From Lysobacter luteus (GTDB taxonomy: Bacteria > Pseudomonadota > Gammaproteobacteria > Xanthomonadales > Xanthomonadaceae): a stretch of 64,000 nucleotides of DNA. A model generated the notes under the pieces. That model searched no databases. It was given only the letters and a program-made list of their open reading frames with translations, and was not told the DNA's origin. The stretch is taken from the NCBI RefSeq assembly GCF_907164845.1, contig NZ_OU015430.1:1850001-1914000 (forward strand), in the 5' to 3' direction. Positions 1 through 64,000 of this stretch are shown in pieces. Made by a program: the position numbers and the translations under genes. The stretch's first letter is position 1; each line of letters starts with the position of its first letter.

Positions 1-1083
1 GCCGCCGAAGATCTCGTCGCTGCCCTCCCCCGACAGCACCATCTTGACGCCCATCGCCTTGATCCGCCGCGCGAGCAGGTACATCGGCGTGGATGCACGG
101 ATGGTGGTGACGTCGAACGTCTCGACGTGCCGGATGACCTCCGGCAGCGCGTCCAGGCCCTCCTCAAGCGTGTAGGTGAAGCCGTGGTGGACCGTGCCGA
201 GTGCCTCGGCCGCCACTTCGGCGGCGGCGAGGTCGGGCGATCCCGGCAGGCCGATCGCGAACGAGTGCAGCCGCGGCCACCAGGCCTCCGCACGGTCGTC
301 CTCCTCGATCCGCCGGCGGGCGAAGCGGGCCGCGCAGGCAGCGACCAGCGACGAGTCCAGCCCGCCCGACAGCAGCACGCCGTAAGGCACGTCGCTCATC
401 ATCTGGCGATGCACCGCGCGCTCGAACGCCTCGCGCAGCTCAACCGGCGAGACTGCCACGCCTCGAGTCGCATCGTGGTCCCGCCAGGGCCGCTGGTAGT
501 AACGCTGCAGCTGGCCGGTGGCGCTGTCGTACCAGTGGCCGGGCGGGAATTGGGCGACGTCGTTGCAGACCCCAACCAATGCCTTCATCTCCGAGGCCAC
601 CCACATCCGGCCCTGGTCGTCGTGACCCCAATACAGCGGGCACACGCCGATCGGGTCTCGCGCTACCAGATGGCGCTCCCGCTCGCGGTCCCAAAGGGCG
701 AAGGCGAAGATGCCGTTCAACCGCCCCAGCCAGCCGCCGATGTCGTCGTCCTGCGCGTACAGGGCATTGATGACCTCGCAGTCCGAGCCGGTCTGGAAGT
801 CATGGGGTGCGGACAACCCGTCCTGCAGTTCGCGGTGGTTGTAGATCTCGCCATTGACGGCGAGCACATGCCTGCCATCGCCAGACACGATCGGCTGCGC
901 ACCGCCGGCCGGATCGACGATCGCCAGCCGTTCGTGGACAAGGATGGCGCCCGGGTCGGCGTGGACGCCGCTCCAATCGGGGCCGCGGTGGCGCTGTCGC
1001 CGCGACAGCGCAAGCGCGTCGCGGCGAAGTCGGGGCAGGTCGTCGCCAGGAGTGAGGCCGAAGATGCCGAGGATCGAACACAT
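1..1083 (-). CDS. asnB: Asparagine synthase (glutamine-hydrolysing), N-terminal part
   Basis: Makes asparagine from aspartate, glutamine and ATP in the cytoplasm. Only the first 361 codons are present; the gene runs off the left edge. The start was chosen because the protein then begins MCSILGIF, placing Cys2 as the nucleophile of a class II (Ntn) glutaminase, and an AAAGGA ribosome site lies 8 nt upstream. The glutaminase half shows RLAIVDPAGG and VNGEIYNH. The synthetase half starts with the PP-loop LLSGGLDSS near residue 238, and the visible part ends at SGEGSDEIFGG. It is the last gene of the map-glnD-dapD-dapE side of the window but has its own promoter and attenuator (1143-1319). Family identity is certain. 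Confidence 0.95.
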   Translation of the reverse strand, partial: MCSILGIFGLTPGDDLPRLRRDALALSRRQRHRGPDWSGVHADPGAILVHERLAIVDPAGGAQPIVSGDGRHVLAVNGEIYNHRELQDGLSAPHDFQTGSDCEVINALYAQDDDIGGWLGRLNGIFAFALWDRERERHLVARDPIGVCPLYWGHDDQGRMWVASEMKALVGVCNDVAQFPPGHWYDSATGQLQRYYQRPWRDHDATRGVAVSPVELREAFERAVHRQMMSDVPYGVLLSGGLDSSLVAACAARFARRRIEEDDRAEAWWPRLHSFAIGLPGSPDLAAAEVAAEALGTVHHGFTYTLEEGLDALPEVIRHVETFDVTTIRASTPMYLLARRIKAMGVKMVLSGEGSDEIFGG

Positions 1084-1142
1084 ATGCAGTTTCCTTTGCG
1101 ATGGTTGGAGGTCGTGGGCGACCGGCTGTTTCGTGCGGCAAC

Positions 1143-1171
1143 AAAAAAGCCCGCACTTAGCAGTGCAGGCC
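1143..1171 (-). terminator. Attenuator terminator in the asnB leader
   Basis: Read on the minus strand: a 9-bp stem (1170-1162 with 1157-1149, one U-G pair), a GCTA loop, then six T (1148-1143). It sits between the leader peptide and asnB, 60 nt before the asnB start, so it can only act as a conditional terminator of asnB. Confidence 0.88.
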
Positions 1172-1216
1172 TGGGAGAACGATGAGCGTGGTGCTACGCG
1201 CTAATCGCCGGCCTGC
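1165..1216 (-). promoter_or_regulatory. Predicted antiterminator pairing of the asnB attenuator
   Basis: The minus-strand sequence GCAGGCC at 1216-1210, inside leader codons 16-18, is exactly complementary to GGCCTGC at 1171-1165, the 5' arm of the terminator. Pairing of the two would block the terminator. A ribosome stopped at the leader stop codon would cover 1216-1210; a ribosome stalled on the Asn codons would leave it free. Seen: complementarity and positions. Inferred: the switch. Confidence 0.75.
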
Positions 1217-1263
1217 GGGAGGCTGGCGTTGTTATTGCCGGGGTTGTGGATGGACAGCGGCAT
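1201..1263 (-). CDS. Asn-rich leader peptide of asnB
   Basis: A 20-codon open frame, MPLSIHNPGNNNASLPQAGD, with four Asn codons of which three are consecutive (codons 7, 10, 11, 12), ending in TAG just before the attenuator hairpin. It lies about 20 nt downstream of a plausible promoter start and 30 nt upstream of the terminator stem. The Shine-Dalgarno sequence is weak. By analogy with the his, thr and ilv leader peptides it would sense charged tRNA-Asn: stalling at Asn codons allows antiterminator formation and asnB transcription. The encoded amino acid matches the product of the downstream enzyme, which is the strongest support. I am not aware of an asnB attenuator of this kind being described. 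Confidence 0.85.
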   Translation of the reverse strand: MPLSIHNPGNNNASLPQAGD

Positions 1264-1290
1264 GGTGTCGGGCCGATCGATGGATGCGCA

Positions 1291-1319
1291 GGGATACGCC
1301 CCCCTTTGAACCCGGTCAA
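1291..1319 (-). promoter_or_regulatory. Sigma-70 promoter of the asnB leader
   Basis: Minus strand: TTGACC (1319-1314), exactly 17 nt, TATCCC (1296-1291). Transcription would start near 1284, about 20 nt before the leader-peptide ATG. The -35 is strong and the -10 is moderate. Confidence 0.6.
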
Positions 1320-1386
1320 CGCCGGTCGGCGGGGGAAGCGGCCAACCGGGCCGTATGATCCGGAACGGGTCCGCCAGGGGAAGACG

Positions 1387-3714
1387 ATGCCGACACGTTC
1401 AATCAATCCCGGCCTGGGGGCAAGTGGCAGCCCCGTGGTCGCCGCCGTCCTGGTGCTGGCGTTCGTACTCGCGGCATGGCTGGGCGTCGCTCAGAACCGC
1501 GCGCCGTCGCCGGTCGGCGCGGATGCCGCCGCGGATGCGTTCTCGTCCGCCCGCGCCATGGGGGTGCTCGAGCGCGTCCTTGGCGACCAGCGCCCCCACC
1601 CCACCGCCAGCCCGGCCAATGCCGCCGTGCGCGATGCCATCGTCGCCGAGTTGCGGGCGATCGGGCTGGAGCCACAAGTGCAGCGGCGCTTCGCTTGCGG
1701 CGGGTTCACCTGCGCGACGGTCGACAACATCGTGGCCCGCGTACCGGGCGTCTCGGCCGACGACGCGGTGCTGTTATCGGCGCATTACGATTCGGTCGCC
1801 GCCGGGCCGGGCGCTTCCGACGATGGCGCTGGCGTGGCCGCGATCATCGAAACCGCCCGTGCGCTGCTGGCGGGGCCTGCGCCAGCGCGCGACGTCTGGC
1901 TGCTGCTGAACGATGGCGAGGAGCTTGGGCTCATCGGCGCGGAGGCATTCGCGCGGGAACCGGAATTCGCCCGGATTGCGCGGGTGGTCAACCTGGAGGC
2001 CCGCGGCACCACCGGCGCGAGCCTGCTGATCGAGACGCAGGCCGGCAACGCGGCGCTGGCGCGCCTGCTGCGCGCATCGCTGTCGGCGCCGGCCGGTTCG
2101 TCGCTGGAGTACGAGATCTACCGCACCCTGCCCAACGACACCGACTTCACCGTGTACAAGCGCGACGGGCTCGCGGGTGCAAATTTCGCGTGGGCGCGGG
2201 CCCCGGCGCGATACCACACCCCGCTCGACGACATCGCCCACCTCGACCGCGGCTCGCTGCAGCACCACGGCGAGCATGCGCTGTCACTGTCGCGCGCGTT
2301 CTCCGCCGCCGAGCCACCGGCGCCCGACGATGCGGACGCGGTGTTCTTCAGCCTTCCCGGCAGCCTGATGGCGGGTTGGCCCGCATCGTGGAACCCGGTG
2401 CTTCTGGCGATCGCGGTGCTCGGCTGGCTGGTCCTGGGCGCGCGGCTGGTCCGCGCCGGCGCGGTCCGCGCGGCGGCATTGCCCGTGGCCGCGGTGCTGG
2501 CGGTCGTCGGCATCGCGGTACTCGGTGTCGCGGGCGTGCTGGGCCACATGCTGCTGCAGGCGCTCGGCACGGTGCCGGCGACCTGGACCGCGCAGGGCGG
2601 CGCCATGGTTGCCGGCATGATGCTGCTCGCCATCGGGATCCTGGTGCCGCTGGGCTGGCTTGTGCAGCGCACATGGGGCGTGGCGGCGTTGGCGTGGGGG
2701 GCGCTCAGCCCGCTGGTGCTGGTGGCTGCCGCGGCGGTGCTGTGGATGCCGGGCGGCGCGCACGTGGGGCTGGTGCCCGTCCTGGCCGGCGTGATCGCGA
2801 GCCACCTTGCGCCGCGGCGACCGCTGTTGTGGGCCGGCTTGGCCGCGCTGCCCGCGGCGCTGCTGTGGATGCCTTATGCCGAAGGCGCCTACGACGCCAT
2901 CGGCCATGAAGGGCTGGTCGCCGTGCCTGCGGTCGTTGGGATCATGTTGTTGCCGCTGTTGCCGGCAGTGCTCGCCCTGCCGCGTGGCGCCGCGCTCGCC
3001 AGCGCCGCGGGGTGGCTCGGTGCGGGCGTGTGCGTGCTGCTCGCCGTGTCGCAGCCGGCATTTGACGCCGACGTGCCGCGGCCGGCCAACCTCGTGCTGG
3101 TGGCGGGACCGGACGGTTCACGGCTGTTCGCGCAATCGGGCGCACTCTTGCCGCGCGCGTTCCTGGACGCTGCGGGCTTCGCCCGCGAACGCGAGCCGAT
3201 GAACCCCTGGGGAAGCCGCGGCGTGCCGGGCCCCCGGGGGCCTGCGCTGGCCATGCCCGCGGTCGTGATCGAGCAGCGCGACGTGGTCGGCGACCGCCAG
3301 CGCCTGCAGGTGCGCTTGCGGTCAGCGCGCGGGGCGACGACCGGCGGACTGATGCTGCCGGGCACGGTCGACCTGACATCCCTGCGGGTCAACGGGCAAC
3401 CGCTGGCGCAGTCGCGTTGGCACGCGCGCGACGAACCCTGGCGCGGCATTTCGGTCGTGGGCCTCGGCGCGGACGGCGCGGTGTTCACGTTCGACCTTCC
3501 GCTGGACGCGGAGCATTTCCATGCGTTCGATCGCTCGCACGGGCTGCCGACGGGACTTGAAGTCGTGGTTGCCGCGCGCGACGAGGTCGGCGTACCCATC
3601 GGCGGCGGCGACGCGTCGATCGCCTGGACCACGGTGCCGCTGCCGGCAGTCGCTCCCCAGGACCCGCCCGAGGACAATCAGGCCGGCAGCAACCGCTCGA
3701 TAAGCGCGAGGTAG
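1387..3714 (+). CDS. M28-family metallopeptidase with C-terminal membrane region
   Basis: 775-residue zinc aminopeptidase of the M28 family. The start at 1387 follows a GGGGAAG ribosome site and gives an N-terminal membrane segment (about residues 16-36), so the peptidase domain should face the periplasm. Zinc and catalytic motifs are visible: SAHYDS (about 131-136), SDDGAG (about 146) and [10 protein letters not shown] (about 175). Several hydrophobic segments follow (about 330-570), then a soluble C-terminal domain, as in Xanthomonadaceae M28 proteins with a multi-pass tail. It is divergent from the asnB leader and overlaps the 3' end of dapE tail-to-tail by 37 nt. The substrate is unknown. 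Catalytic residues look intact. Confidence 0.88.
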
Positions 3715-4817
3715 AGGTCCGGCAAGGCTTCCAGGTCGGCGACGCGCACGTGTTCGTCGACCTGGTGGATGCTCGCGTTGACCGGCCCGACTTCGATGCA
3801 CTGCGCACCCAACGGCGCGATAAAGCGCGCGTCGGACGTGCCGCCACCGGTGCTCTCGGCCGGCGGCGCCCCGGCGAATGCTGCCAGCACGTCCCGCGCG
3901 GCTTCCCGCAACACACCTTCGGGGGTGTGGAATGGCTCGCCGCTGCGGTGCCAGTGCAGGTCGAACGCGAGGTCGTGCCGTGTCAGCACCGCCTCGCACT
4001 CGGCCTCCAGCCGGGCGGCGTCCCAGTGCGGGTTGTAGCGCAGGTTGAACAGCACCTGCAGCTCGCCGGGAATCACGTTGCTGGCGCCGGTGCCGGCGGT
4101 GATGTTGCTGATCTGCAGGCTGGTCGGCGGGAAGGTTTCGAACCCATCGTCCCAGCGCCGCGCCGCCAGCTCGGCAAGCGCCGGCAGCGCAAGGTGGATC
4201 GGGTTGCGTGCCTGGTCCGGATAGGCGACGTGGCCCTGCACCCCGTGCACGGTCAACGTCCCGGTCAGGCTGCCGCGGCGGCCGACCCGCAACAGGTCAC
4301 CGAGCTTCGCGGTCGAGGACGGTTCGCCGGTGATGCACCAGTCGATGCGCTCGCCGCGTTGGCGGAACACGTCGGCCACCCGCCGCACACCGTCGATTGC
4401 ATCGCCCTCCTCGTCGGAGGTCAGCAGCAGCGCGAGTCGGCCGGCATGCCCGGGGCGGGCGGCGACGAAGCGCTCGGCAGCCACCACGAACGCGGCCACG
4501 CTGCCCTTCATGTCGGCGGCGCCGCGGCCGTACAGCACGCCGTCGCGGATCTCCGGCACGAACGGATCGCTCGACCATGCCTCGCGCGGACCCGTCGGCA
4601 CCACGTCGGTGTGGCCGAGCAGGACCAGCGTCGGCGCATCGTCGACACGGCTGCCGTGCGTGGCCCAGAGGTTTTCGACCGCACCAAAGCGCAGGTGCTC
4701 GCAGTGGAAGCCGGCGGCACCGAGGCGCCCGGCGATGAGCGCCTGGCAGCCGGCGTCGTCGGGGGTCACCGACGGGCGGGCGATGAGGTCGCGGGTGAGA
4801 TCGAGAACGTCGGACAT
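3678..4817 (-). CDS. dapE: Succinyl-diaminopimelate desuccinylase
   Basis: Hydrolyses N-succinyl-LL-2,6-diaminopimelate to LL-DAP in the lysine/peptidoglycan pathway. 379 residues, close to the E. coli enzyme (375). The M20 metallopeptidase signature is present: [37 protein letters not shown] and a C-terminal metal-ligand His in [11 protein letters not shown]. It is the last gene of the map-glnD-dapD-yffB-dapE run, 49 nt after the ArsC-like gene, so both succinyl-branch DAP enzymes are in one unit. Confidence 0.96.
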
Positions 4818-4866
4818 GCGGGGAGATTACCTGTCACCGGCCGGAGCGACGGCCGGACGCCCGGGT

Positions 4867-5226
4867 TCAACCAACCCCGAAGCGCTTCTTGAACGCGTTG
4901 TCGCTGAAGCCCTGGGTCACCGCACCATCGTCGGTGACGACCACCGGCCGGCGGGCCAGTTGCGGGTACTCGCGCAGCAGCAGCTTCCACTCCGCGTCGC
5001 TGCCTGGCGCCTTGCGGTGATCCGGCAATTGCCGCCAGGTGGTCGAGGACTTGTTGGTCATGGCGTCCCAGCCGCCCAGGGCCTCCTTCCATCCGACCAG
5101 CTCTTCGGGCGTGCGGGGCTCGTCCCGGTAATCCACGAAGCGGTGCTCGACACCGAACCGGTCCAGCCACTTGCGGGCCTTGCGGCAGGTGTCGCAGTTC
5201 TTCAATCCGTAGAGCGTGGTGGCCAT
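4867..5226 (-). CDS. ArsC/Spx-family reductase-like protein (YffB type)
   Basis: 119-residue thioredoxin-fold protein of the ArsC/Spx family. The start at 5226 (MATTLYGLKNCDTCRKA) is 1 nt after the dapD stop; a longer upstream frame would run into dapD. It has a CxxC at residues 11-14 and the family pattern of WKLLLREYPQLARRPVV and FSDNAFKKRF. The position between dapD and dapE is conserved in gammaproteobacteria (E. coli yffB-dapE). The biochemical role is unclear; the E. coli homologue is an ArsC-fold, probably glutathione-dependent protein. Confidence 0.88.
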   Translation of the reverse strand: MATTLYGLKNCDTCRKARKWLDRFGVEHRFVDYRDEPRTPEELVGWKEALGGWDAMTNKSSTTWRQLPDHRKAPGSDAEWKLLLREYPQLARRPVVVTDDGAVTQGFSDNAFKKRFGVG

Positions 5227-5227
5227 G

Positions 5228-6148
5228 TCAGTCGGCCAGGCCGCGCAACAGGTCGTTGATGCTGGTCTTGGACCGGGTCTTCGCATCGACCTGCTTGACG
5301 ATCACCGCGCAGTACAGCGAGTGCGAACCGTCCTTGGCCGGCAGCTGGCCCGACACCACCACGCTGTACGGCGGCACCGATCCGTAGGTGACCTCGCCGG
5401 TGGCGCGGTTGTAGACGCGCGTGCTCTGGCCGAGGAACACGCCCATGCCGATCACGCTGTGGTGTCCGACGACAAAGCCTTCGACCACCTCCGACCGGGC
5501 GCCGATGAAGCAGTGGTCCTCGATGATCGTCGGGGTGGCCTGCAGCGGCTCGAGCACGCCGCCGATGCCGGCACCGCCGGACAGGTGGCAGTGCTTGCCC
5601 ACCTGCGCGCACGAGCCGACCGTGGCCCAGGTGTCGACCATCGTGCCCTCGCCGACGTGGGCGCCGATGTTGACGAAGCTCGGCATCAGCACCACGTCCT
5701 TGCCGATGTGGGCGCCGCGGCGGACGATCGCGCCGGGCACCACGCGCGCGCCGAGCTGGCGGAACGCGGGTTCGTCGAACTCGGCGAAGCGGGCCGGGAT
5801 CTTGTCCCAGAACGGCGCCGGGTAGGATTCCACCACTTCCATGTCCTGGGTGCGGAAGTACAGCAGCACCGCCTTCTTGAGCCACTCGTTGACGGTCCAG
5901 CCGCCGTTGCCATCGGGCTCGGCGACGCGGAACTCGCCGTTCTCGATGCCCTCGATGACGCGCTCCACCGTCGGCCGGGTCGATCCTTCCATCTCTTCGG
6001 GCGTCAACATCGTGCGGCGCTCGAAGGCGCTGTTGATCACCACCTGGAGCTCGTCGGCCGGCGACATGGGCGCGGTCGCCTTGCGTGCCGGGGTCTTCCT
6101 GGTCGCCTTTTTCGCGGGGGTCTTGGCGCTCTTCCGTGGGGGACTCAT
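5228..6148 (-). CDS. dapD: Tetrahydrodipicolinate N-succinyltransferase with basic N-terminal extension
   Basis: Transfers succinyl from succinyl-CoA to tetrahydrodipicolinate (lysine/DAP pathway). The body matches E. coli DapD almost throughout ([41 protein letters not shown]-like [11 protein letters not shown]). Left-handed beta-helix hexapeptides fill the centre. At 306 residues it is about 32 longer than E. coli DapD (274). The excess is an N-terminal tail rich in Lys, Ala and Pro ([15 protein letters not shown]), like histone H1/AlgP tails. Its start overlaps the glnD stop by 4 nt (ATGA). An internal Met (about residue 29, MSPADELQ) would remove the tail. Confidence 0.95.
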
Positions 6149-8787
6149 GGTGCATCTCCTTCGAGGCAGGCGAGCAACGCGTCGCTGAGCGCCTGCTGGC
6201 GTGCGGGGTCGAGCGGCCGGTCGCGGCCGTCGCTGGTGGTGGCGGTGATCTGGAACACGTCCTCGGCGCGCTCGCCGAAGGTCGCGATGCGTGCGTCGTG
6301 CACGCGCATGCCCTGGTTGCGCAGTGTCTGGGCGACGTCGGCCAGCAACCCGGGGCGGTCGGTGCAGACCAGGCTCAGGGTGGTGCGGCCGTTGTCGGCC
6401 TCGTCGAAGGCGATGCGCGGAGCGATGCGGAAATGACGCAGGTGGCGCGGCAGGGTGCGGCGGGCCGGGCGGATGTCTTCCAACGGTCCCACCAGCGCGC
6501 GTGCAAGGCGCGTTTCGACATCACCGGCGGCGGGGGCGTGCCGCGTGTCGGCGGGGATCACTTCGAACGTGTCGAAGATGGTGTCGCCCGGCCCGTCCAG
6601 CACGCGTGCCTGCTGGATCGCCAGCCCGGCCCGGTCGAGCGTGGCGACGATCGCCGCGAACAGACCATCGGCGTCGGGAGAATGCACGAACACCTCGAGC
6701 GCACCGGCATGGGCGGGCACCTGGCGCACCCGCACCACGGTCGATCCCGGCGCGGCGTCGCGCAATGCCTCGCCCTGCCACGCCAGCTGGTCAGCGCGAC
6801 CGCGCTGGAACCCGACGGCCGGCATCCGGGCAAACAGCGCATCCACCCCGCTGGCCGCCATGCCCTGCCCGACCAGCAACGCGCGGACGGCCTCACGCGT
6901 CTCGGCGCTGCGCTCCTCGGCTGCAAGCGGATGTTCCAGGCCACGCCGCAATGCGAGCCTGGTCGCGCTGTAGAGGTCGGCCAGCAGCCGGTCCTTCCAC
7001 GCATTCCACAGCTTGGGGGAGGTGCCGGCGATGTCGGCGCAGGTCAGCAGGTAGAGATGGTCCAGCCGCTCGCGGTCGGCCACCGCGGTGGCGAAGCGGT
7101 GGATCACGTCGGGATCGGCGATGTCCTGTTTCTGCGCGGTCATCGACATCAGCAGGTGCTTGCGCACGAGCCATTCAACCAACGCCGCGTCGGACTCGCC
7201 CAGGCCCATGGCCAGGCAGAACGCGCGGGCATCGTCGGCACCCAGTTCGGAATGGTCGCCGCCGCGCCCCTTGGCGATGTCGTGGAACAGCCCGGCGAGC
7301 AACAACAGCTCGGGCTTGCGCAGGCGTGGCCAGGCCTCGTGCACCAGCGCGAAGCGCGGGTCGCGCTCGCCCGATGCGAACGCCTGCATGTAACCCAGCA
7401 CGGCCAGCGTGTGCTGGTCGACCGTGTAGACGTGGAAAAGGTCGAACTGCATCCGGCCCGAGACCTTCTGGAACGCGGGTATCCAGCGCCCCAGCACGCC
7501 CAGGCGCGCCATCCGGGTCAGGCTGCGGACCGGCTGGTCGCCGCGCAGCAGGCCGAGGAACTGCCGGCGCAGTTCGTCGTCGGCATTGGCGAAGTCGGGA
7601 AAGTCCGGCAGAGCCTCGGCCAGTGCACGGGCGGTGTGCGAATGCAGGCCACGGGTCTCCCCGCGACAGGCCCAGGTCTCGAACAGCGCCAGCACTTCGG
7701 ACGGCGCGTGTGGCCAGTCGGCGTCGCGCGCGGCCAGGTAGCCGCGGCGCAGCTCGAACAGCCCATCCAATGGTTCGGGTTCGGCCTCGCCCTGCAATTG
7801 CTCCTCGAACCGCTGCAGCAACCGTTCGCCGATGCGCAGCACCAGCGATGCGCTGCGGTAGAAGCCCTGCATCATCTGCTCGACTGCGAGCGTGCCGCCG
7901 GAGTCTTCGAACCCCAGTCGCGCGGCCAGCAGTTTCTGGTAATCGAAGCGCAACCGCTCCTCGCGCTTGCCGGCGACCAGGTGCAGGCCATAGCGCAACC
8001 GGGCCAGCGCGCGTCGCTCCCGCTCGATGGTCGCGACCTCGTCGGCACCCATTTGTCCGAATGCGACCAGCGACTCCATGTCGGCCGTGCCGATCACGCG
8101 CAGGGCGATCCAGTGCAGCGTCTGCACGTCCCGAAGGCCACCGGGGCCTTCCTTGAGGTTCGGCTCGAGGTTGTCGGCGGTATCGCCATAGCGGGCGTGG
8201 CGCTCCACCAGTTCGTCGCGCTTGGCCTCGAAGAACGCCTGCGGCGGCCAGACCACGCGCGGCGACACCGCGGCCTGCAGCTCACGCCGCTCGTGTTCGT
8301 TGGCCGCCAGCGGGCGGGCCTCCAGCAGCGCGGTCAGGACGGTGATGTCGTCCACCGCCGCCTCGGTGCATTGCCCGAGCGAGCGTACGGCGTGGCCGAC
8401 CGGCAGCCCCGAGTCCCACAGGACCGCGAACAGCCGCGCCAGGTCGTCGGCATGCGCCTGCGACGCGGCCGGCGCCGCCATCACCAGCAGGTCGACGTCG
8501 GATTGGGGGTAGAGCTCACCCCGCCCGTATCCGCCCACGGCGAACAGCGCCAGTTCGGCCTCCGCCGGGATGCAGCGCTGCCAGGCCGCCTGCACCAGCG
8601 CATCGACTGCCGCGGCGCGTTCGGCCAGCAGGCGGTCGATGTCGGAATCGGCATCGAAGCGGGCGGCGAAGCCGGCGTCGGCCTGCGCCAGCTCCTCACG
8701 CGCCCGGGCGGCCCAGGCGGCGTCCTCCTGTCCCGGGTGCTGGGCAGGTCCCGCCGTACCGCGGTCGGCCGGGACGACGCCGGTCAT
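6145..8787 (-). CDS. glnD: Bifunctional [PII] uridylyltransferase / uridylyl-removing enzyme
   Basis: Senses glutamine and modifies the PII proteins that control nitrogen metabolism. 880 residues, full length (E. coli 890). The nucleotidyltransferase domain has [19 protein letters not shown] helical region is followed by the HD phosphohydrolase domain ([18 protein letters not shown]), and two ACT domains lie at the C-terminus ([19 protein letters not shown] and [17 protein letters not shown]). It overlaps map by 4 nt upstream and dapD by 4 nt downstream, so the three are translationally coupled. Confidence 0.97.
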
Positions 8788-9560
8788 AGGTCGTTGTCGT
8801 CACCCGGCAGGCGGGTGAGGATCTCGACGCCGTCGTCGGTCACCGCGACCGTGTGCTCCCACTGCGCCGACAACTTGCGGTCCTTGGTCACCACCGTCCA
8901 GCCGTCCGGCAGGACGCGGGTGTGGCGGGCGCCCTCGTTGATCATCGGCTCGATGGTGAAGGTCATGCCCGGCTTCAGCACCACGCCCTGACCGGGCCGG
9001 CCGTAATGCAGCACCTGCGGTTCGTCGTGGTAGACCTTGCCGATGCCATGGCCGCAGTACTCGCGGACCACGCTGAAGCGCTCGGCCTCGGCGTAGGCCT
9101 GGATCGCGGCGCCGACGTCACCGAGCGTGGCGCCCGGCTTCACCGCGCGGATGCCGCGGAACATCGCCTCACGGGTCACCTCGACCAGCCGCCTGGCCAT
9201 CACCGACGGCGTACCGACCATGTACATGCGGCTGGTATCGCCGTGCCAGCCGTCCTTGATGACGGTGACGTCGATGTTGACGATATCGCCGTCCTTCAAG
9301 ACCTTGGCCTCGTTGGGGATGCCATGGCAGATGACGTTGTTGACCGACGTGCATACGGTCTTGGGGAAGCCCTTGTAGCCCACGTTGGCCGGGGTCGCCC
9401 CCTGGACGTTGACGATGTGGTCGTGACAGATGCGGTCGAGCTCTTGGGTGGTCACGCCCGGCTTCACGTGCGGGGCGACGACCTGTAGCACCTCGGCGGC
9501 CAGACGGCCCGCGACGCGCATTTTTTCGATGTCTTCGGGGGTTTTGAGGGTAATTGCCAT
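8784..9560 (-). CDS. map: Type I methionine aminopeptidase
   Basis: Removes the initiator Met from nascent proteins. 258 residues, standard for type I. The HGIGKVYHDEP motif and metal ligands in NIDVTVIKDGWHGDT, TFTIEPM and AQWEHTVAVT are intact. It is the first gene of the map-glnD-dapD-yffB-dapE operon. A GATAAT -10 box lies only 6 nt before the ATG, so the message may be leaderless. In E. coli map is divergent from rpsB; here 6 kb of fimbrial genes separate them. Confidence 0.97.
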   Translation of the reverse strand: MAITLKTPEDIEKMRVAGRLAAEVLQVVAPHVKPGVTTQELDRICHDHIVNVQGATPANVGYKGFPKTVCTSVNNVICHGIPNEAKVLKDGDIVNIDVTVIKDGWHGDTSRMYMVGTPSVMARRLVEVTREAMFRGIRAVKPGATLGDVGAAIQAYAEAERFSVVREYCGHGIGKVYHDEPQVLHYGRPGQGVVLKPGMTFTIEPMINEGARHTRVLPDGWTVVTKDRKLSAQWEHTVAVTDDGVEILTRLPGDDNDL

Positions 9561-9566
9561 CCGCCC

Positions 9567-9572
9567 ATTATC
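9567..9572 (-). promoter_or_regulatory. -10 box of the map operon
   Basis: GATAAT on the minus strand, ending 6 nt before the map ATG. Initiation 7 nt downstream of the -10 would fall on the A of the start codon, giving a leaderless transcript. No convincing -35 was found. Confidence 0.45.
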
Positions 9573-9686
9573 CCCGATTTGGGCCCAAGACTGTCCGACC
9601 GGCCATCATCAGTAGCTGCCGCCGCCCCGCCCCAGGCCGCCTGCAGTCACAGAATAAATGGGACTGAATCAGATATTCAGCCTCCT

Positions 9687-9740
9687 TGACGTCGCTCCTT
9701 GACCGGAAATGACGCAAATGGTCTCTTATGGCCGACGTCA
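9687..9740 (+). promoter_or_regulatory. Possible activator-binding inverted repeat upstream of the fimbrial sigma-54 promoter
   Basis: TGACGTCG at 9687-9694 and its exact reverse complement CGACGTCA at 9733-9740, centred about 75 and 120 nt before the predicted start. This is the usual location of enhancer sites for sigma-54 activators. The activator is not encoded in the window. Confidence 0.5.
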
Positions 9741-9783
9741 CACTTCAGCCTTGACGCCCAGCCAACATTCTGACACCAAAAAG

Positions 9784-9799
9784 TTGGCACGCGGCTTGC
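9784..9799 (+). promoter_or_regulatory. Sigma-54 (RpoN) promoter of the fimbrial operon
   Basis: TTGGCACG (9784-9791), 4 nt, TTGC (9796-9799): an exact match to the -24/-12 consensus with GG and GC separated by 10 nt. The start is predicted near 9811, 43 nt before the first pilin ATG. Confidence 0.85.
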
Positions 9800-9853
9800 G
9801 TATGTCCTTGGCGACCTTTCCCGAACTGCGCCCAATGCGCCGGAGCTTCACCG

Positions 9854-10345
9854 ATGAATCTTGTCCAGACCGCTGTCCTCACCGCCCTGATTGCCGGCGG
9901 CGCCATGGCGCCTGCCTACGCCGAGACCAAGACCTCCACCTTCGATGTCACCATGAAGATCAAGAAGTCTTGCGATATCACCGCCACGGAAAACGTTGCG
10001 TTTGGCGAGCAGCTCGCTTCGGCCGGTTCGGTCGATGCAACGGGCTCCGTCAGCGTCAAGTGCACCAAGAACACCCCGTACCAGGTGAGCCTCAACGGCG
10101 GTGGCGCCGCTGATACGTCAGCACGGCGCATGCTGAGCGGCACGGCCGCCATCCCCTACCAGCTGTACCAGGAAGCCGGCCGTTCCACTGTCTGGGGCAA
10201 TACCGCCGCGGATGACAAGGAAGCGACCGGCACCGGGTTCAAGGGCGCTGCAACCAAGCATGTCGTTTATGCCCGCGCGACGCTGGACGGCGACCAGGTT
10301 GCCGGTGACTACACCGACACCGTCACCGCCACCGTGACGTTCTGA
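9854..10345 (+). CDS. Csu-type fimbrial subunit (spore coat U domain), first major pilin
   Basis: 163 residues with a Sec signal peptide of about 23 residues (ending APAYA). The mature part is one spore-coat-U (SCPU) domain: Cys40 and Cys70 in the usual disulfide positions, the NVAFGEQ strand, the RRMLSG and IPYQLYQ motifs, and a C-terminal donor-strand-like TVTATVTF. Proteins of this type are exported, handled by a PapD-like chaperone and polymerised through an usher. It is first in the cluster and just behind the sigma-54 promoter, so it is probably the main shaft subunit. Confidence 0.88.
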   Translation: MNLVQTAVLTALIAGGAMAPAYAETKTSTFDVTMKIKKSCDITATENVAFGEQLASAGSVDATGSVSVKCTKNTPYQVSLNGGGAADTSARRMLSGTAAIPYQLYQEAGRSTVWGNTAADDKEATGTGFKGAATKHVVYARATLDGDQVAGDYTDTVTATVTF

Positions 10346-10452
10346 ACCAAATGGCATCGAGCCGTCCTCATGTCTGTAACGGCCGGGAGCGCATGGGCGT
10401 GCGTCAAGCCGCCCATGCCGCTTTGTCCCGGTAGCCCGGGACCATTGCTGAC

Positions 10453-10971
10453 ATGAAGTTGAGTACGCCGGTAGTTTGCGCGGCGCTTCTTGGCTTCGCT
10501 TTGATGGCTCCCCAGGCACGGGCGGAATCGCTCGTGACCGATTTCGATGTCTACCTCGATGTAGCCGCAAGTTGCAGCTTCACCGGCACCAAGGATATTG
10601 CGTTTGGCAACCGCGCCGTCGTACCCGGGCAGCAACTCGAGGCATCCGGCTACTTGAAGGTCCGCTGCAATGTCCCGGTCGCCTACAAGATCAGCCTCGA
10701 CGATGGCCTGCACGGCAGTGGCATCTCTGATCGACGGATGAAGGCGAGCTCGGGAGACACCATTGCCTACCAGCTCTACAGCGGAAACAGCAGTGCTCGA
10801 CCATGCAGCTCCGCAGGCGGCGTGCAATGGGGCGACGCGAGTGGCGGGTGCATCTACAACGCTTCGTTCGGGGGCACCGAGCAGTCGATACCGGTGCTCG
10901 GAAGGCTCACGATCGATGACCCGGGCGCCGGCAGCTACAGTGACACCATCACAGCAACCATCACCTACTGA
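10453..10971 (+). CDS. Csu-type fimbrial subunit (spore coat U domain), second pilin
   Basis: 172 residues, signal peptide about 1-24 (ending PQARA), then one SCPU domain: Cys41 pairing with the Cys of VRCNVPVAYKISL, an extra pair of Cys in the middle (RPCSSAGG and SGGCIYN), and TITATITY at the end. It is a paralogue of the preceding pilin, 107 nt downstream. The chaperone gene begins 1 nt after its stop, so it belongs to the same transcript. Probably a minor or adaptor subunit; that role is inferred. Confidence 0.87.
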   Translation: MKLSTPVVCAALLGFALMAPQARAESLVTDFDVYLDVAASCSFTGTKDIAFGNRAVVPGQQLEASGYLKVRCNVPVAYKISLDDGLHGSGISDRRMKASSGDTIAYQLYSGNSSARPCSSAGGVQWGDASGGCIYNASFGGTEQSIPVLGRLTIDDPGAGSYSDTITATITY

Positions 10972-10972
10972 A

Positions 10973-11740
10973 ATGGCGACTGACTTCTCCCACGCGATGA
11001 GCCGGAGACCTCCCACGGCGTGGGCCCGGATCACACTGGCGGCGCTGGCGTGCTTCTGCATCCCTGCGTTTGCCGCGAGTCTCCAGGTCGCACCTACGCT
11101 GGTGGAACTCGCTGCGAGCGAGCGCGGTGAAGCCGTGTGGCTTACCAACACTGCGGCCGACACCCCGACACGCGCGCAAGTGCGTTTGTTTCGCTGGACC
11201 CAGAAGAACGGCGAGGACATCCTCGAGCCAACCAGCGATCTCGCCATAAGTCCGCCGCTGACCGAGTTGGCAGGTGGTGCGCAGCAACTGGTACGCGTCA
11301 TCCGCACCGGCCCGCCGCCAACGGGTGCCGAAGCCAGCTATCGAATCATTGTCGACGAGGTTCCGCGCGCGGAATCCTCCGACCAGACGGGGCTGAACTT
11401 CCTGCTGCGATATTCGATTCCGGTGTTCGTACTGCCCGTAACCGAAGCGCCCATCGGCTACGACCTCGCGCCTCGCCTGGAAAGTACGGGCGAGCAGGTG
11501 ATGCTGGTGGTGACCAACCGTGGGCTCCAGCACGCCCAGATCGCCGACCTCTCGTACGTTGACCGGAGTGGCGCGCGCCACGAACTCATGAGTGGGCTGG
11601 TTGGCTATGTCTTGCCCGGCCAGACGATGCGTTGGTCGCTTCCATCAGCCGGCAGGGATTACTCCGGCGGCAGTTTCAAGGCACGGATCAATGGCGAAGC
11701 TGTCGAGCAGACGCTCAAGCTCCACCCTGCGTCGGGTTAA
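10973..11740 (+). CDS. Periplasmic fimbrial chaperone (PapD-like, Csu type)
   Basis: 255 residues with an N-terminal signal (ACFCIPAFAA). The mature part has the two Ig-like domains of PapD-type chaperones: a G1-like strand LTELAGGAQQLVRVIRTGPP and FLLRYSIPVFVLP in the Csu-family arrangement. Start at 10973, 1 nt after the pilin stop; an alternative ATG at 10997 (MSRRPPTAW) also leaves a signal peptide. Overlaps the usher start by 50 nt. It stabilises the pilins and delivers them to the usher. Confidence 0.9.
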   Translation: MATDFSHAMSRRPPTAWARITLAALACFCIPAFAASLQVAPTLVELAASERGEAVWLTNTAADTPTRAQVRLFRWTQKNGEDILEPTSDLAISPPLTELAGGAQQLVRVIRTGPPPTGAEASYRIIVDEVPRAESSDQTGLNFLLRYSIPVFVLPVTEAPIGYDLAPRLESTGEQVMLVVTNRGLQHAQIADLSYVDRSGARHELMSGLVGYVLPGQTMRWSLPSAGRDYSGGSFKARINGEAVEQTLKLHPASG

Positions 11741-14075
11741 GCCGCTGCTGTTGGCTGCCCTCTGGCTGCCCGCGAATGTGCTTGCCGTCACCACTGCGGT
11801 ACCGCTGCTTGAACCCGACCCGCCCGGCCAGGCGGACATCACGCTGTACCTGGACGTCGAGCTGAACCAGCAGGCGACCGGCCTTTTGTTGCCGTTCGTT
11901 TCACGCAACGGGCGTCTGTACGCGAGCCCCGATACGCTCTCCCGGCTTGACTTCCAGGTAGCCGATGCTGGGCCCGGAGAGCTGATCGCGCTGGATCAGC
12001 TGCGCGGCGTGGAGGTGCACTACGACGCCTCGATGCAGCGGGTGTCGATCTCCGCGCCGCTGTCGCAGCTTGACCTGCAGACCACCATCGTGGGAGTCGA
12101 TCGAACCGAGGTAGTCCCGGCAACCAATTCGCCCGGATTGCTGCTCAACTACGATCTCTACGTCAATCACGGTGACCTCTCCAGCAACGCCACCGCTTTT
12201 GCGGAGCTGCGGGCGTTTGGAGGCAAGCTCGGCGTCTTCAGTACCACCGCAGTGACGAGGGCGTTTCGCACTTCGGAGACGGACTGGAGCGGAGACAGCG
12301 TGCGTCTGGATTCGAGCTGGGACCTGGCCTTCCCGCAATCCATGTTGAGCCTGCGCGTCGGCGATGTCACAACCGGCAATCTCAGCTGGACCCGTGCCGT
12401 GCGGGTCGGCGGCATTCGTATCGGTCGCGACTTCGGGCTGCAGCCCTATCGCGTGACCACGCCCCTGCCCGCGTTCCTGGGCGAAGCGGCCGTCCCCTCG
12501 CAACTCGAGCTCTACGTCAACGGAGTCCGCCAGTATTCCGGCGAAATTCCGGTCGGCCCCTTTCAGCTGATCTCCCAACCGGGCATCAACGGCTCGGGTA
12601 ACGCGCAGGTGGTCATCACCGACGCGTTTGGCGCCGTCCGGACCCTTGATTTCCCGTTCTACGCAACCCAGAGCCTCCTGGCCCGGGGACTGTCCGACTG
12701 GTCGGTCACCGCTGGCCTGGTCCGCGAAGACTACGGCTTGCGCTCGTTCTCCTATGGCGACGCGCTCGTTGGCAGTGGCGAATGGCGCTACGGCGTCAGC
12801 GACGACCTGACGGTGGAGGCGCATGGCGAGGGTGGCGACGGCCTTGCCAACGTCGGGGCCGGAGCCGTGTGGTCCATGGGTCAACTCGGCGTGGTCAGCG
12901 CGTCGTACACCGATAGTCGCTGGGATCAACACACTGGCTCGCAGACCGCCCTCGCCTACAGCTGGAACAGTCCCCGTTTCAACCTGTCGTTGAGTACCCA
13001 GCGCACCCACGGTGACTACCGGGACATCGCCTCCGGATACGGGCAGGCGCCCGCAAGGATCAGTGAACGTGCATTGGTTGGCTGGAACGCGCCTTCCGTC
13101 GGCAACATCGGCGCGAGCTATCTTCGACTTCAATATCCCGGGGCCGAGGCGAGCCGGTACGCGAGCACGTACTGGAACCGGAGTTTCGGCGGGAACTCGG
13201 CGCTCAATCTGAGCGTCAACCAGAATCTGGACGACAGCGAGGATCGCAGCCTGTATCTGGGGATCTCGGTCAGCCTGGGTGAACGTCGCATGCTCAACAC
13301 CTCGTTGCAGCGCAATGCCGGACGCGACAGCATAAATGTCGACGCCAGCCAATCGGTTCCCACGGATGGCGGGCTGAGCTGGCGACTCCAGGCCAGCCAC
13401 CTGGATCCCGATGCCTACCAGGGGCTGGCCGAAGCCGGTTGGCTGGGGGATTACGGTCAAGTCAGCGGTGGCGTCGCGGGCGGCGGCGAAAGCTGGTACG
13501 GGTACGCGGGCGCCAACGGCGGGCTCGTGTTGATGAGTGGCGATGTATTTGCATCGCGCCGCGTCAACGATGCGTTCGCGGTCGTCTCGACCGGCGACAT
13601 TCCCGGCGTTCCGGTAAAACTGGAGAACCGGTTGGTCGGCAGCAGCAACGACAACGGCCTGCTACTCGTGACCCCACTGAACGCCTGGCAGCGGAACCGG
13701 CTGGCAATCGATCCGATGGATCTCCCGGCAGACATGAGGCTCGGCAAGGTGGAAATGTTCGCGGTGCCAAGTGACCGGGCCGGCACCGAAGTCCAGTTCG
13801 AGATACAGCCCGTGCGTGCGGCGGTCGTGGTCCTGCATGATGCTGGAGGCGTCCCTCTCGCCGTCGGGAGCAGTGCCGCGCTCATCGACAATCCAGCGTC
13901 GGCCGCGTTCGTCGGGTATGACGGCGAGGTCTACCTGGACCTGCTCGGTGACGACAACGTCCTTCAGGTCACAACGCCCGAAGGCGTCTGTCGGGTCAGC
14001 TTCGAATACCCCATCTCGCCGGAACCGATTCCCCGAATCGGTCCGTTGACCTGCATACCGGAGGCTTTGCCATGA
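11691..14075 (+). CDS. Outer-membrane fimbrial usher
   Basis: 794 residues: a signal peptide (LAALWLPANVLA), an N-terminal chaperone-binding domain, then a large beta-barrel with plug. Usher motifs are visible: ELYVNGVRQYSGEIPVGPF, TDAFGAVRTLDFPFYATQ, WSVTAGLVREDYGLRSFSYG and the C-terminal domain ending in CRVSFEYP. The start at 11691 is preferred because it precedes the signal peptide and has an AAGG ribosome site; an earlier in-frame ATG lies deep in the chaperone. Overlaps the next gene by 4 nt. Forms the pore for pilus assembly. Confidence 0.93.
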   Translation: MAKLSSRRSSSTLRRVKPLLLAALWLPANVLAVTTAVPLLEPDPPGQADITLYLDVELNQQATGLLLPFVSRNGRLYASPDTLSRLDFQVADAGPGELIALDQLRGVEVHYDASMQRVSISAPLSQLDLQTTIVGVDRTEVVPATNSPGLLLNYDLYVNHGDLSSNATAFAELRAFGGKLGVFSTTAVTRAFRTSETDWSGDSVRLDSSWDLAFPQSMLSLRVGDVTTGNLSWTRAVRVGGIRIGRDFGLQPYRVTTPLPAFLGEAAVPSQLELYVNGVRQYSGEIPVGPFQLISQPGINGSGNAQVVITDAFGAVRTLDFPFYATQSLLARGLSDWSVTAGLVREDYGLRSFSYGDALVGSGEWRYGVSDDLTVEAHGEGGDGLANVGAGAVWSMGQLGVVSASYTDSRWDQHTGSQTALAYSWNSPRFNLSLSTQRTHGDYRDIASGYGQAPARISERALVGWNAPSVGNIGASYLRLQYPGAEASRYASTYWNRSFGGNSALNLSVNQNLDDSEDRSLYLGISVSLGERRMLNTSLQRNAGRDSINVDASQSVPTDGGLSWRLQASHLDPDAYQGLAEAGWLGDYGQVSGGVAGGGESWYGYAGANGGLVLMSGDVFASRRVNDAFAVVSTGDIPGVPVKLENRLVGSSNDNGLLLVTPLNAWQRNRLAIDPMDLPADMRLGKVEMFAVPSDRAGTEVQFEIQPVRAAVVVLHDAGGVPLAVGSSAALIDNPASAAFVGYDGEVYLDLLGDDNVLQVTTPEGVCRVSFEYPISPEPIPRIGPLTCIPEALP

Positions 14076-15091
14076 ATTGGCTGCGTACCCTAGTCGTAGT
14101 TTCGCTGGCAATCTCGGGATATCTGTTCGGTATCTTGGAGGCCCGGGCCGGGACCACGTGTACGGCCGATATGTCCAATCTGGCATTCGGCAATGCGAGT
14201 ACGACTACGGCGTCGATCACTTATAAATGCGAGACCGACACCTTCCCGTCAGCCGCGGACACGGCGGTCTTGCAAATGTGCTTCGCCATCGGAGAAGGCA
14301 GGTCTCCTGGAAGCACAGTGGCCCAACGGAGCATGAATGACGGGGTGGACAAGCTGTATTTCAATGTTTCAAAGGATCCGGGCGCGCCTTCGAACGATTG
14401 GGGCAACACGCCAGGAACCTACAAGAGGGTGGCGATTGAAGTTCCTCTGTCCGCATCGGGGTTTCTGGGGTTGCGGAGAACTGGTTCCGCTACAGGCAAC
14501 GTTACGGTTTATGGCCGCATTCCCTCGCGACTCGGCGCAGCAGCAGGCACTTATACGAACGAGTTCCAGGCAGGCGATACAACCCTGATGTATCGCTACA
14601 ACGACACGCTTTTCGGATCTGGCGACCCGGTGGACTGCCAGAGTGGTGGCGCGCCGGGCGTGCCCGACGCATTCCCATTCAAGGCGACTGCCGCGGTCCT
14701 AGGCAGTTGCTCGGTCGTCACCGCGAGCAACATGAACTTCACGCCTGGCGGAATGCCGTTGTCGGGCACGAGTACCGGCAATCTCGCCAGTAGTTCAACC
14801 ATTGGACTCACCTGCACCAACCGAACCGCCTGGCAGGTGGGGCTGGATGAAGGGCTGTACCCGAGCGCCGGCGTTCGGCGCATGTGCAACACCGACGGGG
14901 CCTGCCTCAGCTACCAACTTACCCAGCCCGATGGTGCCACCCCGTGGGGCGACGACCTCGACGTCAACACCGTCGTTGGCATCAGCGAAGGCAGCCGACA
15001 GTCTCTGACCGTCCATGGTCGGGTCAACGACCAGCCCCTTACCCAGGCTGGCCGCTACAGCGATACCGTCAAGGTCATCCTGACGTACTGA
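14072..15091 (+). CDS. Two-domain spore-coat-U protein, probable fimbrial tip adhesin
   Basis: 339 residues: a signal peptide (about 1-27, ending LEARA), then two SCPU domains. The first is about 28-195 (CTADMSNLAFGNAS) and the second about 210-339 (GSCSVVTASNMNFTP, ending SDTVKVILTY). Overlap with the usher stop is ATGA, so it is the last gene of the pilin-pilin-chaperone-usher-tip set, as in Acinetobacter csuE. The N-terminal domain lacks a clear donor-strand C-terminus, as expected for a tip subunit that ends the fibre. Confidence 0.85.
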   Translation: MNWLRTLVVVSLAISGYLFGILEARAGTTCTADMSNLAFGNASTTTASITYKCETDTFPSAADTAVLQMCFAIGEGRSPGSTVAQRSMNDGVDKLYFNVSKDPGAPSNDWGNTPGTYKRVAIEVPLSASGFLGLRRTGSATGNVTVYGRIPSRLGAAAGTYTNEFQAGDTTLMYRYNDTLFGSGDPVDCQSGGAPGVPDAFPFKATAAVLGSCSVVTASNMNFTPGGMPLSGTSTGNLASSSTIGLTCTNRTAWQVGLDEGLYPSAGVRRMCNTDGACLSYQLTQPDGATPWGDDLDVNTVVGISEGSRQSLTVHGRVNDQPLTQAGRYSDTVKVILTY

Positions 15092-15197
15092 TCCGTGCGA
15101 CCACTGCGCCGCAGCCACGCTAAAAGCCAGCGAAATCGAGCAACGGTCCGGACCAATTTGTAACGAACGCCACAGAAACGCGGTCCCGCGGCTATCG

Positions 15198-15213
15198 GCG
15201 GCTCAATTTTTGC
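15198..15213 (+). promoter_or_regulatory. Sigma-54-like promoter before the short pilin-like gene
   Basis: GG at 15200-15201, ten nt, GC at 15212-15213 within TTTTTGCT; the -12 half is good and the -24 half (GCGGCTCA) is only partial. The start would be near 15225, about 50 nt before the ATG at 15277. Confidence 0.4.
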
Positions 15214-15276
15214 TTGGGCCGGCCGACAGATCAACTGATCCCTCCCACCCTGATCAGTGGGCCATCGGAGCAGTTG

Positions 15277-15588
15277 ATGCGTATTTTCAGAGTTGCGACG
15301 GCCTTGGCCGTGCTCGGCATGGCACTGACCACCCCGTGCGCCGCCATTGGCGCTTCGATCAAGGTGGGCATCACGATTGTCACGGGTTGCAATGCCAGTA
15401 CAGCAAGCTACTCCGACCACGCCTCCACTCCTGCGATACATGCCGACTGTTCAAAGAACACGCCCTTCAACGTGCTGGTGGGCCAGCGTCCCATGACAGA
15501 TGGTCGGTCCAGGCCTGCTCACGTTCCTGGCGAAGCCCAGTTAGCGGGACCGGACCAGAATTTTCGAATCGCGACGCTGACCTTTTGA
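15277..15588 (+). CDS. Short exported protein resembling a truncated spore-coat-U pilin
   Basis: 103 residues with a signal peptide (MRIFRVATALAVLGMALTTP, cleavage near CAAIGA). The mature 75 residues keep pieces of an SCPU domain: SIKVGITIVTGCNAS like the first Cys strand, IHADCSKNTPFNVLVG like the second Cys strand (compare KCTKNTPYQVSL in the first pilin), and a terminal FRIATLTF like the donor strand. The central part is missing (mature pilins here are about 140). Either a degenerate pilin or a small regulator/terminator of polymerisation. An in-frame upstream ATG at 15214 is not favoured, as it lacks a signal. Confidence 0.6.
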   Translation: MRIFRVATALAVLGMALTTPCAAIGASIKVGITIVTGCNASTASYSDHASTPAIHADCSKNTPFNVLVGQRPMTDGRSRPAHVPGEAQLAGPDQNFRIATLTF

Positions 15589-15663
15589 CGCGCCAACCTG
15601 GACAGCCGCTTCAAGGCAATATCCGTTCCACGGCACGCAATCGCGTTGTCAGCGGACATCTTC

Positions 15664-15692
15664 TTGCGCCCCGACGCGGGCGCGCGTATCCT
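15664..15692 (+). promoter_or_regulatory. rpsB promoter
   Basis: TTGCGC (15664-15669), exactly 17 nt, TATCCT (15687-15692). The predicted start near 15699 leaves an untranslated leader of about 245 nt before rpsB. Confidence 0.6.
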
Positions 15693-15698
15693 TGATCG

Positions 15699-15944
15699 GC
15701 TGCGCAAGCCTTGTGCTTCCGTTCCGCCCACGCCGGGCGTCACCGGCGAATCCACACCCGCTGTAGAAACCCCGTGCCGGGGTGTTCCGTTGGAGTCGTG
15801 GGCGTCAGCCCATCAAGCGCCATCTGGAATTCGGCCACGGAAGCAGCGGGGAAGCTCAACCCCGGAATCCTTTGCCCTGGCCCATGCCCGGGCAGCCGCC
15901 CCAACCTTTCCGGCGGCCGGATTCCCATATCGGAGTGTCAAGCA
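15699..15944 (+). promoter_or_regulatory. Long rpsB 5' leader, possible S2 autoregulatory region
   Basis: A 246-nt stretch with no credible gene, between the predicted promoter and rpsB. It contains a strong small hairpin (ACCCCG/CGGGGT around 15776-15785). Long structured rpsB leaders that bind S2 are known in gammaproteobacteria. Family match was not tested; it would need a covariance-model search. Confidence 0.4.
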
Positions 15945-16793
15945 ATGCCCCAGATCACCATGCGCCAGATGCTGGAAGCCGGCGTCCACTTCGGCCACCA
16001 GACCCGTTACTGGAACCCGAAGATGGGCCCGTACATCTTCGGCGCCCGCGGCAAGATCCACATCATCAACCTCGAGAAGACCGTTCCGCTGTTCAACGAC
16101 GCGATGAACTTCATCTCGGGCATCGCCCAGAAGCGCGGCATGATCCTGTTCCTGGGCACCAAGCGCAGCGCGCGCGAGGCGATCAAGGAAGAGGCCGAGC
16201 GTTGCGGCATGCCGTACATGAACCAGCGTTGGCTCGGCGGCACCCTGACCAACTTCGCCACGGTCAAGAAGTCGGTGTCGCGCCTGAAGGAGCTGGAAGC
16301 GGCCGAGACCGACGGCACCTTCGAGAAGCTGGTCAAGCACGAAGTGCTGGGCCTGCGTCGCGAGCGCGACAAGAAGGAAGCCTCGCTGGGCGGCATCAAG
16401 GAGATGAACCGCCTGCCCGACGCGCTGTTCGTGATCGACATCGGCCACGAAGACATCGCGATCAAGGAAGCCCGCAAGCTCGGGATCCCGGTCGTGGCGG
16501 TGGTCGACACCAACTACGACCCGGCCCTGGTCGACTACGCGATCCCGGGTAACGACGACGCCATCCGGGCCGTCCAGCTGTACGCCCGTGCCGCCGCCGA
16601 CGCCGTGCTGGAAGGCAAGGCCGCCGCGCCGCAGGCGGCCAGCGTCCGCGAGGAAGACTTCAACGCCGAAGGCGAAGCCGGCGACAAGCCGCGCCGCGCC
16701 CCGGCCAAGAAGGCCGCCCCGAAGAAGGAAGCCGCCAAGGCCGAGGACAAGCCCGCCGAGGGTGAGTCGGCTGAAGCACCGGCCGCCGAGTAA
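15945..16793 (+). CDS. rpsB: 30S ribosomal protein S2
   Basis: Ribosomal protein S2 of the small subunit. The start [19 protein letters not shown] follows a GGAG ribosome site; signatures GQRW-like [12 protein letters not shown] and [12 protein letters not shown] are present. 282 residues, against 241 in E. coli: the last 45 or so form a low-complexity Ala/Lys/Glu/Pro tail ([20 protein letters not shown]). First gene of rpsB-tsf. Confidence 0.98.
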
Positions 16794-16805
16794 GCGCGAT
16801 GTCAT

Positions 16806-16831
16806 GCGGCCGCGCCATGCTGCGCGGCCGC
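16806..16831 (+). terminator. rpsB-tsf intercistronic hairpin
   Basis: Perfect 10-bp GC stem (16806-16815 with 16822-16831), 6-nt loop, followed by a weak ACTTTCC. Probably a partial terminator or processing stem that lowers tsf relative to rpsB, as in E. coli. Confidence 0.5.
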
Positions 16832-16839
16832 ACTTTCCT

Positions 16840-16911
16840 GTAGGAGCGGCTTCAGCCGCGATCCGTAACGGACGGCAGCTCGCATCCCGTCGCGGCTGAA
16901 GCCGCTCCTAC
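16840..16911 (+). repeat. Paired REP elements (GTAG type) between rpsB and tsf
   Basis: Two 22-nt copies in inverted orientation, 16840-16861 and 16890-16911, separated by 28 nt. Each begins GTAGGAGCGGCTTC and contains its own small palindrome (CGGCTTCAGCCG). This is the REP class with a GTAG head known from Stenotrophomonas and relatives. It can fold into one long hairpin. Confidence 0.85.
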
Positions 16912-16938
16912 ACACCCCCGAATTCAGAGGTAACCCCC

Positions 16939-17808
<870 letters not shown>

Positions 17809-17829
17809 GCCACCCGTCATGCATCAAGA

Positions 17830-17861
17830 GGCCGCGGGCAACCCCCGCGGCCTTTTTTTTT
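17830..17861 (+). terminator. Intrinsic terminator of rpsB-tsf
   Basis: 9-bp stem (17830-17838 with 17844-17852), 5-nt loop, then nine T (17853-17861). Confidence 0.95.
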
Positions 17862-17880
17862 GCGTCCTGCACAAAGAACA

Positions 17881-17900
17881 GGGCCGCCTTGCGGCGGCCC
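17881..17900 (-). terminator. Hairpin downstream of the TonB receptor
   Basis: 8-bp stem with a 4-nt loop, followed on the minus strand by a T-rich TGTTCTTT. Probable terminator of the receptor gene, convergent with the tsf terminator. Confidence 0.55.
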
Positions 17901-17916
17901 GAATGAGAGAGAGACA

Positions 17917-17949
17917 CCCGGCGCGGCAAACGACCGCGCCGGGATTTTT
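17917..17949 (+). terminator. Second convergent hairpin with T-tract on the plus strand
   Basis: 10-bp stem (17917-17926 with 17934-17943), 7-nt loop, then ATTTTT. Backs up the tsf terminator and protects the receptor's 3' end. Confidence 0.6.
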
Positions 17950-17954
17950 GTCGC

Positions 17955-20900
17955 TTAGAAGTCGTACCGCAGGGCAAACCGCACGCTGCGCGGGGTCGAG
18001 TAGCTCAGGACCCGATTGCTGTGTGCGTACGGCACGCCGGGGCCACCCAGCTCGCCGTACTCGACGATGCTCTGCGCTTCCTGCTCGTCGAACACGTTGA
18101 ACACGTCAAGCGAGAACTCCAGCGCGTTGTCCGCCCAGTTCGGGGCATACGCGACGCCGAGGTCGAGCTTGTTGGTCCACGGCAACCGGCCGCTGGTGCC
18201 ACGCGGCACCGGCTCGCCGTTGCAGAAGTGGTAGTACGGACCACCGTAGGAGTAGAACTCGATGAACTCCTCGTCTTCCGGCGAGTTGTTCGGGTAGTAA
18301 CCGGTGCAGTTCTTCGGACGGCCGGACTGGAAGGTCGCGGTGGCCGAGAAACGCCATTCCGGGGTCAGCTGGTAGAAGCCATAGCCCTTGATGTAGTGGC
18401 GCCGGTCGTTGGGCAGGTAGCCGTTGGCGTACTCCATCAGCTCCGGGTGATCCCAGTCCATCGTCTGGGACACGTCGCCCTGGCCGACGTCGGACTTCAG
18501 CTGGCCTTCGGCGTTGCCGTAGTTGCGCGACAGGGTGTAGTCGATGCGGCCGTACCAGGTGCCGTCGAACGGACGCTCGACGAAGAAGTCGATGCCCTGG
18601 TACATGCGCTTCAGCTTCGGGAAGCCCAGCTCTTCGGCGGTGAGGGCCACCTCGACGAGGTTGCCGCTGCCGTCATCGAGCATGAACGTGTTGTCCTCGC
18701 CCGGGTTGAACAGGCGGCAGGACGCCAGCTCGTTGCCCAGCTGGTCGGCCATTTCCTCGGACATGCCGCGGGCGATCGCCCAGTTGTAGGCCGGACGGTA
18801 GTCGCACATGTCATCGATGGCGGCCTTCAGATCGCGATGCACGTAACGCGCACCCACGTTGATCTGGTCGGTCAGGCGCTTCTCGAAGCCCAGCACGAAC
18901 TCGTCCTGGTAGTGCGAGTCCAGGCCCTTGGCGGTCACCGAATCCGGGTGCGGCGCCTGGCCATACTCGCGGTTCGACGAGTACGGACCATCACCCAGCG
19001 GAGTCAGGCCGATCGGCGCACCGGTGACCGGGTCGATGCCGGTGAAGGCGAAGTACTCGTTGGTGTAGAGCGAACCTGCCGCGCCGCGCAGCGCCACGTT
19101 GTTGGGCATGGCCAGGTGGTAGCGACCGGCATTGGCAAACAGCTTGAGCGAAGCGTCCCCGAAGACGTCCCAGCTCGCGCCCAGGCGCGGCGCCCACTGG
19201 TCCTTCTGCTCGGCATACACCTCGCCGTCGGCGTTGAAGTTCTCGAACGCCTCGTTGCGCAGGCCCAGCGTCAGCAGCCAGTTGTCGGTGACCTGCCAGC
19301 GGTCTTCCAGGTAGTACGCCGACTGGTCGACCGAGAAGGTGCCACCGTTCGCGTACCGGTACTGCGACACGTAGTCGCCGCTGCCACCCGGGCACACGGC
19401 GCCGCCGCCACCCTGGATCGGCTCGCCGGCGGCACCCGGTCCGCAGGAGCTGTAGATCCAGCGGTAGCCGGCCGGGCCGGAGGTCACTTCGCCAGCGCGC
19501 GAGGTCGAGTCCTGGCGGTCATAGCCGACGCGCAGCGAATGGCTGCCGACCTGCCACTCCAGATCTACGCGGAAGCCCTCGGTCTCGTCGAAGGCATCCG
19601 GGAACGCGAGCTGCGCATAGGTGCCGCGCTGGACCGGATCGGCCACCGACCGCGAATCGCTCACGTAGACGACGCTGGGGTCATAGCCGAACGGAACCGC
19701 GATGTGATCCTGTTTCTGCGTGCCGTACATGGCCGTCAGGGTCAGCGAATCGGTCAGGTAACCGGTGTACTTGCCGACGTACAGCTCGCCGCCGTCCTCG
19801 TAGAAGTAGCCACCGGTCTTCTCGTAGCCACGGATGGTCTCGTCGGTGCCCGGGGTGTAGGTGTACGGGAAGTAATCCACCGTCTGCTTGGTGATGTCGG
19901 AGACGGCGGTCAGCTCGACGATGTGGTTGTCGGTGATGTTCCAGTCGATCTTGGCCAGCCAGCGCGGAATCTCGTAGTGGGAGTCGCGATAGCCGTTGGT
20001 GGCACCACCCGGCCGGGCGAGCACGCTGGACTGGTCCTGCTCCTCCATCTCGCCGCCGACATACATGAACAGGCGGTCCTTGATCAACGGGCCACTGGCG
20101 TACATGCCGTAGCTCCACGAGTTGACTTCGATCTCCTCACGCTTCTGGTAGATCAGGCCGTCGTTGGGAGTCCCATTGTCGGGATAGAGGATGTTCTCGT
20201 AGTCGGCACGCAGGCTGGCGGGCCGGTAGGTCATCAGGCCGCCGAACTTCCACTCGTTGCCGCCGCGCTCGGTCACGATGTTGACCACTCCGCCGGTCGC
20301 ACGGCCGAACTCGGCGCCGTAGCCGCCGGTGATGACCTGCATCTGGCTGATGCCGTCAAACGGCAGGCTGGTGGAGCCGAGGTTGGTGAGCGGGTTGGTG
20401 ACCGCGTAACCGTTGATGTAGAACGCGTTCTCGGACGCGGCCGAGCCGCCGAAGGACGCCGTACCCGGGTAGCGGGAGTCCGCCTGGACAACGCCCGGCG
20501 CGAGCAGCGCCACCGACTCGATGCTGCGACCGACCGGCAGCTTCTCGAGCTGCTGTGCGGTGAACGTGGTGCGCGTATCGGTCGAGGAGACGTCGATGAA
20601 CGACGCTGCCGTGCCGGTCACGACGATACGGTCAAGGTCGGTCGCCGAGCCGTCCGCGGCACCGCCTGCGGAGAACGACACCTCGCGGCCACCACCCAGG
20701 GTGACCTGGACGTCTTCCTTGGTGGCCAGCACTTGGCCGTCGCGCTGCAGGGAGACGGTGTACTCACCGGTGGGAAGCGCGGTCGCACTGTAGCGGCCGT
20801 TGGCGTCCGCCGTGATCTGGCGGGTCAGGCCGGTGTCGACGTTCTGGATGACGACAACGGTTCCGGGCTCGCCGGTGGAACCGAAAATCGAGCCCGCGGC

Positions 20901-20999
20901 ATTGGACTGGGCATGCGCGACCCCGGAAGCAAAACAGACACCGAGTGCGACGGTCAGTGCACTACGACGCAAAGCGCGGTTGAAGGTGGGTTTTGACAC
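17955..20999 (-). CDS. TonB-dependent receptor, Oar-like with carboxypeptidase-regulatory N-domain
   Basis: 1014-residue outer-membrane receptor. GTG start at 20999 chosen because GGGGAG lies 7 nt upstream and a signal peptide follows directly (about 1-30, ending GVAHA). A small Ig-like carboxypeptidase-regulatory domain (about 35-100, TADANGRYSATALPTGEY) precedes the TonB-box region DRIVVTGT and the plug (GGYGAEFGRATGGVVNIVTE). The beta-barrel ends in Phe (RFALRYDF). The substrate cannot be told; Xanthomonadaceae Oar-like receptors are often linked to carbohydrate or peptide uptake. It interrupts the usual tsf-pyrH adjacency. Confidence 0.93.
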   Translation of the reverse strand: MSKPTFNRALRRSALTVALGVCFASGVAHAQSNAAGSIFGSTGEPGTVVVIQNVDTGLTRQITADANGRYSATALPTGEYTVSLQRDGQVLATKEDVQVTLGGGREVSFSAGGAADGSATDLDRIVVTGTAASFIDVSSTDTRTTFTAQQLEKLPVGRSIESVALLAPGVVQADSRYPGTASFGGSAASENAFYINGYAVTNPLTNLGSTSLPFDGISQMQVITGGYGAEFGRATGGVVNIVTERGGNEWKFGGLMTYRPASLRADYENILYPDNGTPNDGLIYQKREEIEVNSWSYGMYASGPLIKDRLFMYVGGEMEEQDQSSVLARPGGATNGYRDSHYEIPRWLAKIDWNITDNHIVELTAVSDITKQTVDYFPYTYTPGTDETIRGYEKTGGYFYEDGGELYVGKYTGYLTDSLTLTAMYGTQKQDHIAVPFGYDPSVVYVSDSRSVADPVQRGTYAQLAFPDAFDETEGFRVDLEWQVGSHSLRVGYDRQDSTSRAGEVTSGPAGYRWIYSSCGPGAAGEPIQGGGGAVCPGGSGDYVSQYRYANGGTFSVDQSAYYLEDRWQVTDNWLLTLGLRNEAFENFNADGEVYAEQKDQWAPRLGASWDVFGDASLKLFANAGRYHLAMPNNVALRGAAGSLYTNEYFAFTGIDPVTGAPIGLTPLGDGPYSSNREYGQAPHPDSVTAKGLDSHYQDEFVLGFEKRLTDQINVGARYVHRDLKAAIDDMCDYRPAYNWAIARGMSEEMADQLGNELASCRLFNPGEDNTFMLDDGSGNLVEVALTAEELGFPKLKRMYQGIDFFVERPFDGTWYGRIDYTLSRNYGNAEGQLKSDVGQGDVSQTMDWDHPELMEYANGYLPNDRRHYIKGYGFYQLTPEWRFSATATFQSGRPKNCTGYYPNNSPEDEEFIEFYSYGGPYYHFCNGEPVPRGTSGRLPWTNKLDLGVAYAPNWADNALEFSLDVFNVFDEQEAQSIVEYGELGGPGVPYAHSNRVLSYSTPRSVRFALRYDF

Positions 21000-21104
21000 T
21001 GGTGACTCCCCTAACGCAGTCGGAAGGAAACCCTTTCGGGCCGGCCGACTATGACTTTGGTCACGGGGACGTAACAAGGCGCTAAGGAAACATTTATGTA
21101 GAAA

Positions 21105-21120
21105 TGTGACCTACGTCACG
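21105..21120 (-). promoter_or_regulatory. CRP/Clp-type binding site upstream of the TonB receptor
   Basis: TGTGA-N6-TCACG, flanked by AAA and TTT: a close match to the CRP consensus shared by the Xanthomonadaceae regulator Clp. Lies 106-121 nt before the receptor GTG. Confidence 0.6.
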
Positions 21121-21141
21121 TTTTTGCCGGAACAAAGCCAC

Positions 21142-21156
21142 TTGCCATACTGGCAA
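21142..21156. promoter_or_regulatory. 15-bp palindrome between the TonB receptor and pyrH
   Basis: TTGCCATACTGGCAA, a perfect 6-bp inverted repeat around TAC. Looks like an operator; the regulator is unknown. Close to the CRP-like site, so more likely to serve the receptor than pyrH. Confidence 0.4.
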
Positions 21157-21244
21157 AGCTGTGGCCGGCGCCTATTTAGTAATGTGTGGCACTTGTGAAA
21201 CGCATCGGGATGTTGTCTGCAGCTGCCGGGCGGGGCGCTGCCGT

Positions 21245-21250
21245 TACAAT
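21245..21250 (+). promoter_or_regulatory. -10 box of pyrH
   Basis: TACAAT, 27 nt before the pyrH ATG; no good -35 was found. Confidence 0.35.
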
Positions 21251-21277
21251 TCCCGCGCCCCCTTCCGAGACGATCCC

Positions 21278-22000
21278 ATGCCCCAGCTCGCCTATCGCCG
21301 CATTCTCCTGAAACTGTCCGGCGAGGCGCTGATGGGGAGCGAGGACTACGGCATCGACCCCAAGGTCATCAACCGCCTCGCCAACGAGGTGATCGAGGCC
21401 CAGGCGGCCGGCGCGGAGATCGCCCTGGTGGTGGGTGGCGGCAACATCTTCCGCGGCGCCGGCCTTGCGGCCGGTGGCATGGACCGGGTGACCGGCGACC
21501 ACATGGGCATGCTGGCCACCGTGATCAACGCACTGGCCATGCAGGACGCGCTCGAGAAGCTCGGCGGCAAGGCGCGCGTGATGAGCGCCATCAAGATCAA
21601 CGACGTGTGCGAGGACTACATCCGGCGCCGCGCCATCCGCCACCTGGAGAAGGGCCGGCTGGTGATTTTCGCCGCCGGCACCGGCAACCCGTTCTTCACC
21701 ACAGATTCGGGCGCGGCACTGCGCGCGATCGAGATCGGGGCCGACCTGCTGCTCAAGGCGACCAAGGTCGACGGCGTCTACGACAAGGATCCGAACAAGC
21801 ACCCCGACGCCGTGCGCTTCGACCAGCTGAGCTACGACGAGGTCCTCGCCCGCAACCTGCAGGTGATGGACACCGCCGCGTTCGCCCTGGCCCGCGACAG
21901 CGACCTGCCGCTGCGCATCTTCGACATGAGCCAGCCCGGCGAACTGCTGCGCATCCTGCGCGGCGAGCAGATCGGCACGCTGGTGCAGGGACGCAGCTGA
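21278..22000 (+). CDS. pyrH: Uridylate kinase
   Basis: Phosphorylates UMP to UDP; hexameric, bacterial amino-acid-kinase fold. 240 residues (E. coli 241). Start at 21278 ([18 protein letters not shown]). Motifs [28 protein letters not shown] and [16 protein letters not shown] are intact. Between the TonB receptor and a CDF gene; frr, its usual neighbour, lies 1 kb downstream. Confidence 0.98.
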
Positions 22001-22080
22001 GCAGAGTGCGCGCTGGGGCAACCGCATCCCTGCGGGCGACGGAATAGTGTCCGCGCGCACGGCGTGACAGCATCTCGTCC

Positions 22081-22977
22081 ATGCACGCCCACGACCACCA
22101 TCAGGGCACCCGCGCATTCGCCGCGGTGACCCTCATCAACCTGGCGTTCACCGTCATCGAAGCGGGGTACGGCTTTGCCACCAACTCGCTGGCATTGCTG
22201 TCGGACGCGCTGCACAACCTCGGCGACGTGCTGGGCCTCGGGTTGGCCTGGGGCGCCGCGGTGCTGGCCCGCCGGATGCCGACCGATCGCCACACCTACG
22301 GCTGGCGCCGCGCCACCCTGCTCTCCCCCCTCGCCAACGCGGTGTTGCTGGTCGCCTTCTCGGGCGCCCTTGCATGGGAAGCGATCCGGCGCTTCAACGC
22401 ACCGCCCGAAATCCCGGCGTGGCCGGTGATCCTGGTGGCGTTGCTTGGCATCGCGGTCAACCTGGGATCGGCCTGGTTCGTGCGCGACGGACATGACCAC
22501 GACCTCAATCGTCGCGGCGCGTTCCTCCACCTGATGGCCGACGCCGGGGTCTCACTTGCCGCGGTACTCGCGGGCACCGGCATGCTGTGGTTGGGTTGGG
22601 CCTGGCTGGATCCGATGATCGCACTGCTGATCGGGCTGGTGGTCGCGGCCAGCGCGTTCGGCTTGCTGCGCGAGAGCTTCAACGCCGCCATGGACGCCGT
22701 GCCGCGCTCGATCGACCAGGAGGCGGTGCGCGGTTTCCTGGCCGGGCAGCCCGGGGTCAGGGCGGTCCACCACCTGCATATCTGGTCGCTGGGGGCCGGC
22801 GAGATCGCGATGACCGCGCACCTGGTCCGCCCGGACGCTCGCGACCACGATGCCTTCATCGATCGGGTCAACCTGGCGCTCGACCAGCGCTTCGGCATCA
22901 ACCATCCGACCCTGCAGATCGAGCACGGCACCGCCTGCGAGCACGATCGCCACGACCGCGCGCCGCACGGCCATTAG
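22081..22977 (+). CDS. Cation diffusion facilitator (CzcD/ZitB-like metal exporter)
   Basis: 298 residues with about six membrane segments. The metal site pattern of CDF proteins is visible: SLALLSDALHNLGDVLG (H..D in TM2) and HLMADAGVSLAAVLAG (H..D in TM5), plus His-rich termini (MHAHDHHQ and HDRHDRAPHGH). Exports Zn or related divalent cations in exchange for protons. Lies 80 nt after pyrH and is inserted between pyrH and frr. Confidence 0.92.
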   Translation: MHAHDHHQGTRAFAAVTLINLAFTVIEAGYGFATNSLALLSDALHNLGDVLGLGLAWGAAVLARRMPTDRHTYGWRRATLLSPLANAVLLVAFSGALAWEAIRRFNAPPEIPAWPVILVALLGIAVNLGSAWFVRDGHDHDLNRRGAFLHLMADAGVSLAAVLAGTGMLWLGWAWLDPMIALLIGLVVAASAFGLLRESFNAAMDAVPRSIDQEAVRGFLAGQPGVRAVHHLHIWSLGAGEIAMTAHLVRPDARDHDAFIDRVNLALDQRFGINHPTLQIEHGTACEHDRHDRAPHGH

Positions 22978-23001
22978 CACGGGTCCGGCGCGGGGCTCCG
23001 C

Positions 23002-23007
23002 TATACT
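23002..23007 (+). promoter_or_regulatory. -10 box of the frr operon
   Basis: TATACT, 33 nt before the frr ATG. A -35 is not convincing. Confidence 0.4.
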
Positions 23008-23040
23008 CCCCGCGATTACCGCACGAGACCGGAGCCGGCA

Positions 23041-23598
23041 ATGCTCGACGAGATCAAGAAAGACGCCCAGACCCGCATGAACAAGAGCGTCGAGTCGCTG
23101 CGCCACGACCTGACCAAGGTCCGCACCGGCCGCGCTTCGACCGCACTGGTCGACCACCTGAAGGTCAACTACTACGGGTCGGACATGCCGCTGACCCAGG
23201 TCGCCAGCGTGGCCGTCACCGACGCCCGCTCGCTCACCATCACCCCGTGGGAGAAGCAGATGGTCTCCGCGGTGGAGAAGGCGATCATCAACTCCGACCT
23301 CGGCCTGACCCCGAATACCGCCGGCACCGTGATCCGGATCAACCTGCCCGCCCTGACCGAGGAGCGCCGCAAGGAGCTGTCCAAACACGTGCACGGCGAA
23401 GGCGAGAACGCCAAGGTCGCGATCCGCAACATCCGCCGCGACGCGAACCACCAGGTCAAGGAGCTGCTCAAGGAGAAGCTCATCTCCGAGGACGACGCCG
23501 CCCGCAGCGAGACGGAAATCCAGAAGCTGACCGACGACGGCATCAAGAACGTCGACGAGGTGGTCAAGGCCAAGGAGCAGGAGTTGATGGCCGTCTGA
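23041..23598 (+). CDS. frr: Ribosome recycling factor
   Basis: Splits post-termination ribosomes together with EF-G. 185 residues, the exact family length. [21 protein letters not shown] and the C-terminal [19 protein letters not shown] are typical. Its TGA overlaps the next ATG by 1 nt. Confidence 0.98.
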
Positions 23599-24389
23599 TG
23601 GCAGCGGCGACACTTTCGCCCGCCCAGGCCATGTCTTCCGAAACCGGTTCCGCCGCGCGAATCCCGCGCCACCTGGCCGTCATCATGGATGGCAACGGGC
23701 GGTGGGCGCAGCGCCGGCGTCGGCCGCGTGTGATCGGCCACCGCGCCGGGGCCCGCGCGGTCAACGTCTGCGTCGACTTCTGCCTGGCCAAGGGCATCGA
23801 GGTCCTGACCCTGTTCGCGTTTTCCAGCGAGAACTGGGGGCGGCCGGAGGATGAGGTCGGCGCGCTGATGAAGCTGTTCATGGGCGCGCTCGAGCGCGAG
23901 GTCGACGAGCTCGACCGCCGCGGCGTGCGCGTCCGTTTCATCGGCGAACGCGAGCGCTTCAGCGACGCGATCGTCGCCCGCATGGACGCTGCCGAGGCGC
24001 AGACAGCCGGCAACGCGAAGCTGCACCTGGTGATCGCCGCCAGCTACGGCGGGCGCTGGGACATCGCCCGCGCCGCCCGCCTGCTCGCCCAGGACGTGGC
24101 CGACGGCAAGCTGCGGCCGGAGGAGATCGACGAGCAGGTTCTGGGCGGGCGCATCACGCTGTCCGACCTCCCCGCGCCCGACCTGTTCATCCGCACCGGT
24201 GGCGAGAAGCGGATCAGCAATTTCCTGCTGTGGCAACTGGCCTATACCGAACTGTGGTTCACCGATCTGTTGTGGCCCGAGCTGGATGCGGCGACACTGC
24301 AACGCGCGATCGACGACTACAGCGGCCGCGAACGCCGCTTCGGCCTGACCGGCGCGCAGTTGGCCGCTCCCGACGAGACTCCCGAATGA
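23598..24389 (+). CDS. uppS: Undecaprenyl diphosphate synthase
   Basis: Makes the C55 lipid carrier for peptidoglycan from FPP and IPP. 263 residues with the family signature VIMDGNGRWAQRR, the HRAGARAV motif and the C-terminal RTGGEKRISNFLLWQ. The start at 23598 overlaps the frr stop; an internal ATG (MSSETGSAARIP) would shorten it by 11. Translationally coupled to cdsA by an ATGA overlap. Confidence 0.96.
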   Translation: MAAATLSPAQAMSSETGSAARIPRHLAVIMDGNGRWAQRRRRPRVIGHRAGARAVNVCVDFCLAKGIEVLTLFAFSSENWGRPEDEVGALMKLFMGALEREVDELDRRGVRVRFIGERERFSDAIVARMDAAEAQTAGNAKLHLVIAASYGGRWDIARAARLLAQDVADGKLRPEEIDEQVLGGRITLSDLPAPDLFIRTGGEKRISNFLLWQLAYTELWFTDLLWPELDAATLQRAIDDYSGRERRFGLTGAQLAAPDETPE

Positions 24390-25237
24390 CCCGCACCCGT
24401 ACCCTCGCCGCACTGGTGATGGCCCCGCTCGCGATCCTCGCGATCCTGCTGCTGCCGACCGACTGGATGATGATGCTGGTCGCGGTGGTGTTCCTGCTGG
24501 GCCTGTGGGAGTGGTTCGACCTGGCCGAGATCGAGGACACCCTCGCCCGCACCGTGCTGCTGGTCGCCCACCTGGCGGTGATGGTGGCGCTGGTGTGGGC
24601 TTCGCGATCGACAACCGGCTTCAGCTTCGTGCTGTTCCAGCTGATGACCGTGGTCGGCGTGATCTGGTGGTTGCTGGCGCTCGCCTGGCTGGGTCGCTAC
24701 ACGTTCGCCAGCGACCATGAGACCTACGCACGCGTGTTCAAGCTGGCCGCCGGTGCGCTCAGCATCATCCCGGCCTGGTGTGCACTGGCGTGGATCCACG
24801 CCGGCGAGCCCAATGGCCACCGCTGGCTGCTGACCGCCCTTGCGGTGGTCTGGGCGGCCGACACGGGGGCCTACTTCACCGGCCGCAAGTTCGGCGGCAA
24901 GTTGTTCAAGGGCCGCAAGCTGGCACCGCGCATCAGCCCGAACAAGACCGTCGAAGGCCTGGCCGGCGGCATGCTCGCCGCCGTAGCGGCCGGTATCGGC
25001 TTCAGCCTGATCGCCGGCGCCGGCGTCGCCCAGTTGCCGGCGGTCGCGCTGGTGTCGCTGGCCGCGGGCCTGTTCTCGGTGGTCGGCGACCTGTTCGAGA
25101 GCCTGCTCAAGCGCCACGCCGGTGTTAAGGACTCAGGACACCTGATCCCCGGCCACGGCGGGATCCTCGACCGTCTCGACGGTGTCCTCGCGGCGTTGCC
25201 CGCCTTCGCGCTGGGCAAGGCGCTGCTGGGCTTCTGA
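24386..25237 (+). CDS. cdsA: Phosphatidate cytidylyltransferase
   Basis: Makes CDP-diacylglycerol from phosphatidate and CTP at the inner membrane. 283 residues, about seven to eight membrane segments. The C-terminal family signature is [22 protein letters not shown]. Overlaps uppS by 4 nt and is followed by dxr after 2 nt. Confidence 0.97.
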
Positions 25238-25239
25238 GC

Positions 25240-26415
25240 ATGAAACGGGTTGCCGTCCTCGGCGCCACGGGGTCGATCGGCGCCTCGGCGCTGGACGTGA
25301 TCGCGCGCCATCCCACCGCGTTGCGGGCCACCGTGCTCGCCGCCGGCCGCCAGGTCGACGCCCTCGTGGAGTTGTGCCGCCAGCACCGCCCCGAGCACGC
25401 AGTGATCGCCGACGAGGCCATGCTTGGCCGCCTTCGCGACCGGCTGCGGGGCGCCGGGCTTTCCACCATTGCCCACGCGGGCGATGCCGCGCTGGTCGAA
25501 CTGGTCGGCGGCGACGCCTGCGACACCGTGGTCGCCGCCATCGTCGGGGCCGCCGGCCTGCCGTCGACGCTGGCCGCGGCCCGCGCCGGCAAGCGCCTGC
25601 TGCTGGCCAACAAGGAATCGCTGGTGCTTGCCGGCGAACTCCTGATGGCGGCCGCGCGCGAAGGCGGCGCAACGATCGTCCCGATCGACAGCGAGCACAA
25701 CGCGATCTTCCAGTGCCTGCCCGATGCGCCCGCGCGCGACGGTCTGGCGCGGATCATCCTGACCGCCTCGGGCGGGCCGTTCCGCGGCCGCAGCCGGGCA
25801 TCGCTGCGGGACGTGACGGTCGAGCAGGCCGTGGCACATCCGAAGTGGTCGATGGGCCCGAAGATTTCGGTCGACTCGGCCACCCTCATGAACAAGGGGC
25901 TCGAGGTGATCGAGGCCCACCACCTGTTCGACGTCGACGGCGACCGGATCCAGGTCCTCGTGCATCCGCAGAGCCTGGTCCACTCGCTGGTGGAATTCGT
26001 CGACGGCTCGACCCTGGCCCAGCTTGGCCTGCCGGACATGCGCACCGCGCTGGCGGTCGGGTTCGCTTGGCCGCAGCGCATCGCCTCGGGCGTCAGCGGG
26101 CTGGACCTGCTGGCCGAGGGCGGGCGGTTGGAATTCGAACCGCCGGACCTGGACGCCTTCCCGTGCCTGAGGCTGGCCTTCGACGCGCTGGCCGCCGGCG
26201 GCACCGCGCCGGCGGTCCTCAACGCCGCCAACGAAGTTGCTGTTTCAGCGTTTCTTCAGCGCCGGGTGGGTTTCCTGTCGATCCCTGCGATCGTCGAGGA
26301 CACCCTCGCGGCACTTCCGGCCATTCCCGCGGTCTCACTCGACGCCCTGCACGACGCCGACGCCGCCGCGCGGCGCCACGCCAGCCGTGCGGTCGACGAC
26401 AGGTCGAGCGCATGA
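25240..26415 (+). CDS. dxr: 1-deoxy-D-xylulose 5-phosphate reductoisomerase
   Basis: Converts DXP to MEP with NADPH, the committed step of the MEP isoprenoid pathway. 391 residues (E. coli 398). NADPH motif [15 protein letters not shown], the [14 protein letters not shown] segment, and the metal/substrate region [11 protein letters not shown] and [13 protein letters not shown] are intact. Feeds IPP to uppS and to ispA at the far end of the window. Confidence 0.98.
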
Positions 26416-26445
26416 CCCTCCTCTCCTCCCACCAGGACCCACGGC

Positions 26446-27810
26446 ATGTCTGAGTTGCTTGGATCGATCTGGTGGCTGATCGTCAGCCTCGGCGTGCTGG
26501 TGACTTTCCACGAGTTCGGCCACTACTGGGTGGCACGGCGCTGCGGGGTCCGGGTACTGCGGTTCTCGGTCGGCTTCGGTCGACCGCTGTGGTCACGCCG
26601 GGGACGCGACGGCACCGAGTACGTGGTCGCGGCGATCCCGCTGGGTGGTTACGTCAAGATGCTGGACGAGCGCGAGGGCGACGTCCCCGACGGTCAGCTC
26701 GACCAGGCCTTCAACCGCAAGTCGGTGTGGAAGCGGATCGCGATCGTCGCCGCCGGCCCCATCGCCAACCTGCTGCTCTGCATTGCGCTGCTGTGGGCGA
26801 TGTTCGTGATCGGCCGTCCGGACTATGCCCCGGTGGTGGGTGACGCCAACGGCATCGCGGCCGAAGCCGGCCTTCAGCGTGGCGACCGCGTGCTGGCCGT
26901 GGGCCAGCGCGAGACCCCCACCTGGAGCGATCTGCAACTTGCGCTCCTACCCGCCGCGCTGGACCGGGCCGACGTCGAGCTGCGGGTCCTGACCGCCAAT
27001 GACACCCCCGCCCGGCGCATGCTGGCGCTGTCCGCGCTGCCGGCCCGGTTCGACGAGCGCCGCGCGATCGCCGAGATCGGACTGACGCCGCGCCACATGC
27101 TGGTCCCGCCGGTGATCGGCCGGGTGGCCCCCGATACCGCGGCATGGGGCGTGCTGGCCGAAGGCGACCGGATCACCGCGATCGACGGCCAGCCGGTGCA
27201 GTCGTGGAACGACATCGGCCCGATGGTCCAGCAACTTGGCGATCGCGACGGCCCGGCGATGGTCGAGGTCGAGCGCGACGGCGACCGGCTGGCACTGGAG
27301 CTGACGCCCACCCGCATCACCCCCGAGGACGGCGGCGAACCGTACTGGGCGCTCGGCGTGAGTTCGGTGCGGCCCGACATGCCCGAGATGGACGCCGAGC
27401 TGCGCCACGGGCCGGTCGCCGCCATCCCGGCCGCCCTGCGTGAAACCGTGCACCAGGCCGGGGAACTGGTCTCCATGATCGGCCGTGCCTTCACCGGCCG
27501 GGTCGAGGTCGAGAACACCGTCGCCGGCCCGATAACGATCGCCCGGGCGGCCAATGCCTACGCCGACCAGGGCCCGGCCTGGTACCTGTCGCTGCTGGCG
27601 ATGCTGTCGCTCAGCCTGGGCATCCTCAACCTGCTGCCGATCCCGATCTTGGACGGCGGTCACCTGCTGTATTACCTTATCGAGCTGGTCAAGGGCAGCC
27701 CGGTCAGCGAGCGGACGATGGCTGTCGGGCAGTACGTGGGCCTGGTGCTGATCGTCGGGCTGATGGGCCTGGCGTTCTACAACGACATCGTCAACAACCT
27801 GATGCGCTGA
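26446..27810 (+). CDS. rseP: Site-2 intramembrane metalloprotease RseP
   Basis: Cleaves anti-sigma factor RseA within the membrane during the sigma-E envelope response. 454 residues: zinc motif HEFGH near residue 22 in the first membrane segment, two PDZ domains (about 120-300), and the third zinc ligand in LPIPILDGGHL near 400. Lies 30 nt after dxr and 114 nt before bamA, whose product belongs to the assembly machine this pathway monitors. Confidence 0.97.
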   Translation: MSELLGSIWWLIVSLGVLVTFHEFGHYWVARRCGVRVLRFSVGFGRPLWSRRGRDGTEYVVAAIPLGGYVKMLDEREGDVPDGQLDQAFNRKSVWKRIAIVAAGPIANLLLCIALLWAMFVIGRPDYAPVVGDANGIAAEAGLQRGDRVLAVGQRETPTWSDLQLALLPAALDRADVELRVLTANDTPARRMLALSALPARFDERRAIAEIGLTPRHMLVPPVIGRVAPDTAAWGVLAEGDRITAIDGQPVQSWNDIGPMVQQLGDRDGPAMVEVERDGDRLALELTPTRITPEDGGEPYWALGVSSVRPDMPEMDAELRHGPVAAIPAALRETVHQAGELVSMIGRAFTGRVEVENTVAGPITIARAANAYADQGPAWYLSLLAMLSLSLGILNLLPIPILDGGHLLYYLIELVKGSPVSERTMAVGQYVGLVLIVGLMGLAFYNDIVNNLMR

Positions 27811-27924
27811 CGCCATGCCCGTCGAACGTGCCTTTTACCCGGGCCCCACCCGCCTGAGACCCACCCGCCCCGCCTCTGCCCGGCACCTGCACCACGCGGG
27901 CGCCGCAGAACCCAACCGGACGTG

Positions 27925-30411
27925 ATGATGACGCGACCCACCAATCGCCGCCTGCTTGCCCTCGCCCTCGCCTCGGCGCTCTCGACCGCCCCGGCATTGC
28001 CTGTGCTGGCACAGACGGCCACGGCCGCCCCGGTTGCCCCGTTCACGGTGAGCGACATCCGGGTCGACGGCCTGCAGCGCATTTCCGCCGGCACCGTCTT
28101 CACCTACCTGCCGATCGAGCGGGGTGACACGGTCGACCAGGGCCAGGTCGGCGACGCGATCCGCGCGCTCTACAAGACCGGTTTCTTCGAGGACGTGCGG
28201 ATCGGGCACCAGGGCAACATCCTGGTGGTCACCGTGACCGAGCGGCCGGCGATCAACAAGCTGACCCTGAGCGGCAACAAGGACATCAAGACCGAGGACC
28301 TGATGAAGGGCCTGGCCGACATCGGCCTGACGGAGGGCAACACCTTCGACCGGCTGAGCCTGGACCGCGTGACCCAGGAGCTGACCCGCCAGTACAACAA
28401 CCGCGGCAAGTACAACGTCGCGATCACCCCCACGGTGACGACGCTGCCGCGCAACCGCGTGGACGTCGCAATCGCCGTCAAGGAAGGCAAGGCCGCCCGC
28501 ATCCAGCACATCAACCTGGTCGGCAACGAGCTGTTCGAGGACGAGGAGATCCTGGACACCTGGGAGTCGGGCGAGCACAACTGGATGAGCTGGTACCGCC
28601 GCGACGACCAGTACTCGCGCGAGAAGCTCTCCGGCGACCTGGAAAAGCTCAACAACTTCTACCTCGATCGCGGCTACGTCGACTTCGCCATCGACTCCAC
28701 CCAGGTCTCGATCAGCCCCGACAAGCAGGACATGTTCATCACCGCCGGCGTGACCGAAGGTGACCAGTACAAGGTGTCCAGCGTGACGGTGACCGGCGAT
28801 ACGGTCCTGCCGAAGGAGGAGATCGAGAACATGGTGCTGGTCAAGCCCGACCAGATTTTCTCGCGCCGCCTGCTCGAGATCAGCTCCGATGCGATCACCG
28901 CCACCCTCGGCAACGTCGGCTACGCGTTCGCACAGGTCAACCCGATCCCCGACGTGAACCGCGAGGACAAGACCGTCGGCATCAACATGCAGGTGGTGCC
29001 GGGCCCGCGCGTCAACGTGCGCCGGGTGGTGTTCAAGGGCAACAGCCGCACCGCCGACGAGGTGCTGCGCCGCGAGATGCGCCAGTTCGAGGGCAGCTGG
29101 TACTCGCAGGCCGCGATCGACCGCTCCAAGATCCGCCTGCAGGGCTTGGGCTATTTCGACACGGTCGACGTCGAGACCCAGCCGGTGGCGGGCACGCACG
29201 ACCAGGTGGACGTGGTCTACACCGTCAACGAGGTCGCCGCGGGCAGCTTCGTGTTCGGCCTGGGCTATTCCGCGCTGACCGGCCTGAGCACCCAGATCCA
29301 GCTGTCGCAGAACAACTTCCTGGGCAGCGGCAACCGCATCGCGGTGCAGGCGCAGCGCAATGCGTACCTGCAGCGCTATGACTTCTCGTTCCTCAACCCC
29401 TACTTCACCGACAACGGCGTCTCGCTGGGCTACAACCTGCGCTGGAGCGAGTTCGACAACTCCGACTTCAACACCGCGCAGTACTCGTCCACCAGCGGCG
29501 TTGGCCAGGTGGTACTGGGCGTGCCGATCACCGAGACCGACAGCATCACCGCGCTGCTGGGCATCGACAGCAACCAGATCTTCGCCTTCCGCGGCCGCAC
29601 GCCGGACTCGCTGGTGGACTACATCGACGCCATCGGCCAGCGCACGTTCCACGCCTGGCGCGGCGAGATCGGCTGGGGCCGTAACACGCTCAACAGCGCG
29701 CTCACCCCGACCCGCGGCACCAACCAGCGCGTCTGGCTCGAGGCGACCCTGCCGGGCTCGACGGTCGAGTACTACAAGCTCAACTACAGCTTCTCCAAGT
29801 TCTGGCCGCTGTCGCGCCACCTGGTACTCAACACGCGCACCGACCTGGGCTACGGCGACAGCTACGGCGACGAGTTCGTACGCAACGTCTGCTTCACCGG
29901 CGGCAGCGTGGTCGATACCGACGGCGATCCGGATACCCCGCCGGTGTTCGTGCCAGGCCCGGACCCGACCGAGCCGTGCCTGACCGATTCGCCGGACTTC
30001 GTCGAGACGATCACCGCCGACGGCCTGCCGTTCTTCGAAAACTTCTACGCCGGCGGCGTGCGCTCGGTGCGCGGTTTCACCGACAACACGCTGGGTCCGA
30101 AGGAGGCCGCTGCGGGCAGCAACTACCTGCAGCCGATCGGCGGCGCGTTCAAGACCACCGGCTCGCTGGAGATGTTCTTCCCGACCCTGATCGACAGCAC
30201 CGCGGCGCGCGTGTCGGCGTTCGTCGACGTCGGCAACGTCTACCGCGACTTCGACACCTGGGATGCCGGTGAACTGCGTGCATCCACCGGCGTGGCGCTG
30301 ATGTGGCGCTCGCCGATGGGCCCGATCTCGATCAGCTATGCCTACCCCTTCCGCAAGGAAGAGGGAGACGACCTGGAGCGCCTGCAGTTCACCTTCGGCG
30401 GCACGTTCTGA
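27925..30411 (+). CDS. bamA: Outer membrane protein assembly factor BamA
   Basis: Central component of the BAM complex that inserts beta-barrel proteins. About 828 residues: signal peptide ending LPVLA, five POTRA domains (about 35-430), then an Omp85 barrel with the loop motif VRGF (GGVRSVRGFTDNTLGP) and a C-terminal Phe (FTFGGTF). Three start codons follow each other (GTG 27922, ATG 27925, ATG 27928); the ribosome site is weak. No skp follows; lpxD is next, as I recall for Xylella. Confidence 0.96.
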   Translation: MMTRPTNRRLLALALASALSTAPALPVLAQTATAAPVAPFTVSDIRVDGLQRISAGTVFTYLPIERGDTVDQGQVGDAIRALYKTGFFEDVRIGHQGNILVVTVTERPAINKLTLSGNKDIKTEDLMKGLADIGLTEGNTFDRLSLDRVTQELTRQYNNRGKYNVAITPTVTTLPRNRVDVAIAVKEGKAARIQHINLVGNELFEDEEILDTWESGEHNWMSWYRRDDQYSREKLSGDLEKLNNFYLDRGYVDFAIDSTQVSISPDKQDMFITAGVTEGDQYKVSSVTVTGDTVLPKEEIENMVLVKPDQIFSRRLLEISSDAITATLGNVGYAFAQVNPIPDVNREDKTVGINMQVVPGPRVNVRRVVFKGNSRTADEVLRREMRQFEGSWYSQAAIDRSKIRLQGLGYFDTVDVETQPVAGTHDQVDVVYTVNEVAAGSFVFGLGYSALTGLSTQIQLSQNNFLGSGNRIAVQAQRNAYLQRYDFSFLNPYFTDNGVSLGYNLRWSEFDNSDFNTAQYSSTSGVGQVVLGVPITETDSITALLGIDSNQIFAFRGRTPDSLVDYIDAIGQRTFHAWRGEIGWGRNTLNSALTPTRGTNQRVWLEATLPGSTVEYYKLNYSFSKFWPLSRHLVLNTRTDLGYGDSYGDEFVRNVCFTGGSVVDTDGDPDTPPVFVPGPDPTEPCLTDSPDFVETITADGLPFFENFYAGGVRSVRGFTDNTLGPKEAAAGSNYLQPIGGAFKTTGSLEMFFPTLIDSTAARVSAFVDVGNVYRDFDTWDAGELRASTGVALMWRSPMGPISISYAYPFRKEEGDDLERLQFTFGGTF

Positions 30412-30428
30412 CGGCGCCGGACGCCGTC

Positions 30429-31448
30429 GTGACCCGCGCTGCCGCCACCTTCACCGCCACCGAGCTGGCCCAACGCTTCTCGCTCGGGCTGCGCGGTGAC
30501 GGTGGAGTGCAGCTGGAAGGCGTCGGCACGCTCGCCGGCGCCGGCGCCGGGCAACTCGCCTTCCTCGCCAATCCGCGCTACCGCAGCCAGCTGGCATCGA
30601 CCGCCGCCGGTGCCGTGGTCATGCGCGAGGCGGACGCGGACGGATACACCGGAACCGCGCTGGTCGCCGCCGATCCGTACGCGGCCTTCGCGAAGATCTC
30701 CGCGTTGTTCGAACCGGTACCGGTGCGCCCGGCGGGCATCCACCCATCGGCCGACATCGACCCGACCGCGACCGTGGCCGCCGATGCCCATGTCGGCGCC
30801 TTCGTCAGCATCGGCGCGCGCAGCCGGATCGAGGCCGGGGCGGTCCTGGGTCCGGGTTGCGTCATCGGCGATGACTGCGTGGTTGGTGCCGGCAGCGAAC
30901 TGATCGCCCGCGTCACCCTGGTTACCCGCGTGCAGCTGGGCCAGCGCGTGCGGATCCATCCCGGCGCGGTGCTCGGCGCCGACGGCTTCGGCCTGGCGAT
31001 GGACGCGGGGCGCTGGCTCAAGGTGCCGCAGCACGGCGGCGTGGTGATCGGCGACGACTGCGAGATCGGGGCCAACACCTGCATCGACCGCGGTGCGATC
31101 GAGGACACCGTGCTCGAAGAGGACGTGCGCCTCGACAACCAGATCCAGATCGGCCACAACGTCCGCATCGGCGCACACACGGCGATGGCGGGCTGCACCG
31201 CGGTCGCCGGCAGCGCGCGCATCGGACGCTACTGCCTGATCGGCGGCGGTGCCGGCATCCTCGGACACCTGGAGGTCTGCGACCGCGTGGTCATCACCGC
31301 GATGAGCCTGGTCAGCAGCTCGATCCGCGAACCGGGCGAGTACTCTTCCGGGACCGGCCTGATGGACAATCGCAGCTGGCGCAAGAACGCAGCGCGCTTC
31401 AAGCAGCTCGACAGCCTCGTCCGCCAGTGGCGCGGGCGCGGTGACTGA
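30429..31448 (+). CDS. lpxD: UDP-3-O-acylglucosamine N-acyltransferase
   Basis: Adds the second hydroxyacyl chain in lipid A synthesis. The GTG start at 30429, 17 nt after bamA, gives 339 residues (E. coli 341). N-terminal uridine-binding domain, then hexapeptide repeats ([42 protein letters not shown]) and a C-terminal helix. Catalytic His in QIGHNV is present. Confidence 0.96.
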
Positions 31449-31499
31449 AATGGAAGGCGGCCCGTCCCGACGGGCCCGCAAGCAAGGAAAACCGACCTA

Positions 31500-31949
31500 G
31501 TGAAACTGCCGATCGACGTCCCCACCATCCACGCGCTGCTGCCGCACCGCTACCCGTTCCTGCTGGTCGACCGCGTCGTCGAGCTCGAACCCAACAAGCG
31601 CGTGTTGGCCTACAAGAACGTCACCGCGAACGAGAACTTCTTCAACGGCCACTTCCCGGGCCGTCCGGTGATGCCCGGCGTGCTGGTGATCGAGGCGCTG
31701 GCACAGGCAGGCGGCCTGCTGACCCAGCTGTCCACCGGCGGCGAAAGCGACGGCAAGCTGTTCTACCTGGTCAAGGTGGACGGCGCGAAGTTCAGCAAGA
31801 TGGTGGTGCCGGGCGACAAGCTCGAGCTGGAGGTGATCCTCAAGCGCACCATCCGCAACATGGCGCTCTACCAGGGCATCGCGCGCGTGGACGGCGAACA
31901 GGTCGCCTGCGCCGACATCCTCTGCGCCGAGGTCGTCAACGAAGCATGA
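31500..31949 (+). CDS. fabZ: 3-hydroxyacyl-ACP dehydratase FabZ
   Basis: Dehydrates 3-hydroxyacyl-ACP in fatty acid elongation. 149 residues. The GTG start at 31500 gives [26 protein letters not shown]. Catalytic pair in [21 protein letters not shown] is intact. Between lpxD and lpxA, the conserved position that balances fatty acid and lipid A use of hydroxymyristoyl-ACP. Its TGA overlaps lpxA by 4 nt. Confidence 0.97.
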
Positions 31950-32731
31950 GCCAGGCCGTCGTCCATCCGAGCGCCGTCGTCGAGCCGGGTGCCCGGCTGG
32001 GAACCGGCGTGCGCGTGGGTGCCTTCAGCTACATCGGCACCGAAGTGGAGATCGGCGACGGCACGGTGGTGGGGCCGCACTGCAGCATCCACGGCCCGAC
32101 CCGCATCGGACGCGACAACCGCATCCTCGGCCACGCCGCGCTCGGCGGCGACCCGCAGGACAAGAAGTACGGCGGCGAGCGGGTCGAACTGGCCATCGGC
32201 GACCGCAACACCATCCGCGAGTTCGTCACGATCAACCGTGGTACCGGTGCCGGCGGTGGCTGCACCCGCATCGGCGACGACAACTGGTTGTTGGCCTACA
32301 CCCACGTCGCCCATGACTGCGTTGTCGGCAACCATTGCGTGTTCTCCAACAACGCCACGCTGGCCGGCCACGTCGAGATCGGGGACCACGTGATCCTCAG
32401 CGGCTTCGTCGGCATCCACCAGTTCTGCCGCATCGGCGCGCACGCCTTCATCGGCATGGGCGCGTTCGTCAACGGCGACGTGCCGCCGTTCGTAATGGTC
32501 GCGCAGGAAGGCTACGGCCGGCCGCGCGGGATCAACAGCGAAGGCCTCAAGCGCCGCGGGTTCGACGCCGACCGCATCAGCGCCATCAAGCGCGCCTACC
32601 GCGCGCTCTACGTCGCGGGTGGCTCGCTCGACGAGGCCCGGGTGAAGCTGGCCGACATGGCGGGCGAAAGCCCGGACATCCGCGCCCTGCTCGATTTCAT
32701 CGACGCTGGCGAGCGCCCGCTGTTGCGCTGA
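31946..32731 (+). CDS. lpxA: UDP-N-acetylglucosamine acyltransferase
   Basis: First acyl transfer of lipid A synthesis. 261 residues (E. coli 262). Left-handed beta-helix of hexapeptides; catalytic His in [14 protein letters not shown]-terminal helical domain [15 protein letters not shown]. Coupled to fabZ by ATGA. Confidence 0.97.
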
Positions 32732-32735
32732 CGCC

Positions 32736-33995
32736 GTGGACTTCCCCGACGAACCCGTCCGGACCCGCCCGATGCGCATCGCGCTGGTCGCGGGCGAAGC
32801 CTCCGGCGACCTGCTGGGCGCCGGGCTGGTCGAGCAGCTGCGACGCCGCTGGCCGAACGCGCACTTCGTCGGCATTGGCGGCGACGCGATGCGGGCCGCC
32901 GGTACCGAGACCTGGTTCGACGCCTCCGAACTGGCCGTGATGGGCCTGTCGGAAGTCCTGCGGCACCTGCCCCGCCTGCTGCTGCTGCGCCGCGAGTTGC
33001 GCCAGCGCCTGCTGGACTGGCAACCCGACGTGTTCATCGGCATCGACGCACCGGACTTCAACCTCGGCGTCGAGCGCTGGTTGAAGCAGCGCCGCGGCAC
33101 CAACGGCCTGCCACGCACGGTCCACTACGTCAGCCCGTCGGTCTGGGCCTGGCGGGAGAAGCGTGCGGAAAAGATCGGCCTCAGCGCGGACCGGGTGCTG
33201 TGCCTGTTCCCGATGGAGCCACCGATCTACCAGCGCCATGGCGTCGACGCGCGTTTCGTGGGCCACCCGCTGGCGGATGCGATGCCGCTCGAGCCCGACC
33301 GTGCGGCTGCCCGCGAAGAACTCCGCCTCGATCCCGCGCGCCCGCTGCTGGCGGTGCTGCCGGGTTCGCGGGTCGGCGAGATCGAGCGGCTGGCCGGCGA
33401 CTTCCTCGCGGCCGCCGCGCGCGTGCTGGCGGCCGAGCCGGCGTTGCAGGTGGTGGCGCCGATGGCCAACCGCCACGCGCGCGACGCGTTCGAGCGCGTG
33501 CTGGCCAACCACCCCGACGCCGCCACGCTGCAACCGGCGTTGCGCGTAATCGACGGAAACGCGCGCACGCTGATGATCGCCAGCGACGTGATCCTGCTCG
33601 CCTCGGGTACCGCCACGCTGGAGGCCATGCTGGCCAAGCGGCCGATGGTGGTGGGGTACCGCGTAGCCGGCCTGACCTACCGGATGGTCAAGGGCCTGGG
33701 GATGTTGAAGGTCGACCACTACGCGCTGCCCAACGTGCTCGCCGGTGAGCCCCTGGTGCCCGAACTGATGCAGCACGACTGCACGCCCGACCGGCTCGCC
33801 GAGGCCGTGCTGCGCTGGCTCCGCGACCCGGTCGCCGTCGCCCGGCTGGTGCCGCGCTTCCTCGCACTGCACCAGGCCCTGCGCCAGAACGCCTCGGTGC
33901 AGGCGGCGAACGCGGTCATCCAGCTGCTCGAAACCGGGCCCGATGCACCGGCGACGCAGCCTGAAACGGATGAAGCGGCGCATGGGCACGGCTGA
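32736..33995 (+). CDS. lpxB: Lipid-A-disaccharide synthase
   Basis: Joins UDP-diacylglucosamine and lipid X (GT19 family). 419 residues from the GTG at 32736; an ATG at 32772 ([17 protein letters not shown]) gives 407 and may be the real start, since the family motif begins there. [29 protein letters not shown] and [13 protein letters not shown] are all present. 4 nt after lpxA. Confidence 0.96.
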
Positions 33996-34659
33996 CCAGC
34001 TCGGCCTGGAGCTGGCGGTCGCCCATGGCGCCCGGCGCATCGCCGGCGTCGACGAGGCCGGCCGCGGCCCACTGGCCGGGCCGGTGGTGGTTGCCGCGGT
34101 CGTGCTGGGCCCGGGCCGCACGCCGGTCAATGGGCTGGCCGACTCCAAGCAGCTGTGCGCCAATCGCCGAGAGGCGCTGTACGCCCGCATCATCGACAAG
34201 GCGGTCGCCTGGCACGTGGTGCGGGTGGAGGTCGAGGAGATCGACCGGATCAACATCTATCAGGCCACCATGCTCGGCATGCGCCTCGCGGTGGAGGGCG
34301 TGCGCCACGCGGCCGAGCTGGCGCGCATCGACGGCAACGCCCTGCCCCGGGGCCTGCCGTGTCCGGCCGAGGCGTGGATCGGCGGCGACGCCCGCGACCG
34401 CGCGATCATGGCCGCGTCCATCCTCGCCAAGGTGACGCGGGACCGGGCGATGGTTGCCCTGCACCAGCAGTTCCCGCAGTACGGGTTCGCCGAGCACAAG
34501 GGCTACTCGACCCCGGCCCACCTGGCTGCGCTGGCCACGCACGGCCCCTGCCCGCACCACCGGCGCAGCTTCGCGCCGGTACGCGCGGCGCTGGGCGAAG
34601 CGGCCGGAGTTCCGGTCGCGGTCGAGGCGTTCGGCGAACCCGCCCTGCTCAGCGGATGA
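33943..34659 (+). CDS. rnhB: Ribonuclease HII
   Basis: Removes ribonucleotides and RNA from RNA-DNA hybrids. Core [16 protein letters not shown] with the first acidic pair, DSKQL, and [11 protein letters not shown] with the last. As drawn it overlaps lpxB by 53 nt; in-frame ATGs at 33970 and 33982 give 14-26 nt overlaps and are at least as likely. Its stop overlaps the convergent lipoprotein gene by 11 nt. In Xylella, as I recall, dnaE follows directly; here it lies 5.3 kb away. Confidence 0.95.
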
Positions 34660-35062
34660 TGATCGCCGGGTCGATGGCCTGGCCGTCGACCCGGATCTCG
34701 TAGGGATACGTGGTGCCGGGCGTGCCGTTGGCGACCAGTGAGGCCCGCTGCCGTCCTCCAGTGTCGTGCGACGGATAGTCCCGCGGCGTGCCCCGCCCGC
34801 CCGGGCTCGCGCCGCTGGTGAACGCGATCTCGAACGAACGCATCTCGCCGGGCGGCCCGCGCCACGTGATCCGCGTGCCGGGATCCACCGTGCAGTCGCC
34901 CTTGGGTCCCGCCTCGTAGGACACGATGTCGATATAGACCGCGCGGGCACCCTCGGAATGGGCGCAACTGACGCCATCGGTATCCGACAGCGTTTCCTGG
35001 ATCAGTTCGCAACCCGGCAACACGACCAAGGCGGCGACGGCAAACACGGGCAGCACACGCAT
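34649..35062 (-). CDS. Small lipoprotein of unknown function
   Basis: 137 residues with a lipobox at residues 15-18 (LPGC, Cys18), so a lipid-anchored envelope protein. The mature part has two more Cys (VSCAHSEG and GDCTVDPG) and reads as a beta-rich single domain ([20 protein letters not shown]). No family recognised. It is 41 nt downstream of the TPR regulator gene, on the same strand, so it may be cotranscribed with it. Confidence 0.75.
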
Positions 35063-35103
35063 ATCGCTCTCCTGCGTTGGCCTGCGACGGGCAGGCCTTC
35101 GGT

Positions 35104-37341
35104 TTACAACGCGCCCCCGCGCCCGTCGTCCAGAGAAACGTCCTTTCCGGTGCCCAGCGCCCGCAGTACCGGCGCCGACTCGATGCGTTCGTCGGGAATG
35201 CCGGCCTCCCGCGCCAGTTGCATCCGCCCGCGCGCGCCGTCCACGTCGCCCACCAACGCCAGCGTCTGTGCGTTGATCAACGCCACCTCGGCCTGTTCGG
35301 TGCCCAGCGCCTCGGCATGGGCGACATCGGCCAGCGCCGGATCGCGCTGACCCAGGTTGGCCCGATACCAGCCCAGCAGCGCGGCGGCCTGGGCGTCGCC
35401 GGGCTTGACCGCCAGGTACTCCGCCGCCATCCCCGCGGCGCGCGCGTAGGCCTTGGCGGCCGCTGCGGCGCGGTCAGGGGCGTCGCCGGCAACCAGTGCA
35501 TCGCCGATGTTCCCCCAGATCCGGAAGTCACTCGGGTCCAGTCGCGCTGCCCGCTGGTACAGCATGGCCGCTTCGCCGTAGAGCCCCTGTCCGTAGCGCA
35601 GCGTGCCCAGGTTGCTCAGCGCACCGTAGCTGGGGGCGATGGCGAGTGAGCGGTTGAATCCCTCGGCCGCGCGATCGGCATCGCCGCGGGCCAGGTACAG
35701 GCCACCCAGCGATGCCCACAGGGTGGCGTCATCGGGCAGCAGGCCAGTGGCGTTGGTGAACGAGGCGATCGCGCCGTCGATGTCACCGGTCGAATACTGG
35801 TGGACGCCCAGCTCGCGGTGGATGCCCGCATCGCCGGGCCGCATCTCCAGCGCGCGGGCGTAGTAAGCGCGTGCCATGGCGTCCTCGCCCTGCGCCGAGT
35901 GGGTGGCGGCCAGCCCGACCCAGGCGGCCGGCCGAAGCGACAGGTCGTCGAGCGCGCGGGTGTAGTGCTCGATCGCCAGTGCGTTGTCGCCGCGCACGCG
36001 GTGCATCTCGCCGAGCGCGAGGCTCACCTCGCGCAGGCCCGGCGCCATCTTCGACGCCGCCTCGCAGGCGCTGCGGGCGCGCTCGAATGCCGGGGTGTCG
36101 CGGGTCGCCTCGAACCGCTTGATCTCGACCCGGCACACGCCGGCCCGGGCCCGCGAGAACCCGCGGTCGATCATCAGCGCGCGCCGGAAATACCCCAGCG
36201 CGTCCTGCAACGCCGCGTCGTCCTGGGCCTCGCGCAGGCGCTGCTGGCCGTGCAGGTAGGCCTCATACGCGCCCAGCTCCCGCGTCGGCGCCAGCCGCTC
36301 GCGCAGGCCCTCGCCGTCGCGCGGCAGCACGCCGAGCAACGCCCGCGTCACCTCGCCGGCAATCTCGCCCTGCACCGCAAAGACGTCGTCGGGCTCGCGG
36401 TCGAAGCTGTCGCTCCACAGCGTGAAACCGCTGCGGGTATCGACCAGGCGGGCATTGATACGCACGCGCTCGCCGTCGCGCCGCACACTGGCATCGAGCA
36501 CCGTGGCTACGCCAATTGACCGCCCCAGCGCCTGCAGGCTCGGGTGGCGACGGCGGGCGGCATCGGCGCTGTCGATGGCGGCCACCTTTACGCCGGGAAC
36601 CCCGGCCAAGGCGTCGTGCATCTCGACCGCGAGGCCTTGGGCGAAATAGCGGTCCTCGTCGTTACCGCTGAGGCTGGCGAAGGGCAGCACCGCCACCGAT
36701 GCGTCGCCGGGCAGTGCCGGCCCCGCGTTCCGGTTCCACCACAGGCTCGTCGCCAACGCGATCGCCAGCACCGCGGCGGCCGCCATCCAGGTGTGGCGCA
36801 CGCGCCAGCGCCGCACGGCGGGCGCGACGGGAGGACCGGCCACGAGCGGCGCATTGGCGAGCGCTGCATGGACGGGCGGTGCTTCGATCGGCGGGTCGAT
36901 CGGTGAACCCGGGAGGGGCGGCGGCGTGCTGGCCGGCTCGTCCAACCGCGTCGACGCGCCGCTACCCGTCTCCGCCGGTTCTTCCTTTGCATCCGCCTCC
37001 AGCGCACCCACAAACCGGTAGCCCAGCGCGTGGACCGTCTGGATGTAACGCGGCTCGTGCGCGTTATCGCCGAGCGCGGCCCGCAGTTGTGCGATGGCCC
37101 GGGTCAGCACCCCGGGAGTGACGTGACGGTGGCCCCAGACGTGGTCGAGCAGTTCGTCACGGGGGACCAGCTCGCCTCGGTGGCGGAGCAATGCCAGCAG
37201 CACCGCGAATGCCTTTGGCTCGACCGGAAGCGACGCCCCGTCGCGGCTCAGGGTGTGCGCGACCGCGTCGACCAGCACCCCGTCGAAACGGTAGCGCTCG
37301 CCGCCGGCCTGGCGCTCCCCCCGGAGCCCGCTCGGTTCCAT
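35104..37341 (-). CDS. ToxR/CadC-like membrane transcriptional regulator with TPR sensor
   Basis: 745 residues. An OmpR-type winged-helix DNA-binding domain (about 16-110, ending RYIQTVHALGYRFVG) is followed by a Pro-rich linker, one membrane segment (about 185-203, AAAAVLAIALATSLWW), a periplasmic domain of the type SVAVLPFASLSGNDEDRYFAQGL, and tetratricopeptide repeats (about 390-740). Start at 37341 (MEPSGLRGERQ); an earlier ATG at 37380 gives 13 extra residues. One-component signalling across the inner membrane. Divergent from the tandem DUF1232-core genes, which are plausible targets (inferred). Confidence 0.85.
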   Translation of the reverse strand: MEPSGLRGERQAGGERYRFDGVLVDAVAHTLSRDGASLPVEPKAFAVLLALLRHRGELVPRDELLDHVWGHRHVTPGVLTRAIAQLRAALGDNAHEPRYIQTVHALGYRFVGALEADAKEEPAETGSGASTRLDEPASTPPPLPGSPIDPPIEAPPVHAALANAPLVAGPPVAPAVRRWRVRHTWMAAAAVLAIALATSLWWNRNAGPALPGDASVAVLPFASLSGNDEDRYFAQGLAVEMHDALAGVPGVKVAAIDSADAARRRHPSLQALGRSIGVATVLDASVRRDGERVRINARLVDTRSGFTLWSDSFDREPDDVFAVQGEIAGEVTRALLGVLPRDGEGLRERLAPTRELGAYEAYLHGQQRLREAQDDAALQDALGYFRRALMIDRGFSRARAGVCRVEIKRFEATRDTPAFERARSACEAASKMAPGLREVSLALGEMHRVRGDNALAIEHYTRALDDLSLRPAAWVGLAATHSAQGEDAMARAYYARALEMRPGDAGIHRELGVHQYSTGDIDGAIASFTNATGLLPDDATLWASLGGLYLARGDADRAAEGFNRSLAIAPSYGALSNLGTLRYGQGLYGEAAMLYQRAARLDPSDFRIWGNIGDALVAGDAPDRAAAAAKAYARAAGMAAEYLAVKPGDAQAAALLGWYRANLGQRDPALADVAHAEALGTEQAEVALINAQTLALVGDVDGARGRMQLAREAGIPDERIESAPVLRALGTGKDVSLDDGRGGAL

Positions 37342-37474
37342 CGCAGAAACCTCATGTTTGCATCGCCATCCCTGCGACAAAGGTGTTCAAAGGCTCGCAC
37401 CGACCTCATGACTGCAACGCCGCCCCGGGGCGACGCTGGCCCCGCACCACACCGGTGCCCGTCCGGAGAGTCCC

Positions 37475-38131
37475 ATGAACGCCATGCTTGCCCACACCAG
37501 CGTCCTGCCAGCCGTCCTGCCCACCACTGCCCGCGCGCCACGGCAACCCGGCCTGGCCCGACGCCACAGCATCGGAGGCTTCAACCCGGGTCCCTATGCG
37601 CTTGACCGCTTCAACGTCCTGCTGGAGCGGCTCGGGCGTGAACAGGGCCCGATCGATTGTGACCAGTTGGCCACCGCCGCGCGTGAATTGTGCGGATGCA
37701 GCACCACCCTGGCCGCCGCGGCAATCGGCGTGCGGATGCGGCGCGCGGCCGTGGTCGACACGATGATCGCCGACCGGAACTGGCAGGCCGCCAACGACGC
37801 CCTGCTGGTCGGCGCCGCGGTGATCGACTACGTGCGCGGAAACGACGACCTGATCCCCGACGCGATTCCGCGGGTCGGGCGCCTGGACGACGCCATCGTG
37901 GTCGACAGCGCCTGGCCGCGGTTGTCCGACGAGGTGGCCGCCTACGCCGACTACCGACGGCTGCGTCGCATCGAGGCCGCGCTGCGTGGTTGCGACGCGC
38001 ATGCGTTCGCATTCGACCGTAGCGACTGGCGCGAGGCGCGGCAGGCGGAAGCGGCGCTGACCGCGCACCGCGCCCGGGTTCGTGACAGCGCCTATCTGCC
38101 TGCCCCGTCGGCACTGTTCCGCATTCACTGA
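37475..38131 (+). CDS. DUF1232-core (YkvA-like) protein, copy 1 of 3
   Basis: 218 residues, no signal peptide. Mid-protein it carries the YkvA pattern (DLIPDAIPRVGRLDDAIVV, about 127-145) but lacks the strongly hydrophobic flanks of canonical YkvA. The N-terminus MNAMLAHTSVLP and the end SAYLPAPSALFRIH match copy 3 along its whole length. Preceded by a GGAGAG ribosome site. Function unknown. Confidence 0.72.
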   Translation: MNAMLAHTSVLPAVLPTTARAPRQPGLARRHSIGGFNPGPYALDRFNVLLERLGREQGPIDCDQLATAARELCGCSTTLAAAAIGVRMRRAAVVDTMIADRNWQAANDALLVGAAVIDYVRGNDDLIPDAIPRVGRLDDAIVVDSAWPRLSDEVAAYADYRRLRRIEAALRGCDAHAFAFDRSDWREARQAEAALTAHRARVRDSAYLPAPSALFRIH

Positions 38132-38371
38132 CGTGAGGCCGTCCGGTGTTCAGTGCGCGTTCGCGGAGGTGTACGCGGGACACGCCGAAAGCCAATGCCA
38201 GCGCGGCCTGCAGGGTTGCATACCGTTCGTCACCCCCACTTACGAAACAGCGACAACACTGGTGCAACGGAGCACGATCAGGGTGCATCGAACACCTGAG
38301 AACACCCGGACGCGCGCCCCCACCGGCCGGCGCGCCGCCCGTCCTCCGAGGCCGGTACAGCGAGGTGTGCC

Positions 38372-39004
38372 ATGCGCACGTCAGTCCCGACACCGACTGC
38401 CGACCCTCTGCCGTACTTCAGGCACGACGAGGCACCGGAACCCACCCGGGCCCATCCCCACCTGTCGTTGCACAGCGATGCGATCGCCCGCTTCGACGCC
38501 CTTCTGCACGAGATCCATCCCGACGCTCCGCGTGTCGACCCCGACCGGCTGCAACACCTGACCGACTGGCTCCTGTCGCTGCCGCCGACCCGGGCCCACG
38601 ACGTGCTGGACCGCCGCCTGCGCCGGATCGACGAGCTGCGCGACATGCTCGACGACTTCGACTGGGATCCGCAGCCCGCCACCCGCGCGCGCCTGCTCAA
38701 GCTGCTGGCCTACATCGACCGGGACGACGACCTGATCGAGGACCACCAGCCGCTGCTCGGCCTGCTCGACGACGTGTTGCTGATCGAACTGGCCTGGCCC
38801 GCGTTCGCCGCGGAAGCCGAGGAGTACCGCGACTTCTGCGCCTACCGCAACGACGAGCACCCCGACGGCAGCGGCGACCGCCAACGTGCGGCCTGGGTCC
38901 GCGACCGCATCGCCGAACTGGCGCTGCTGCAGCACCAGGCCCGGGTCAACGCCAGCCACTACGCGCACTCGGGCGACCTGCAACCGCGCTTCCGCGTCGT
39001 CTGA
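38372..39004 (+). CDS. DUF1232-core (YkvA-like) protein, copy 2 of 3, most divergent
   Basis: 210 residues, acidic and soluble. The core is altered: DDDLIEDHQPLLGLLDDVLLIELAWP (read in two parts around residue 120-140), with IPD changed to IED. Upstream, DAIARFDALLHEI parallels DRFNVLLERL in copy 1, and the end ASHYAHSGDLQPRFRVV parallels SSYLTANPSARFRVS in copy 3. A 240-nt gap upstream holds nothing I can identify. Confidence 0.7.
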   Translation: MRTSVPTPTADPLPYFRHDEAPEPTRAHPHLSLHSDAIARFDALLHEIHPDAPRVDPDRLQHLTDWLLSLPPTRAHDVLDRRLRRIDELRDMLDDFDWDPQPATRARLLKLLAYIDRDDDLIEDHQPLLGLLDDVLLIELAWPAFAAEAEEYRDFCAYRNDEHPDGSGDRQRAAWVRDRIAELALLQHQARVNASHYAHSGDLQPRFRVV

Positions 39005-39116
39005 CCCGGGCAGGGTTCCACCCGTAAACCCGTCGCGGCCCCCGCCGCGGCGCAGGGCAACGCTGTCCCGGCAATACCCCTCCCCCGCCACGGATGGCAC
39101 GCACGAGACTCCCGCC

Positions 39117-39764
39117 ATGAACGCCGTCCTCGCCCAACCCGCCCCCCTGCCGCAGGCGCTTTCCCGGCGCAGCGACAGCGCCCGTCGCCGCCACCGCATC
39201 GGCCACCACGCGCTCGACCCCGGCGTGCTGCGTCACTTCAACGAGCTGATTGCCCGGATCGACCTGCAACGCGCCCCGCTGGACCGCGACCAGCTCGCCA
39301 GCGCCGCCCGCGAGCTTATCGACGACCCGGCCCAGGGCTTCGCGCCCGCGTGCATCCACCAGCGCATGCGCCGCGCCGCCGCCATCGATCGCATGCGCGC
39401 CGACCCCGAGTGGGACGTCGACGCGGCCGTTGCCTCCGTCGGCACGCTGGTAATCGACTACCTGCGTGGCCCGATGGCGCTGATCCCCAACGCGCTGCCG
39501 GTGGTCGGTCGGCTGGACGACGCGATCCTGGTGGACGCGGCCTGGGCCAGCATCGCCGACGAGGTCCGCGACTACCTCGACTACTGCCGCCTGCGCCACG
39601 TCGAAGCCACCCTGCGCGGCGAAGCCCGCACCCACTTCGGCTTCACCCGCGAGCACTGGCTGGACGCCCGCCGCGCCGAACTGGAATGGATCGCCCATTG
39701 CGACCGCGTCGGCCGCAGCAGCTACCTCACCGCCAACCCCAGCGCCAGGTTCCGCGTGAGCTGA
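39117..39764 (+). CDS. DUF1232-core (YkvA-like) protein, copy 3 of 3
   Basis: 215 residues, full-length homologue of copy 1: N-terminus MNAVLAQPAPLPQAL, FNELIARIDLQRAPLDRDQL, core LIPNALPVVGRLDDAILV (IPD changed to IPN), then AWASIADEVRDYLDYCRL. The start was chosen by this alignment; an earlier frame would run into copy 2. Followed by a REP pair. Confidence 0.72.
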   Translation: MNAVLAQPAPLPQALSRRSDSARRRHRIGHHALDPGVLRHFNELIARIDLQRAPLDRDQLASAARELIDDPAQGFAPACIHQRMRRAAAIDRMRADPEWDVDAAVASVGTLVIDYLRGPMALIPNALPVVGRLDDAILVDAAWASIADEVRDYLDYCRLRHVEATLRGEARTHFGFTREHWLDARRAELEWIAHCDRVGRSSYLTANPSARFRVS

Positions 39765-39789
39765 GCATCGCGCTCCTGACCCGGCCCCT

Positions 39790-39866
39790 GTAGGAGCGAC
39801 GTAAGTCGCGATCGCCAGCCGGCGTGGCCACCACCGCTCCCCGGTCGCGACTTACGTCGCTCCTAC
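39790..39866 (+). repeat. Paired REP elements (GTAG type) upstream of dnaE
   Basis: Two 22-nt copies inverted to each other, 39790-39811 and 39845-39866. They begin GTAGGAGCGACGTAAGTCGC, so they share the head with the rpsB-tsf pair but differ in the palindrome core. Confidence 0.85.
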
Positions 39867-39959
39867 AAGCCCCCCGGCATGGACGGGCGGTGTCAACCCT
39901 GACCCGCCCGCGCGGCCCTGCTAATCTGGCCGTCGCCCTAGCCGGTACGCCACGGCAGC

Positions 39960-42900
39960 ATGTCCGCATCGCCCTTCGTACACCTTCACCTCCACAGCGA
40001 ATTCTCCCTTGCCGACTCCACCATCCGGGTCGGCGAGCTGGTCAAGCGCTGCGTGGAGCTCGAGCAGCCGGCCGTCGCGCTGACCGACCTCAACAACCTG
40101 TTCGCCGCGGTCAAGTTCTACCGCAAGGCCGAGGGTGCCGGTATCAAGCCGATCCTGGGCGCCGACATCGGGCTGGCCGACGGCAACGAGACGCCGTCGC
40201 GGCTGACCCTGCTGTGCCGGGACCACGAGGGCTACCTCACGCTCTCGCGCCTGCTCAGCCGCATGTGGATGGAAGGCCACCGCATGGACGGCGTGGCGAT
40301 GCGCCCGGAATGGCTGCGCGAGGACAATGCCGGCCTGTTCGCCCTCGCCGGCCGACAGAGCCTGGCGGGGCGGCTGGCCATGGGCCACCGCCCGGAACTG
40401 GCCGAAGCCTGGATCGCCGACTGGCAGGGCGAGTTCGGCGACCGCCTGCACCTTGAGCTGACCCGCACCGGCCGCGAGGGTGAGCAGGTCTTCAACGACC
40501 TCGCCCTGCACCTGTCGGGCAAGCGCGGCCTGCCGGTGGTCGCCAGCAACGACGCGCGCTTCCTGCATGCCGACGGCTTCGAGGCGCACGAGGCGCGCGT
40601 GTGCATCTCCACCGGCCGCGTGCTCGACGACCCGAAGCGGCCGAAGGAGTACAGCCCCGAGCAGTACCTGCGCTCGTCCGAGGAAATGGCGCGGCTGTTC
40701 GCCGACGTGCCCGACGCGATCGACAACGCGGTCGCACTGGCCACCCGCTGCAATGTCGAGATGCAGCTGGGCACCTATTACCTGCCCGCCTTCCCGGTGC
40801 CCGACGACCACACCATCGAGTCCTGGCTGCGCAGCCAGTCGCGCGAGGGGCTGGCCCAGCGGCTGGAGAAGGCGCCGCTGGCCGAGGGACGGACGCGCCA
40901 GGACTACGAGGAGCGCCTGGAAACCGAGCTCGACGTCATCATCAAGATGGGGTTCCCCGGTTACTTCCTGATCGTTGCGGACTTCATCAACTGGGGCAAG
41001 GAACAGGGCATCCCGGTCGGGCCGGGCCGTGGTTCCGGTGCCGGCTCGCTGGTGGCGTGGGCGCTGGGCATCACCGACCTGGACCCGCTGCCGTACGACC
41101 TGCTGTTCGAGCGCTTCCTCAACCCCGAACGCGTGTCGATGCCCGACTTCGACATCGACTTCTGCATGGACCGGCGCGACGAGGTCATCGACTACGTCGC
41201 CCGCAAGTACGGCCGCGACCGGGTCAGCCAGATCATCACCTACGGCACCATGGCCGCGAAGGCCGTGGTGCGCGACGCCGGCCGCGTGCTCGGCCACCCG
41301 TACGGCTTCGTCGACGGCATCGCCAAGCTGATCCCCAACACGCTGGGCATCAGTCTCGACGATGCGCTCGGTGAATCGGAGGCCTCGCACAAGAACCCGA
41401 TGCTGGCCTCGACCGACCTGATCGAGCGCTACCAGCGCGAGGACGAGGTCCGCGACCTGCTCGACCTCGCCCGCTCGCTCGAGGACCTCACCCGCAACGC
41501 CGGCAAGCACGCCGGCGGCGTGGTCATCGCGCCCAGCCCGCTGCACGACTTCTGCCCGCTGTTCGCCGAACACGACGGAGAAGGCCGCGGCAAGAGCCCG
41601 GTCACCCAGTTCGACAAGGACGACGTCGAAGCCGTCGGCCTGGTGAAGTTCGACTTCCTCGGCCTGCGCACGCTGACGATCATCGACTGGGCGGTGAAGG
41701 CCATCAACGTCCGGCGCGCCGCCGCCGGCGAAGCACCGCTCGACATCACGGCGCTGCCGCTGGACGACCGCGCCAGCTACGAGCTGTTCGCACGCGGCGA
41801 CACCGTCGCGGTGTTCCAGTTCGAATCGCGCGGCATGCGCGAGCTGCTCAAGCGTGCCCAGCCCGACACCTTCGAGGACATCATCGCGCTGGCCGCCTTG
41901 TTCCGCCCCGGCCCGCTCGGCTCGGGGATGGACAAGGACTGGGTCGACCGCAAGCACGGCCGCGAGGCCGTCACCTATCCGCATGAATCGCTGGAACCGG
42001 TGCTGTCGCCGACCTACGGCGTCATCGTGTACCAGGAACAGGTGATGCAGATCGCCCAGGTGATGGCCGGCTACTCGCTCGGCGGCGCCGACCTGCTGCG
42101 CCGCGCGATGGGCAAGAAGAAAGCCGAGGAGATGGCCAAGGAGCGGGCCAAGTTCGAGGCCGGCTGCGAGGAGCGCGGCATCCCGGCGCGCATCGCCAGC
42201 CCGATCTTCGACCTGATGGAGAAGTTCGCCGAGTACGGCTTCAACAAGTCGCACTCGGCCGCCTACGCGCTGGTCGCCTACCAGACCGCCTGGCTGAAGG
42301 TGCACTACCCGGCCGAGTTCATGGCCGCGGTGCTGTCGTCGGACATGGACAACACCGACAAGGTCACCGGCTTCCTCGACGAATGCCGGGTGATGGGATT
42401 GGAGGTGCTGCCGCCGGACGTCGACGCGTCGGCCTACATGTTCGAGGCCGTGGCGCCCGGCGTGATCCGCTACGGCATCGGCGCGGTGAAGGGCGTCGGC
42501 CGCGGCGCGTGCGAGTCGATCGTCGATGCGCGCCGTGCGGGCCCGTTCAACGACCTGCTCGACTTCTGCAAGCGCGTCGACGGCAACAAGCTCAACCGCC
42601 GCACCGTCGAGGCGCTGATCATGGCAGGTGCGCTCGACAAGCTCGGGAAGAACCGCGCCAGCCTGATGCTGCAGCTGCCCGAGGTACTCAAGGCGACCGA
42701 CCAGCTCGCCCGCGAACGCGCCGCCGGCCAGGTGTCACTGTTCGGCGGCGGCGACACCGCGGTCCCGGCACTGAAGCTCGACCTGCCCGAGACCGACGAA
42801 TACCCGCTCGGCCACCTGCTGAACGGCGAGCGCGAGACGCTGGGCCACTACCTCAGCGGCCACCCGTTCGACCCCTATCGAGACGAACTGCACGCCCTCA

Positions 42901-43481
42901 CCGGCCATGACCTCGGCGACCTCGAGAAGATCTGGGAGAACCGCCCCGAGTCCGCCCGCAGCGGCTGGCGCCCCGAGCTGGAAACCGTGGTCGCCGGCCA
43001 GGTCGTCGGCCTGCGCAAGAAGGGCGACAGCCAGATGTTCGTGCAGATCGAGGACGGCCGCGGCCGGTTGGAGGTCGCCTTCTTCTCCGAAACCTACAGC
43101 GACTACGCCACCCTGCTGACCCGCGACCGCCTGCTCGTGATCCAGGGCGGCCTACGCGAGGACGCGTTCAGCGGCGGCTTCGCCCTCAAGGCCGCGCGCT
43201 GCTGGGATTACGAGCAGATCTGCGCGACCCACGCCAAGCGGTTGTCGCTAAGGCTGGACCTGCGCGTGCCGGGGACGTGGAACCGGGTGGATGCGCTGCT
43301 GGCAAAGCACCGTCCCGGCAAGACGCCTATCCGCGTTGACCTGATCAAAGCGGGGGCCGCGGGAATGCTGGATTTGAATGGCAGCAGCTCGGTGCGGGTG
43401 GATGCGGAGCTGGTGGGAACGTTGAAGGCGGTACCGGGGGTCAAAGCGGTGAAGCTGGCGCTTGGGCGGCCTTGGGGGTAA
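39960..43481 (+). CDS. dnaE: DNA polymerase III alpha subunit
   Basis: Replicative polymerase. 1173 residues (E. coli 1160). N-terminal PHP domain (FVHLHLHSEFSLADSTIRV). Palm with the catalytic acids in VSMPDFDIDFCMDRRDEV, PGRGSGAGSLVAWALGITD, the fingers (GFNKSHSAAYALVAYQTAWL), an HhH region (IGAVKGVGRGACESI), and an OB-fold near the C-terminus (TVVAGQVVGLRKKGDSQMFV). Alone on its transcript here, separated from rnhB and accA. Confidence 0.98.
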   Translation: MSASPFVHLHLHSEFSLADSTIRVGELVKRCVELEQPAVALTDLNNLFAAVKFYRKAEGAGIKPILGADIGLADGNETPSRLTLLCRDHEGYLTLSRLLSRMWMEGHRMDGVAMRPEWLREDNAGLFALAGRQSLAGRLAMGHRPELAEAWIADWQGEFGDRLHLELTRTGREGEQVFNDLALHLSGKRGLPVVASNDARFLHADGFEAHEARVCISTGRVLDDPKRPKEYSPEQYLRSSEEMARLFADVPDAIDNAVALATRCNVEMQLGTYYLPAFPVPDDHTIESWLRSQSREGLAQRLEKAPLAEGRTRQDYEERLETELDVIIKMGFPGYFLIVADFINWGKEQGIPVGPGRGSGAGSLVAWALGITDLDPLPYDLLFERFLNPERVSMPDFDIDFCMDRRDEVIDYVARKYGRDRVSQIITYGTMAAKAVVRDAGRVLGHPYGFVDGIAKLIPNTLGISLDDALGESEASHKNPMLASTDLIERYQREDEVRDLLDLARSLEDLTRNAGKHAGGVVIAPSPLHDFCPLFAEHDGEGRGKSPVTQFDKDDVEAVGLVKFDFLGLRTLTIIDWAVKAINVRRAAAGEAPLDITALPLDDRASYELFARGDTVAVFQFESRGMRELLKRAQPDTFEDIIALAALFRPGPLGSGMDKDWVDRKHGREAVTYPHESLEPVLSPTYGVIVYQEQVMQIAQVMAGYSLGGADLLRRAMGKKKAEEMAKERAKFEAGCEERGIPARIASPIFDLMEKFAEYGFNKSHSAAYALVAYQTAWLKVHYPAEFMAAVLSSDMDNTDKVTGFLDECRVMGLEVLPPDVDASAYMFEAVAPGVIRYGIGAVKGVGRGACESIVDARRAGPFNDLLDFCKRVDGNKLNRRTVEALIMAGALDKLGKNRASLMLQLPEVLKATDQLARERAAGQVSLFGGGDTAVPALKLDLPETDEYPLGHLLNGERETLGHYLSGHPFDPYRDELHALTGHDLGDLEKIWENRPESARSGWRPELETVVAGQVVGLRKKGDSQMFVQIEDGRGRLEVAFFSETYSDYATLLTRDRLLVIQGGLREDAFSGGFALKAARCWDYEQICATHAKRLSLRLDLRVPGTWNRVDALLAKHRPGKTPIRVDLIKAGAAGMLDLNGSSSVRVDAELVGTLKAVPGVKAVKLALGRPWG

Positions 43482-43612
43482 CGCGACGGTTTGCAGCGTT
43501 ATGGATTAACACTGAGATTTGTCATGTACAGCCTCTCTGAGATAGGACTTTCGGGATCACGGTTCTCTTTCGCAACGGGCGAGGCTAGGTATTAGGCCCG
43601 GAGGGGAGTTCA

Positions 43613-44032
43613 ATGGGTTTGAAAATAAGCGTCGACAAATCAGCGGCGAAGAAGGCTACTGCAAAGAGTGCCACCTCTAAGGGAACGCCCCGCAGGTCGG
43701 CACCCCGAAAGACCGCGAGCATGAGTCGCGCAAAGGTCGTGGTTGTCCCTCCGGGCCATAAGCGAGTGTCGAGCGGCCTGGTCGTTCCGGAGCGCACCTT
43801 ACTCAAGCCACCGGACAGTGTTGTGCCGGCATCCAAACTCGAAAAGGGAATTGCGAGCGCACGCGCAAGGATATCAGGTGTTCTCGAAGAGCTAGTTGAA
43901 GCGACCCGAGACAGTTACGAGATCACAGAAATTGAGCTGGCAGCCAGCTTCAACGCGGACGGAAAGTTTCTCGGGTTCGGTGTTGGTGGCGCAATGTCGG
44001 TTACGTTTCGTGTCCGACCGGTTGCGCCCTAA
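43613..44032 (+). CDS. Small protein with basic N-tail and possible trypsin-co-occurring (Trypco1/Pepco-like) domain
   Basis: 139 residues, behind a GGAGGGGAG ribosome site. Residues 1-40 are low-complexity and basic (SAAKKATAKSATSKGTPRRS). The C-terminal half reads as a helix (KLEKGIASARARISGVLEEL) and a beta-sandwich-like tail (ITEIELAASFNADGKFLGF, then AMSVTFRVRP). That pattern is like the CU044_2847/Trypco1 and Pepco domains, which sit next to trypsin-like peptidases and conflict-system components. No peptidase is adjacent here. Codon use and base composition are less GC-rich than dnaE, suggesting transfer. Domain call is tentative. Confidence 0.6.
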   Translation: MGLKISVDKSAAKKATAKSATSKGTPRRSAPRKTASMSRAKVVVVPPGHKRVSSGLVVPERTLLKPPDSVVPASKLEKGIASARARISGVLEELVEATRDSYEITEIELAASFNADGKFLGFGVGGAMSVTFRVRPVAP

Positions 44033-44164
44033 CAATATGCTTCAGAAGGAACCAACTTGTCACGCCCGATAAGCAGCTAATTCAATCCAATAGTTGGAAC
44101 TCGGGCCGACTCGCCTCTGGGGTCAGGCCGCACAGAGCAACTATTCCTAAATCTCAGGAAACCT

Positions 44165-44593
44165 ATGACTCCTTCTCTATCTTTCACCGTGTTCGCAGTT
44201 CTTCTTCTGACTGTAGGCTGCGCAACACGTGCGGTCCCGCCGACTTCGGCCAATGATGTTCCGCGCGAGCGAGTCTTTAGCAGCAGCTATTTGGCTCCGC
44301 AGCACGCCACAGCTTCCCGGCTTACCTTCGTACGGGACTCGGGGTTGTTTGGAGTGGGCGTAACGATTCACTTGTTCCTTGATGGCGAGGAAATCGCTGG
44401 CTTTCGTCCAGGGGAGCGACTAGAGCTTTTTCTTGCACCAGGTGAATACTTACTCGGCGTGAAGTCCAACCCAAATTTTGGGCTGGAGCAGTTCGTTGAA
44501 ACACCGGTGCGAGTCGAACCGTCACAGCAATATTCCTTTAGGGTCGGCATAGACGGCAGCAAAGCAATTGTCCAGCGGACGTCAGCCTTCTAA
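44165..44593 (+). CDS. Lipoprotein of unknown function
   Basis: 142 residues with a lipobox at LTVGC (Cys19). The mature part looks like a PEGA/DUF2846-type beta domain (VTIHLFLDGEEIAGFRPGER, LFLAPGEYLLGVK), often found in envelope lipoproteins. Base composition is lower in GC than the backbone, like the gene before it. 132 nt separates the two. Confidence 0.72.
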   Translation: MTPSLSFTVFAVLLLTVGCATRAVPPTSANDVPRERVFSSSYLAPQHATASRLTFVRDSGLFGVGVTIHLFLDGEEIAGFRPGERLELFLAPGEYLLGVKSNPNFGLEQFVETPVRVEPSQQYSFRVGIDGSKAIVQRTSAF

Positions 44594-44706
44594 CGCCCAA
44601 CCTTGCTTCGTCCGGCCGCTCGTGCCAGTTGTATTCCTGACCTGCGACAAGCCGATCTCGGCACCCGCCTGCATGTGACGCGTTCGCGCGGGCTGCTGGG
44701 GTAAGC

Positions 44707-45093
44707 ATGCAATTCCTCCGATCACTTAAGGCGCGCGCCAGGGAACTGAAGCAGTTCACGCTGGTCGCGTATTACGCCGCGCGGGACCCGCGAACGCCGA
44801 TAGTGGCGCGCGTGTTGGCGCTGCTGGTTGCCGCGTATGCGCTGAGTCCCATTGACCTCATCCCGGACTTCATTCCCGTCCTCGGCTATCTCGATGACAT
44901 CGTGCTCGTCCCGCTGGGGCTGGCGCTGGTCATCCGGTTGTTGCCGGACGACGTGTTGGCGTCCGCGCGCCAGCAAGCCGGGCGCGCGGCGGACCGCCCC
45001 ACCAGCAAATGGGCGGCTGGGGTGATCGTTGTCGTGTGGTTGCTTGTGCTCGCTTGGCTTGGCCACTGGCTGGTGGGGGCGATAGGTCGCTGA
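44707..45093 (+). CDS. YkvA family (DUF1232) membrane protein
   Basis: 128 residues. Canonical DUF1232: YALSPIDLIPDFIPVLGYLD, DIVLVPLGLALVIRLLP, with two to three hydrophobic segments including VIVVVWLLVLAWLGHWLVGA at the end. Function unknown. The intact core here is the reference for the degenerate cores of the three proteins at 37.5-39.8 kb. Confidence 0.88.
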   Translation: MQFLRSLKARARELKQFTLVAYYAARDPRTPIVARVLALLVAAYALSPIDLIPDFIPVLGYLDDIVLVPLGLALVIRLLPDDVLASARQQAGRAADRPTSKWAAGVIVVVWLLVLAWLGHWLVGAIGR

Positions 45094-45204
45094 AGGTTCG
45101 GGCAATCCGGCCGCTCGCGCCTTCCGCACCACGGTGTCGCTGGCCCCCGGGCGGCGTGCTGGACTAGGGTGCGGCAACACCCCTTATCCGGAGATGGCGA
45201 GCGT

Positions 45205-45729
45205 ATGGACGGCACGATGTTCTTCGACAGCGGCACGGTGCTGGTGCGCACGGTCGTGGTGGGTACCCTCGCCTACCTGGCGCTGGTGGCCCTGTTGCGC
45301 CTGGCGGGCAAGCGCACGCTGTCCAAGTGGAACGCGTTCGACCTGGTGGTGACGGTGGCGTTCGGCTCCACCCTGGCCACCGCGTTGCTGTCCAAGGACA
45401 CCAGCCTGGCCCAGGGCGTGGTCGCGTTCGCACTGCTGGTGGGGCTGCAATGGGTCATCACCCGGTTGTCGGTCCGCTACGGGGTGTTCCAGCGGTGGGT
45501 GAAGGCGGAGCCGCGGCTGCTGTCGCTGAGGGGGCAGTTGCGGCACGACGCGCTGCGCGCCGAGCGCGTGTCCGAAAGCGAAGTGCGCGCCGCCGTCCGC
45601 GCCCATGGCAGCACGGCGCTTGAAGACATCGAGGCGGTGGTGCTGGAGACCGACGGCACCTTCAGCGTGATCGGGCAGCGAGGCAGCTCGGCGTCGGCGA
45701 TGTCAGACGTCCAGGGGTATTGCCAATGA
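45205..45729 (+). CDS. DUF421 (YetF-like) membrane protein
   Basis: 174 residues: three membrane segments (about 9-100), then the DUF421 domain (PRLLSLRGQLRHDALRAERV and AVVLETDGTFSVI). Start at 45205 (MDGTMFFDSG) with a GGAG ribosome site; an upstream frame start (45169) is less likely. Family members in Bacillus affect spore envelopes; the role here is unknown. Confidence 0.85.
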   Translation: MDGTMFFDSGTVLVRTVVVGTLAYLALVALLRLAGKRTLSKWNAFDLVVTVAFGSTLATALLSKDTSLAQGVVAFALLVGLQWVITRLSVRYGVFQRWVKAEPRLLSLRGQLRHDALRAERVSESEVRAAVRAHGSTALEDIEAVVLETDGTFSVIGQRGSSASAMSDVQGYCQ

Positions 45730-45812
45730 CGCCACCCGGAGAGACGCCCGCCTGCATGCCGCGCTAACACCCGCCGCGGACCATGACGCCAAGTCGACCG
45801 AGGACCCCCGCG

Positions 45813-46238
45813 ATGACGAAGCCATCCGACGACAAGCCCAAACTGCTGTCCGGCGGTAACCCGCAGATCCCCAAGGGTGACGGCGACGAGCCGGTGCAGG
45901 CATACATCGACGCGATGCCCGGCTGGAAGCATGACATCGGCCGCGAACTCGACGCGCTGATCGAGCGCACCGTGCCGAAGGTGCGCAAGGCGGTGCGCTG
46001 GAACTCGCCCTTCTACGGTGTGGAGGGCAAGGGCTGGTTCCTCAGCTACCACTGCTTCACGAAGTACATCAAGGTCACCTTCCACCGCGGCAGCGCCCTC
46101 AAGCCCGAGCCGCCGGAGAAGTCCAAGCACGAACACGTGCGCTACGTGCACATCACCGAGGACGAGGGGTTGGACGGGAAGCAGATGAAGGACTGGATCA
46201 GGCAGGCCGCGAAGATCCCGGGCGAAGCGCTGTTCTGA
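45813..46238 (+). CDS. DUF1801 domain protein
   Basis: 141 residues from ATG 45813. Typical DUF1801/YdhG-like fold: VQAYIDAMPGWKHDIGRELD, RKAVRWNSPFYGVEGKGWF and a C-terminal KQMKDWIRQAAKIPG. Cytoplasmic, function unknown. Confidence 0.85.
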   Translation: MTKPSDDKPKLLSGGNPQIPKGDGDEPVQAYIDAMPGWKHDIGRELDALIERTVPKVRKAVRWNSPFYGVEGKGWFLSYHCFTKYIKVTFHRGSALKPEPPEKSKHEHVRYVHITEDEGLDGKQMKDWIRQAAKIPGEALF

Positions 46239-46268
46239 AGCGCCCAACGCGCCACCAGCAGCCCAAAG

Positions 46269-46300
46269 AAAAAGGGCCACCCATCGGGGCGGCCCTTTTT
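46269..46300. terminator. Bidirectional terminator
   Basis: AAAAAGGGCC at the left and GGCCCTTTTT at the right flank a short GC core; works for the DUF1801 gene on plus and for the outer-membrane barrel gene on minus. Confidence 0.9.
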
Positions 46301-46323
46301 GGTGCTGCCGGGTTGCGACCCGC

Positions 46324-46884
46324 TCAGAAGCGGAGTTCGGCACCCAGCGTCAGCAGGTCGACGTCCACTTCCAGCCCGTCGCCGTCCGCCTGCAGGCGGT
46401 CGTAGTTCAGGCTCAGGCCGAAGCGCTCACTGAAGTCGTAACCGGCATTGACGCCGAAGTACGGCTTGGCGGAGCTCGCCTCGGCTTCCTCGACGTCGCC
46501 GTCGACGTCGAACGTGGCAACGCCGCGCGAGATGCCGACGCGACCGCCGACGAAGAAGCCCTGATGGGCGCCGCCGAAGTTCTTCTTGCCGACCACGCCC
46601 ACGCCCGCGCCGTGCAGACGCAGCGTGTAGTTGTCGAAGCCGTCGTTGAACGAGGTCTTGTAGGCGTGGGTGTAGAAACCCTCGACCGCGAAGTTGGGGT
46701 TGAACCAGTAGCCACCGCGGACGCCCCAGCTGGTGTCGTCGTCGCTGGCGCTGCCGCCGTCGACGCTGAAGTCCACGTCGCTACGGCCCACTTCGCCACG
46801 GATGAAGCCATTGCCCTGCGCAAACACCGGGGCCGAAAGACCGGCCAGGACCAGGCCGACGGCCACGATCAGATTCTTCTTCAC
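46324..46884 (-). CDS. Small outer-membrane beta-barrel protein
   Basis: 186 residues with a signal peptide (about 1-22, ending APVFA). The rest alternates as an eight-stranded barrel (GVRGGYWFNPNFAVEGFYTH, YFGVNAGYDFSERFGLSLNY) and ends with Phe (LGAELRF), the signal recognised by BamA. Belongs to the OmpW/Ail-like porin_4/OMP_b-brl type. Acidic loops (VDGDVEEAEASS). Function unknown. Confidence 0.87.
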   Translation of the reverse strand: MKKNLIVAVGLVLAGLSAPVFAQGNGFIRGEVGRSDVDFSVDGGSASDDDTSWGVRGGYWFNPNFAVEGFYTHAYKTSFNDGFDNYTLRLHGAGVGVVGKKNFGGAHQGFFVGGRVGISRGVATFDVDGDVEEAEASSAKPYFGVNAGYDFSERFGLSLNYDRLQADGDGLEVDVDLLTLGAELRF

Positions 46885-47077
46885 TGCTGTGTTTCCTTTT
46901 CACAAAAGGCCGCGGCGACATGCCGGGGCGCCGGGATCATACACGTGAAGAACTTGTTAAATCGGCCTGCGCTTCTGCAGTGCCCGGGAACGCACGCCGG
47001 AAGGCGGCTCGATCGCGCTTGCGCGACGGGACCGGCGCGCTAGGCTGTCGCCACAACGGACACGAGCCAAGGACGCC

Positions 47078-47629
47078 ATGACGAAGCCCCCTTCGAACAT
47101 CCGTTTCAAGGCCACGCTGCTACGCCCGGCCAAGCCCGAGAAGGGCGGCACGTGGTCGTTCCTGGTGCTGCCCAAGGCCGCCAGCGGCAAGCTGCCCACG
47201 CGCTCGATGACCAGCGTGGAGGGCACCCTCAACGGACAGGCGTTCGCCGCCACGCTGGAGCCCGATGGCCAGGGCAGTCACTGGCTCAAGGTACCCAGGG
47301 CATTGCGCGACGAGGCCGGCGCCCAGCCCGGTGACCAGGTCACGCTGGAGATCCGCCCGGCCGAGACCGAGCCCGAGCCCGAAGTGCCTGCCGACCTGCG
47401 CAAGGCGCTCTCCGCCGCGCCGGATGCCGAGGCGGTATGGGATGACATCACCCCGGTGGCGCGACGCGACTGGATCCACTGGATCACGTCAGGCAAGCGC
47501 GAGGAGACCCGCGTGCGGCGCATCGAGGTCGCCTGCGACAAGCTCGCCGGCGGCCAGCGCCGGGCCTGCTGCTTCGACCGGTCGGGGATGTACAGCAACA
47601 GCCTGTCGGCACCCGAGGCGGCGGAGTAA
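47078..47629 (+). CDS. DUF1905 plus OmdA-type (YdeI-like) protein
   Basis: 183 residues. N-terminal DUF1905 (FKATLLRPAKPEKGGTWSFL, about 8-90), then an OmdA/YdeI C-terminal segment (LSAAPDAEAVWDDITPVARR, DWIHWITSGKREETRVRRIE). Such proteins are annotated as bacteriocin-protection or stress proteins on thin evidence. Adjacent and convergent to photolyase. Confidence 0.85.
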   Translation: MTKPPSNIRFKATLLRPAKPEKGGTWSFLVLPKAASGKLPTRSMTSVEGTLNGQAFAATLEPDGQGSHWLKVPRALRDEAGAQPGDQVTLEIRPAETEPEPEVPADLRKALSAAPDAEAVWDDITPVARRDWIHWITSGKREETRVRRIEVACDKLAGGQRRACCFDRSGMYSNSLSAPEAAE

Positions 47630-47651
47630 CCGCGGGCGCCGAAGCGGCACG

Positions 47652-49076
47652 TCAGGCCTTCATCCGCGACAGCGCGGCGAGCGCGTCTCGCCGGCCCTCG
47701 GCCATGCCCACCAGCGGGCGTCGCGGATAGCCTGACCTGGCCGCCTCGTCGGCGGCGCCGGCCTCCCACGGAGCGTGGCGGGCCGCGGCGGGGAGCCCGC
47801 GCAACTCGGGAACCCAGTGCGCGATATACGTGCCGTCAGGGTCGAAGCGGCGCGCCTGCAGCACCGGGTTGAACACGCGGAAGTACGGCGCGGCGTCGAC
47901 ACCCGTGCCGGCGACCCACTGCCAGCCGAGCGTGTTGTTGGCCAGGTCGGCATCGACCAGGGTGTCCCAGAACCAGCGCGCGCCGTCCCGCCAGTGGATG
48001 CGCAGGTGCTTGGTGAGGTAGCTGGCGACCACCATGCGCACGCGGTTGTGCATCCAGCCGGTGGCCCAGAGTTCTCGCATGCCCGCATCCACGATCGGCA
48101 CACCCGTGCGGCCCTGCTGCCACGCATCCAGTGTCGCCGGTGCGGGCTCGGCCCATTCGAAGTCGTCGAAGCGCCGGTTGAAGTTGGTGTCGGTGGTATG
48201 CGGAAAGTGGTGCAACACGTGGTGGGCGAACTCGCGCCAGCCCAGTTCACGCACGTAGGCGGCGCGCTGCTCCGGCGCGGTGTTGCCGACCAGTGCGTCA
48301 ATGACCCGCCACGGGGCGATCTCGCCGAAATGCAGGTGCGGCGACAACCGTGAGGTCAGCGAACGCGCGGGCACGTCCCGCCCCTTGTCGTAACCGTGGA
48401 CGCGTTCCTGCGTGAAACGCCCGAGCGCCGCGACAGCGCCCTGCTCCCCCGGCGTCCAGCGATCCAGGAACCGCGGGTCCCAGAAGCGGGCGTCCCAGCC
48501 CCGGCGTGGCGGCAAGCCGAGCGCATCCAACGGCACCTCGCCGGGCACGGCGCCGAATGTCGGCAACGCGGTAGGCGCGGGCTGCACGCGCGGCGGGTTC
48601 CACGCCGCCAGTGCCGCCTTCCAGAACGGCGTGAACACACGGAACGGATCGCCATTCCGCGTCGCCAGCTGCCACGGCTCGAACAGCAGGTGGCCGTTGT
48701 GGGCCTCCGCACGGAGGCCCTGGCGGTGCAACGTGCGACGGATGCGGCTGTCGCGCTCCTCGACCGCCGGCTCGTGGCGGCGGTGCCAGAAGACCGCTGT
48801 CGCACCCGTCGCGGCAGCCACCGCCTGCAACGTCGCGAGGCTGTCGCCGGCGAACACGTGCAGGCGGGACCCGCGTCGGCGCAGGTCGGCATCGAGCGCG
48901 ACCAGCGCGCGGTGGCGCCACGCGTTCGACGCTGCGCCCGGTGCCCAGTCGCCCTCCTCGTGCGGGGCGTGGATGTACACCGGGAGCGGTGCCAGCCCCG
49001 CTTTCAACGCGGCCTGCAGCGCCGGGTGGTCGCGCAGGCGCAGGTCGTTGCGGAACCAGACGATGGCCGGGGTCAT
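47652..49076 (-). CDS. phrB: Deoxyribodipyrimidine photo-lyase (class I CPD photolyase)
   Basis: Light-driven repair of cyclobutane pyrimidine dimers. 474 residues (E. coli 472). N-terminal antenna domain begins IVWFRNDLRLRDHPALQAAL; FAD domain contains TSRLSPHLHFGEI, DAGMRELWATGWMHNRVRM and ADLANNTLGWQWVAGTG. Lies 33 nt downstream of the DUF378 gene on the same strand, in the fasciclin-DUF378-phrB series. Confidence 0.96.
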   Translation of the reverse strand: MTPAIVWFRNDLRLRDHPALQAALKAGLAPLPVYIHAPHEEGDWAPGAASNAWRHRALVALDADLRRRGSRLHVFAGDSLATLQAVAAATGATAVFWHRRHEPAVEERDSRIRRTLHRQGLRAEAHNGHLLFEPWQLATRNGDPFRVFTPFWKAALAAWNPPRVQPAPTALPTFGAVPGEVPLDALGLPPRRGWDARFWDPRFLDRWTPGEQGAVAALGRFTQERVHGYDKGRDVPARSLTSRLSPHLHFGEIAPWRVIDALVGNTAPEQRAAYVRELGWREFAHHVLHHFPHTTDTNFNRRFDDFEWAEPAPATLDAWQQGRTGVPIVDAGMRELWATGWMHNRVRMVVASYLTKHLRIHWRDGARWFWDTLVDADLANNTLGWQWVAGTGVDAAPYFRVFNPVLQARRFDPDGTYIAHWVPELRGLPAAARHAPWEAGAADEAARSGYPRRPLVGMAEGRRDALAALSRMKA

Positions 49077-49109
49077 CGGATCCTCGGGTTGCTCGGGTAC
49101 CGGCCGGGA

Positions 49110-49337
49110 TTACCGGCGCGGTGCCGGGCGCGGTTCGCCGGCCATGCCGGGGCTGACCAGCGGCAGGATCTGCCACAGCGCCGACAGGCCCACGAGCACG
49201 TAGACCAGGCGCGCCAGCATGGCGTCCTGGCCGCCGAAGATCGCGGCCACCAGGTCGAACTGGGCGATGCCGACCAGGCCCCAGTTGATGCCGCCGACGA
49301 TGACGAGCACGAGCGTCACGATGTTGAGGGTTTTCAT
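49110..49337 (-). CDS. DUF378 small membrane protein
   Basis: 75 residues, two membrane segments. The first is NIVTLVLVIVGGINWGLVGI with the family GGINWGLVG motif; the second is LVYVLVGLSALWQIL. Function unknown. Shares direction and likely transcript with phrB. Confidence 0.88.
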   Translation of the reverse strand: MKTLNIVTLVLVIVGGINWGLVGIAQFDLVAAIFGGQDAMLARLVYVLVGLSALWQILPLVSPGMAGEPRPAPRR

Positions 49338-49401
49338 GGAATGTCTCCGCGAGTGTGGTTGTGGGTGCGTTGAAAGGCGGTAAGGGGCGAATGAAAGGTG
49401 C

Positions 49402-49434
49402 GCAGCCCGCCGAGGAGCGCGGCGGGCTGCGCGG
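49402..49434 (-). terminator. Strong GC hairpin after the fasciclin gene
   Basis: GCGCAGCCCGCCG and its complement flank a 7-nt loop, in the 156-nt gap between the fasciclin stop and the DUF378 start. No T-run on either strand, so it may be an mRNA-stabilising or partial terminator stem. Confidence 0.4.
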
Positions 49435-49493
49435 CGAGGACCGGCCGTGATGGGTATCGGAGGGTCGGCCGGTCCGCGCGCGGGGGTCGGGCG

Positions 49494-50039
49494 TCAGCTG
49501 CCCGGCATGAGGACCGTGTCGATCACGTGGATCACGCCGTTAGTGGCGGTGACGTCGGCCATCACCACGTTGGCGCCGTCGATCATCACCGCACCGTTGG
49601 CGGCGACGATGTCGACCGTATCGCCGTTGACGGTGGTGGCCTCGTCGAGCCCACCAACGCGACTGGCGGGGTAGCGGCCCGGCACCACGTGGTAGGTCAG
49701 GATCGCGACCAGCTTGTCCTTGTTCTCGGGCTTGAGCAGGTCCTCGACGGTGCCGGCCGGCAGCGCGGCGAACGCCTCGTCGGTCGGGGCGAACACGGTG
49801 AACGGGCCCTTGCCCTTGAGCGTGTCGACCAGGCCGGCGGCGGTCAGGGCCGCGGCGAGCGTATTGAACTGGCCGGCGGCAACGGCCGTGTCGACGATGT
49901 CGGCCTTGGCCTGCGACGGCTTGGCGGCGTCGCCTTCGTGGTGGCCGGCCAGGGCGACCGGCGCGGCGAGTCCGAGGGCCAGCGCGGTGGCCAGCAGGCG
50001 GACGGTGAAAGGAGCGATGGAGCGGTTGCGGGTGTTCAT
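49494..50039 (-). CDS. Secreted fasciclin-domain protein
   Basis: 181 residues with a signal peptide (about 1-31, ending PVALA). One fasciclin (FAS1) domain: [45 protein letters not shown] and [15 protein letters not shown]. Extracellular or periplasmic; bacterial homologues are often induced by light or stress. Divergent from the MerR gene over 99 nt that contain the TGTACA inverted repeat. Confidence 0.93.
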
Positions 50040-50097
50040 GGGAGCGGACCGGGTTGGTGGGAACGGCGCCAGTCTCGCCCGGGGCGTGTTATCTGGA

Positions 50098-50129
50098 TGT
50101 ACAACTTTCGCATGTACGTTTGTTGTACA
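50098..50129. promoter_or_regulatory. TGTACA inverted-repeat operator of the MerR/fasciclin divergent promoter
   Basis: TGTACAAC (50098-50105) and GTTGTACA (50122-50129) form a perfect 8-bp inverted repeat around 16 nt. A third TGTAC lies in the middle (50113-50117). Multiple TGTACA half-sites are the hallmark of LitR/CarA-type MerR operators. Ends 9 nt before the merR ATG. Confidence 0.75.
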
Positions 50130-50138
50130 GTGCCGACC

Positions 50139-51038
50139 ATGTTCCCCGTCAAGGCTGCCGCCGAACTCAGTGGGCTCACGCCAGCGACCCTTCGCGCGTG
50201 GGAGCGGCGCCACGCCGCCGTGGTCCCGCATCGCGACGCGCAGGGACGGCGGCTTTACGACGCCGCCATGGTCGAACGGCTGGGCCACCTGCACCGGCTG
50301 ACCGACCGCGGCCACCCGATCCGCGACCTCGCCGCGCTGGACGACCATGCGCTCGAAGCCCTGCTCGAGGAGCGCCGACAAACGGGCTACGGCGACCTGG
50401 AGTCGCTGCCCGCACGCATGCTCGATGCGATCGCCGACTACCGGGTGGACACGTTCGATCGCGACCTGTCGGTGGCGATCACCACCCTGCCAATCTCGGT
50501 ACTGGTGGCGCGGGTCGTCGCGCCACTGCTACGCGAGGTGGGCGTGCGCTGGGCCGACGGCCGCCTGGCCATCGCCCAGGAGCGTCTGGTCAGCAGCCTG
50601 TTGCGCGCGCGTCTGCTGTCGATCCTCAACCAGCACCCGCGCGAGAACAAGCCGCGGGTGCTGTTCGCCACCCTGCCGGGCGAGCCGCACGAACTGGGCC
50701 TGCTGGGCGCGGCGCTGCACGGTTATGAGGCGGGCATGCCGGTGTTGTACCTGGGCACCGGCTTGCCACCGGAAGAACTGGCGCGCGTGGCCAACCGGCT
50801 CGGGGCGGCTGCGGTGGCGATCAGCTCGGTCGATCCCGGCCAGGCGCGCCCTGCACTGGAAGGGTTGCGTGCGCTCGAGGCGGCATTGGCGCCAGGGGTA
50901 CCGGTCTGGGTCGGTGGCGCCAACGCGCGCTACCTCGCCGAGGCACTGGCGATCGACCGGGTGCGGGCAGTGACCGACCCGGCCACGCTGGGCGCGCTCC
51001 GGCGCGGACTCGAAGGGCGACCCGCGCCACGGCCATGA
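50139..51038 (+). CDS. MerR-family regulator with C-terminal B12-binding domain (LitR/CarH-like)
   Basis: 299 residues: a MerR helix-turn-helix (about 3-70, [20 protein letters not shown]), a helical B12-cap domain (about 75-165), and a Rossmann-like B12-binding domain (about 172-295). The cap has W138-x9-E148 as in CarH, but the residue after Trp is Ala and that after Glu is Arg where CarH has His. The lower-ligand motif reads EPHELG (His184), with Glu for the usual Asp of DxHxxG. CarH-type proteins repress DNA in the dark with adenosylcobalamin and release on light. TspO follows 58 nt later; photolyase and fasciclin lie divergently. Confidence 0.88.
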
Positions 51039-51096
51039 CACCCCGTTACGTGCGGTCGCGACACCCTGTCCTTCCACTCGCGAGGACAACGCCCCC

Positions 51097-51594
51097 ATGG
51101 CACGTACCGACAAGTCCCACGCCCTGAAGGGCTTCGCCGTCTGGATGCTGGTGACCTTCGTCGCGGCCGGCGTCGGCAGCATCGCGTCCACCCGGGCCGG
51201 CTCCTTCTACCAGCAACTGGTCCGCCCCGACTGGGCGCCTCCCGGCGACGTGTTCGGGCCGGTCTGGACGGTGCTGTATGTGCTGATGGGCATCGCGGCA
51301 TGGCTGGTGTGGCGCCGGGCCGGCAGCTTTGCCGCCGCACGCACGGCACTGACGCTCTACCTGGTGCAACTGGTCGCCAACGCGCTCTGGAGCTGGCTGT
51401 TCTTCAGCTGGCGCATGGGCGGCGCGGCGCTGGCCGAACTGGTGGTGTTGTGGCTGCTGATCGGCGCGACGGTGATCGCGTTCTGGCGCATCAGGCCGCT
51501 TGCCGGTGCGCTGATGCTGCCCTACTGGGCCTGGGTGACGTTTGCGGGGTTTCTCAACTACGCGACCTGGCAGTTGAACCCGCAGCTGCTATGA
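51097..51594 (+). CDS. tspO: TspO/MBR family protein
   Basis: 165 residues, five membrane helices, tryptophan-rich sensory protein. RPDWAPPGDVFGPVWTVLYV, NALWSWLFF and LPYWAWVTFAGFLNY are family marks. Binds porphyrins and, in Rhodobacter, tunes light- and oxygen-dependent gene expression. Probably cotranscribed with merR. Confidence 0.93.
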   Translation: MARTDKSHALKGFAVWMLVTFVAAGVGSIASTRAGSFYQQLVRPDWAPPGDVFGPVWTVLYVLMGIAAWLVWRRAGSFAAARTALTLYLVQLVANALWSWLFFSWRMGGAALAELVVLWLLIGATVIAFWRIRPLAGALMLPYWAWVTFAGFLNYATWQLNPQLL

Positions 51595-51945
51595 ATGGTT
51601 AAGGGTTCCGGCGGGTCGGCCGTTAAACCGGCCATCGACGCCCGCACCGCCGCCGCAAGCCTGTTCCCGCCGATGCGCCCCCGCCTCGGGCAGGCGTTGT
51701 GTGCACTGCTTTTCGCCGTCGTCGTCTCTTCACCCGGCCACGCCCACGAGAACGCTCCAGGGGTGCCGCCCGTGCACCCGGAAATCACTTCGGCCCAGGC
51801 TGCGTTCGACACTCTTTTCTGGGACATCGACGACGGCAAGTTCCCGCTCGACTCCCGCGCCCAGACATCCGCCACGCTGGCCAGGCTGGAGCAGGCGATC
51901 CCGCCGGGGGACGTGCGGGTGGAGCGCGACGGCCTGCCCGGCTGA
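51595..51945 (+). CDS. Small possibly exported protein
   Basis: 116 residues from an ATG directly after the tspO stop, or 90 from ATG 51673 (MRPRLGQALCALLFAVVVSS), which puts a signal peptide first (cleavage near GHA). Mature part acidic, helical (TSAQAAFDTLFWDIDDGKFP), no known family. Coding potential is modest and no clear ribosome site precedes 51673. Confidence 0.45.
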   Translation: MVKGSGGSAVKPAIDARTAAASLFPPMRPRLGQALCALLFAVVVSSPGHAHENAPGVPPVHPEITSAQAAFDTLFWDIDDGKFPLDSRAQTSATLARLEQAIPPGDVRVERDGLPG

Positions 51946-52039
51946 GTTCGCAAAGGGTCACCGCGGAGCAGTCGTCGGGGTGAAAGCGAATTAATGAACC
52001 CCTGAGTACACTGCCGCGTCCCTGCCGCCGGAGTTCCCG

Positions 52040-53179
52040 ATGTCCGTGTCGTTTCGCATGTGGCTGCCCCTGGCCTCCCTCTGCCTGGCGCTGGCCGGCT
52101 GTGGAGGCGATGACAACGCGGAGGACGCGGGCGCCAACGCCACCGCCGGCATGGCGGTCACCACCGCGCCGGTGGTGCGACGCGAGCTGGCCAGCGGCGT
52201 CACCGCGTCGGGGCCGGTCACGCCGGTCGAGGAGATGCAGCTGGGCGTCGAACTGAGCGGACTGCGGGTCACCTCGGTCAACGTCGACGAAGGCGAGGAG
52301 GTCGACCGCGGCGACGTGCTGCTGACGCTGGACGCCCGCACGCTGGAGTCCGACCTGGCGCAGGCGCAGGCGGCGCTGCGCGAGGCCGAGGCCGGGGCGT
52401 CGTTGGCGCGGTCCAACCTGGCGCGCGGCGAGCAACTGGCCAGCGGGCAATACATCAGCGCGTCGGCGCTGGACGAATTGCGGGCGGCGCGCACCCAGGC
52501 CGAGGCTCGTGTCGGCACCGCGCGCGCGGCGCGCGACGCCTCACAACTGCGGCGCGATTTCGCGACGTTGCGCGCCCCCGCCGACGGCATCATCTCCGCC
52601 CGGCTGGTGCAGCCCGGCCAGGTGGTCGCGGCGGGCAGCGAGTTGCTGCGGCTGATCAAGGATGGCGAGCTGGAATGGCGCGCCGAGCTTCCCGCCGAGG
52701 ACCTGGGCGACGTCAACCCCGGTGACCGGGTCGAACTGCGCGACCGCGATGGCGGCGCGGTGGTCGGCACGGTGCGTGCGGTATCGCCCGGCGTCGACGC
52801 GGCCAGTCGCACCGGCACCGTGTTTGCGGACCTGCCCGAGCCGGCCGGCCTGCAGCCGGGCACCTACCTGGAAGGTCGGATCAGCACGGGGCTGGCGACG
52901 GTGCCGGTGGTGCCGGTCAGCGCGGTGGTTCTGCGCGATGGCTTCCCGTCGGTGTTCGTGGTCGAGGACGGCGTCGCGCGCATGGCACGGATCGAGCGCG
53001 GCGCGACCGACCACGGCTTCGTCGAGGTGCGCGGCGGGCTGGAGCCGGGCGCGCAGGTGGTGACACGCGGCGCCGGCTTCCTCGCCGACGGCGACCCGGT
53101 GCGGGTGGTCGAAGAGAAACCAGCGCCAGCGCCGGCGGCCGCTGACACCGCGGACGGCGACACGGCCAGCACCCCATGA
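52040..53179 (+). CDS. RND efflux periplasmic adaptor (lipoprotein)
   Basis: 379 residues of the HlyD/AcrA family with a lipobox at LALAGC (Cys21). Lipoyl half-motif (SGLRVTSVNVDEGEEVDRGD), a coiled-coil hairpin (about 90-165, rich in Ala/Glu/Arg), the second half-motif (LRAPADGIISARLVQPGQVV), a beta-barrel and a membrane-proximal domain. Ends with an Ala/Pro/Asp tail. Overlaps the pump gene by 4 nt. Confidence 0.93.
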   Translation: MSVSFRMWLPLASLCLALAGCGGDDNAEDAGANATAGMAVTTAPVVRRELASGVTASGPVTPVEEMQLGVELSGLRVTSVNVDEGEEVDRGDVLLTLDARTLESDLAQAQAALREAEAGASLARSNLARGEQLASGQYISASALDELRAARTQAEARVGTARAARDASQLRRDFATLRAPADGIISARLVQPGQVVAAGSELLRLIKDGELEWRAELPAEDLGDVNPGDRVELRDRDGGAVVGTVRAVSPGVDAASRTGTVFADLPEPAGLQPGTYLEGRISTGLATVPVVPVSAVVLRDGFPSVFVVEDGVARMARIERGATDHGFVEVRGGLEPGAQVVTRGAGFLADGDPVRVVEEKPAPAPAAADTADGDTASTP

Positions 53180-56100
53180 GCGGCGGCGGCACCCTCTCGT
53201 CCTGGGCCATCGGCCGCCCGCTGCCGGCGGTGATGGTGTTCTTCGTGCTGTGCGTGGCCGGCATCTGGGGCTTCATGCAGCTGCCGGTGGCGCGCTTCCC
53301 CGACATCGCGTTCCCGATGACCACGGTGACCGTGCTGCAGCCCGGCGCGTCGCCGTCGCAGCTGGAGACCGAAGTCACCCGCCGGGTCGAGGACTCGGTC
53401 GCCACCATTCCCGACATCAAGCGGGTGGTGTCGACGGTCACCGAGGGCGTCAGCACCACGATGATCGAGTTCGAGCTCGAGGTGGACATCGACGAGGCGC
53501 TCGACGAGACCAAGGATGCGGTGACGCGCGTGCGCACCGACCTGCCGCAGGACATCCAGGAGCCGCTGGTCAGCAAGGTCGAGATCGGCGGCGCGCTGCT
53601 GACCTACGCCGTGTCGGCGCCGGCGATGGCGCCCGACCAGCTGTCGTGGTTCGTCGACCGGGAGGTCGCCCGCGCCCTGTATGGCGTGGACGGCGTCGCC
53701 CAGGTGCAACGCATTGGCGGCATCGAGCGGCAGATCCGGGTCGACCTGGACCCCCAGAAGCTGCTCGCCTTCGGCGCCACCGCGGCCGAGGTGTCGCAGC
53801 AACTGGCGCTGATCCAGGTGGAGCGGCCCGGCGGCCGGACGGAGATCGGCGGCGAACAACAGACGATCCGCACGGTCGGCACGGTCGAGGACGTGCAGGA
53901 CCTGCGCAACTACACCATCAGCCTGGCAGACGGCCGCGCGGTGCGGCTGTCATCGATCGCGACGATCACCGACGCGGCCGCCGACCCGACCCAGGCCGCG
54001 CTGCTGGACGGGGAACCCGTGGTGGCCTTCTCGGTCTCCCGCAGCCGAGGGGCCGACGAGCTGGACGTGGCCGAGGAGGTCAAGGCGACCCTGGCCGGAC
54101 TGGTCGAGCGCAACCCCGGGGTGGAGTTCCAGCTGGTCAGCAACATGGTCGACGAGACCGAGCGCTCCTACGACTCGTCGATGACGATGCTGTGGGAAGG
54201 CGCACTGCTGGCGCTGGTGGTGGTGTGGCTGTTCCTGCGCGACTGGCGTGCCACCTGGGTCAGCGCGGTGGCCCTGCCCCTGTCGATCATCCCGACGTTC
54301 GCGGTGATCCACCTGCTGGGTTTCTCGCTCAACATGATCACGCTGCTGGCGCTGTCGGTGGTGGTCGGCATCCTGGTGGACGACGCGATCGTGGAGATCG
54401 AGAACATCGTCCGCCACCTGGGCATGGGCAAGACGCCGCGCGAAGCCGCCCGCGAGGCCGCCGACGAGATCGGCACCGCGGTCATCGCCACCTCCGCCAC
54501 GCTGGCGGCGGTGTTCGTGCCGGTGGCCTTCATGCCCGGCATCGCCGGCAAGTTCTTCCGCGAGTTCGGCTGGACCGCGGCGACGGCGGTGATGTTCTCG
54601 CTGCTGGTCGCGCGCCTGCTGACGCCGATGATGGCGGCCTACCTGCTCAAGCCGCATGCCGACGACCCCGGCGAATCACGGCTCATGAAGCGCTACCTGG
54701 GCTGGGTCGATGCCGCGCTGCGCCACCGCGGCCGCACGCTGTGGATCGCGTTCGGCCTGTTCGTGCTGTCGCTGGCGATGGTGCCGCTGATCCCGACCAC
54801 CTTCATCCCGATCGCCGACCAGGGCCGCAGCAACCTCAGCGTGGAACTGCCGCCAGGCACGCCACTGGAGGAGACCATCGCCGTGGCCGAGCAGGCGCGC
54901 GCGGAGCTGGCATCGATGCCGGAATTGCACAGCGTGTTCACCATGGTCGGCGCCGCGCTGGACCTGGGCGACCCATCCAAGACCGGCAGTGGCAGTCCGC
55001 GCGCGGCCACGCTCGTGGTCGACTGGGGCCCGGCCGATGACCGCGACCGCACCCAGCAGGAACTCGAACAGGAAGTCCGCCAGCGCCTGGCCGACCTGCC
55101 CGGCACGCGCGTGAGCTTCGTCAGCGCCGAGCCCGGCGGCCTGATGCAACTGGTGCTGGCCGGCGACGACCCCGAGGCGCTGCATGCGGCTGCGGCAGCG
55201 GTCGAGCGCGACCTGCGCCAGCTGGAAGGGCTCGGCAGCATTTCCTCCTCGGCCTCGCTGCTGCGACCGGAAATCCGGATCGTGCCGCAGCCGGCACGCG
55301 CGGCCGACCTGGGCGTGGCGACGTCGGCAATCGCCGAGGCCGCGCGCGTGGCAACCGCCGGCGACTACACCCAGCGCATGGCCAAGCTCAACCTGCCCGA
55401 CCGGCAAGTGCCGATCCGGGTCGGCTTTGCCCGCGAGGACCTGCGCGACCCGGCGCTGATCGGCCAGTTGCAGGTGCGCGGCAACCAGGGCCCGGTGCCG
55501 CTGTCGGCCGTGGCGACCATCGAGTCGGGCAGCGGGCCGTCGGTGATCTCGCGTTACAAGCGCCAGCGCAACGTCACCCTGACCGCCGAGCTCAGTGGCC
55601 GTCCACTCGGCGAGGTGATGCAGGAGGTGCAGCAACTGCCCAGCGTGCAGAACCTGCCGGCCGGCGTGGACTTCCTCAACACCGGCGATGCCGAAGTGTT
55701 CGTCGAGCTGTTCACCGGCTTCGCGCTGGCGATGGCCGCCGGCATCGTCTGCATCTACATGGTGTTGCTGTTGCTGTTCAACCATCCGGTGCAGCCGCTG
55801 ACCATCCTGACCGCGGTGCCGCTGTCGGCCGGCGGCGCGTTCGGCGCGCTGCTGATCACCCAGAACATGCTGTCGCTGCCGGCGCTGATCGGCCTGCTGA
55901 TGCTGATCGGCGTGGCGACCAAGAATTCGATCCTGCTGGTCGATTACGCGGTGATGGCCGAGGACGAACACGGCCTGTCGCAGCACGACGCGCTGGTGGA
56001 CGCCTGCCGCAAGCGCGCGCGGCCGGTGATCATGACCACGCTGGCGATGGGCGCGGGCATGATGCCGCTGGCGCTCGGCCTGTCGGGCGACTCCAGCTTC

Positions 56101-56262
56101 CGCGCCCCGATGGCCTGGGCGGTGATCGGCGGGCTGATCACTTCCACCCTGCTCAGCCTGATCGTGGTGCCAGCCGCCTACACGGTGCTGCATGACGTCG
56201 GCGACTGGTTCGCGCGGCGCTTCCGCCGCGGCCGGCACGACCAGGCGTCGGCAGTGACCTGA
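53176..56262 (+). CDS. RND-family inner membrane efflux transporter
   Basis: 1028 residues, twelve membrane helices and two large periplasmic loops, AcrB/HAE-1-like. N-terminal SWAIGRPLPAVMVFFVLC; the proton-relay pair in VVGILVDDAIVEIENIVRH (Asp-Asp in TM4); the matching Lys in GVATKNSILLVDYA (TM10). Pumps substrates, unknown here, together with the adaptor. No outer-membrane channel gene or local regulator is adjacent, so it must share a TolC-like partner encoded elsewhere. Confidence 0.94.
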   Translation: MSGGGTLSSWAIGRPLPAVMVFFVLCVAGIWGFMQLPVARFPDIAFPMTTVTVLQPGASPSQLETEVTRRVEDSVATIPDIKRVVSTVTEGVSTTMIEFELEVDIDEALDETKDAVTRVRTDLPQDIQEPLVSKVEIGGALLTYAVSAPAMAPDQLSWFVDREVARALYGVDGVAQVQRIGGIERQIRVDLDPQKLLAFGATAAEVSQQLALIQVERPGGRTEIGGEQQTIRTVGTVEDVQDLRNYTISLADGRAVRLSSIATITDAAADPTQAALLDGEPVVAFSVSRSRGADELDVAEEVKATLAGLVERNPGVEFQLVSNMVDETERSYDSSMTMLWEGALLALVVVWLFLRDWRATWVSAVALPLSIIPTFAVIHLLGFSLNMITLLALSVVVGILVDDAIVEIENIVRHLGMGKTPREAAREAADEIGTAVIATSATLAAVFVPVAFMPGIAGKFFREFGWTAATAVMFSLLVARLLTPMMAAYLLKPHADDPGESRLMKRYLGWVDAALRHRGRTLWIAFGLFVLSLAMVPLIPTTFIPIADQGRSNLSVELPPGTPLEETIAVAEQARAELASMPELHSVFTMVGAALDLGDPSKTGSGSPRAATLVVDWGPADDRDRTQQELEQEVRQRLADLPGTRVSFVSAEPGGLMQLVLAGDDPEALHAAAAAVERDLRQLEGLGSISSSASLLRPEIRIVPQPARAADLGVATSAIAEAARVATAGDYTQRMAKLNLPDRQVPIRVGFAREDLRDPALIGQLQVRGNQGPVPLSAVATIESGSGPSVISRYKRQRNVTLTAELSGRPLGEVMQEVQQLPSVQNLPAGVDFLNTGDAEVFVELFTGFALAMAAGIVCIYMVLLLLFNHPVQPLTILTAVPLSAGGAFGALLITQNMLSLPALIGLLMLIGVATKNSILLVDYAVMAEDEHGLSQHDALVDACRKRARPVIMTTLAMGAGMMPLALGLSGDSSFRAPMAWAVIGGLITSTLLSLIVVPAAYTVLHDVGDWFARRFRRGRHDQASAVT

Positions 56263-56382
56263 GCCTCACCACGCAAGCGTTGCGTTCTCCCGTGCGATGC
56301 AGAAGCGCATTCGCCACCGAGAGCCACCGAGCGCGACAGGCTGGTCGTATATTCGGCAACCCACACCAGCAGGAGTCGACGG

Positions 56383-56814
56383 ATGGGACATCGTGAGCGG
56401 GGCATTCTTGAGGTCGACGGCGTGGCGGTGTTGGCGCGACACCGGGCCACCTGCCACTGCGGCGAGGTGGAACTGGCGCTGGACCTGCCCGACGGGATCG
56501 TCGATCCGCGCCGGTGCGATTGCTCGATCTGCCGGCGCAAGGGCGCGGTCGTGGCCTCCGTACCCTTGGCAGGGCTGCACGTGGTCCGCGGCGCGGATCG
56601 CTTGCGCCTGTACCAGTTCAACACGCACACCGCCCGCCATTACTTCTGCGGGACATGCGGCATCTACACCCACCACCAGCGCCGCTCCAACCCGGAGCAG
56701 TACGGCTACAACGTCGGCTGCCTGGATGGGATCAATCCGCTGAAGATCGCCGGGGTGAGCTGCGAGGACGGAGTCAACCACCCTTCCGACCGGGCCACTG
56801 CCGGCCCGGCCTGA
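56383..56814 (+). CDS. GFA (Mss4-like) family zinc protein
   Basis: 143 residues. Zinc cysteines in ATCHCGEVELAL, RCDCSICRRKGAV and YFCGTCGIYTHHQ follow the glutathione-dependent formaldehyde-activating family pattern. That name is historical; many members have no proven activity. The N-terminal 20 residues precede the domain and the start is not firm. Confidence 0.87.
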   Translation: MGHRERGILEVDGVAVLARHRATCHCGEVELALDLPDGIVDPRRCDCSICRRKGAVVASVPLAGLHVVRGADRLRLYQFNTHTARHYFCGTCGIYTHHQRRSNPEQYGYNVGCLDGINPLKIAGVSCEDGVNHPSDRATAGPA

Positions 56815-56940
56815 CGCCATGCCGATGCATCGGCGACCCGGAAGGTTGCACTGCCTTCCGGCACCCGCGTGGTGCCCCCTTCGCTGGTTATCGTGGGCTC
56901 GAACCGCGGCGCCGTGACGCGGATGGCCCAAGGAGGCCCC

Positions 56941-58113
56941 ATGCGCAAAGCCTGTTTTCCGACCGTGGCGATGGCCGCCCTGAGCCTGTGCTTGTCCAAC
57001 GCCCTTGCGGCGCCGCCGCCGGCCACGTCCGCTTACTCGCCCGACTGCGGCGAGCTGTGCGGAAAGATGCGCCAGGTGGTGCAGGACCTCACCCGCATCG
57101 ACACCCCTGGCGGCGTGCAGGAAACCTACAAGACGCGCATCGGCGGCATCGACCAGTGGATCAACATCCGCGGGCACGACCGCGACAATCCCGTGCTGCT
57201 TTTCGTCCACGGCGGACCGGCCTCGCCTGCGATGCCGACCGCATGGCAGTTCCAGCGCCCGCTGGAGGAGTACTTCACGGTCGTGCACTACGACCAGCGC
57301 GGCGCCGGCAAGACCTACCGCGAGAACGACCCCGAAGCGCTCGCCGACACCATCCGTATCGATAGCTATGTCGATGACGCGATCGAGATCGCCGACCACG
57401 TCCGCGAGCGGCTGGGCAAGGACAGGCTCGTGCTGGTCGGGCACAGCTGGGGCACCATCGTCGCGACCCGGGCCGCGCTGCGGCGCCCCGACCTGTTCCA
57501 CGCCTATGTCGGCATCGGCCAGGTCATCAACACCCGCCTCAACGAGCAGTTGAGTTTCGACTATGGGCTGCGTCGCGCACGCGAGGAGGGCAACGCCGAG
57601 GCGGTCTCGGAGATGGAGGCGATCGCCCCGTACCCCGGCGACCAGCCGATCACGCGCGAGCGCATCATCGTCGCGCGCAAGTGGCCGCAGCATTACGGCG
57701 GGATGACCGCCTACCGCGCGGAGTCGCCGTATTACCACCGCGGCCCCTGGCTGTCGCCGGACTACAGCGCCGCTGATGTCCGCGCGATCGACGACGGCAA
57801 CGGTTTCACCCTGTGGCGCGTGCTGCCGGAGTTCCTCGCGGTGGATTTCAGCGGCGTGGATACGTTCCCGATCCCGGTGGTGATGCTGATGGGACGGCAC
57901 GACTACACCACCCCGTCGGCGCCGACCGCGGCTTGGATCGATGCGGTCGAAGCCCCGTGCAAGGCCGGGGTCTGGTTCGAGCGGTCCGCGCACATGGTCC
58001 CGTGGGAGGAGCCCGGCAAGACCCTGGTCACCCTGCTCGAGACGGTCCACCCGATCGCCACCGGCGGCGGCTGTCCGGCGTCGATGCAACCGGACGGCCC
58101 GGCGCGTCGCTGA
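56941..58113 (+). CDS. Exported alpha/beta hydrolase, proline-iminopeptidase-like
   Basis: 390 residues with a signal peptide (about 1-23, ending NALA). Strong AAGGAGG ribosome site. Oxyanion motif HGGPASP (PIP family HGGPG), HYDQRGAGKT, nucleophile in LVGHSWGT, acid in MLMGRHDYTTP and His in ERSAHMVPWEE. Probably a periplasmic S33 peptidase or esterase; substrate unknown. Four Cys in the mature part suggest disulfides. Confidence 0.9.
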   Translation: MRKACFPTVAMAALSLCLSNALAAPPPATSAYSPDCGELCGKMRQVVQDLTRIDTPGGVQETYKTRIGGIDQWINIRGHDRDNPVLLFVHGGPASPAMPTAWQFQRPLEEYFTVVHYDQRGAGKTYRENDPEALADTIRIDSYVDDAIEIADHVRERLGKDRLVLVGHSWGTIVATRAALRRPDLFHAYVGIGQVINTRLNEQLSFDYGLRRAREEGNAEAVSEMEAIAPYPGDQPITRERIIVARKWPQHYGGMTAYRAESPYYHRGPWLSPDYSAADVRAIDDGNGFTLWRVLPEFLAVDFSGVDTFPIPVVMLMGRHDYTTPSAPTAAWIDAVEAPCKAGVWFERSAHMVPWEEPGKTLVTLLETVHPIATGGGCPASMQPDGPARR

Positions 58114-58116
58114 GGC

Positions 58117-59178
58117 CTACCAGGCGCGCCCGTACTGCGGCGGCGGCGTGATGTCGGCCCCGAGGGCTTGCGCCGCGCGCCGCGGGAAGTACGGGTCGCG
58201 CAGCAACTCGCGCGCCAGCAGCACCATGTCGGCCTCCTGGTCCGCAACGATCCGCTCGACCTGGGCCGGCTCGGTCAGCAGGCCCACCGCGCCGGTGGCG
58301 ATGCCCGCCTCACGCCGGATCCGGCAAGCGAACGGCACCTGGTAGCCGGGCTGCAGCGGGATCTTCGCGTTCGGCACGCTGCCACCACTGGACACGTCGA
58401 TGAGGTCGACGCCGCGCTCGCGCACGCGATCGGCCAAGGCGATGCTCTGCTCGATGTCCCAGCCGCCCTCGACCCAGTCGGTGGCGGAGATGCGCAGCCA
58501 CAGGGGCAGCCGCTCGGGCCAGTCCGACCGGACCGCATCGACGACCTCCAGCAGCAGCCGGATGCGCTGGTCGAAGCCACCGCCGTAGCGGTCGGTGCGG
58601 AGGTTGGACAACGGCGACAGGAACTCGTGCAACAGGTAGCCGTGGGCGGCGTGGATCTCGAGCATCTGGAAGCCGGCGTCGAGCGCGCGGCGGGTGGCGG
58701 CCGCGAAGTCCTCGATGACCTGTTCGATCCCGGCCGCGTCCAGCGCCTCGGGCACCGCGGAGCGTTCATCGAAGGCGACCGCCGAGGGCGCCACTGGCGT
58801 CCAGCCGCCGAGTTCGGGCCCGACCATGCCGCCGCCGCGCCATGGCGCATCGGTGCTGGCCTTGCGTCCGGCATGCGCCAGTTGCACCGCCGGTACTGCG
58901 CCCTGCTCGGCGATGAAGCGGTTGATGCGCGTCCAGGCGCTGGTTTGAGACTCGTTCCACAGTCCCGTGTCGGCCGGCGAGATGCGGCCTTCCGGCGACA
59001 CCGCCGTGGCCTCGGCGATGACCGTCGCGGCGCCCCCGACCGCGCGGCTGCCCAGATGGACCAGGTGCCAGTCGTCGGGCAGCCCGTCACGGGCCGAGTA
59101 CTGGCACATCGGCGAGACGGCGATGCGGTTGCGGAAGGTGATGTCGCGCTGGGTCAGGGGCTGGAACAGGCGGGGCAA
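58117..59178 (-). CDS. Old-yellow-enzyme NADH:flavin oxidoreductase (YqjM/XenA-like)
   Basis: 353-residue FMN ene-reductase. The TTG start at 59178 is supported by GGAGG 7 nt upstream and gives [20 protein letters not shown]; longer frames lack both. Catalytic and FMN motifs: [11 protein letters not shown] (Cys as in YqjM), [35 protein letters not shown]-terminal [12 protein letters not shown] and [11 protein letters not shown]. Faces the upstream hydrolase with 3 nt between stops. Confidence 0.93.
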
Positions 59179-59341
59179 GGTCGATCCTCCAAGTGCGAAG
59201 CCACGAGCATGCACCGGCGGCGGTCGCGGCGGCGTGTGGCGGACGGCACCGCGCGCCGGCCGGACGGCTCGGTACGGCCCGGGGCGGTCGGCTAGACTGT
59301 CCCGATTGACCGGCAGCCCGCCTGCCCGAGACAAGCACCGC

Positions 59342-60301
59342 ATGAACCCGAACTACCTCGACTTCGAACAGCCCATCGCCGACCTGGAAGCCAAGATCCA
59401 GGAGTTGCGCCACGCCAGCCACGGCTCGGCGGTGGACGCCGATGCCGAAGTCCACGCGCTGCGGGACAAGCTGCGCAAGCGGACCGCGCAGATCTTCCGC
59501 GACCTCTCGCCCTGGCAGGTGTCGCAGCTGGCGCGCCACCCGGCCCGGCCGCACACCAACGACTACATCCGGGTGATGTGCGACGAGTTCCAGGAACTGG
59601 CCGGCGACCGCGCCTACAGCGACGATGCCGCCATCGTCGGCGGGCTGGGCCGTATCGACGGCCGCAGCGTGGTGATCATCGGCCACGAGAAGGGCCGCGA
59701 CACCAAGAGCAAGATCCGCCGCAACTTCGGCATGCCGCGCCCGGAGGGCTACCGCAAGGCGCTGCGCCTCATGAAGCTTGCCGAGCGCTTCGACCTGCCG
59801 ATCCTGACCTTCATCGATACCCCCGGCGCCTACCCCGGTATCGGCGCGGAGGAGCGCGGCCAGTCCGAGGCGATCGCGCGCAACCTGCTGGAGATGGCCG
59901 AGCTGAAGGTGCCGATCATCTGCACCGTCATCGGCGAGGGTGGCTCCGGCGGCGCGCTGGCGATCGGCGTCGGCGACTGCACGGTGATGCTGCAATACAG
60001 CACGTACTCGGTGATCTCACCCGAAGGCTGCGCCTCGATCCTCTGGAAGGACGCCGGCAAGGCCAAGGACGCGGCCGAGCAGCTCGGCCTGACCGCCACG
60101 CGCCTGCACGGCCTGGGGCTGGTCGACAAGGTCGTGCGCGAGCCGACCGGCGGCGCCCACCGCAATCCGCGGCAGATCGCGACCCGACTGAAGACCGTGC
60201 TGATGAACGAGCTCGACACGCTCGAGGCCCTTTCCACCGCCGACCTGCTGCAGCGCCGTTACGAGCGCCTGCGCGGCTACGGCGCGTACGAGGCGGCATG
60301 A
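59342..60301 (+). CDS. accA: Acetyl-CoA carboxylase carboxyltransferase subunit alpha
   Basis: With AccD transfers carboxyl from biotin to acetyl-CoA. 319 residues (E. coli 319). [36 protein letters not shown] and [17 protein letters not shown] are intact. In the related Xylella order accA follows dnaE, as I recall; here almost 16 kb intervenes. Overlaps the next small gene by 4 nt. Confidence 0.98.
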
Positions 60302-60543
60302 TGTTCGGCCGCCGCGCTGCGAAGTACTGGGCGATCGTCGGCCTGCTGTTCGGGGTCGGCATCTGGTTCGCGCTGTCGGTCAACGTGCTGGTTGCGATGG
60401 GCTTTGCCGGGTTGTCGGCGGCCTGCCTTTTGGTGGCCGCCAGCTGCATGCTGGCGCCGCCGGTGGCGAACCACCGCGACGACGCGGCCGATCGCGATCC
60501 CGACGACGCGCCGGCCGGCCGCCGCCGCAACTGGCGCCCGTAG
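60298..60543 (+). CDS. Small two-helix membrane protein overlapping accA
   Basis: 81 residues from ATG 60298 (or 80 from the next ATG at 60301). Two hydrophobic segments ([18 protein letters not shown] and [18 protein letters not shown]), then a polar Asp/Arg tail. The 4-nt overlap with accA and typical codon use support a real gene. No family recognised. Confidence 0.6.
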
Positions 60544-60571
60544 GCGGGCCAGACACCCCGGGCGCGCCGCC

Positions 60572-61885
60572 ATGGGCACCGCCCTGCCCCTTCCCGCTCT
60601 TCCCGACGCGCAGGTCTGCGTCGCATTGAGCGGTGGGCTCGATTCGACGGTCCTGCTGCATCGGCTCGCATCGGAGCCGGAGGTGCGTGTCCGCGGGCTG
60701 CGCGCGTGGCATGTCCACCACGGCCTGCACGCGCACGCCGATGCATGGGTCGGCCGGTGCGAGGCCGCCTGCGCGGCGCTCGGCGTACCGCTGACGGTCT
60801 CCCGCGTGACGGTGTCGCGCGAGGACGGACTCGGCATCGAGGGCGCGGCGCGGCGGGCGCGGCGGGCCGCCTTTGCCGAAGGGCTGGTCGCGGGCGAAGT
60901 CCTGGCCTTGGCCCATCATCGCGACGACCAGGCCGAAACCTTCCTGCTGCGTGCATTGCGGGCCTCGGGCCCCGATGGCCTGGCGGCGATGCCGGCGTGG
61001 CGCGACTTCGGGCGCGGCCATCTCTGGCGCCCGCTGCTGCAGCTGCCACGCGCATCCCTGCTGTCCTACGCGACTGCGCACGGGCTGGACTGGATCGAGG
61101 ATCCCTCCAACACCGACGAGGCGTTCGACCGCAACTTCCTGCGCCACCGGGTGATGCCGCTGCTGGCGTCACGCTGGCCCCACGCCGCGGCGGCGATGGC
61201 CCGCTCGGCCGACCTGTGTGGGGAGGCAGCCGTCCTGCTGGACGCGGGTGACACCGACGCACTACAGGCGTGCGGGCTGCCGGGACAACCGGCACTGCTG
61301 TCACGTGCCGCGCTGGTGCGCCTCCCACCCGAAAGGCGCGCGCGCGTACTCCGCCGCTGGATCGCCGGCCTCGGCCTGCCGCCGCTGCCCGCCGGCGGCG
61401 TCGCGCGGATCGAATCCGAACTGCTGCCCGCCCGCAGCGATGCCACGCCCCGCTACGCATGGGCGGGCGCCGCGGTCCACGCATGGCGCGACCTGCTGCA
61501 TGCCGCCCGACTGCAGCCCGGCCTGCCGCCGGACTGGCAGGCACGTTGGGACGGCCTTGCGCCGCTACCCCTGCACGGCGGCGGGACGTTGCAGCTGTGC
61601 CCGCTTGCGCCGTCGGCTGGCGCGGAGCGGGCCGCCTTCGATCCACCCGTCATCGTCCACGTCCGCCGCGGCGGCGAACGCATCACCTTGCCCGGCCGCG
61701 CGCACTCACATCTGCTCAAGCACGTCCTGCAGGATCGCGGCGTGCCGCCATGGGAACGGCCCCGGATGCCGCTGCTGTCGACCCCCAATGGCGAACTGCT
61801 GGCGGCAGGAGACCGCGTGCTGTCGGCGCGGATGCAGGCATGGTTGCAGGAGCGCAATGTCGCGCTTGCGTGGCACCCGGCGTAG
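60572..61885 (+). CDS. tilS: tRNA(Ile)-lysidine synthetase
   Basis: Modifies the wobble C of tRNA-Ile(CAU) to lysidine. 437 residues. PP-loop SGGLDSTVLLHRL near residue 20, then HVHHGLHAHADAW, ALAHHRDDQAETFLLRALR and the C-terminal domains ending in WLQERNVALAWHPA. Start at ATG 60572; 28 nt after the small membrane gene. Confidence 0.95.
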   Translation: MGTALPLPALPDAQVCVALSGGLDSTVLLHRLASEPEVRVRGLRAWHVHHGLHAHADAWVGRCEAACAALGVPLTVSRVTVSREDGLGIEGAARRARRAAFAEGLVAGEVLALAHHRDDQAETFLLRALRASGPDGLAAMPAWRDFGRGHLWRPLLQLPRASLLSYATAHGLDWIEDPSNTDEAFDRNFLRHRVMPLLASRWPHAAAAMARSADLCGEAAVLLDAGDTDALQACGLPGQPALLSRAALVRLPPERRARVLRRWIAGLGLPPLPAGGVARIESELLPARSDATPRYAWAGAAVHAWRDLLHAARLQPGLPPDWQARWDGLAPLPLHGGGTLQLCPLAPSAGAERAAFDPPVIVHVRRGGERITLPGRAHSHLLKHVLQDRGVPPWERPRMPLLSTPNGELLAAGDRVLSARMQAWLQERNVALAWHPA

Positions 61886-61972
61886 AACCCGGCCATCCAC
61901 GTCCGCATCCGGTTGTGCGCGTTGCCCTTGGGCCGCGTTGACCCGCCCCCGGTCGCCCTCCACACTTGCCGC

Positions 61973-62236
61973 ATGCCACGCAAAGCCGAACCCGAAGCCT
62001 CGCCCGTCGCCGATTTCGAGACCTCGCTCGACGCGCTCGAGCAACTGGTCGAGAAGATGGAGCACGGCGAGATGAGCCTGGAAGAGTCGCTCGCCGCCTA
62101 CGAACGCGGGGTCGGGCTGTACCGCCGCTGCCAGACCGCGCTTGAGCAGGCCGAACTGCGCGTGCGCCTGCTGAGCGATCCGCAGGATCCGGCCAGCGGG
62201 CAACCGTTCGACCCGCCCGCGTCGGCCGATGCCTGA
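61973..62236 (+). CDS. xseB: Exodeoxyribonuclease VII small subunit
   Basis: 87 residues. [40 protein letters not shown]: the standard XseB helical hairpin. Overlaps ispA by 8 nt, the usual xseB-ispA arrangement. Confidence 0.96.
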
Positions 62237-63110
62237 GCCGCAACTGGCCGCGTGGCGCGTACGCACCGACGCCGCCCTCGACCGCGCCCTCCCCGCCGAC
62301 AATCGTGCCCCGCAACGCCTGCACGCGGCGATGCGGCACGCCGTGCTGTTGGGCGGCAAGCGCATGCGCCCCCTGCTGGTCCACGCCAGCGGTGCGCTGT
62401 TCAACGCCGACCCTGCGCTGCTGGACGCACCGGCGGTCGCGATCGAGCTGATCCATGCCTATTCGCTGGTGCACGACGACCTGCCGGCGATGGACGACGA
62501 CGACCTGCGGCGGGGCCAGCCGACCGTGCACGTCACCTTCGACGAGGCCACCGCGATCCTGGCTGGCGATGCGCTGCAGTCGCTGGCCTTCGCCGTGCTC
62601 GCCGATGCACCCGGCTCGCCCCCCATCCGGGTGGAGTTGCTGCGCACGCTCGCCAGCGCGGCGGGCGCGGCCGGCATGTGCGGGGGGCAGGCACTCGACC
62701 TGCACGCCACCGGCAACGGCCACGCGATGACGGTTGGCGACCTGGAACAACTGCACGCGCTCAAGACCGGGGCGCTGATCCGTGCAGCGGTCCGCATGGG
62801 CGCGCTGTGCGGCGATGCCGATGACGATGCGCTCGACGCGCTGGACCGCTACGCCGACGCGCTGGGGCTGGCCTTCCAGGTCCGCGACGACATCCTCGAT
62901 GTCGAGGGCGACAGCGCCACGCTCGGCAAGACCGCCGGCAAGGACGCGGCACAGGACAAGGCGACCTTCCCCGCCCTGCTGGGGATGACGGCTTCGCGCC
63001 AGCGCTTGGATGAGCTGTCCCGGGCGATGGACGCCGCGCTCGCGCCCTTCGGCGACCGTGCCGACGGGCTGCGTGCGCTCGGCCGGCTGGCGGTGGAACG
63101 GGATCGGTGA
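62229..63110 (+). CDS. ispA: Farnesyl diphosphate synthase
   Basis: Condenses DMAPP/IPP to FPP, the substrate of uppS. 293 residues. First Asp-rich motif [17 protein letters not shown], second [11 protein letters not shown], plus [10 protein letters not shown]. dxs, the frequent next gene, is absent here. Confidence 0.96.
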
Positions 63111-63115
63111 TGCGT

Positions 63116-63149
63116 GCGTGGGCCGGCCGCCTCGACGGCCGACCCACGG
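63116..63149. terminator. Hairpin between ispA and the convergent DUF4870 gene
   Basis: 13 pairs with one mismatch (CGTGGG.CGGCCG and its complement) around a 6-nt loop. No T-run, so the terminator call is moderate. Confidence 0.45.
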
Positions 63150-63158
63150 TTGCGAGGT

Positions 63159-63629
63159 CTACTTGATCAGCCGCAGCGTCAGCGGATAGCGATAGGCAAC
63201 GCCTTCGTTGGCCTTGACCGCCGCGAGGATGGTCAATACCAGCCACGCGATGCCGACGATCACCCAGGCCGGGATCGCGATGATCAGGCCGATGCCGAGC
63301 GTGACGATCGACAGCAGCACCAGCGCGAGGCAGATGATCGCGACGGTGATGTTGAAGTTGAGCGCTTCCTTACCCTGGTCGTTGACGAACGGCATGGTGT
63401 CCTTCTTGACCAGCCAGATGACCAGCGGGCCAATAAAGGTGCCCCAGCCGCCGGCGGCGGAGGTCAGCAGGCCGCCGACCAGCGCGGACAGGTGGGCGAA
63501 CATCGCCCACTGGCGCTCCTCGGCCGAGATGCCGCTGGCCGCCACGGACTCATCGGCAGGAGGCGGGTCGAACGGCGGCGGCGTGCCGCGCGGGTCGCTT
63601 TCGTACGGGTCGTTCTCGCTGGTGTTCAC
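63159..63629 (-). CDS. DUF4870 membrane protein
   Basis: 156 residues. The GTG start at 63629 follows AAGG and avoids a longer frame without a ribosome site. Pro/Asp-rich N-terminus, then DUF4870: WAMFAHLSALVGGLLTSAAG, FVNDQGKEALNFNITVAI, and three to four hydrophobic segments ending in ANEGVAYRYPLTLRLIK. Function unknown. Confidence 0.9.
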   Translation of the reverse strand: MNTSENDPYESDPRGTPPPFDPPPADESVAASGISAEERQWAMFAHLSALVGGLLTSAAGGWGTFIGPLVIWLVKKDTMPFVNDQGKEALNFNITVAIICLALVLLSIVTLGIGLIIAIPAWVIVGIAWLVLTILAAVKANEGVAYRYPLTLRLIK

Positions 63630-63705
63630 GTGCCTTGTCTCCCTGGAGGACCGGACCCCGACTGTCGCGCCGCAGGGGTGAGCGGTCAACCGCCGTCGGT
63701 CACGG

Positions 63706-64000
63706 TCAGCCTTCGCCGGCGACCGTCATCCGTCCGACCAGGATCGAGCCGGTGCGCACGTGCGAGCGCGGATCGACGTCGCTGCCGACCGCCTCGATCG
63801 CCTGGTACATGGCACGCAGGTTGCCGGCGATGGTGATGCCGTCGACCGCGTACTGCGGCTTGCCATCCTCGATCCAGAACCCGGCCGCGCCGCGCGAATA
63901 GTCGCCGGTGATGGTGTTGACGCCCTGTCCCATCAGCTCGGTCACCAACAGGCCGCGCCCCATGCCGGCCAGCATCGCGTCCAGGTCGCCGGCGTTGGCC
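63706..64000 (-). CDS. pmbA: Metalloprotease PmbA (TldE), C-terminal part
   Basis: The last 97 or so codons of a gene that runs off the right edge. TELMGQGVNTITGDYSRGAA, GFWIEDGKPQYAVDGITIAG and the ending SDVDPRSHVRTGSILVGRMT are characteristic of the TldD/PmbA family. TldD-TldE proteases mature peptides such as microcin B17 and CcdA; this is the E-type subunit. Confidence 0.9.
   Translation of the reverse strand, partial: ANAGDLDAMLAGMGRGLLVTELMGQGVNTITGDYSRGAAGFWIEDGKPQYAVDGITIAGNLRAMYQAIEAVGSDVDPRSHVRTGSILVGRMTVAGEG

Follow-up and report, generated by a model that had tools for sequence, protein, structure and literature searches.

Ribosome-mediated attenuators are known for the his, trp, thr, ilv, leu, and phe operons of Proteobacteria, and in Gram-positive bacteria Asn genes are controlled by T-box leaders, which sense tRNA directly. 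The leader of asnB described here shares with the former the presence of codons for the product amino acid, alternative helices, an intrinsic terminator, and a biosynthetic gene downstream; it differs from them in its amino acid, which is asparagine, in the gene that follows, asnB, and in the probably leaderless start of most of its relatives. It would also differ from trp in that its untranslated RNA, in the sequence studied here, is predicted to read through. With the T-box leaders of Gram-positive asn genes it would share a response to the charging of tRNA-Asn ahead of Asn genes, whereas no T-box match was found in it. The amino acid operon attenuators of Proteobacteria have been modelled (PMC1183508), and in trpL of Sinorhizobium meliloti the 5' end of the leader RNA coincides with the ATG of the leader frame (PMC7298713). 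Such a leaderless leader frame is also probable in most relatives of the locus described here, the difference being that the amino acid in S. meliloti is Trp. No attenuator of asnB, or one responding to Asn, was found in the literature searched, which mostly does not extend to subscription papers, so that absence from print is unproven; in a term search of PMC2965389 no mention of asparagine turned up ('asparagin' does not occur, and 'asn' occurs once, in the name of an author).

The locus lies at the beginning of the window, i.e., the whole 64,000-nucleotide stretch of Lysobacter luteus DNA that was analysed. Judging from comparison with related loci, it very probably represents a transcription attenuator that depends on the ribosome and adjusts the expression of asnB to the supply of charged tRNA-Asn. 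Its mechanism would be the one known from classical ribosome attenuators, the amino acid, asparagine, being new.

Layout of the asnB leader in the window

The elements of the leader and their coordinates are as follows:

1314..1319, minus strand: possible -35 element TTGACC, from sequence, unconfirmed; TTGA also occurs in L001
1291..1296, minus strand: possible -10 element TATCCC, separated from the leader ATG by a 27-nt gap; not conserved in L001
1201..1263, minus strand: leader frame MPLSIHNPGNNNASLPQAGD of 20 codons, ATG at 1263, stop codon TAG at 1203-1201, from sequence
1228..1236, minus strand: control codons AAT AAC AAC, Asn 10-12, from sequence
1220..1228, minus strand: arm 1, partner 1214-1206 (the 1:2 hairpin), from covariation in 27 sequences
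1210..1216, minus strand: arm 2, GCAGGCC, partner 1171-1165, from sequence and covariation
1204..1209, minus strand: inner antiterminator strand GGCGAT, predicted partner 1183-1178, from the fold predicted with a stalled ribosome
1178..1183, minus strand: inner antiterminator strand ATCGTT, from fold prediction only
1165..1171, minus strand: arm 3, GGCCTGC, common to antiterminator and terminator, from sequence and covariation
1143..1172, minus strand: intrinsic terminator with stem 1172-1162/1157-1147, loop GCTA at 1161-1158, and six T at 1148-1143, from a terminator scan and covariation
1091..1096, minus strand: likely ribosome binding site of asnB, AAGGAA, from sequence
1..1083, minus strand: asnB, asparagine synthase B, start at 1083, first 361 codons, continuing beyond the window; NCBIfam NF006949 (537.1 bits, cut-off 499)

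In the proposed mechanism RNA polymerase would transcribe a short leader frame containing a run of Asn codons. When Asn-tRNA is scarce, the ribosome would halt at this run and mask arm 1, leaving arm 2 free; arms 2 and 3 would then pair as the antiterminator, the terminator would be blocked, and asnB would be transcribed. When Asn-tRNA is ample, a ribosome at the stop codon would mask arm 2, arm 3 would pair with arm 4, and transcription would end near 1143. Three points of this scheme are inferred: translation of the leader, the occurrence of termination, and Asn as the signal.

The initial annotation had described a 20-codon leader frame bearing Asn codons, a GCAGGCC block (1216-1210) exactly complementary to the 5' arm of the terminator, and a terminator stem with a GCTA loop and six T, and each of these was found where it had been placed on the minus strand. 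The Asn codons of the frame occupy positions 7, 10, 11, and 12. The terminator was recovered by a scan of positions 900-1600 that returned two terminator-like sites, as against 0.4 expected from shuffles, the second being located on the plus strand at 1206-1228. Taken alone, the window frame is moderately improbable: when the region was shuffled 3000 times, an ATG frame with at least four Asn codons arose in 9 cases. The fold of the whole leader region is unremarkable and weak as evidence (z of -1.73; 11 of 200 shuffles fold equally well), so that the claims on structure rest on comparison. The case for the leader rests on its relatives.

Occurrence and transcription start among relatives

The first set of loci, from a scan of named genomes, comprised the best 80 of 586 asnB-like loci, 79 of them with upstream DNA (L029 begins at the gene), and in 77 of these 79 asnB is preceded by a short frame carrying three or more Asn codons. 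The two loci without it are L039 and L071. In the order sample asnB was detected at E<=1e-100 in 126 of 200 genomes and in the class sample at E<=1e-80 in 4 of 274; upstream sequences were taken from one class locus and, apart from the window, from 99 of the remaining 125 loci in the order. A leader with at least three Asn codons is present at 54 of the 56 order-sample loci of families f1, f172, and f182, and at none of the 44 loci representing families f174, f175, f177, f179, and f180 together with the class representative. The exceptions within f1 and f182, L125 (G040) and L093 (G449), carry an asnB gene that is only 63-64% identical and lack the leader; here asnB was likely replaced by a foreign gene arriving without one. 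The families with the leader appear to include Rhodanobacteraceae, since Dyella loci carry the same leader. It is also worth mentioning that L039, L042, and L071, labelled Holophagales, Nannocystis, and Prescottella, respectively, have asnB genes 75-81% identical to that of the window, L042 with an Asn-rich leader; they are possibly mislabelled or contaminated contigs.

With the window included, the leader set consists of 132 loci, in which 124 segments and 123 peptides are distinct; some loci of the order sample repeat loci of the first set. A rule-based caller combining an Asn frame, a leaderless promoter, and a terminator recognized 113 of the 132 leader loci, none of 48 loci lacking the leader, and none of 2640 shuffled upstream sequences. 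The window itself falls outside this group because it does not have a promoter of the leaderless type. The Asn frame alone was called at 129 of the 132 leader loci, 3 of the 48 others, and 18 of the 2640 shuffles, and the Asn frame with a terminator at 116, 1, and 0, respectively. Given the relatives, a chance origin of this arrangement is untenable.

Within the genus of the window, asnB was found at E<=1e-150 in nine of ten genomes, G568 being the one without it at this threshold, and an Asn run with a terminator in eight of the nine. In one of the eight (L194) a clear ATG start is absent. In the ninth (L191, genome G003) no Asn leader is seen upstream of an asnB gene 82% identical to that of the window, and the leader has apparently been lost. 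A covariance model of the element, built on the window's type, matched its own genome at a single place, before asnB, and the family genomes at 56 places in 55 of 119 genomes at E<=0.01; G003 is among the misses, and misses in other types are expected from the way the model was built. In the 14 of the 55 model-positive genomes for which the position of asnB is known, the best match lies at most 170 nt upstream of the gene. One further weak match, G016:C33, is located away from asnB.

Of the elements in the initial annotation, the promoter is the weakest. The sequence TTGACC-17-TATCCC does occur at the place given, but as a promoter it is atypical of the relatives: a promoter scan under its default rule, which is stricter, found none in the window, and in an alignment of six promoter sequences TTGA is common to the window and its nearest relative, L001, and TATCCC is not conserved. 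In 128 of the 132 loci the consensus TTG-N17/18-NNNNNT is present, with its end 5-8 nt upstream of the leader start, the exceptions being L001, L103, L118, and the window. At other ATGs in the same upstream sequences this consensus was found in 3 of 730 cases, and in shuffles 2.2 times on average and seven at most. In an unbiased scan over 0-69 nt the best promoter site fell at 5-8 nt in 126 of the 132 loci and at 27 nt in a single one, fitting the window's TATCCC. A Shine–Dalgarno-like motif precedes 22 of the 132 leader starts, compared with 130 of the 132 asnB starts, and none was found upstream of the window's leader. A promoter ending 5-8 nt before the AUG, together with the scarcity of such motifs, indicates that transcription probably starts at the leader AUG itself in the 128 loci and that the leader, across the clade, probably undergoes leaderless translation; the window departs from this pattern in its promoter.

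The lack of the near-universal promoter in the window and in L001, along with the loss of the leader in G003 and the missing asnB of G568 within the same genus, is what would be expected if the attenuator were real in the clade and had decayed in the lineage of the window, asnB being read there from another promoter. This explanation, which overlaps the preferred one and limits the attenuator to the relatives, is nevertheless unlikely: the window retains an intact frame, Asn run, set of arms, and terminator, and covariance model R1 scores the window highest of the searched genomes, at 104.7 bits, though with the window in its training set.

Leader peptide, RNA helices, and spacing

Asn accounts for 841 of 4407 leader codons (19%), compared with 385 of 27,720 (1.4%) in the start of asnB; in 29 long frames of the window it accounts for 294 of 13,739. 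The dipeptide NN is present in 129 of the 132 leaders (all but L019, L028, and L075), and 112 have at least five Asn codons, the minimum being three. Of the 841 Asn codons of the leaders, 405 are AAT, the rarer codon, versus 53 of 385 in the asnB start and 33 of 294 in the window frames. The leaders range in length from 20 to 46 codons and vary freely in their N-terminal sequence, which argues against a conserved function of the peptide; the Asn run, the arms, and the position of the stop codon are kept. The stop codon is TAG in 110 leaders, TAA in 13, and TGA in nine, and in the window part of the TAG is predicted to lie inside the antiterminator helix. In leaders of the Xanthomonas type, e.g., that of L074, GCGCACG-AATAAT-CGTGCGC forms a perfect 7-bp hairpin within the leader frame, with two Asn codons in its loop.

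The initial annotation had proposed, as a check, an alignment of relatives for Asn runs, a terminator, and a conserved, covarying pair of the GCAGGCC/GGCCTGC type, and all of these hold. The helices were aligned in two clades only, 27 sequences of the window's type (A1) and 38 of the Xanthomonas type (A2). The 1:2 hairpin (1228-1220/1214-1206 in the window), absent from the initial annotation, has 94.0% of its cells paired in A1, and six sequences exchange G-C for A-U at columns 10/30; its covariation score was reached by 8 of 500 shuffles, its number of cells changed on both sides by 13, of pairs changed on both sides by 67, and of pair types by 485, counts which, here and below, are not probabilities because the sequences are related. 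The presence of this hairpin gives the leader of the window's clade the classical three-helix layout.

For the A1 antiterminator (2:3) 89.9% of cells are paired, and none of 500 shuffles reaches either this percentage or the score. Columns 23/78 provide a clean exchange, A-T in 10 and G-C in 17 of the 27 sequences, opposite which arm 4 of the terminator has G in 26 of 27; the change thus preserves the antiterminator pair, and the terminator tolerates the resulting T-G wobble. Two pairs of this helix are doubly changed, as in 200 of the 500 shuffles, all 500 of which also reach its pair types, and pairing fails at columns 21/80 in five sequences, 22/79 in four, 26/75 in one, and 27/74 in nine. 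The A1 terminator (3:4) is 94.9% paired with six doubly changed pairs, reached by one of 500 shuffles. In A2 the antiterminator with two inner helices is 89.9% paired, 6 of its 15 pairs being doubly changed (reached by two of 500 shuffles), and the terminator is 99.4% paired with three doubly changed pairs (19 of 500). Slid versions of the helices have fewer paired cells in every case. Compensatory changes in the alignments therefore support the antiterminator and the terminator in two clades and the 1:2 hairpin in one. The 7-bp pairing of arms 2 and 3 named in the initial annotation stands, while its extent was underestimated, as the antiterminator is predicted to be larger and, in the window, to include 1209-1204/1183-1178 and a third short helix. 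The intervening stretch aligns poorly within the window's clade.

Across all 132 loci, duplexes between the leader and arm 3 average -16.5 kcal/mol for a locus's own pair, -13.6 for mismatched pairs, and -10.3 for shuffled leaders; the own duplex is better than the mean mismatch in 115 loci, and in only 96 does it outperform 29 or more of the 30 shuffles. There are 43 different arm 2/arm 3 helices among the 132 loci; the best unbroken one is only 5 bp long in 22, and it falls within the leader frame, before the stop codon, in 124 and not in the other eight. The stretch from the last Asn codon to the stop folds slightly better than shuffled sequence (-9.9 versus -8.3 kcal/mol), a gain too small to establish the 1:2 hairpin for all clades. 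A T run with at least five T in eight positions follows the hairpin in 119 loci; of the 13 that fail, seven constitute one consistent subgroup (L013, L015, L023, L025, L031, L038, and L056). This subgroup retains several Asn codons and a strong hairpin but lacks a U tract; in its place a second hairpin, whose loop is GGTTT, overlaps the 3' arm.

Arm 2 lies 10-16 nt beyond the last Asn codon in 94 of the 132 loci, in 55 of them at exactly 11 nt, a spacing that fits a stalled ribosome; together with state folding, in which the ribosome was assumed to cover 10 nt downstream of its A-site codon, it is consistent with the two-state geometry proposed initially. More than half of arm 3 is predicted to pair with the leader in 104 of the 132 loci when the ribosome is stalled at the last Asn codon, in 87 without a ribosome, and in none with the ribosome at the stop codon, where the terminator is favoured in 130. 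In equilibrium folds of the complete stem with a stalled ribosome, the terminator still exceeds 0.5 in 123 of the 132 loci (0.96 in the window); as it wins even then, the switch must be kinetic and operate during transcription. For the window RNA without translation the antiterminator is predicted, at 0.67, which makes read-through in the absence of translation possible. The comparison of sequences documents the parts of the switch and their conservation, the compensatory changes in the aligned clades, and the spacing.

A small protein acting in its own right, with the terminator as the end of its gene and asnB controlled separately, would account for the stretch NNRARP... after the Asn run being well conserved in 30 leaders of the Xanthomonas type (15 distinct sequences), and a leader peptide acting in trans is reported for Sinorhizobium, peTrpL (PMC7298713). 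It is very unlikely as an explanation of the locus, as the variable length and N-terminus of the frame are set against a constant Asn run, arms, and stop position, and the 5' arm of the terminator changes along with the leader, which would be needless for a plain gene end.

The signal and the meaning of the proposed asnB attenuator

For an attenuator responding to charged tRNA-Asn, the route by which Asn-tRNA is made is of importance. Asparaginyl-tRNA synthetase scores above the cut-off in 115 of the 119 family genomes, and GatB was found in none of the 119 with a profile that was positive in 12 of 14 control genomes; Asn-tRNA should thus depend on free Asn. Were Asn-tRNA made by transamidation, the signal would no longer be coupled to free Asn; this idea was rejected on the same counts. 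A gene for asnA was not found in the window's own genome, which contains, besides a single close asnB, a distant relative that is 46% and 38% identical in two stretches. A distant AsnB-like segment, G000:C1:1775262-1776401, lies within an open frame of 1478 aa.

Direct sensing by the RNA, of asparagine as in a riboswitch or of tRNA-Asn as in a T-box, without a ribosome, would suit a switch made of RNA upstream of a gene for amino acid synthesis and recalls the T-boxes on Asn genes of Gram-positive bacteria, yet it is extremely improbable, given that Rfam has no match to the element (in positions 1-5000 of the window or, at gathering score, in 18 relatives, with one chance-level match elsewhere in the window), that a reading frame with Asn codons lies at ribosome distance, and that the sequence varies outside the helices and the Asn run.

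The proposed ribosome-dependent attenuator can be placed in a broader evolutionary scheme, to which we would give an even chance of being correct. An Asn-specific attenuator, of a specificity undescribed in the literature searched, would have a single origin, in an ancestor shared by Xanthomonadaceae, Rhodanobacteraceae, and family f172; leaderless initiation on the first base of the RNA would be part of the switch, and one subgroup would have swapped the U tract for a second, overlapping hairpin, shutting the gene off by another route. The 124 distinct segments among the 132 loci constitute a large natural set, apparently leaderless in the initiation of its leaders, for testing how leaderless translation is coupled to attenuation. 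Through the attenuator asparagine would join the amino acids sensed via ribosome attenuation, and the control of the AsnB-type synthetase in a large group of Lysobacterales would be explained.
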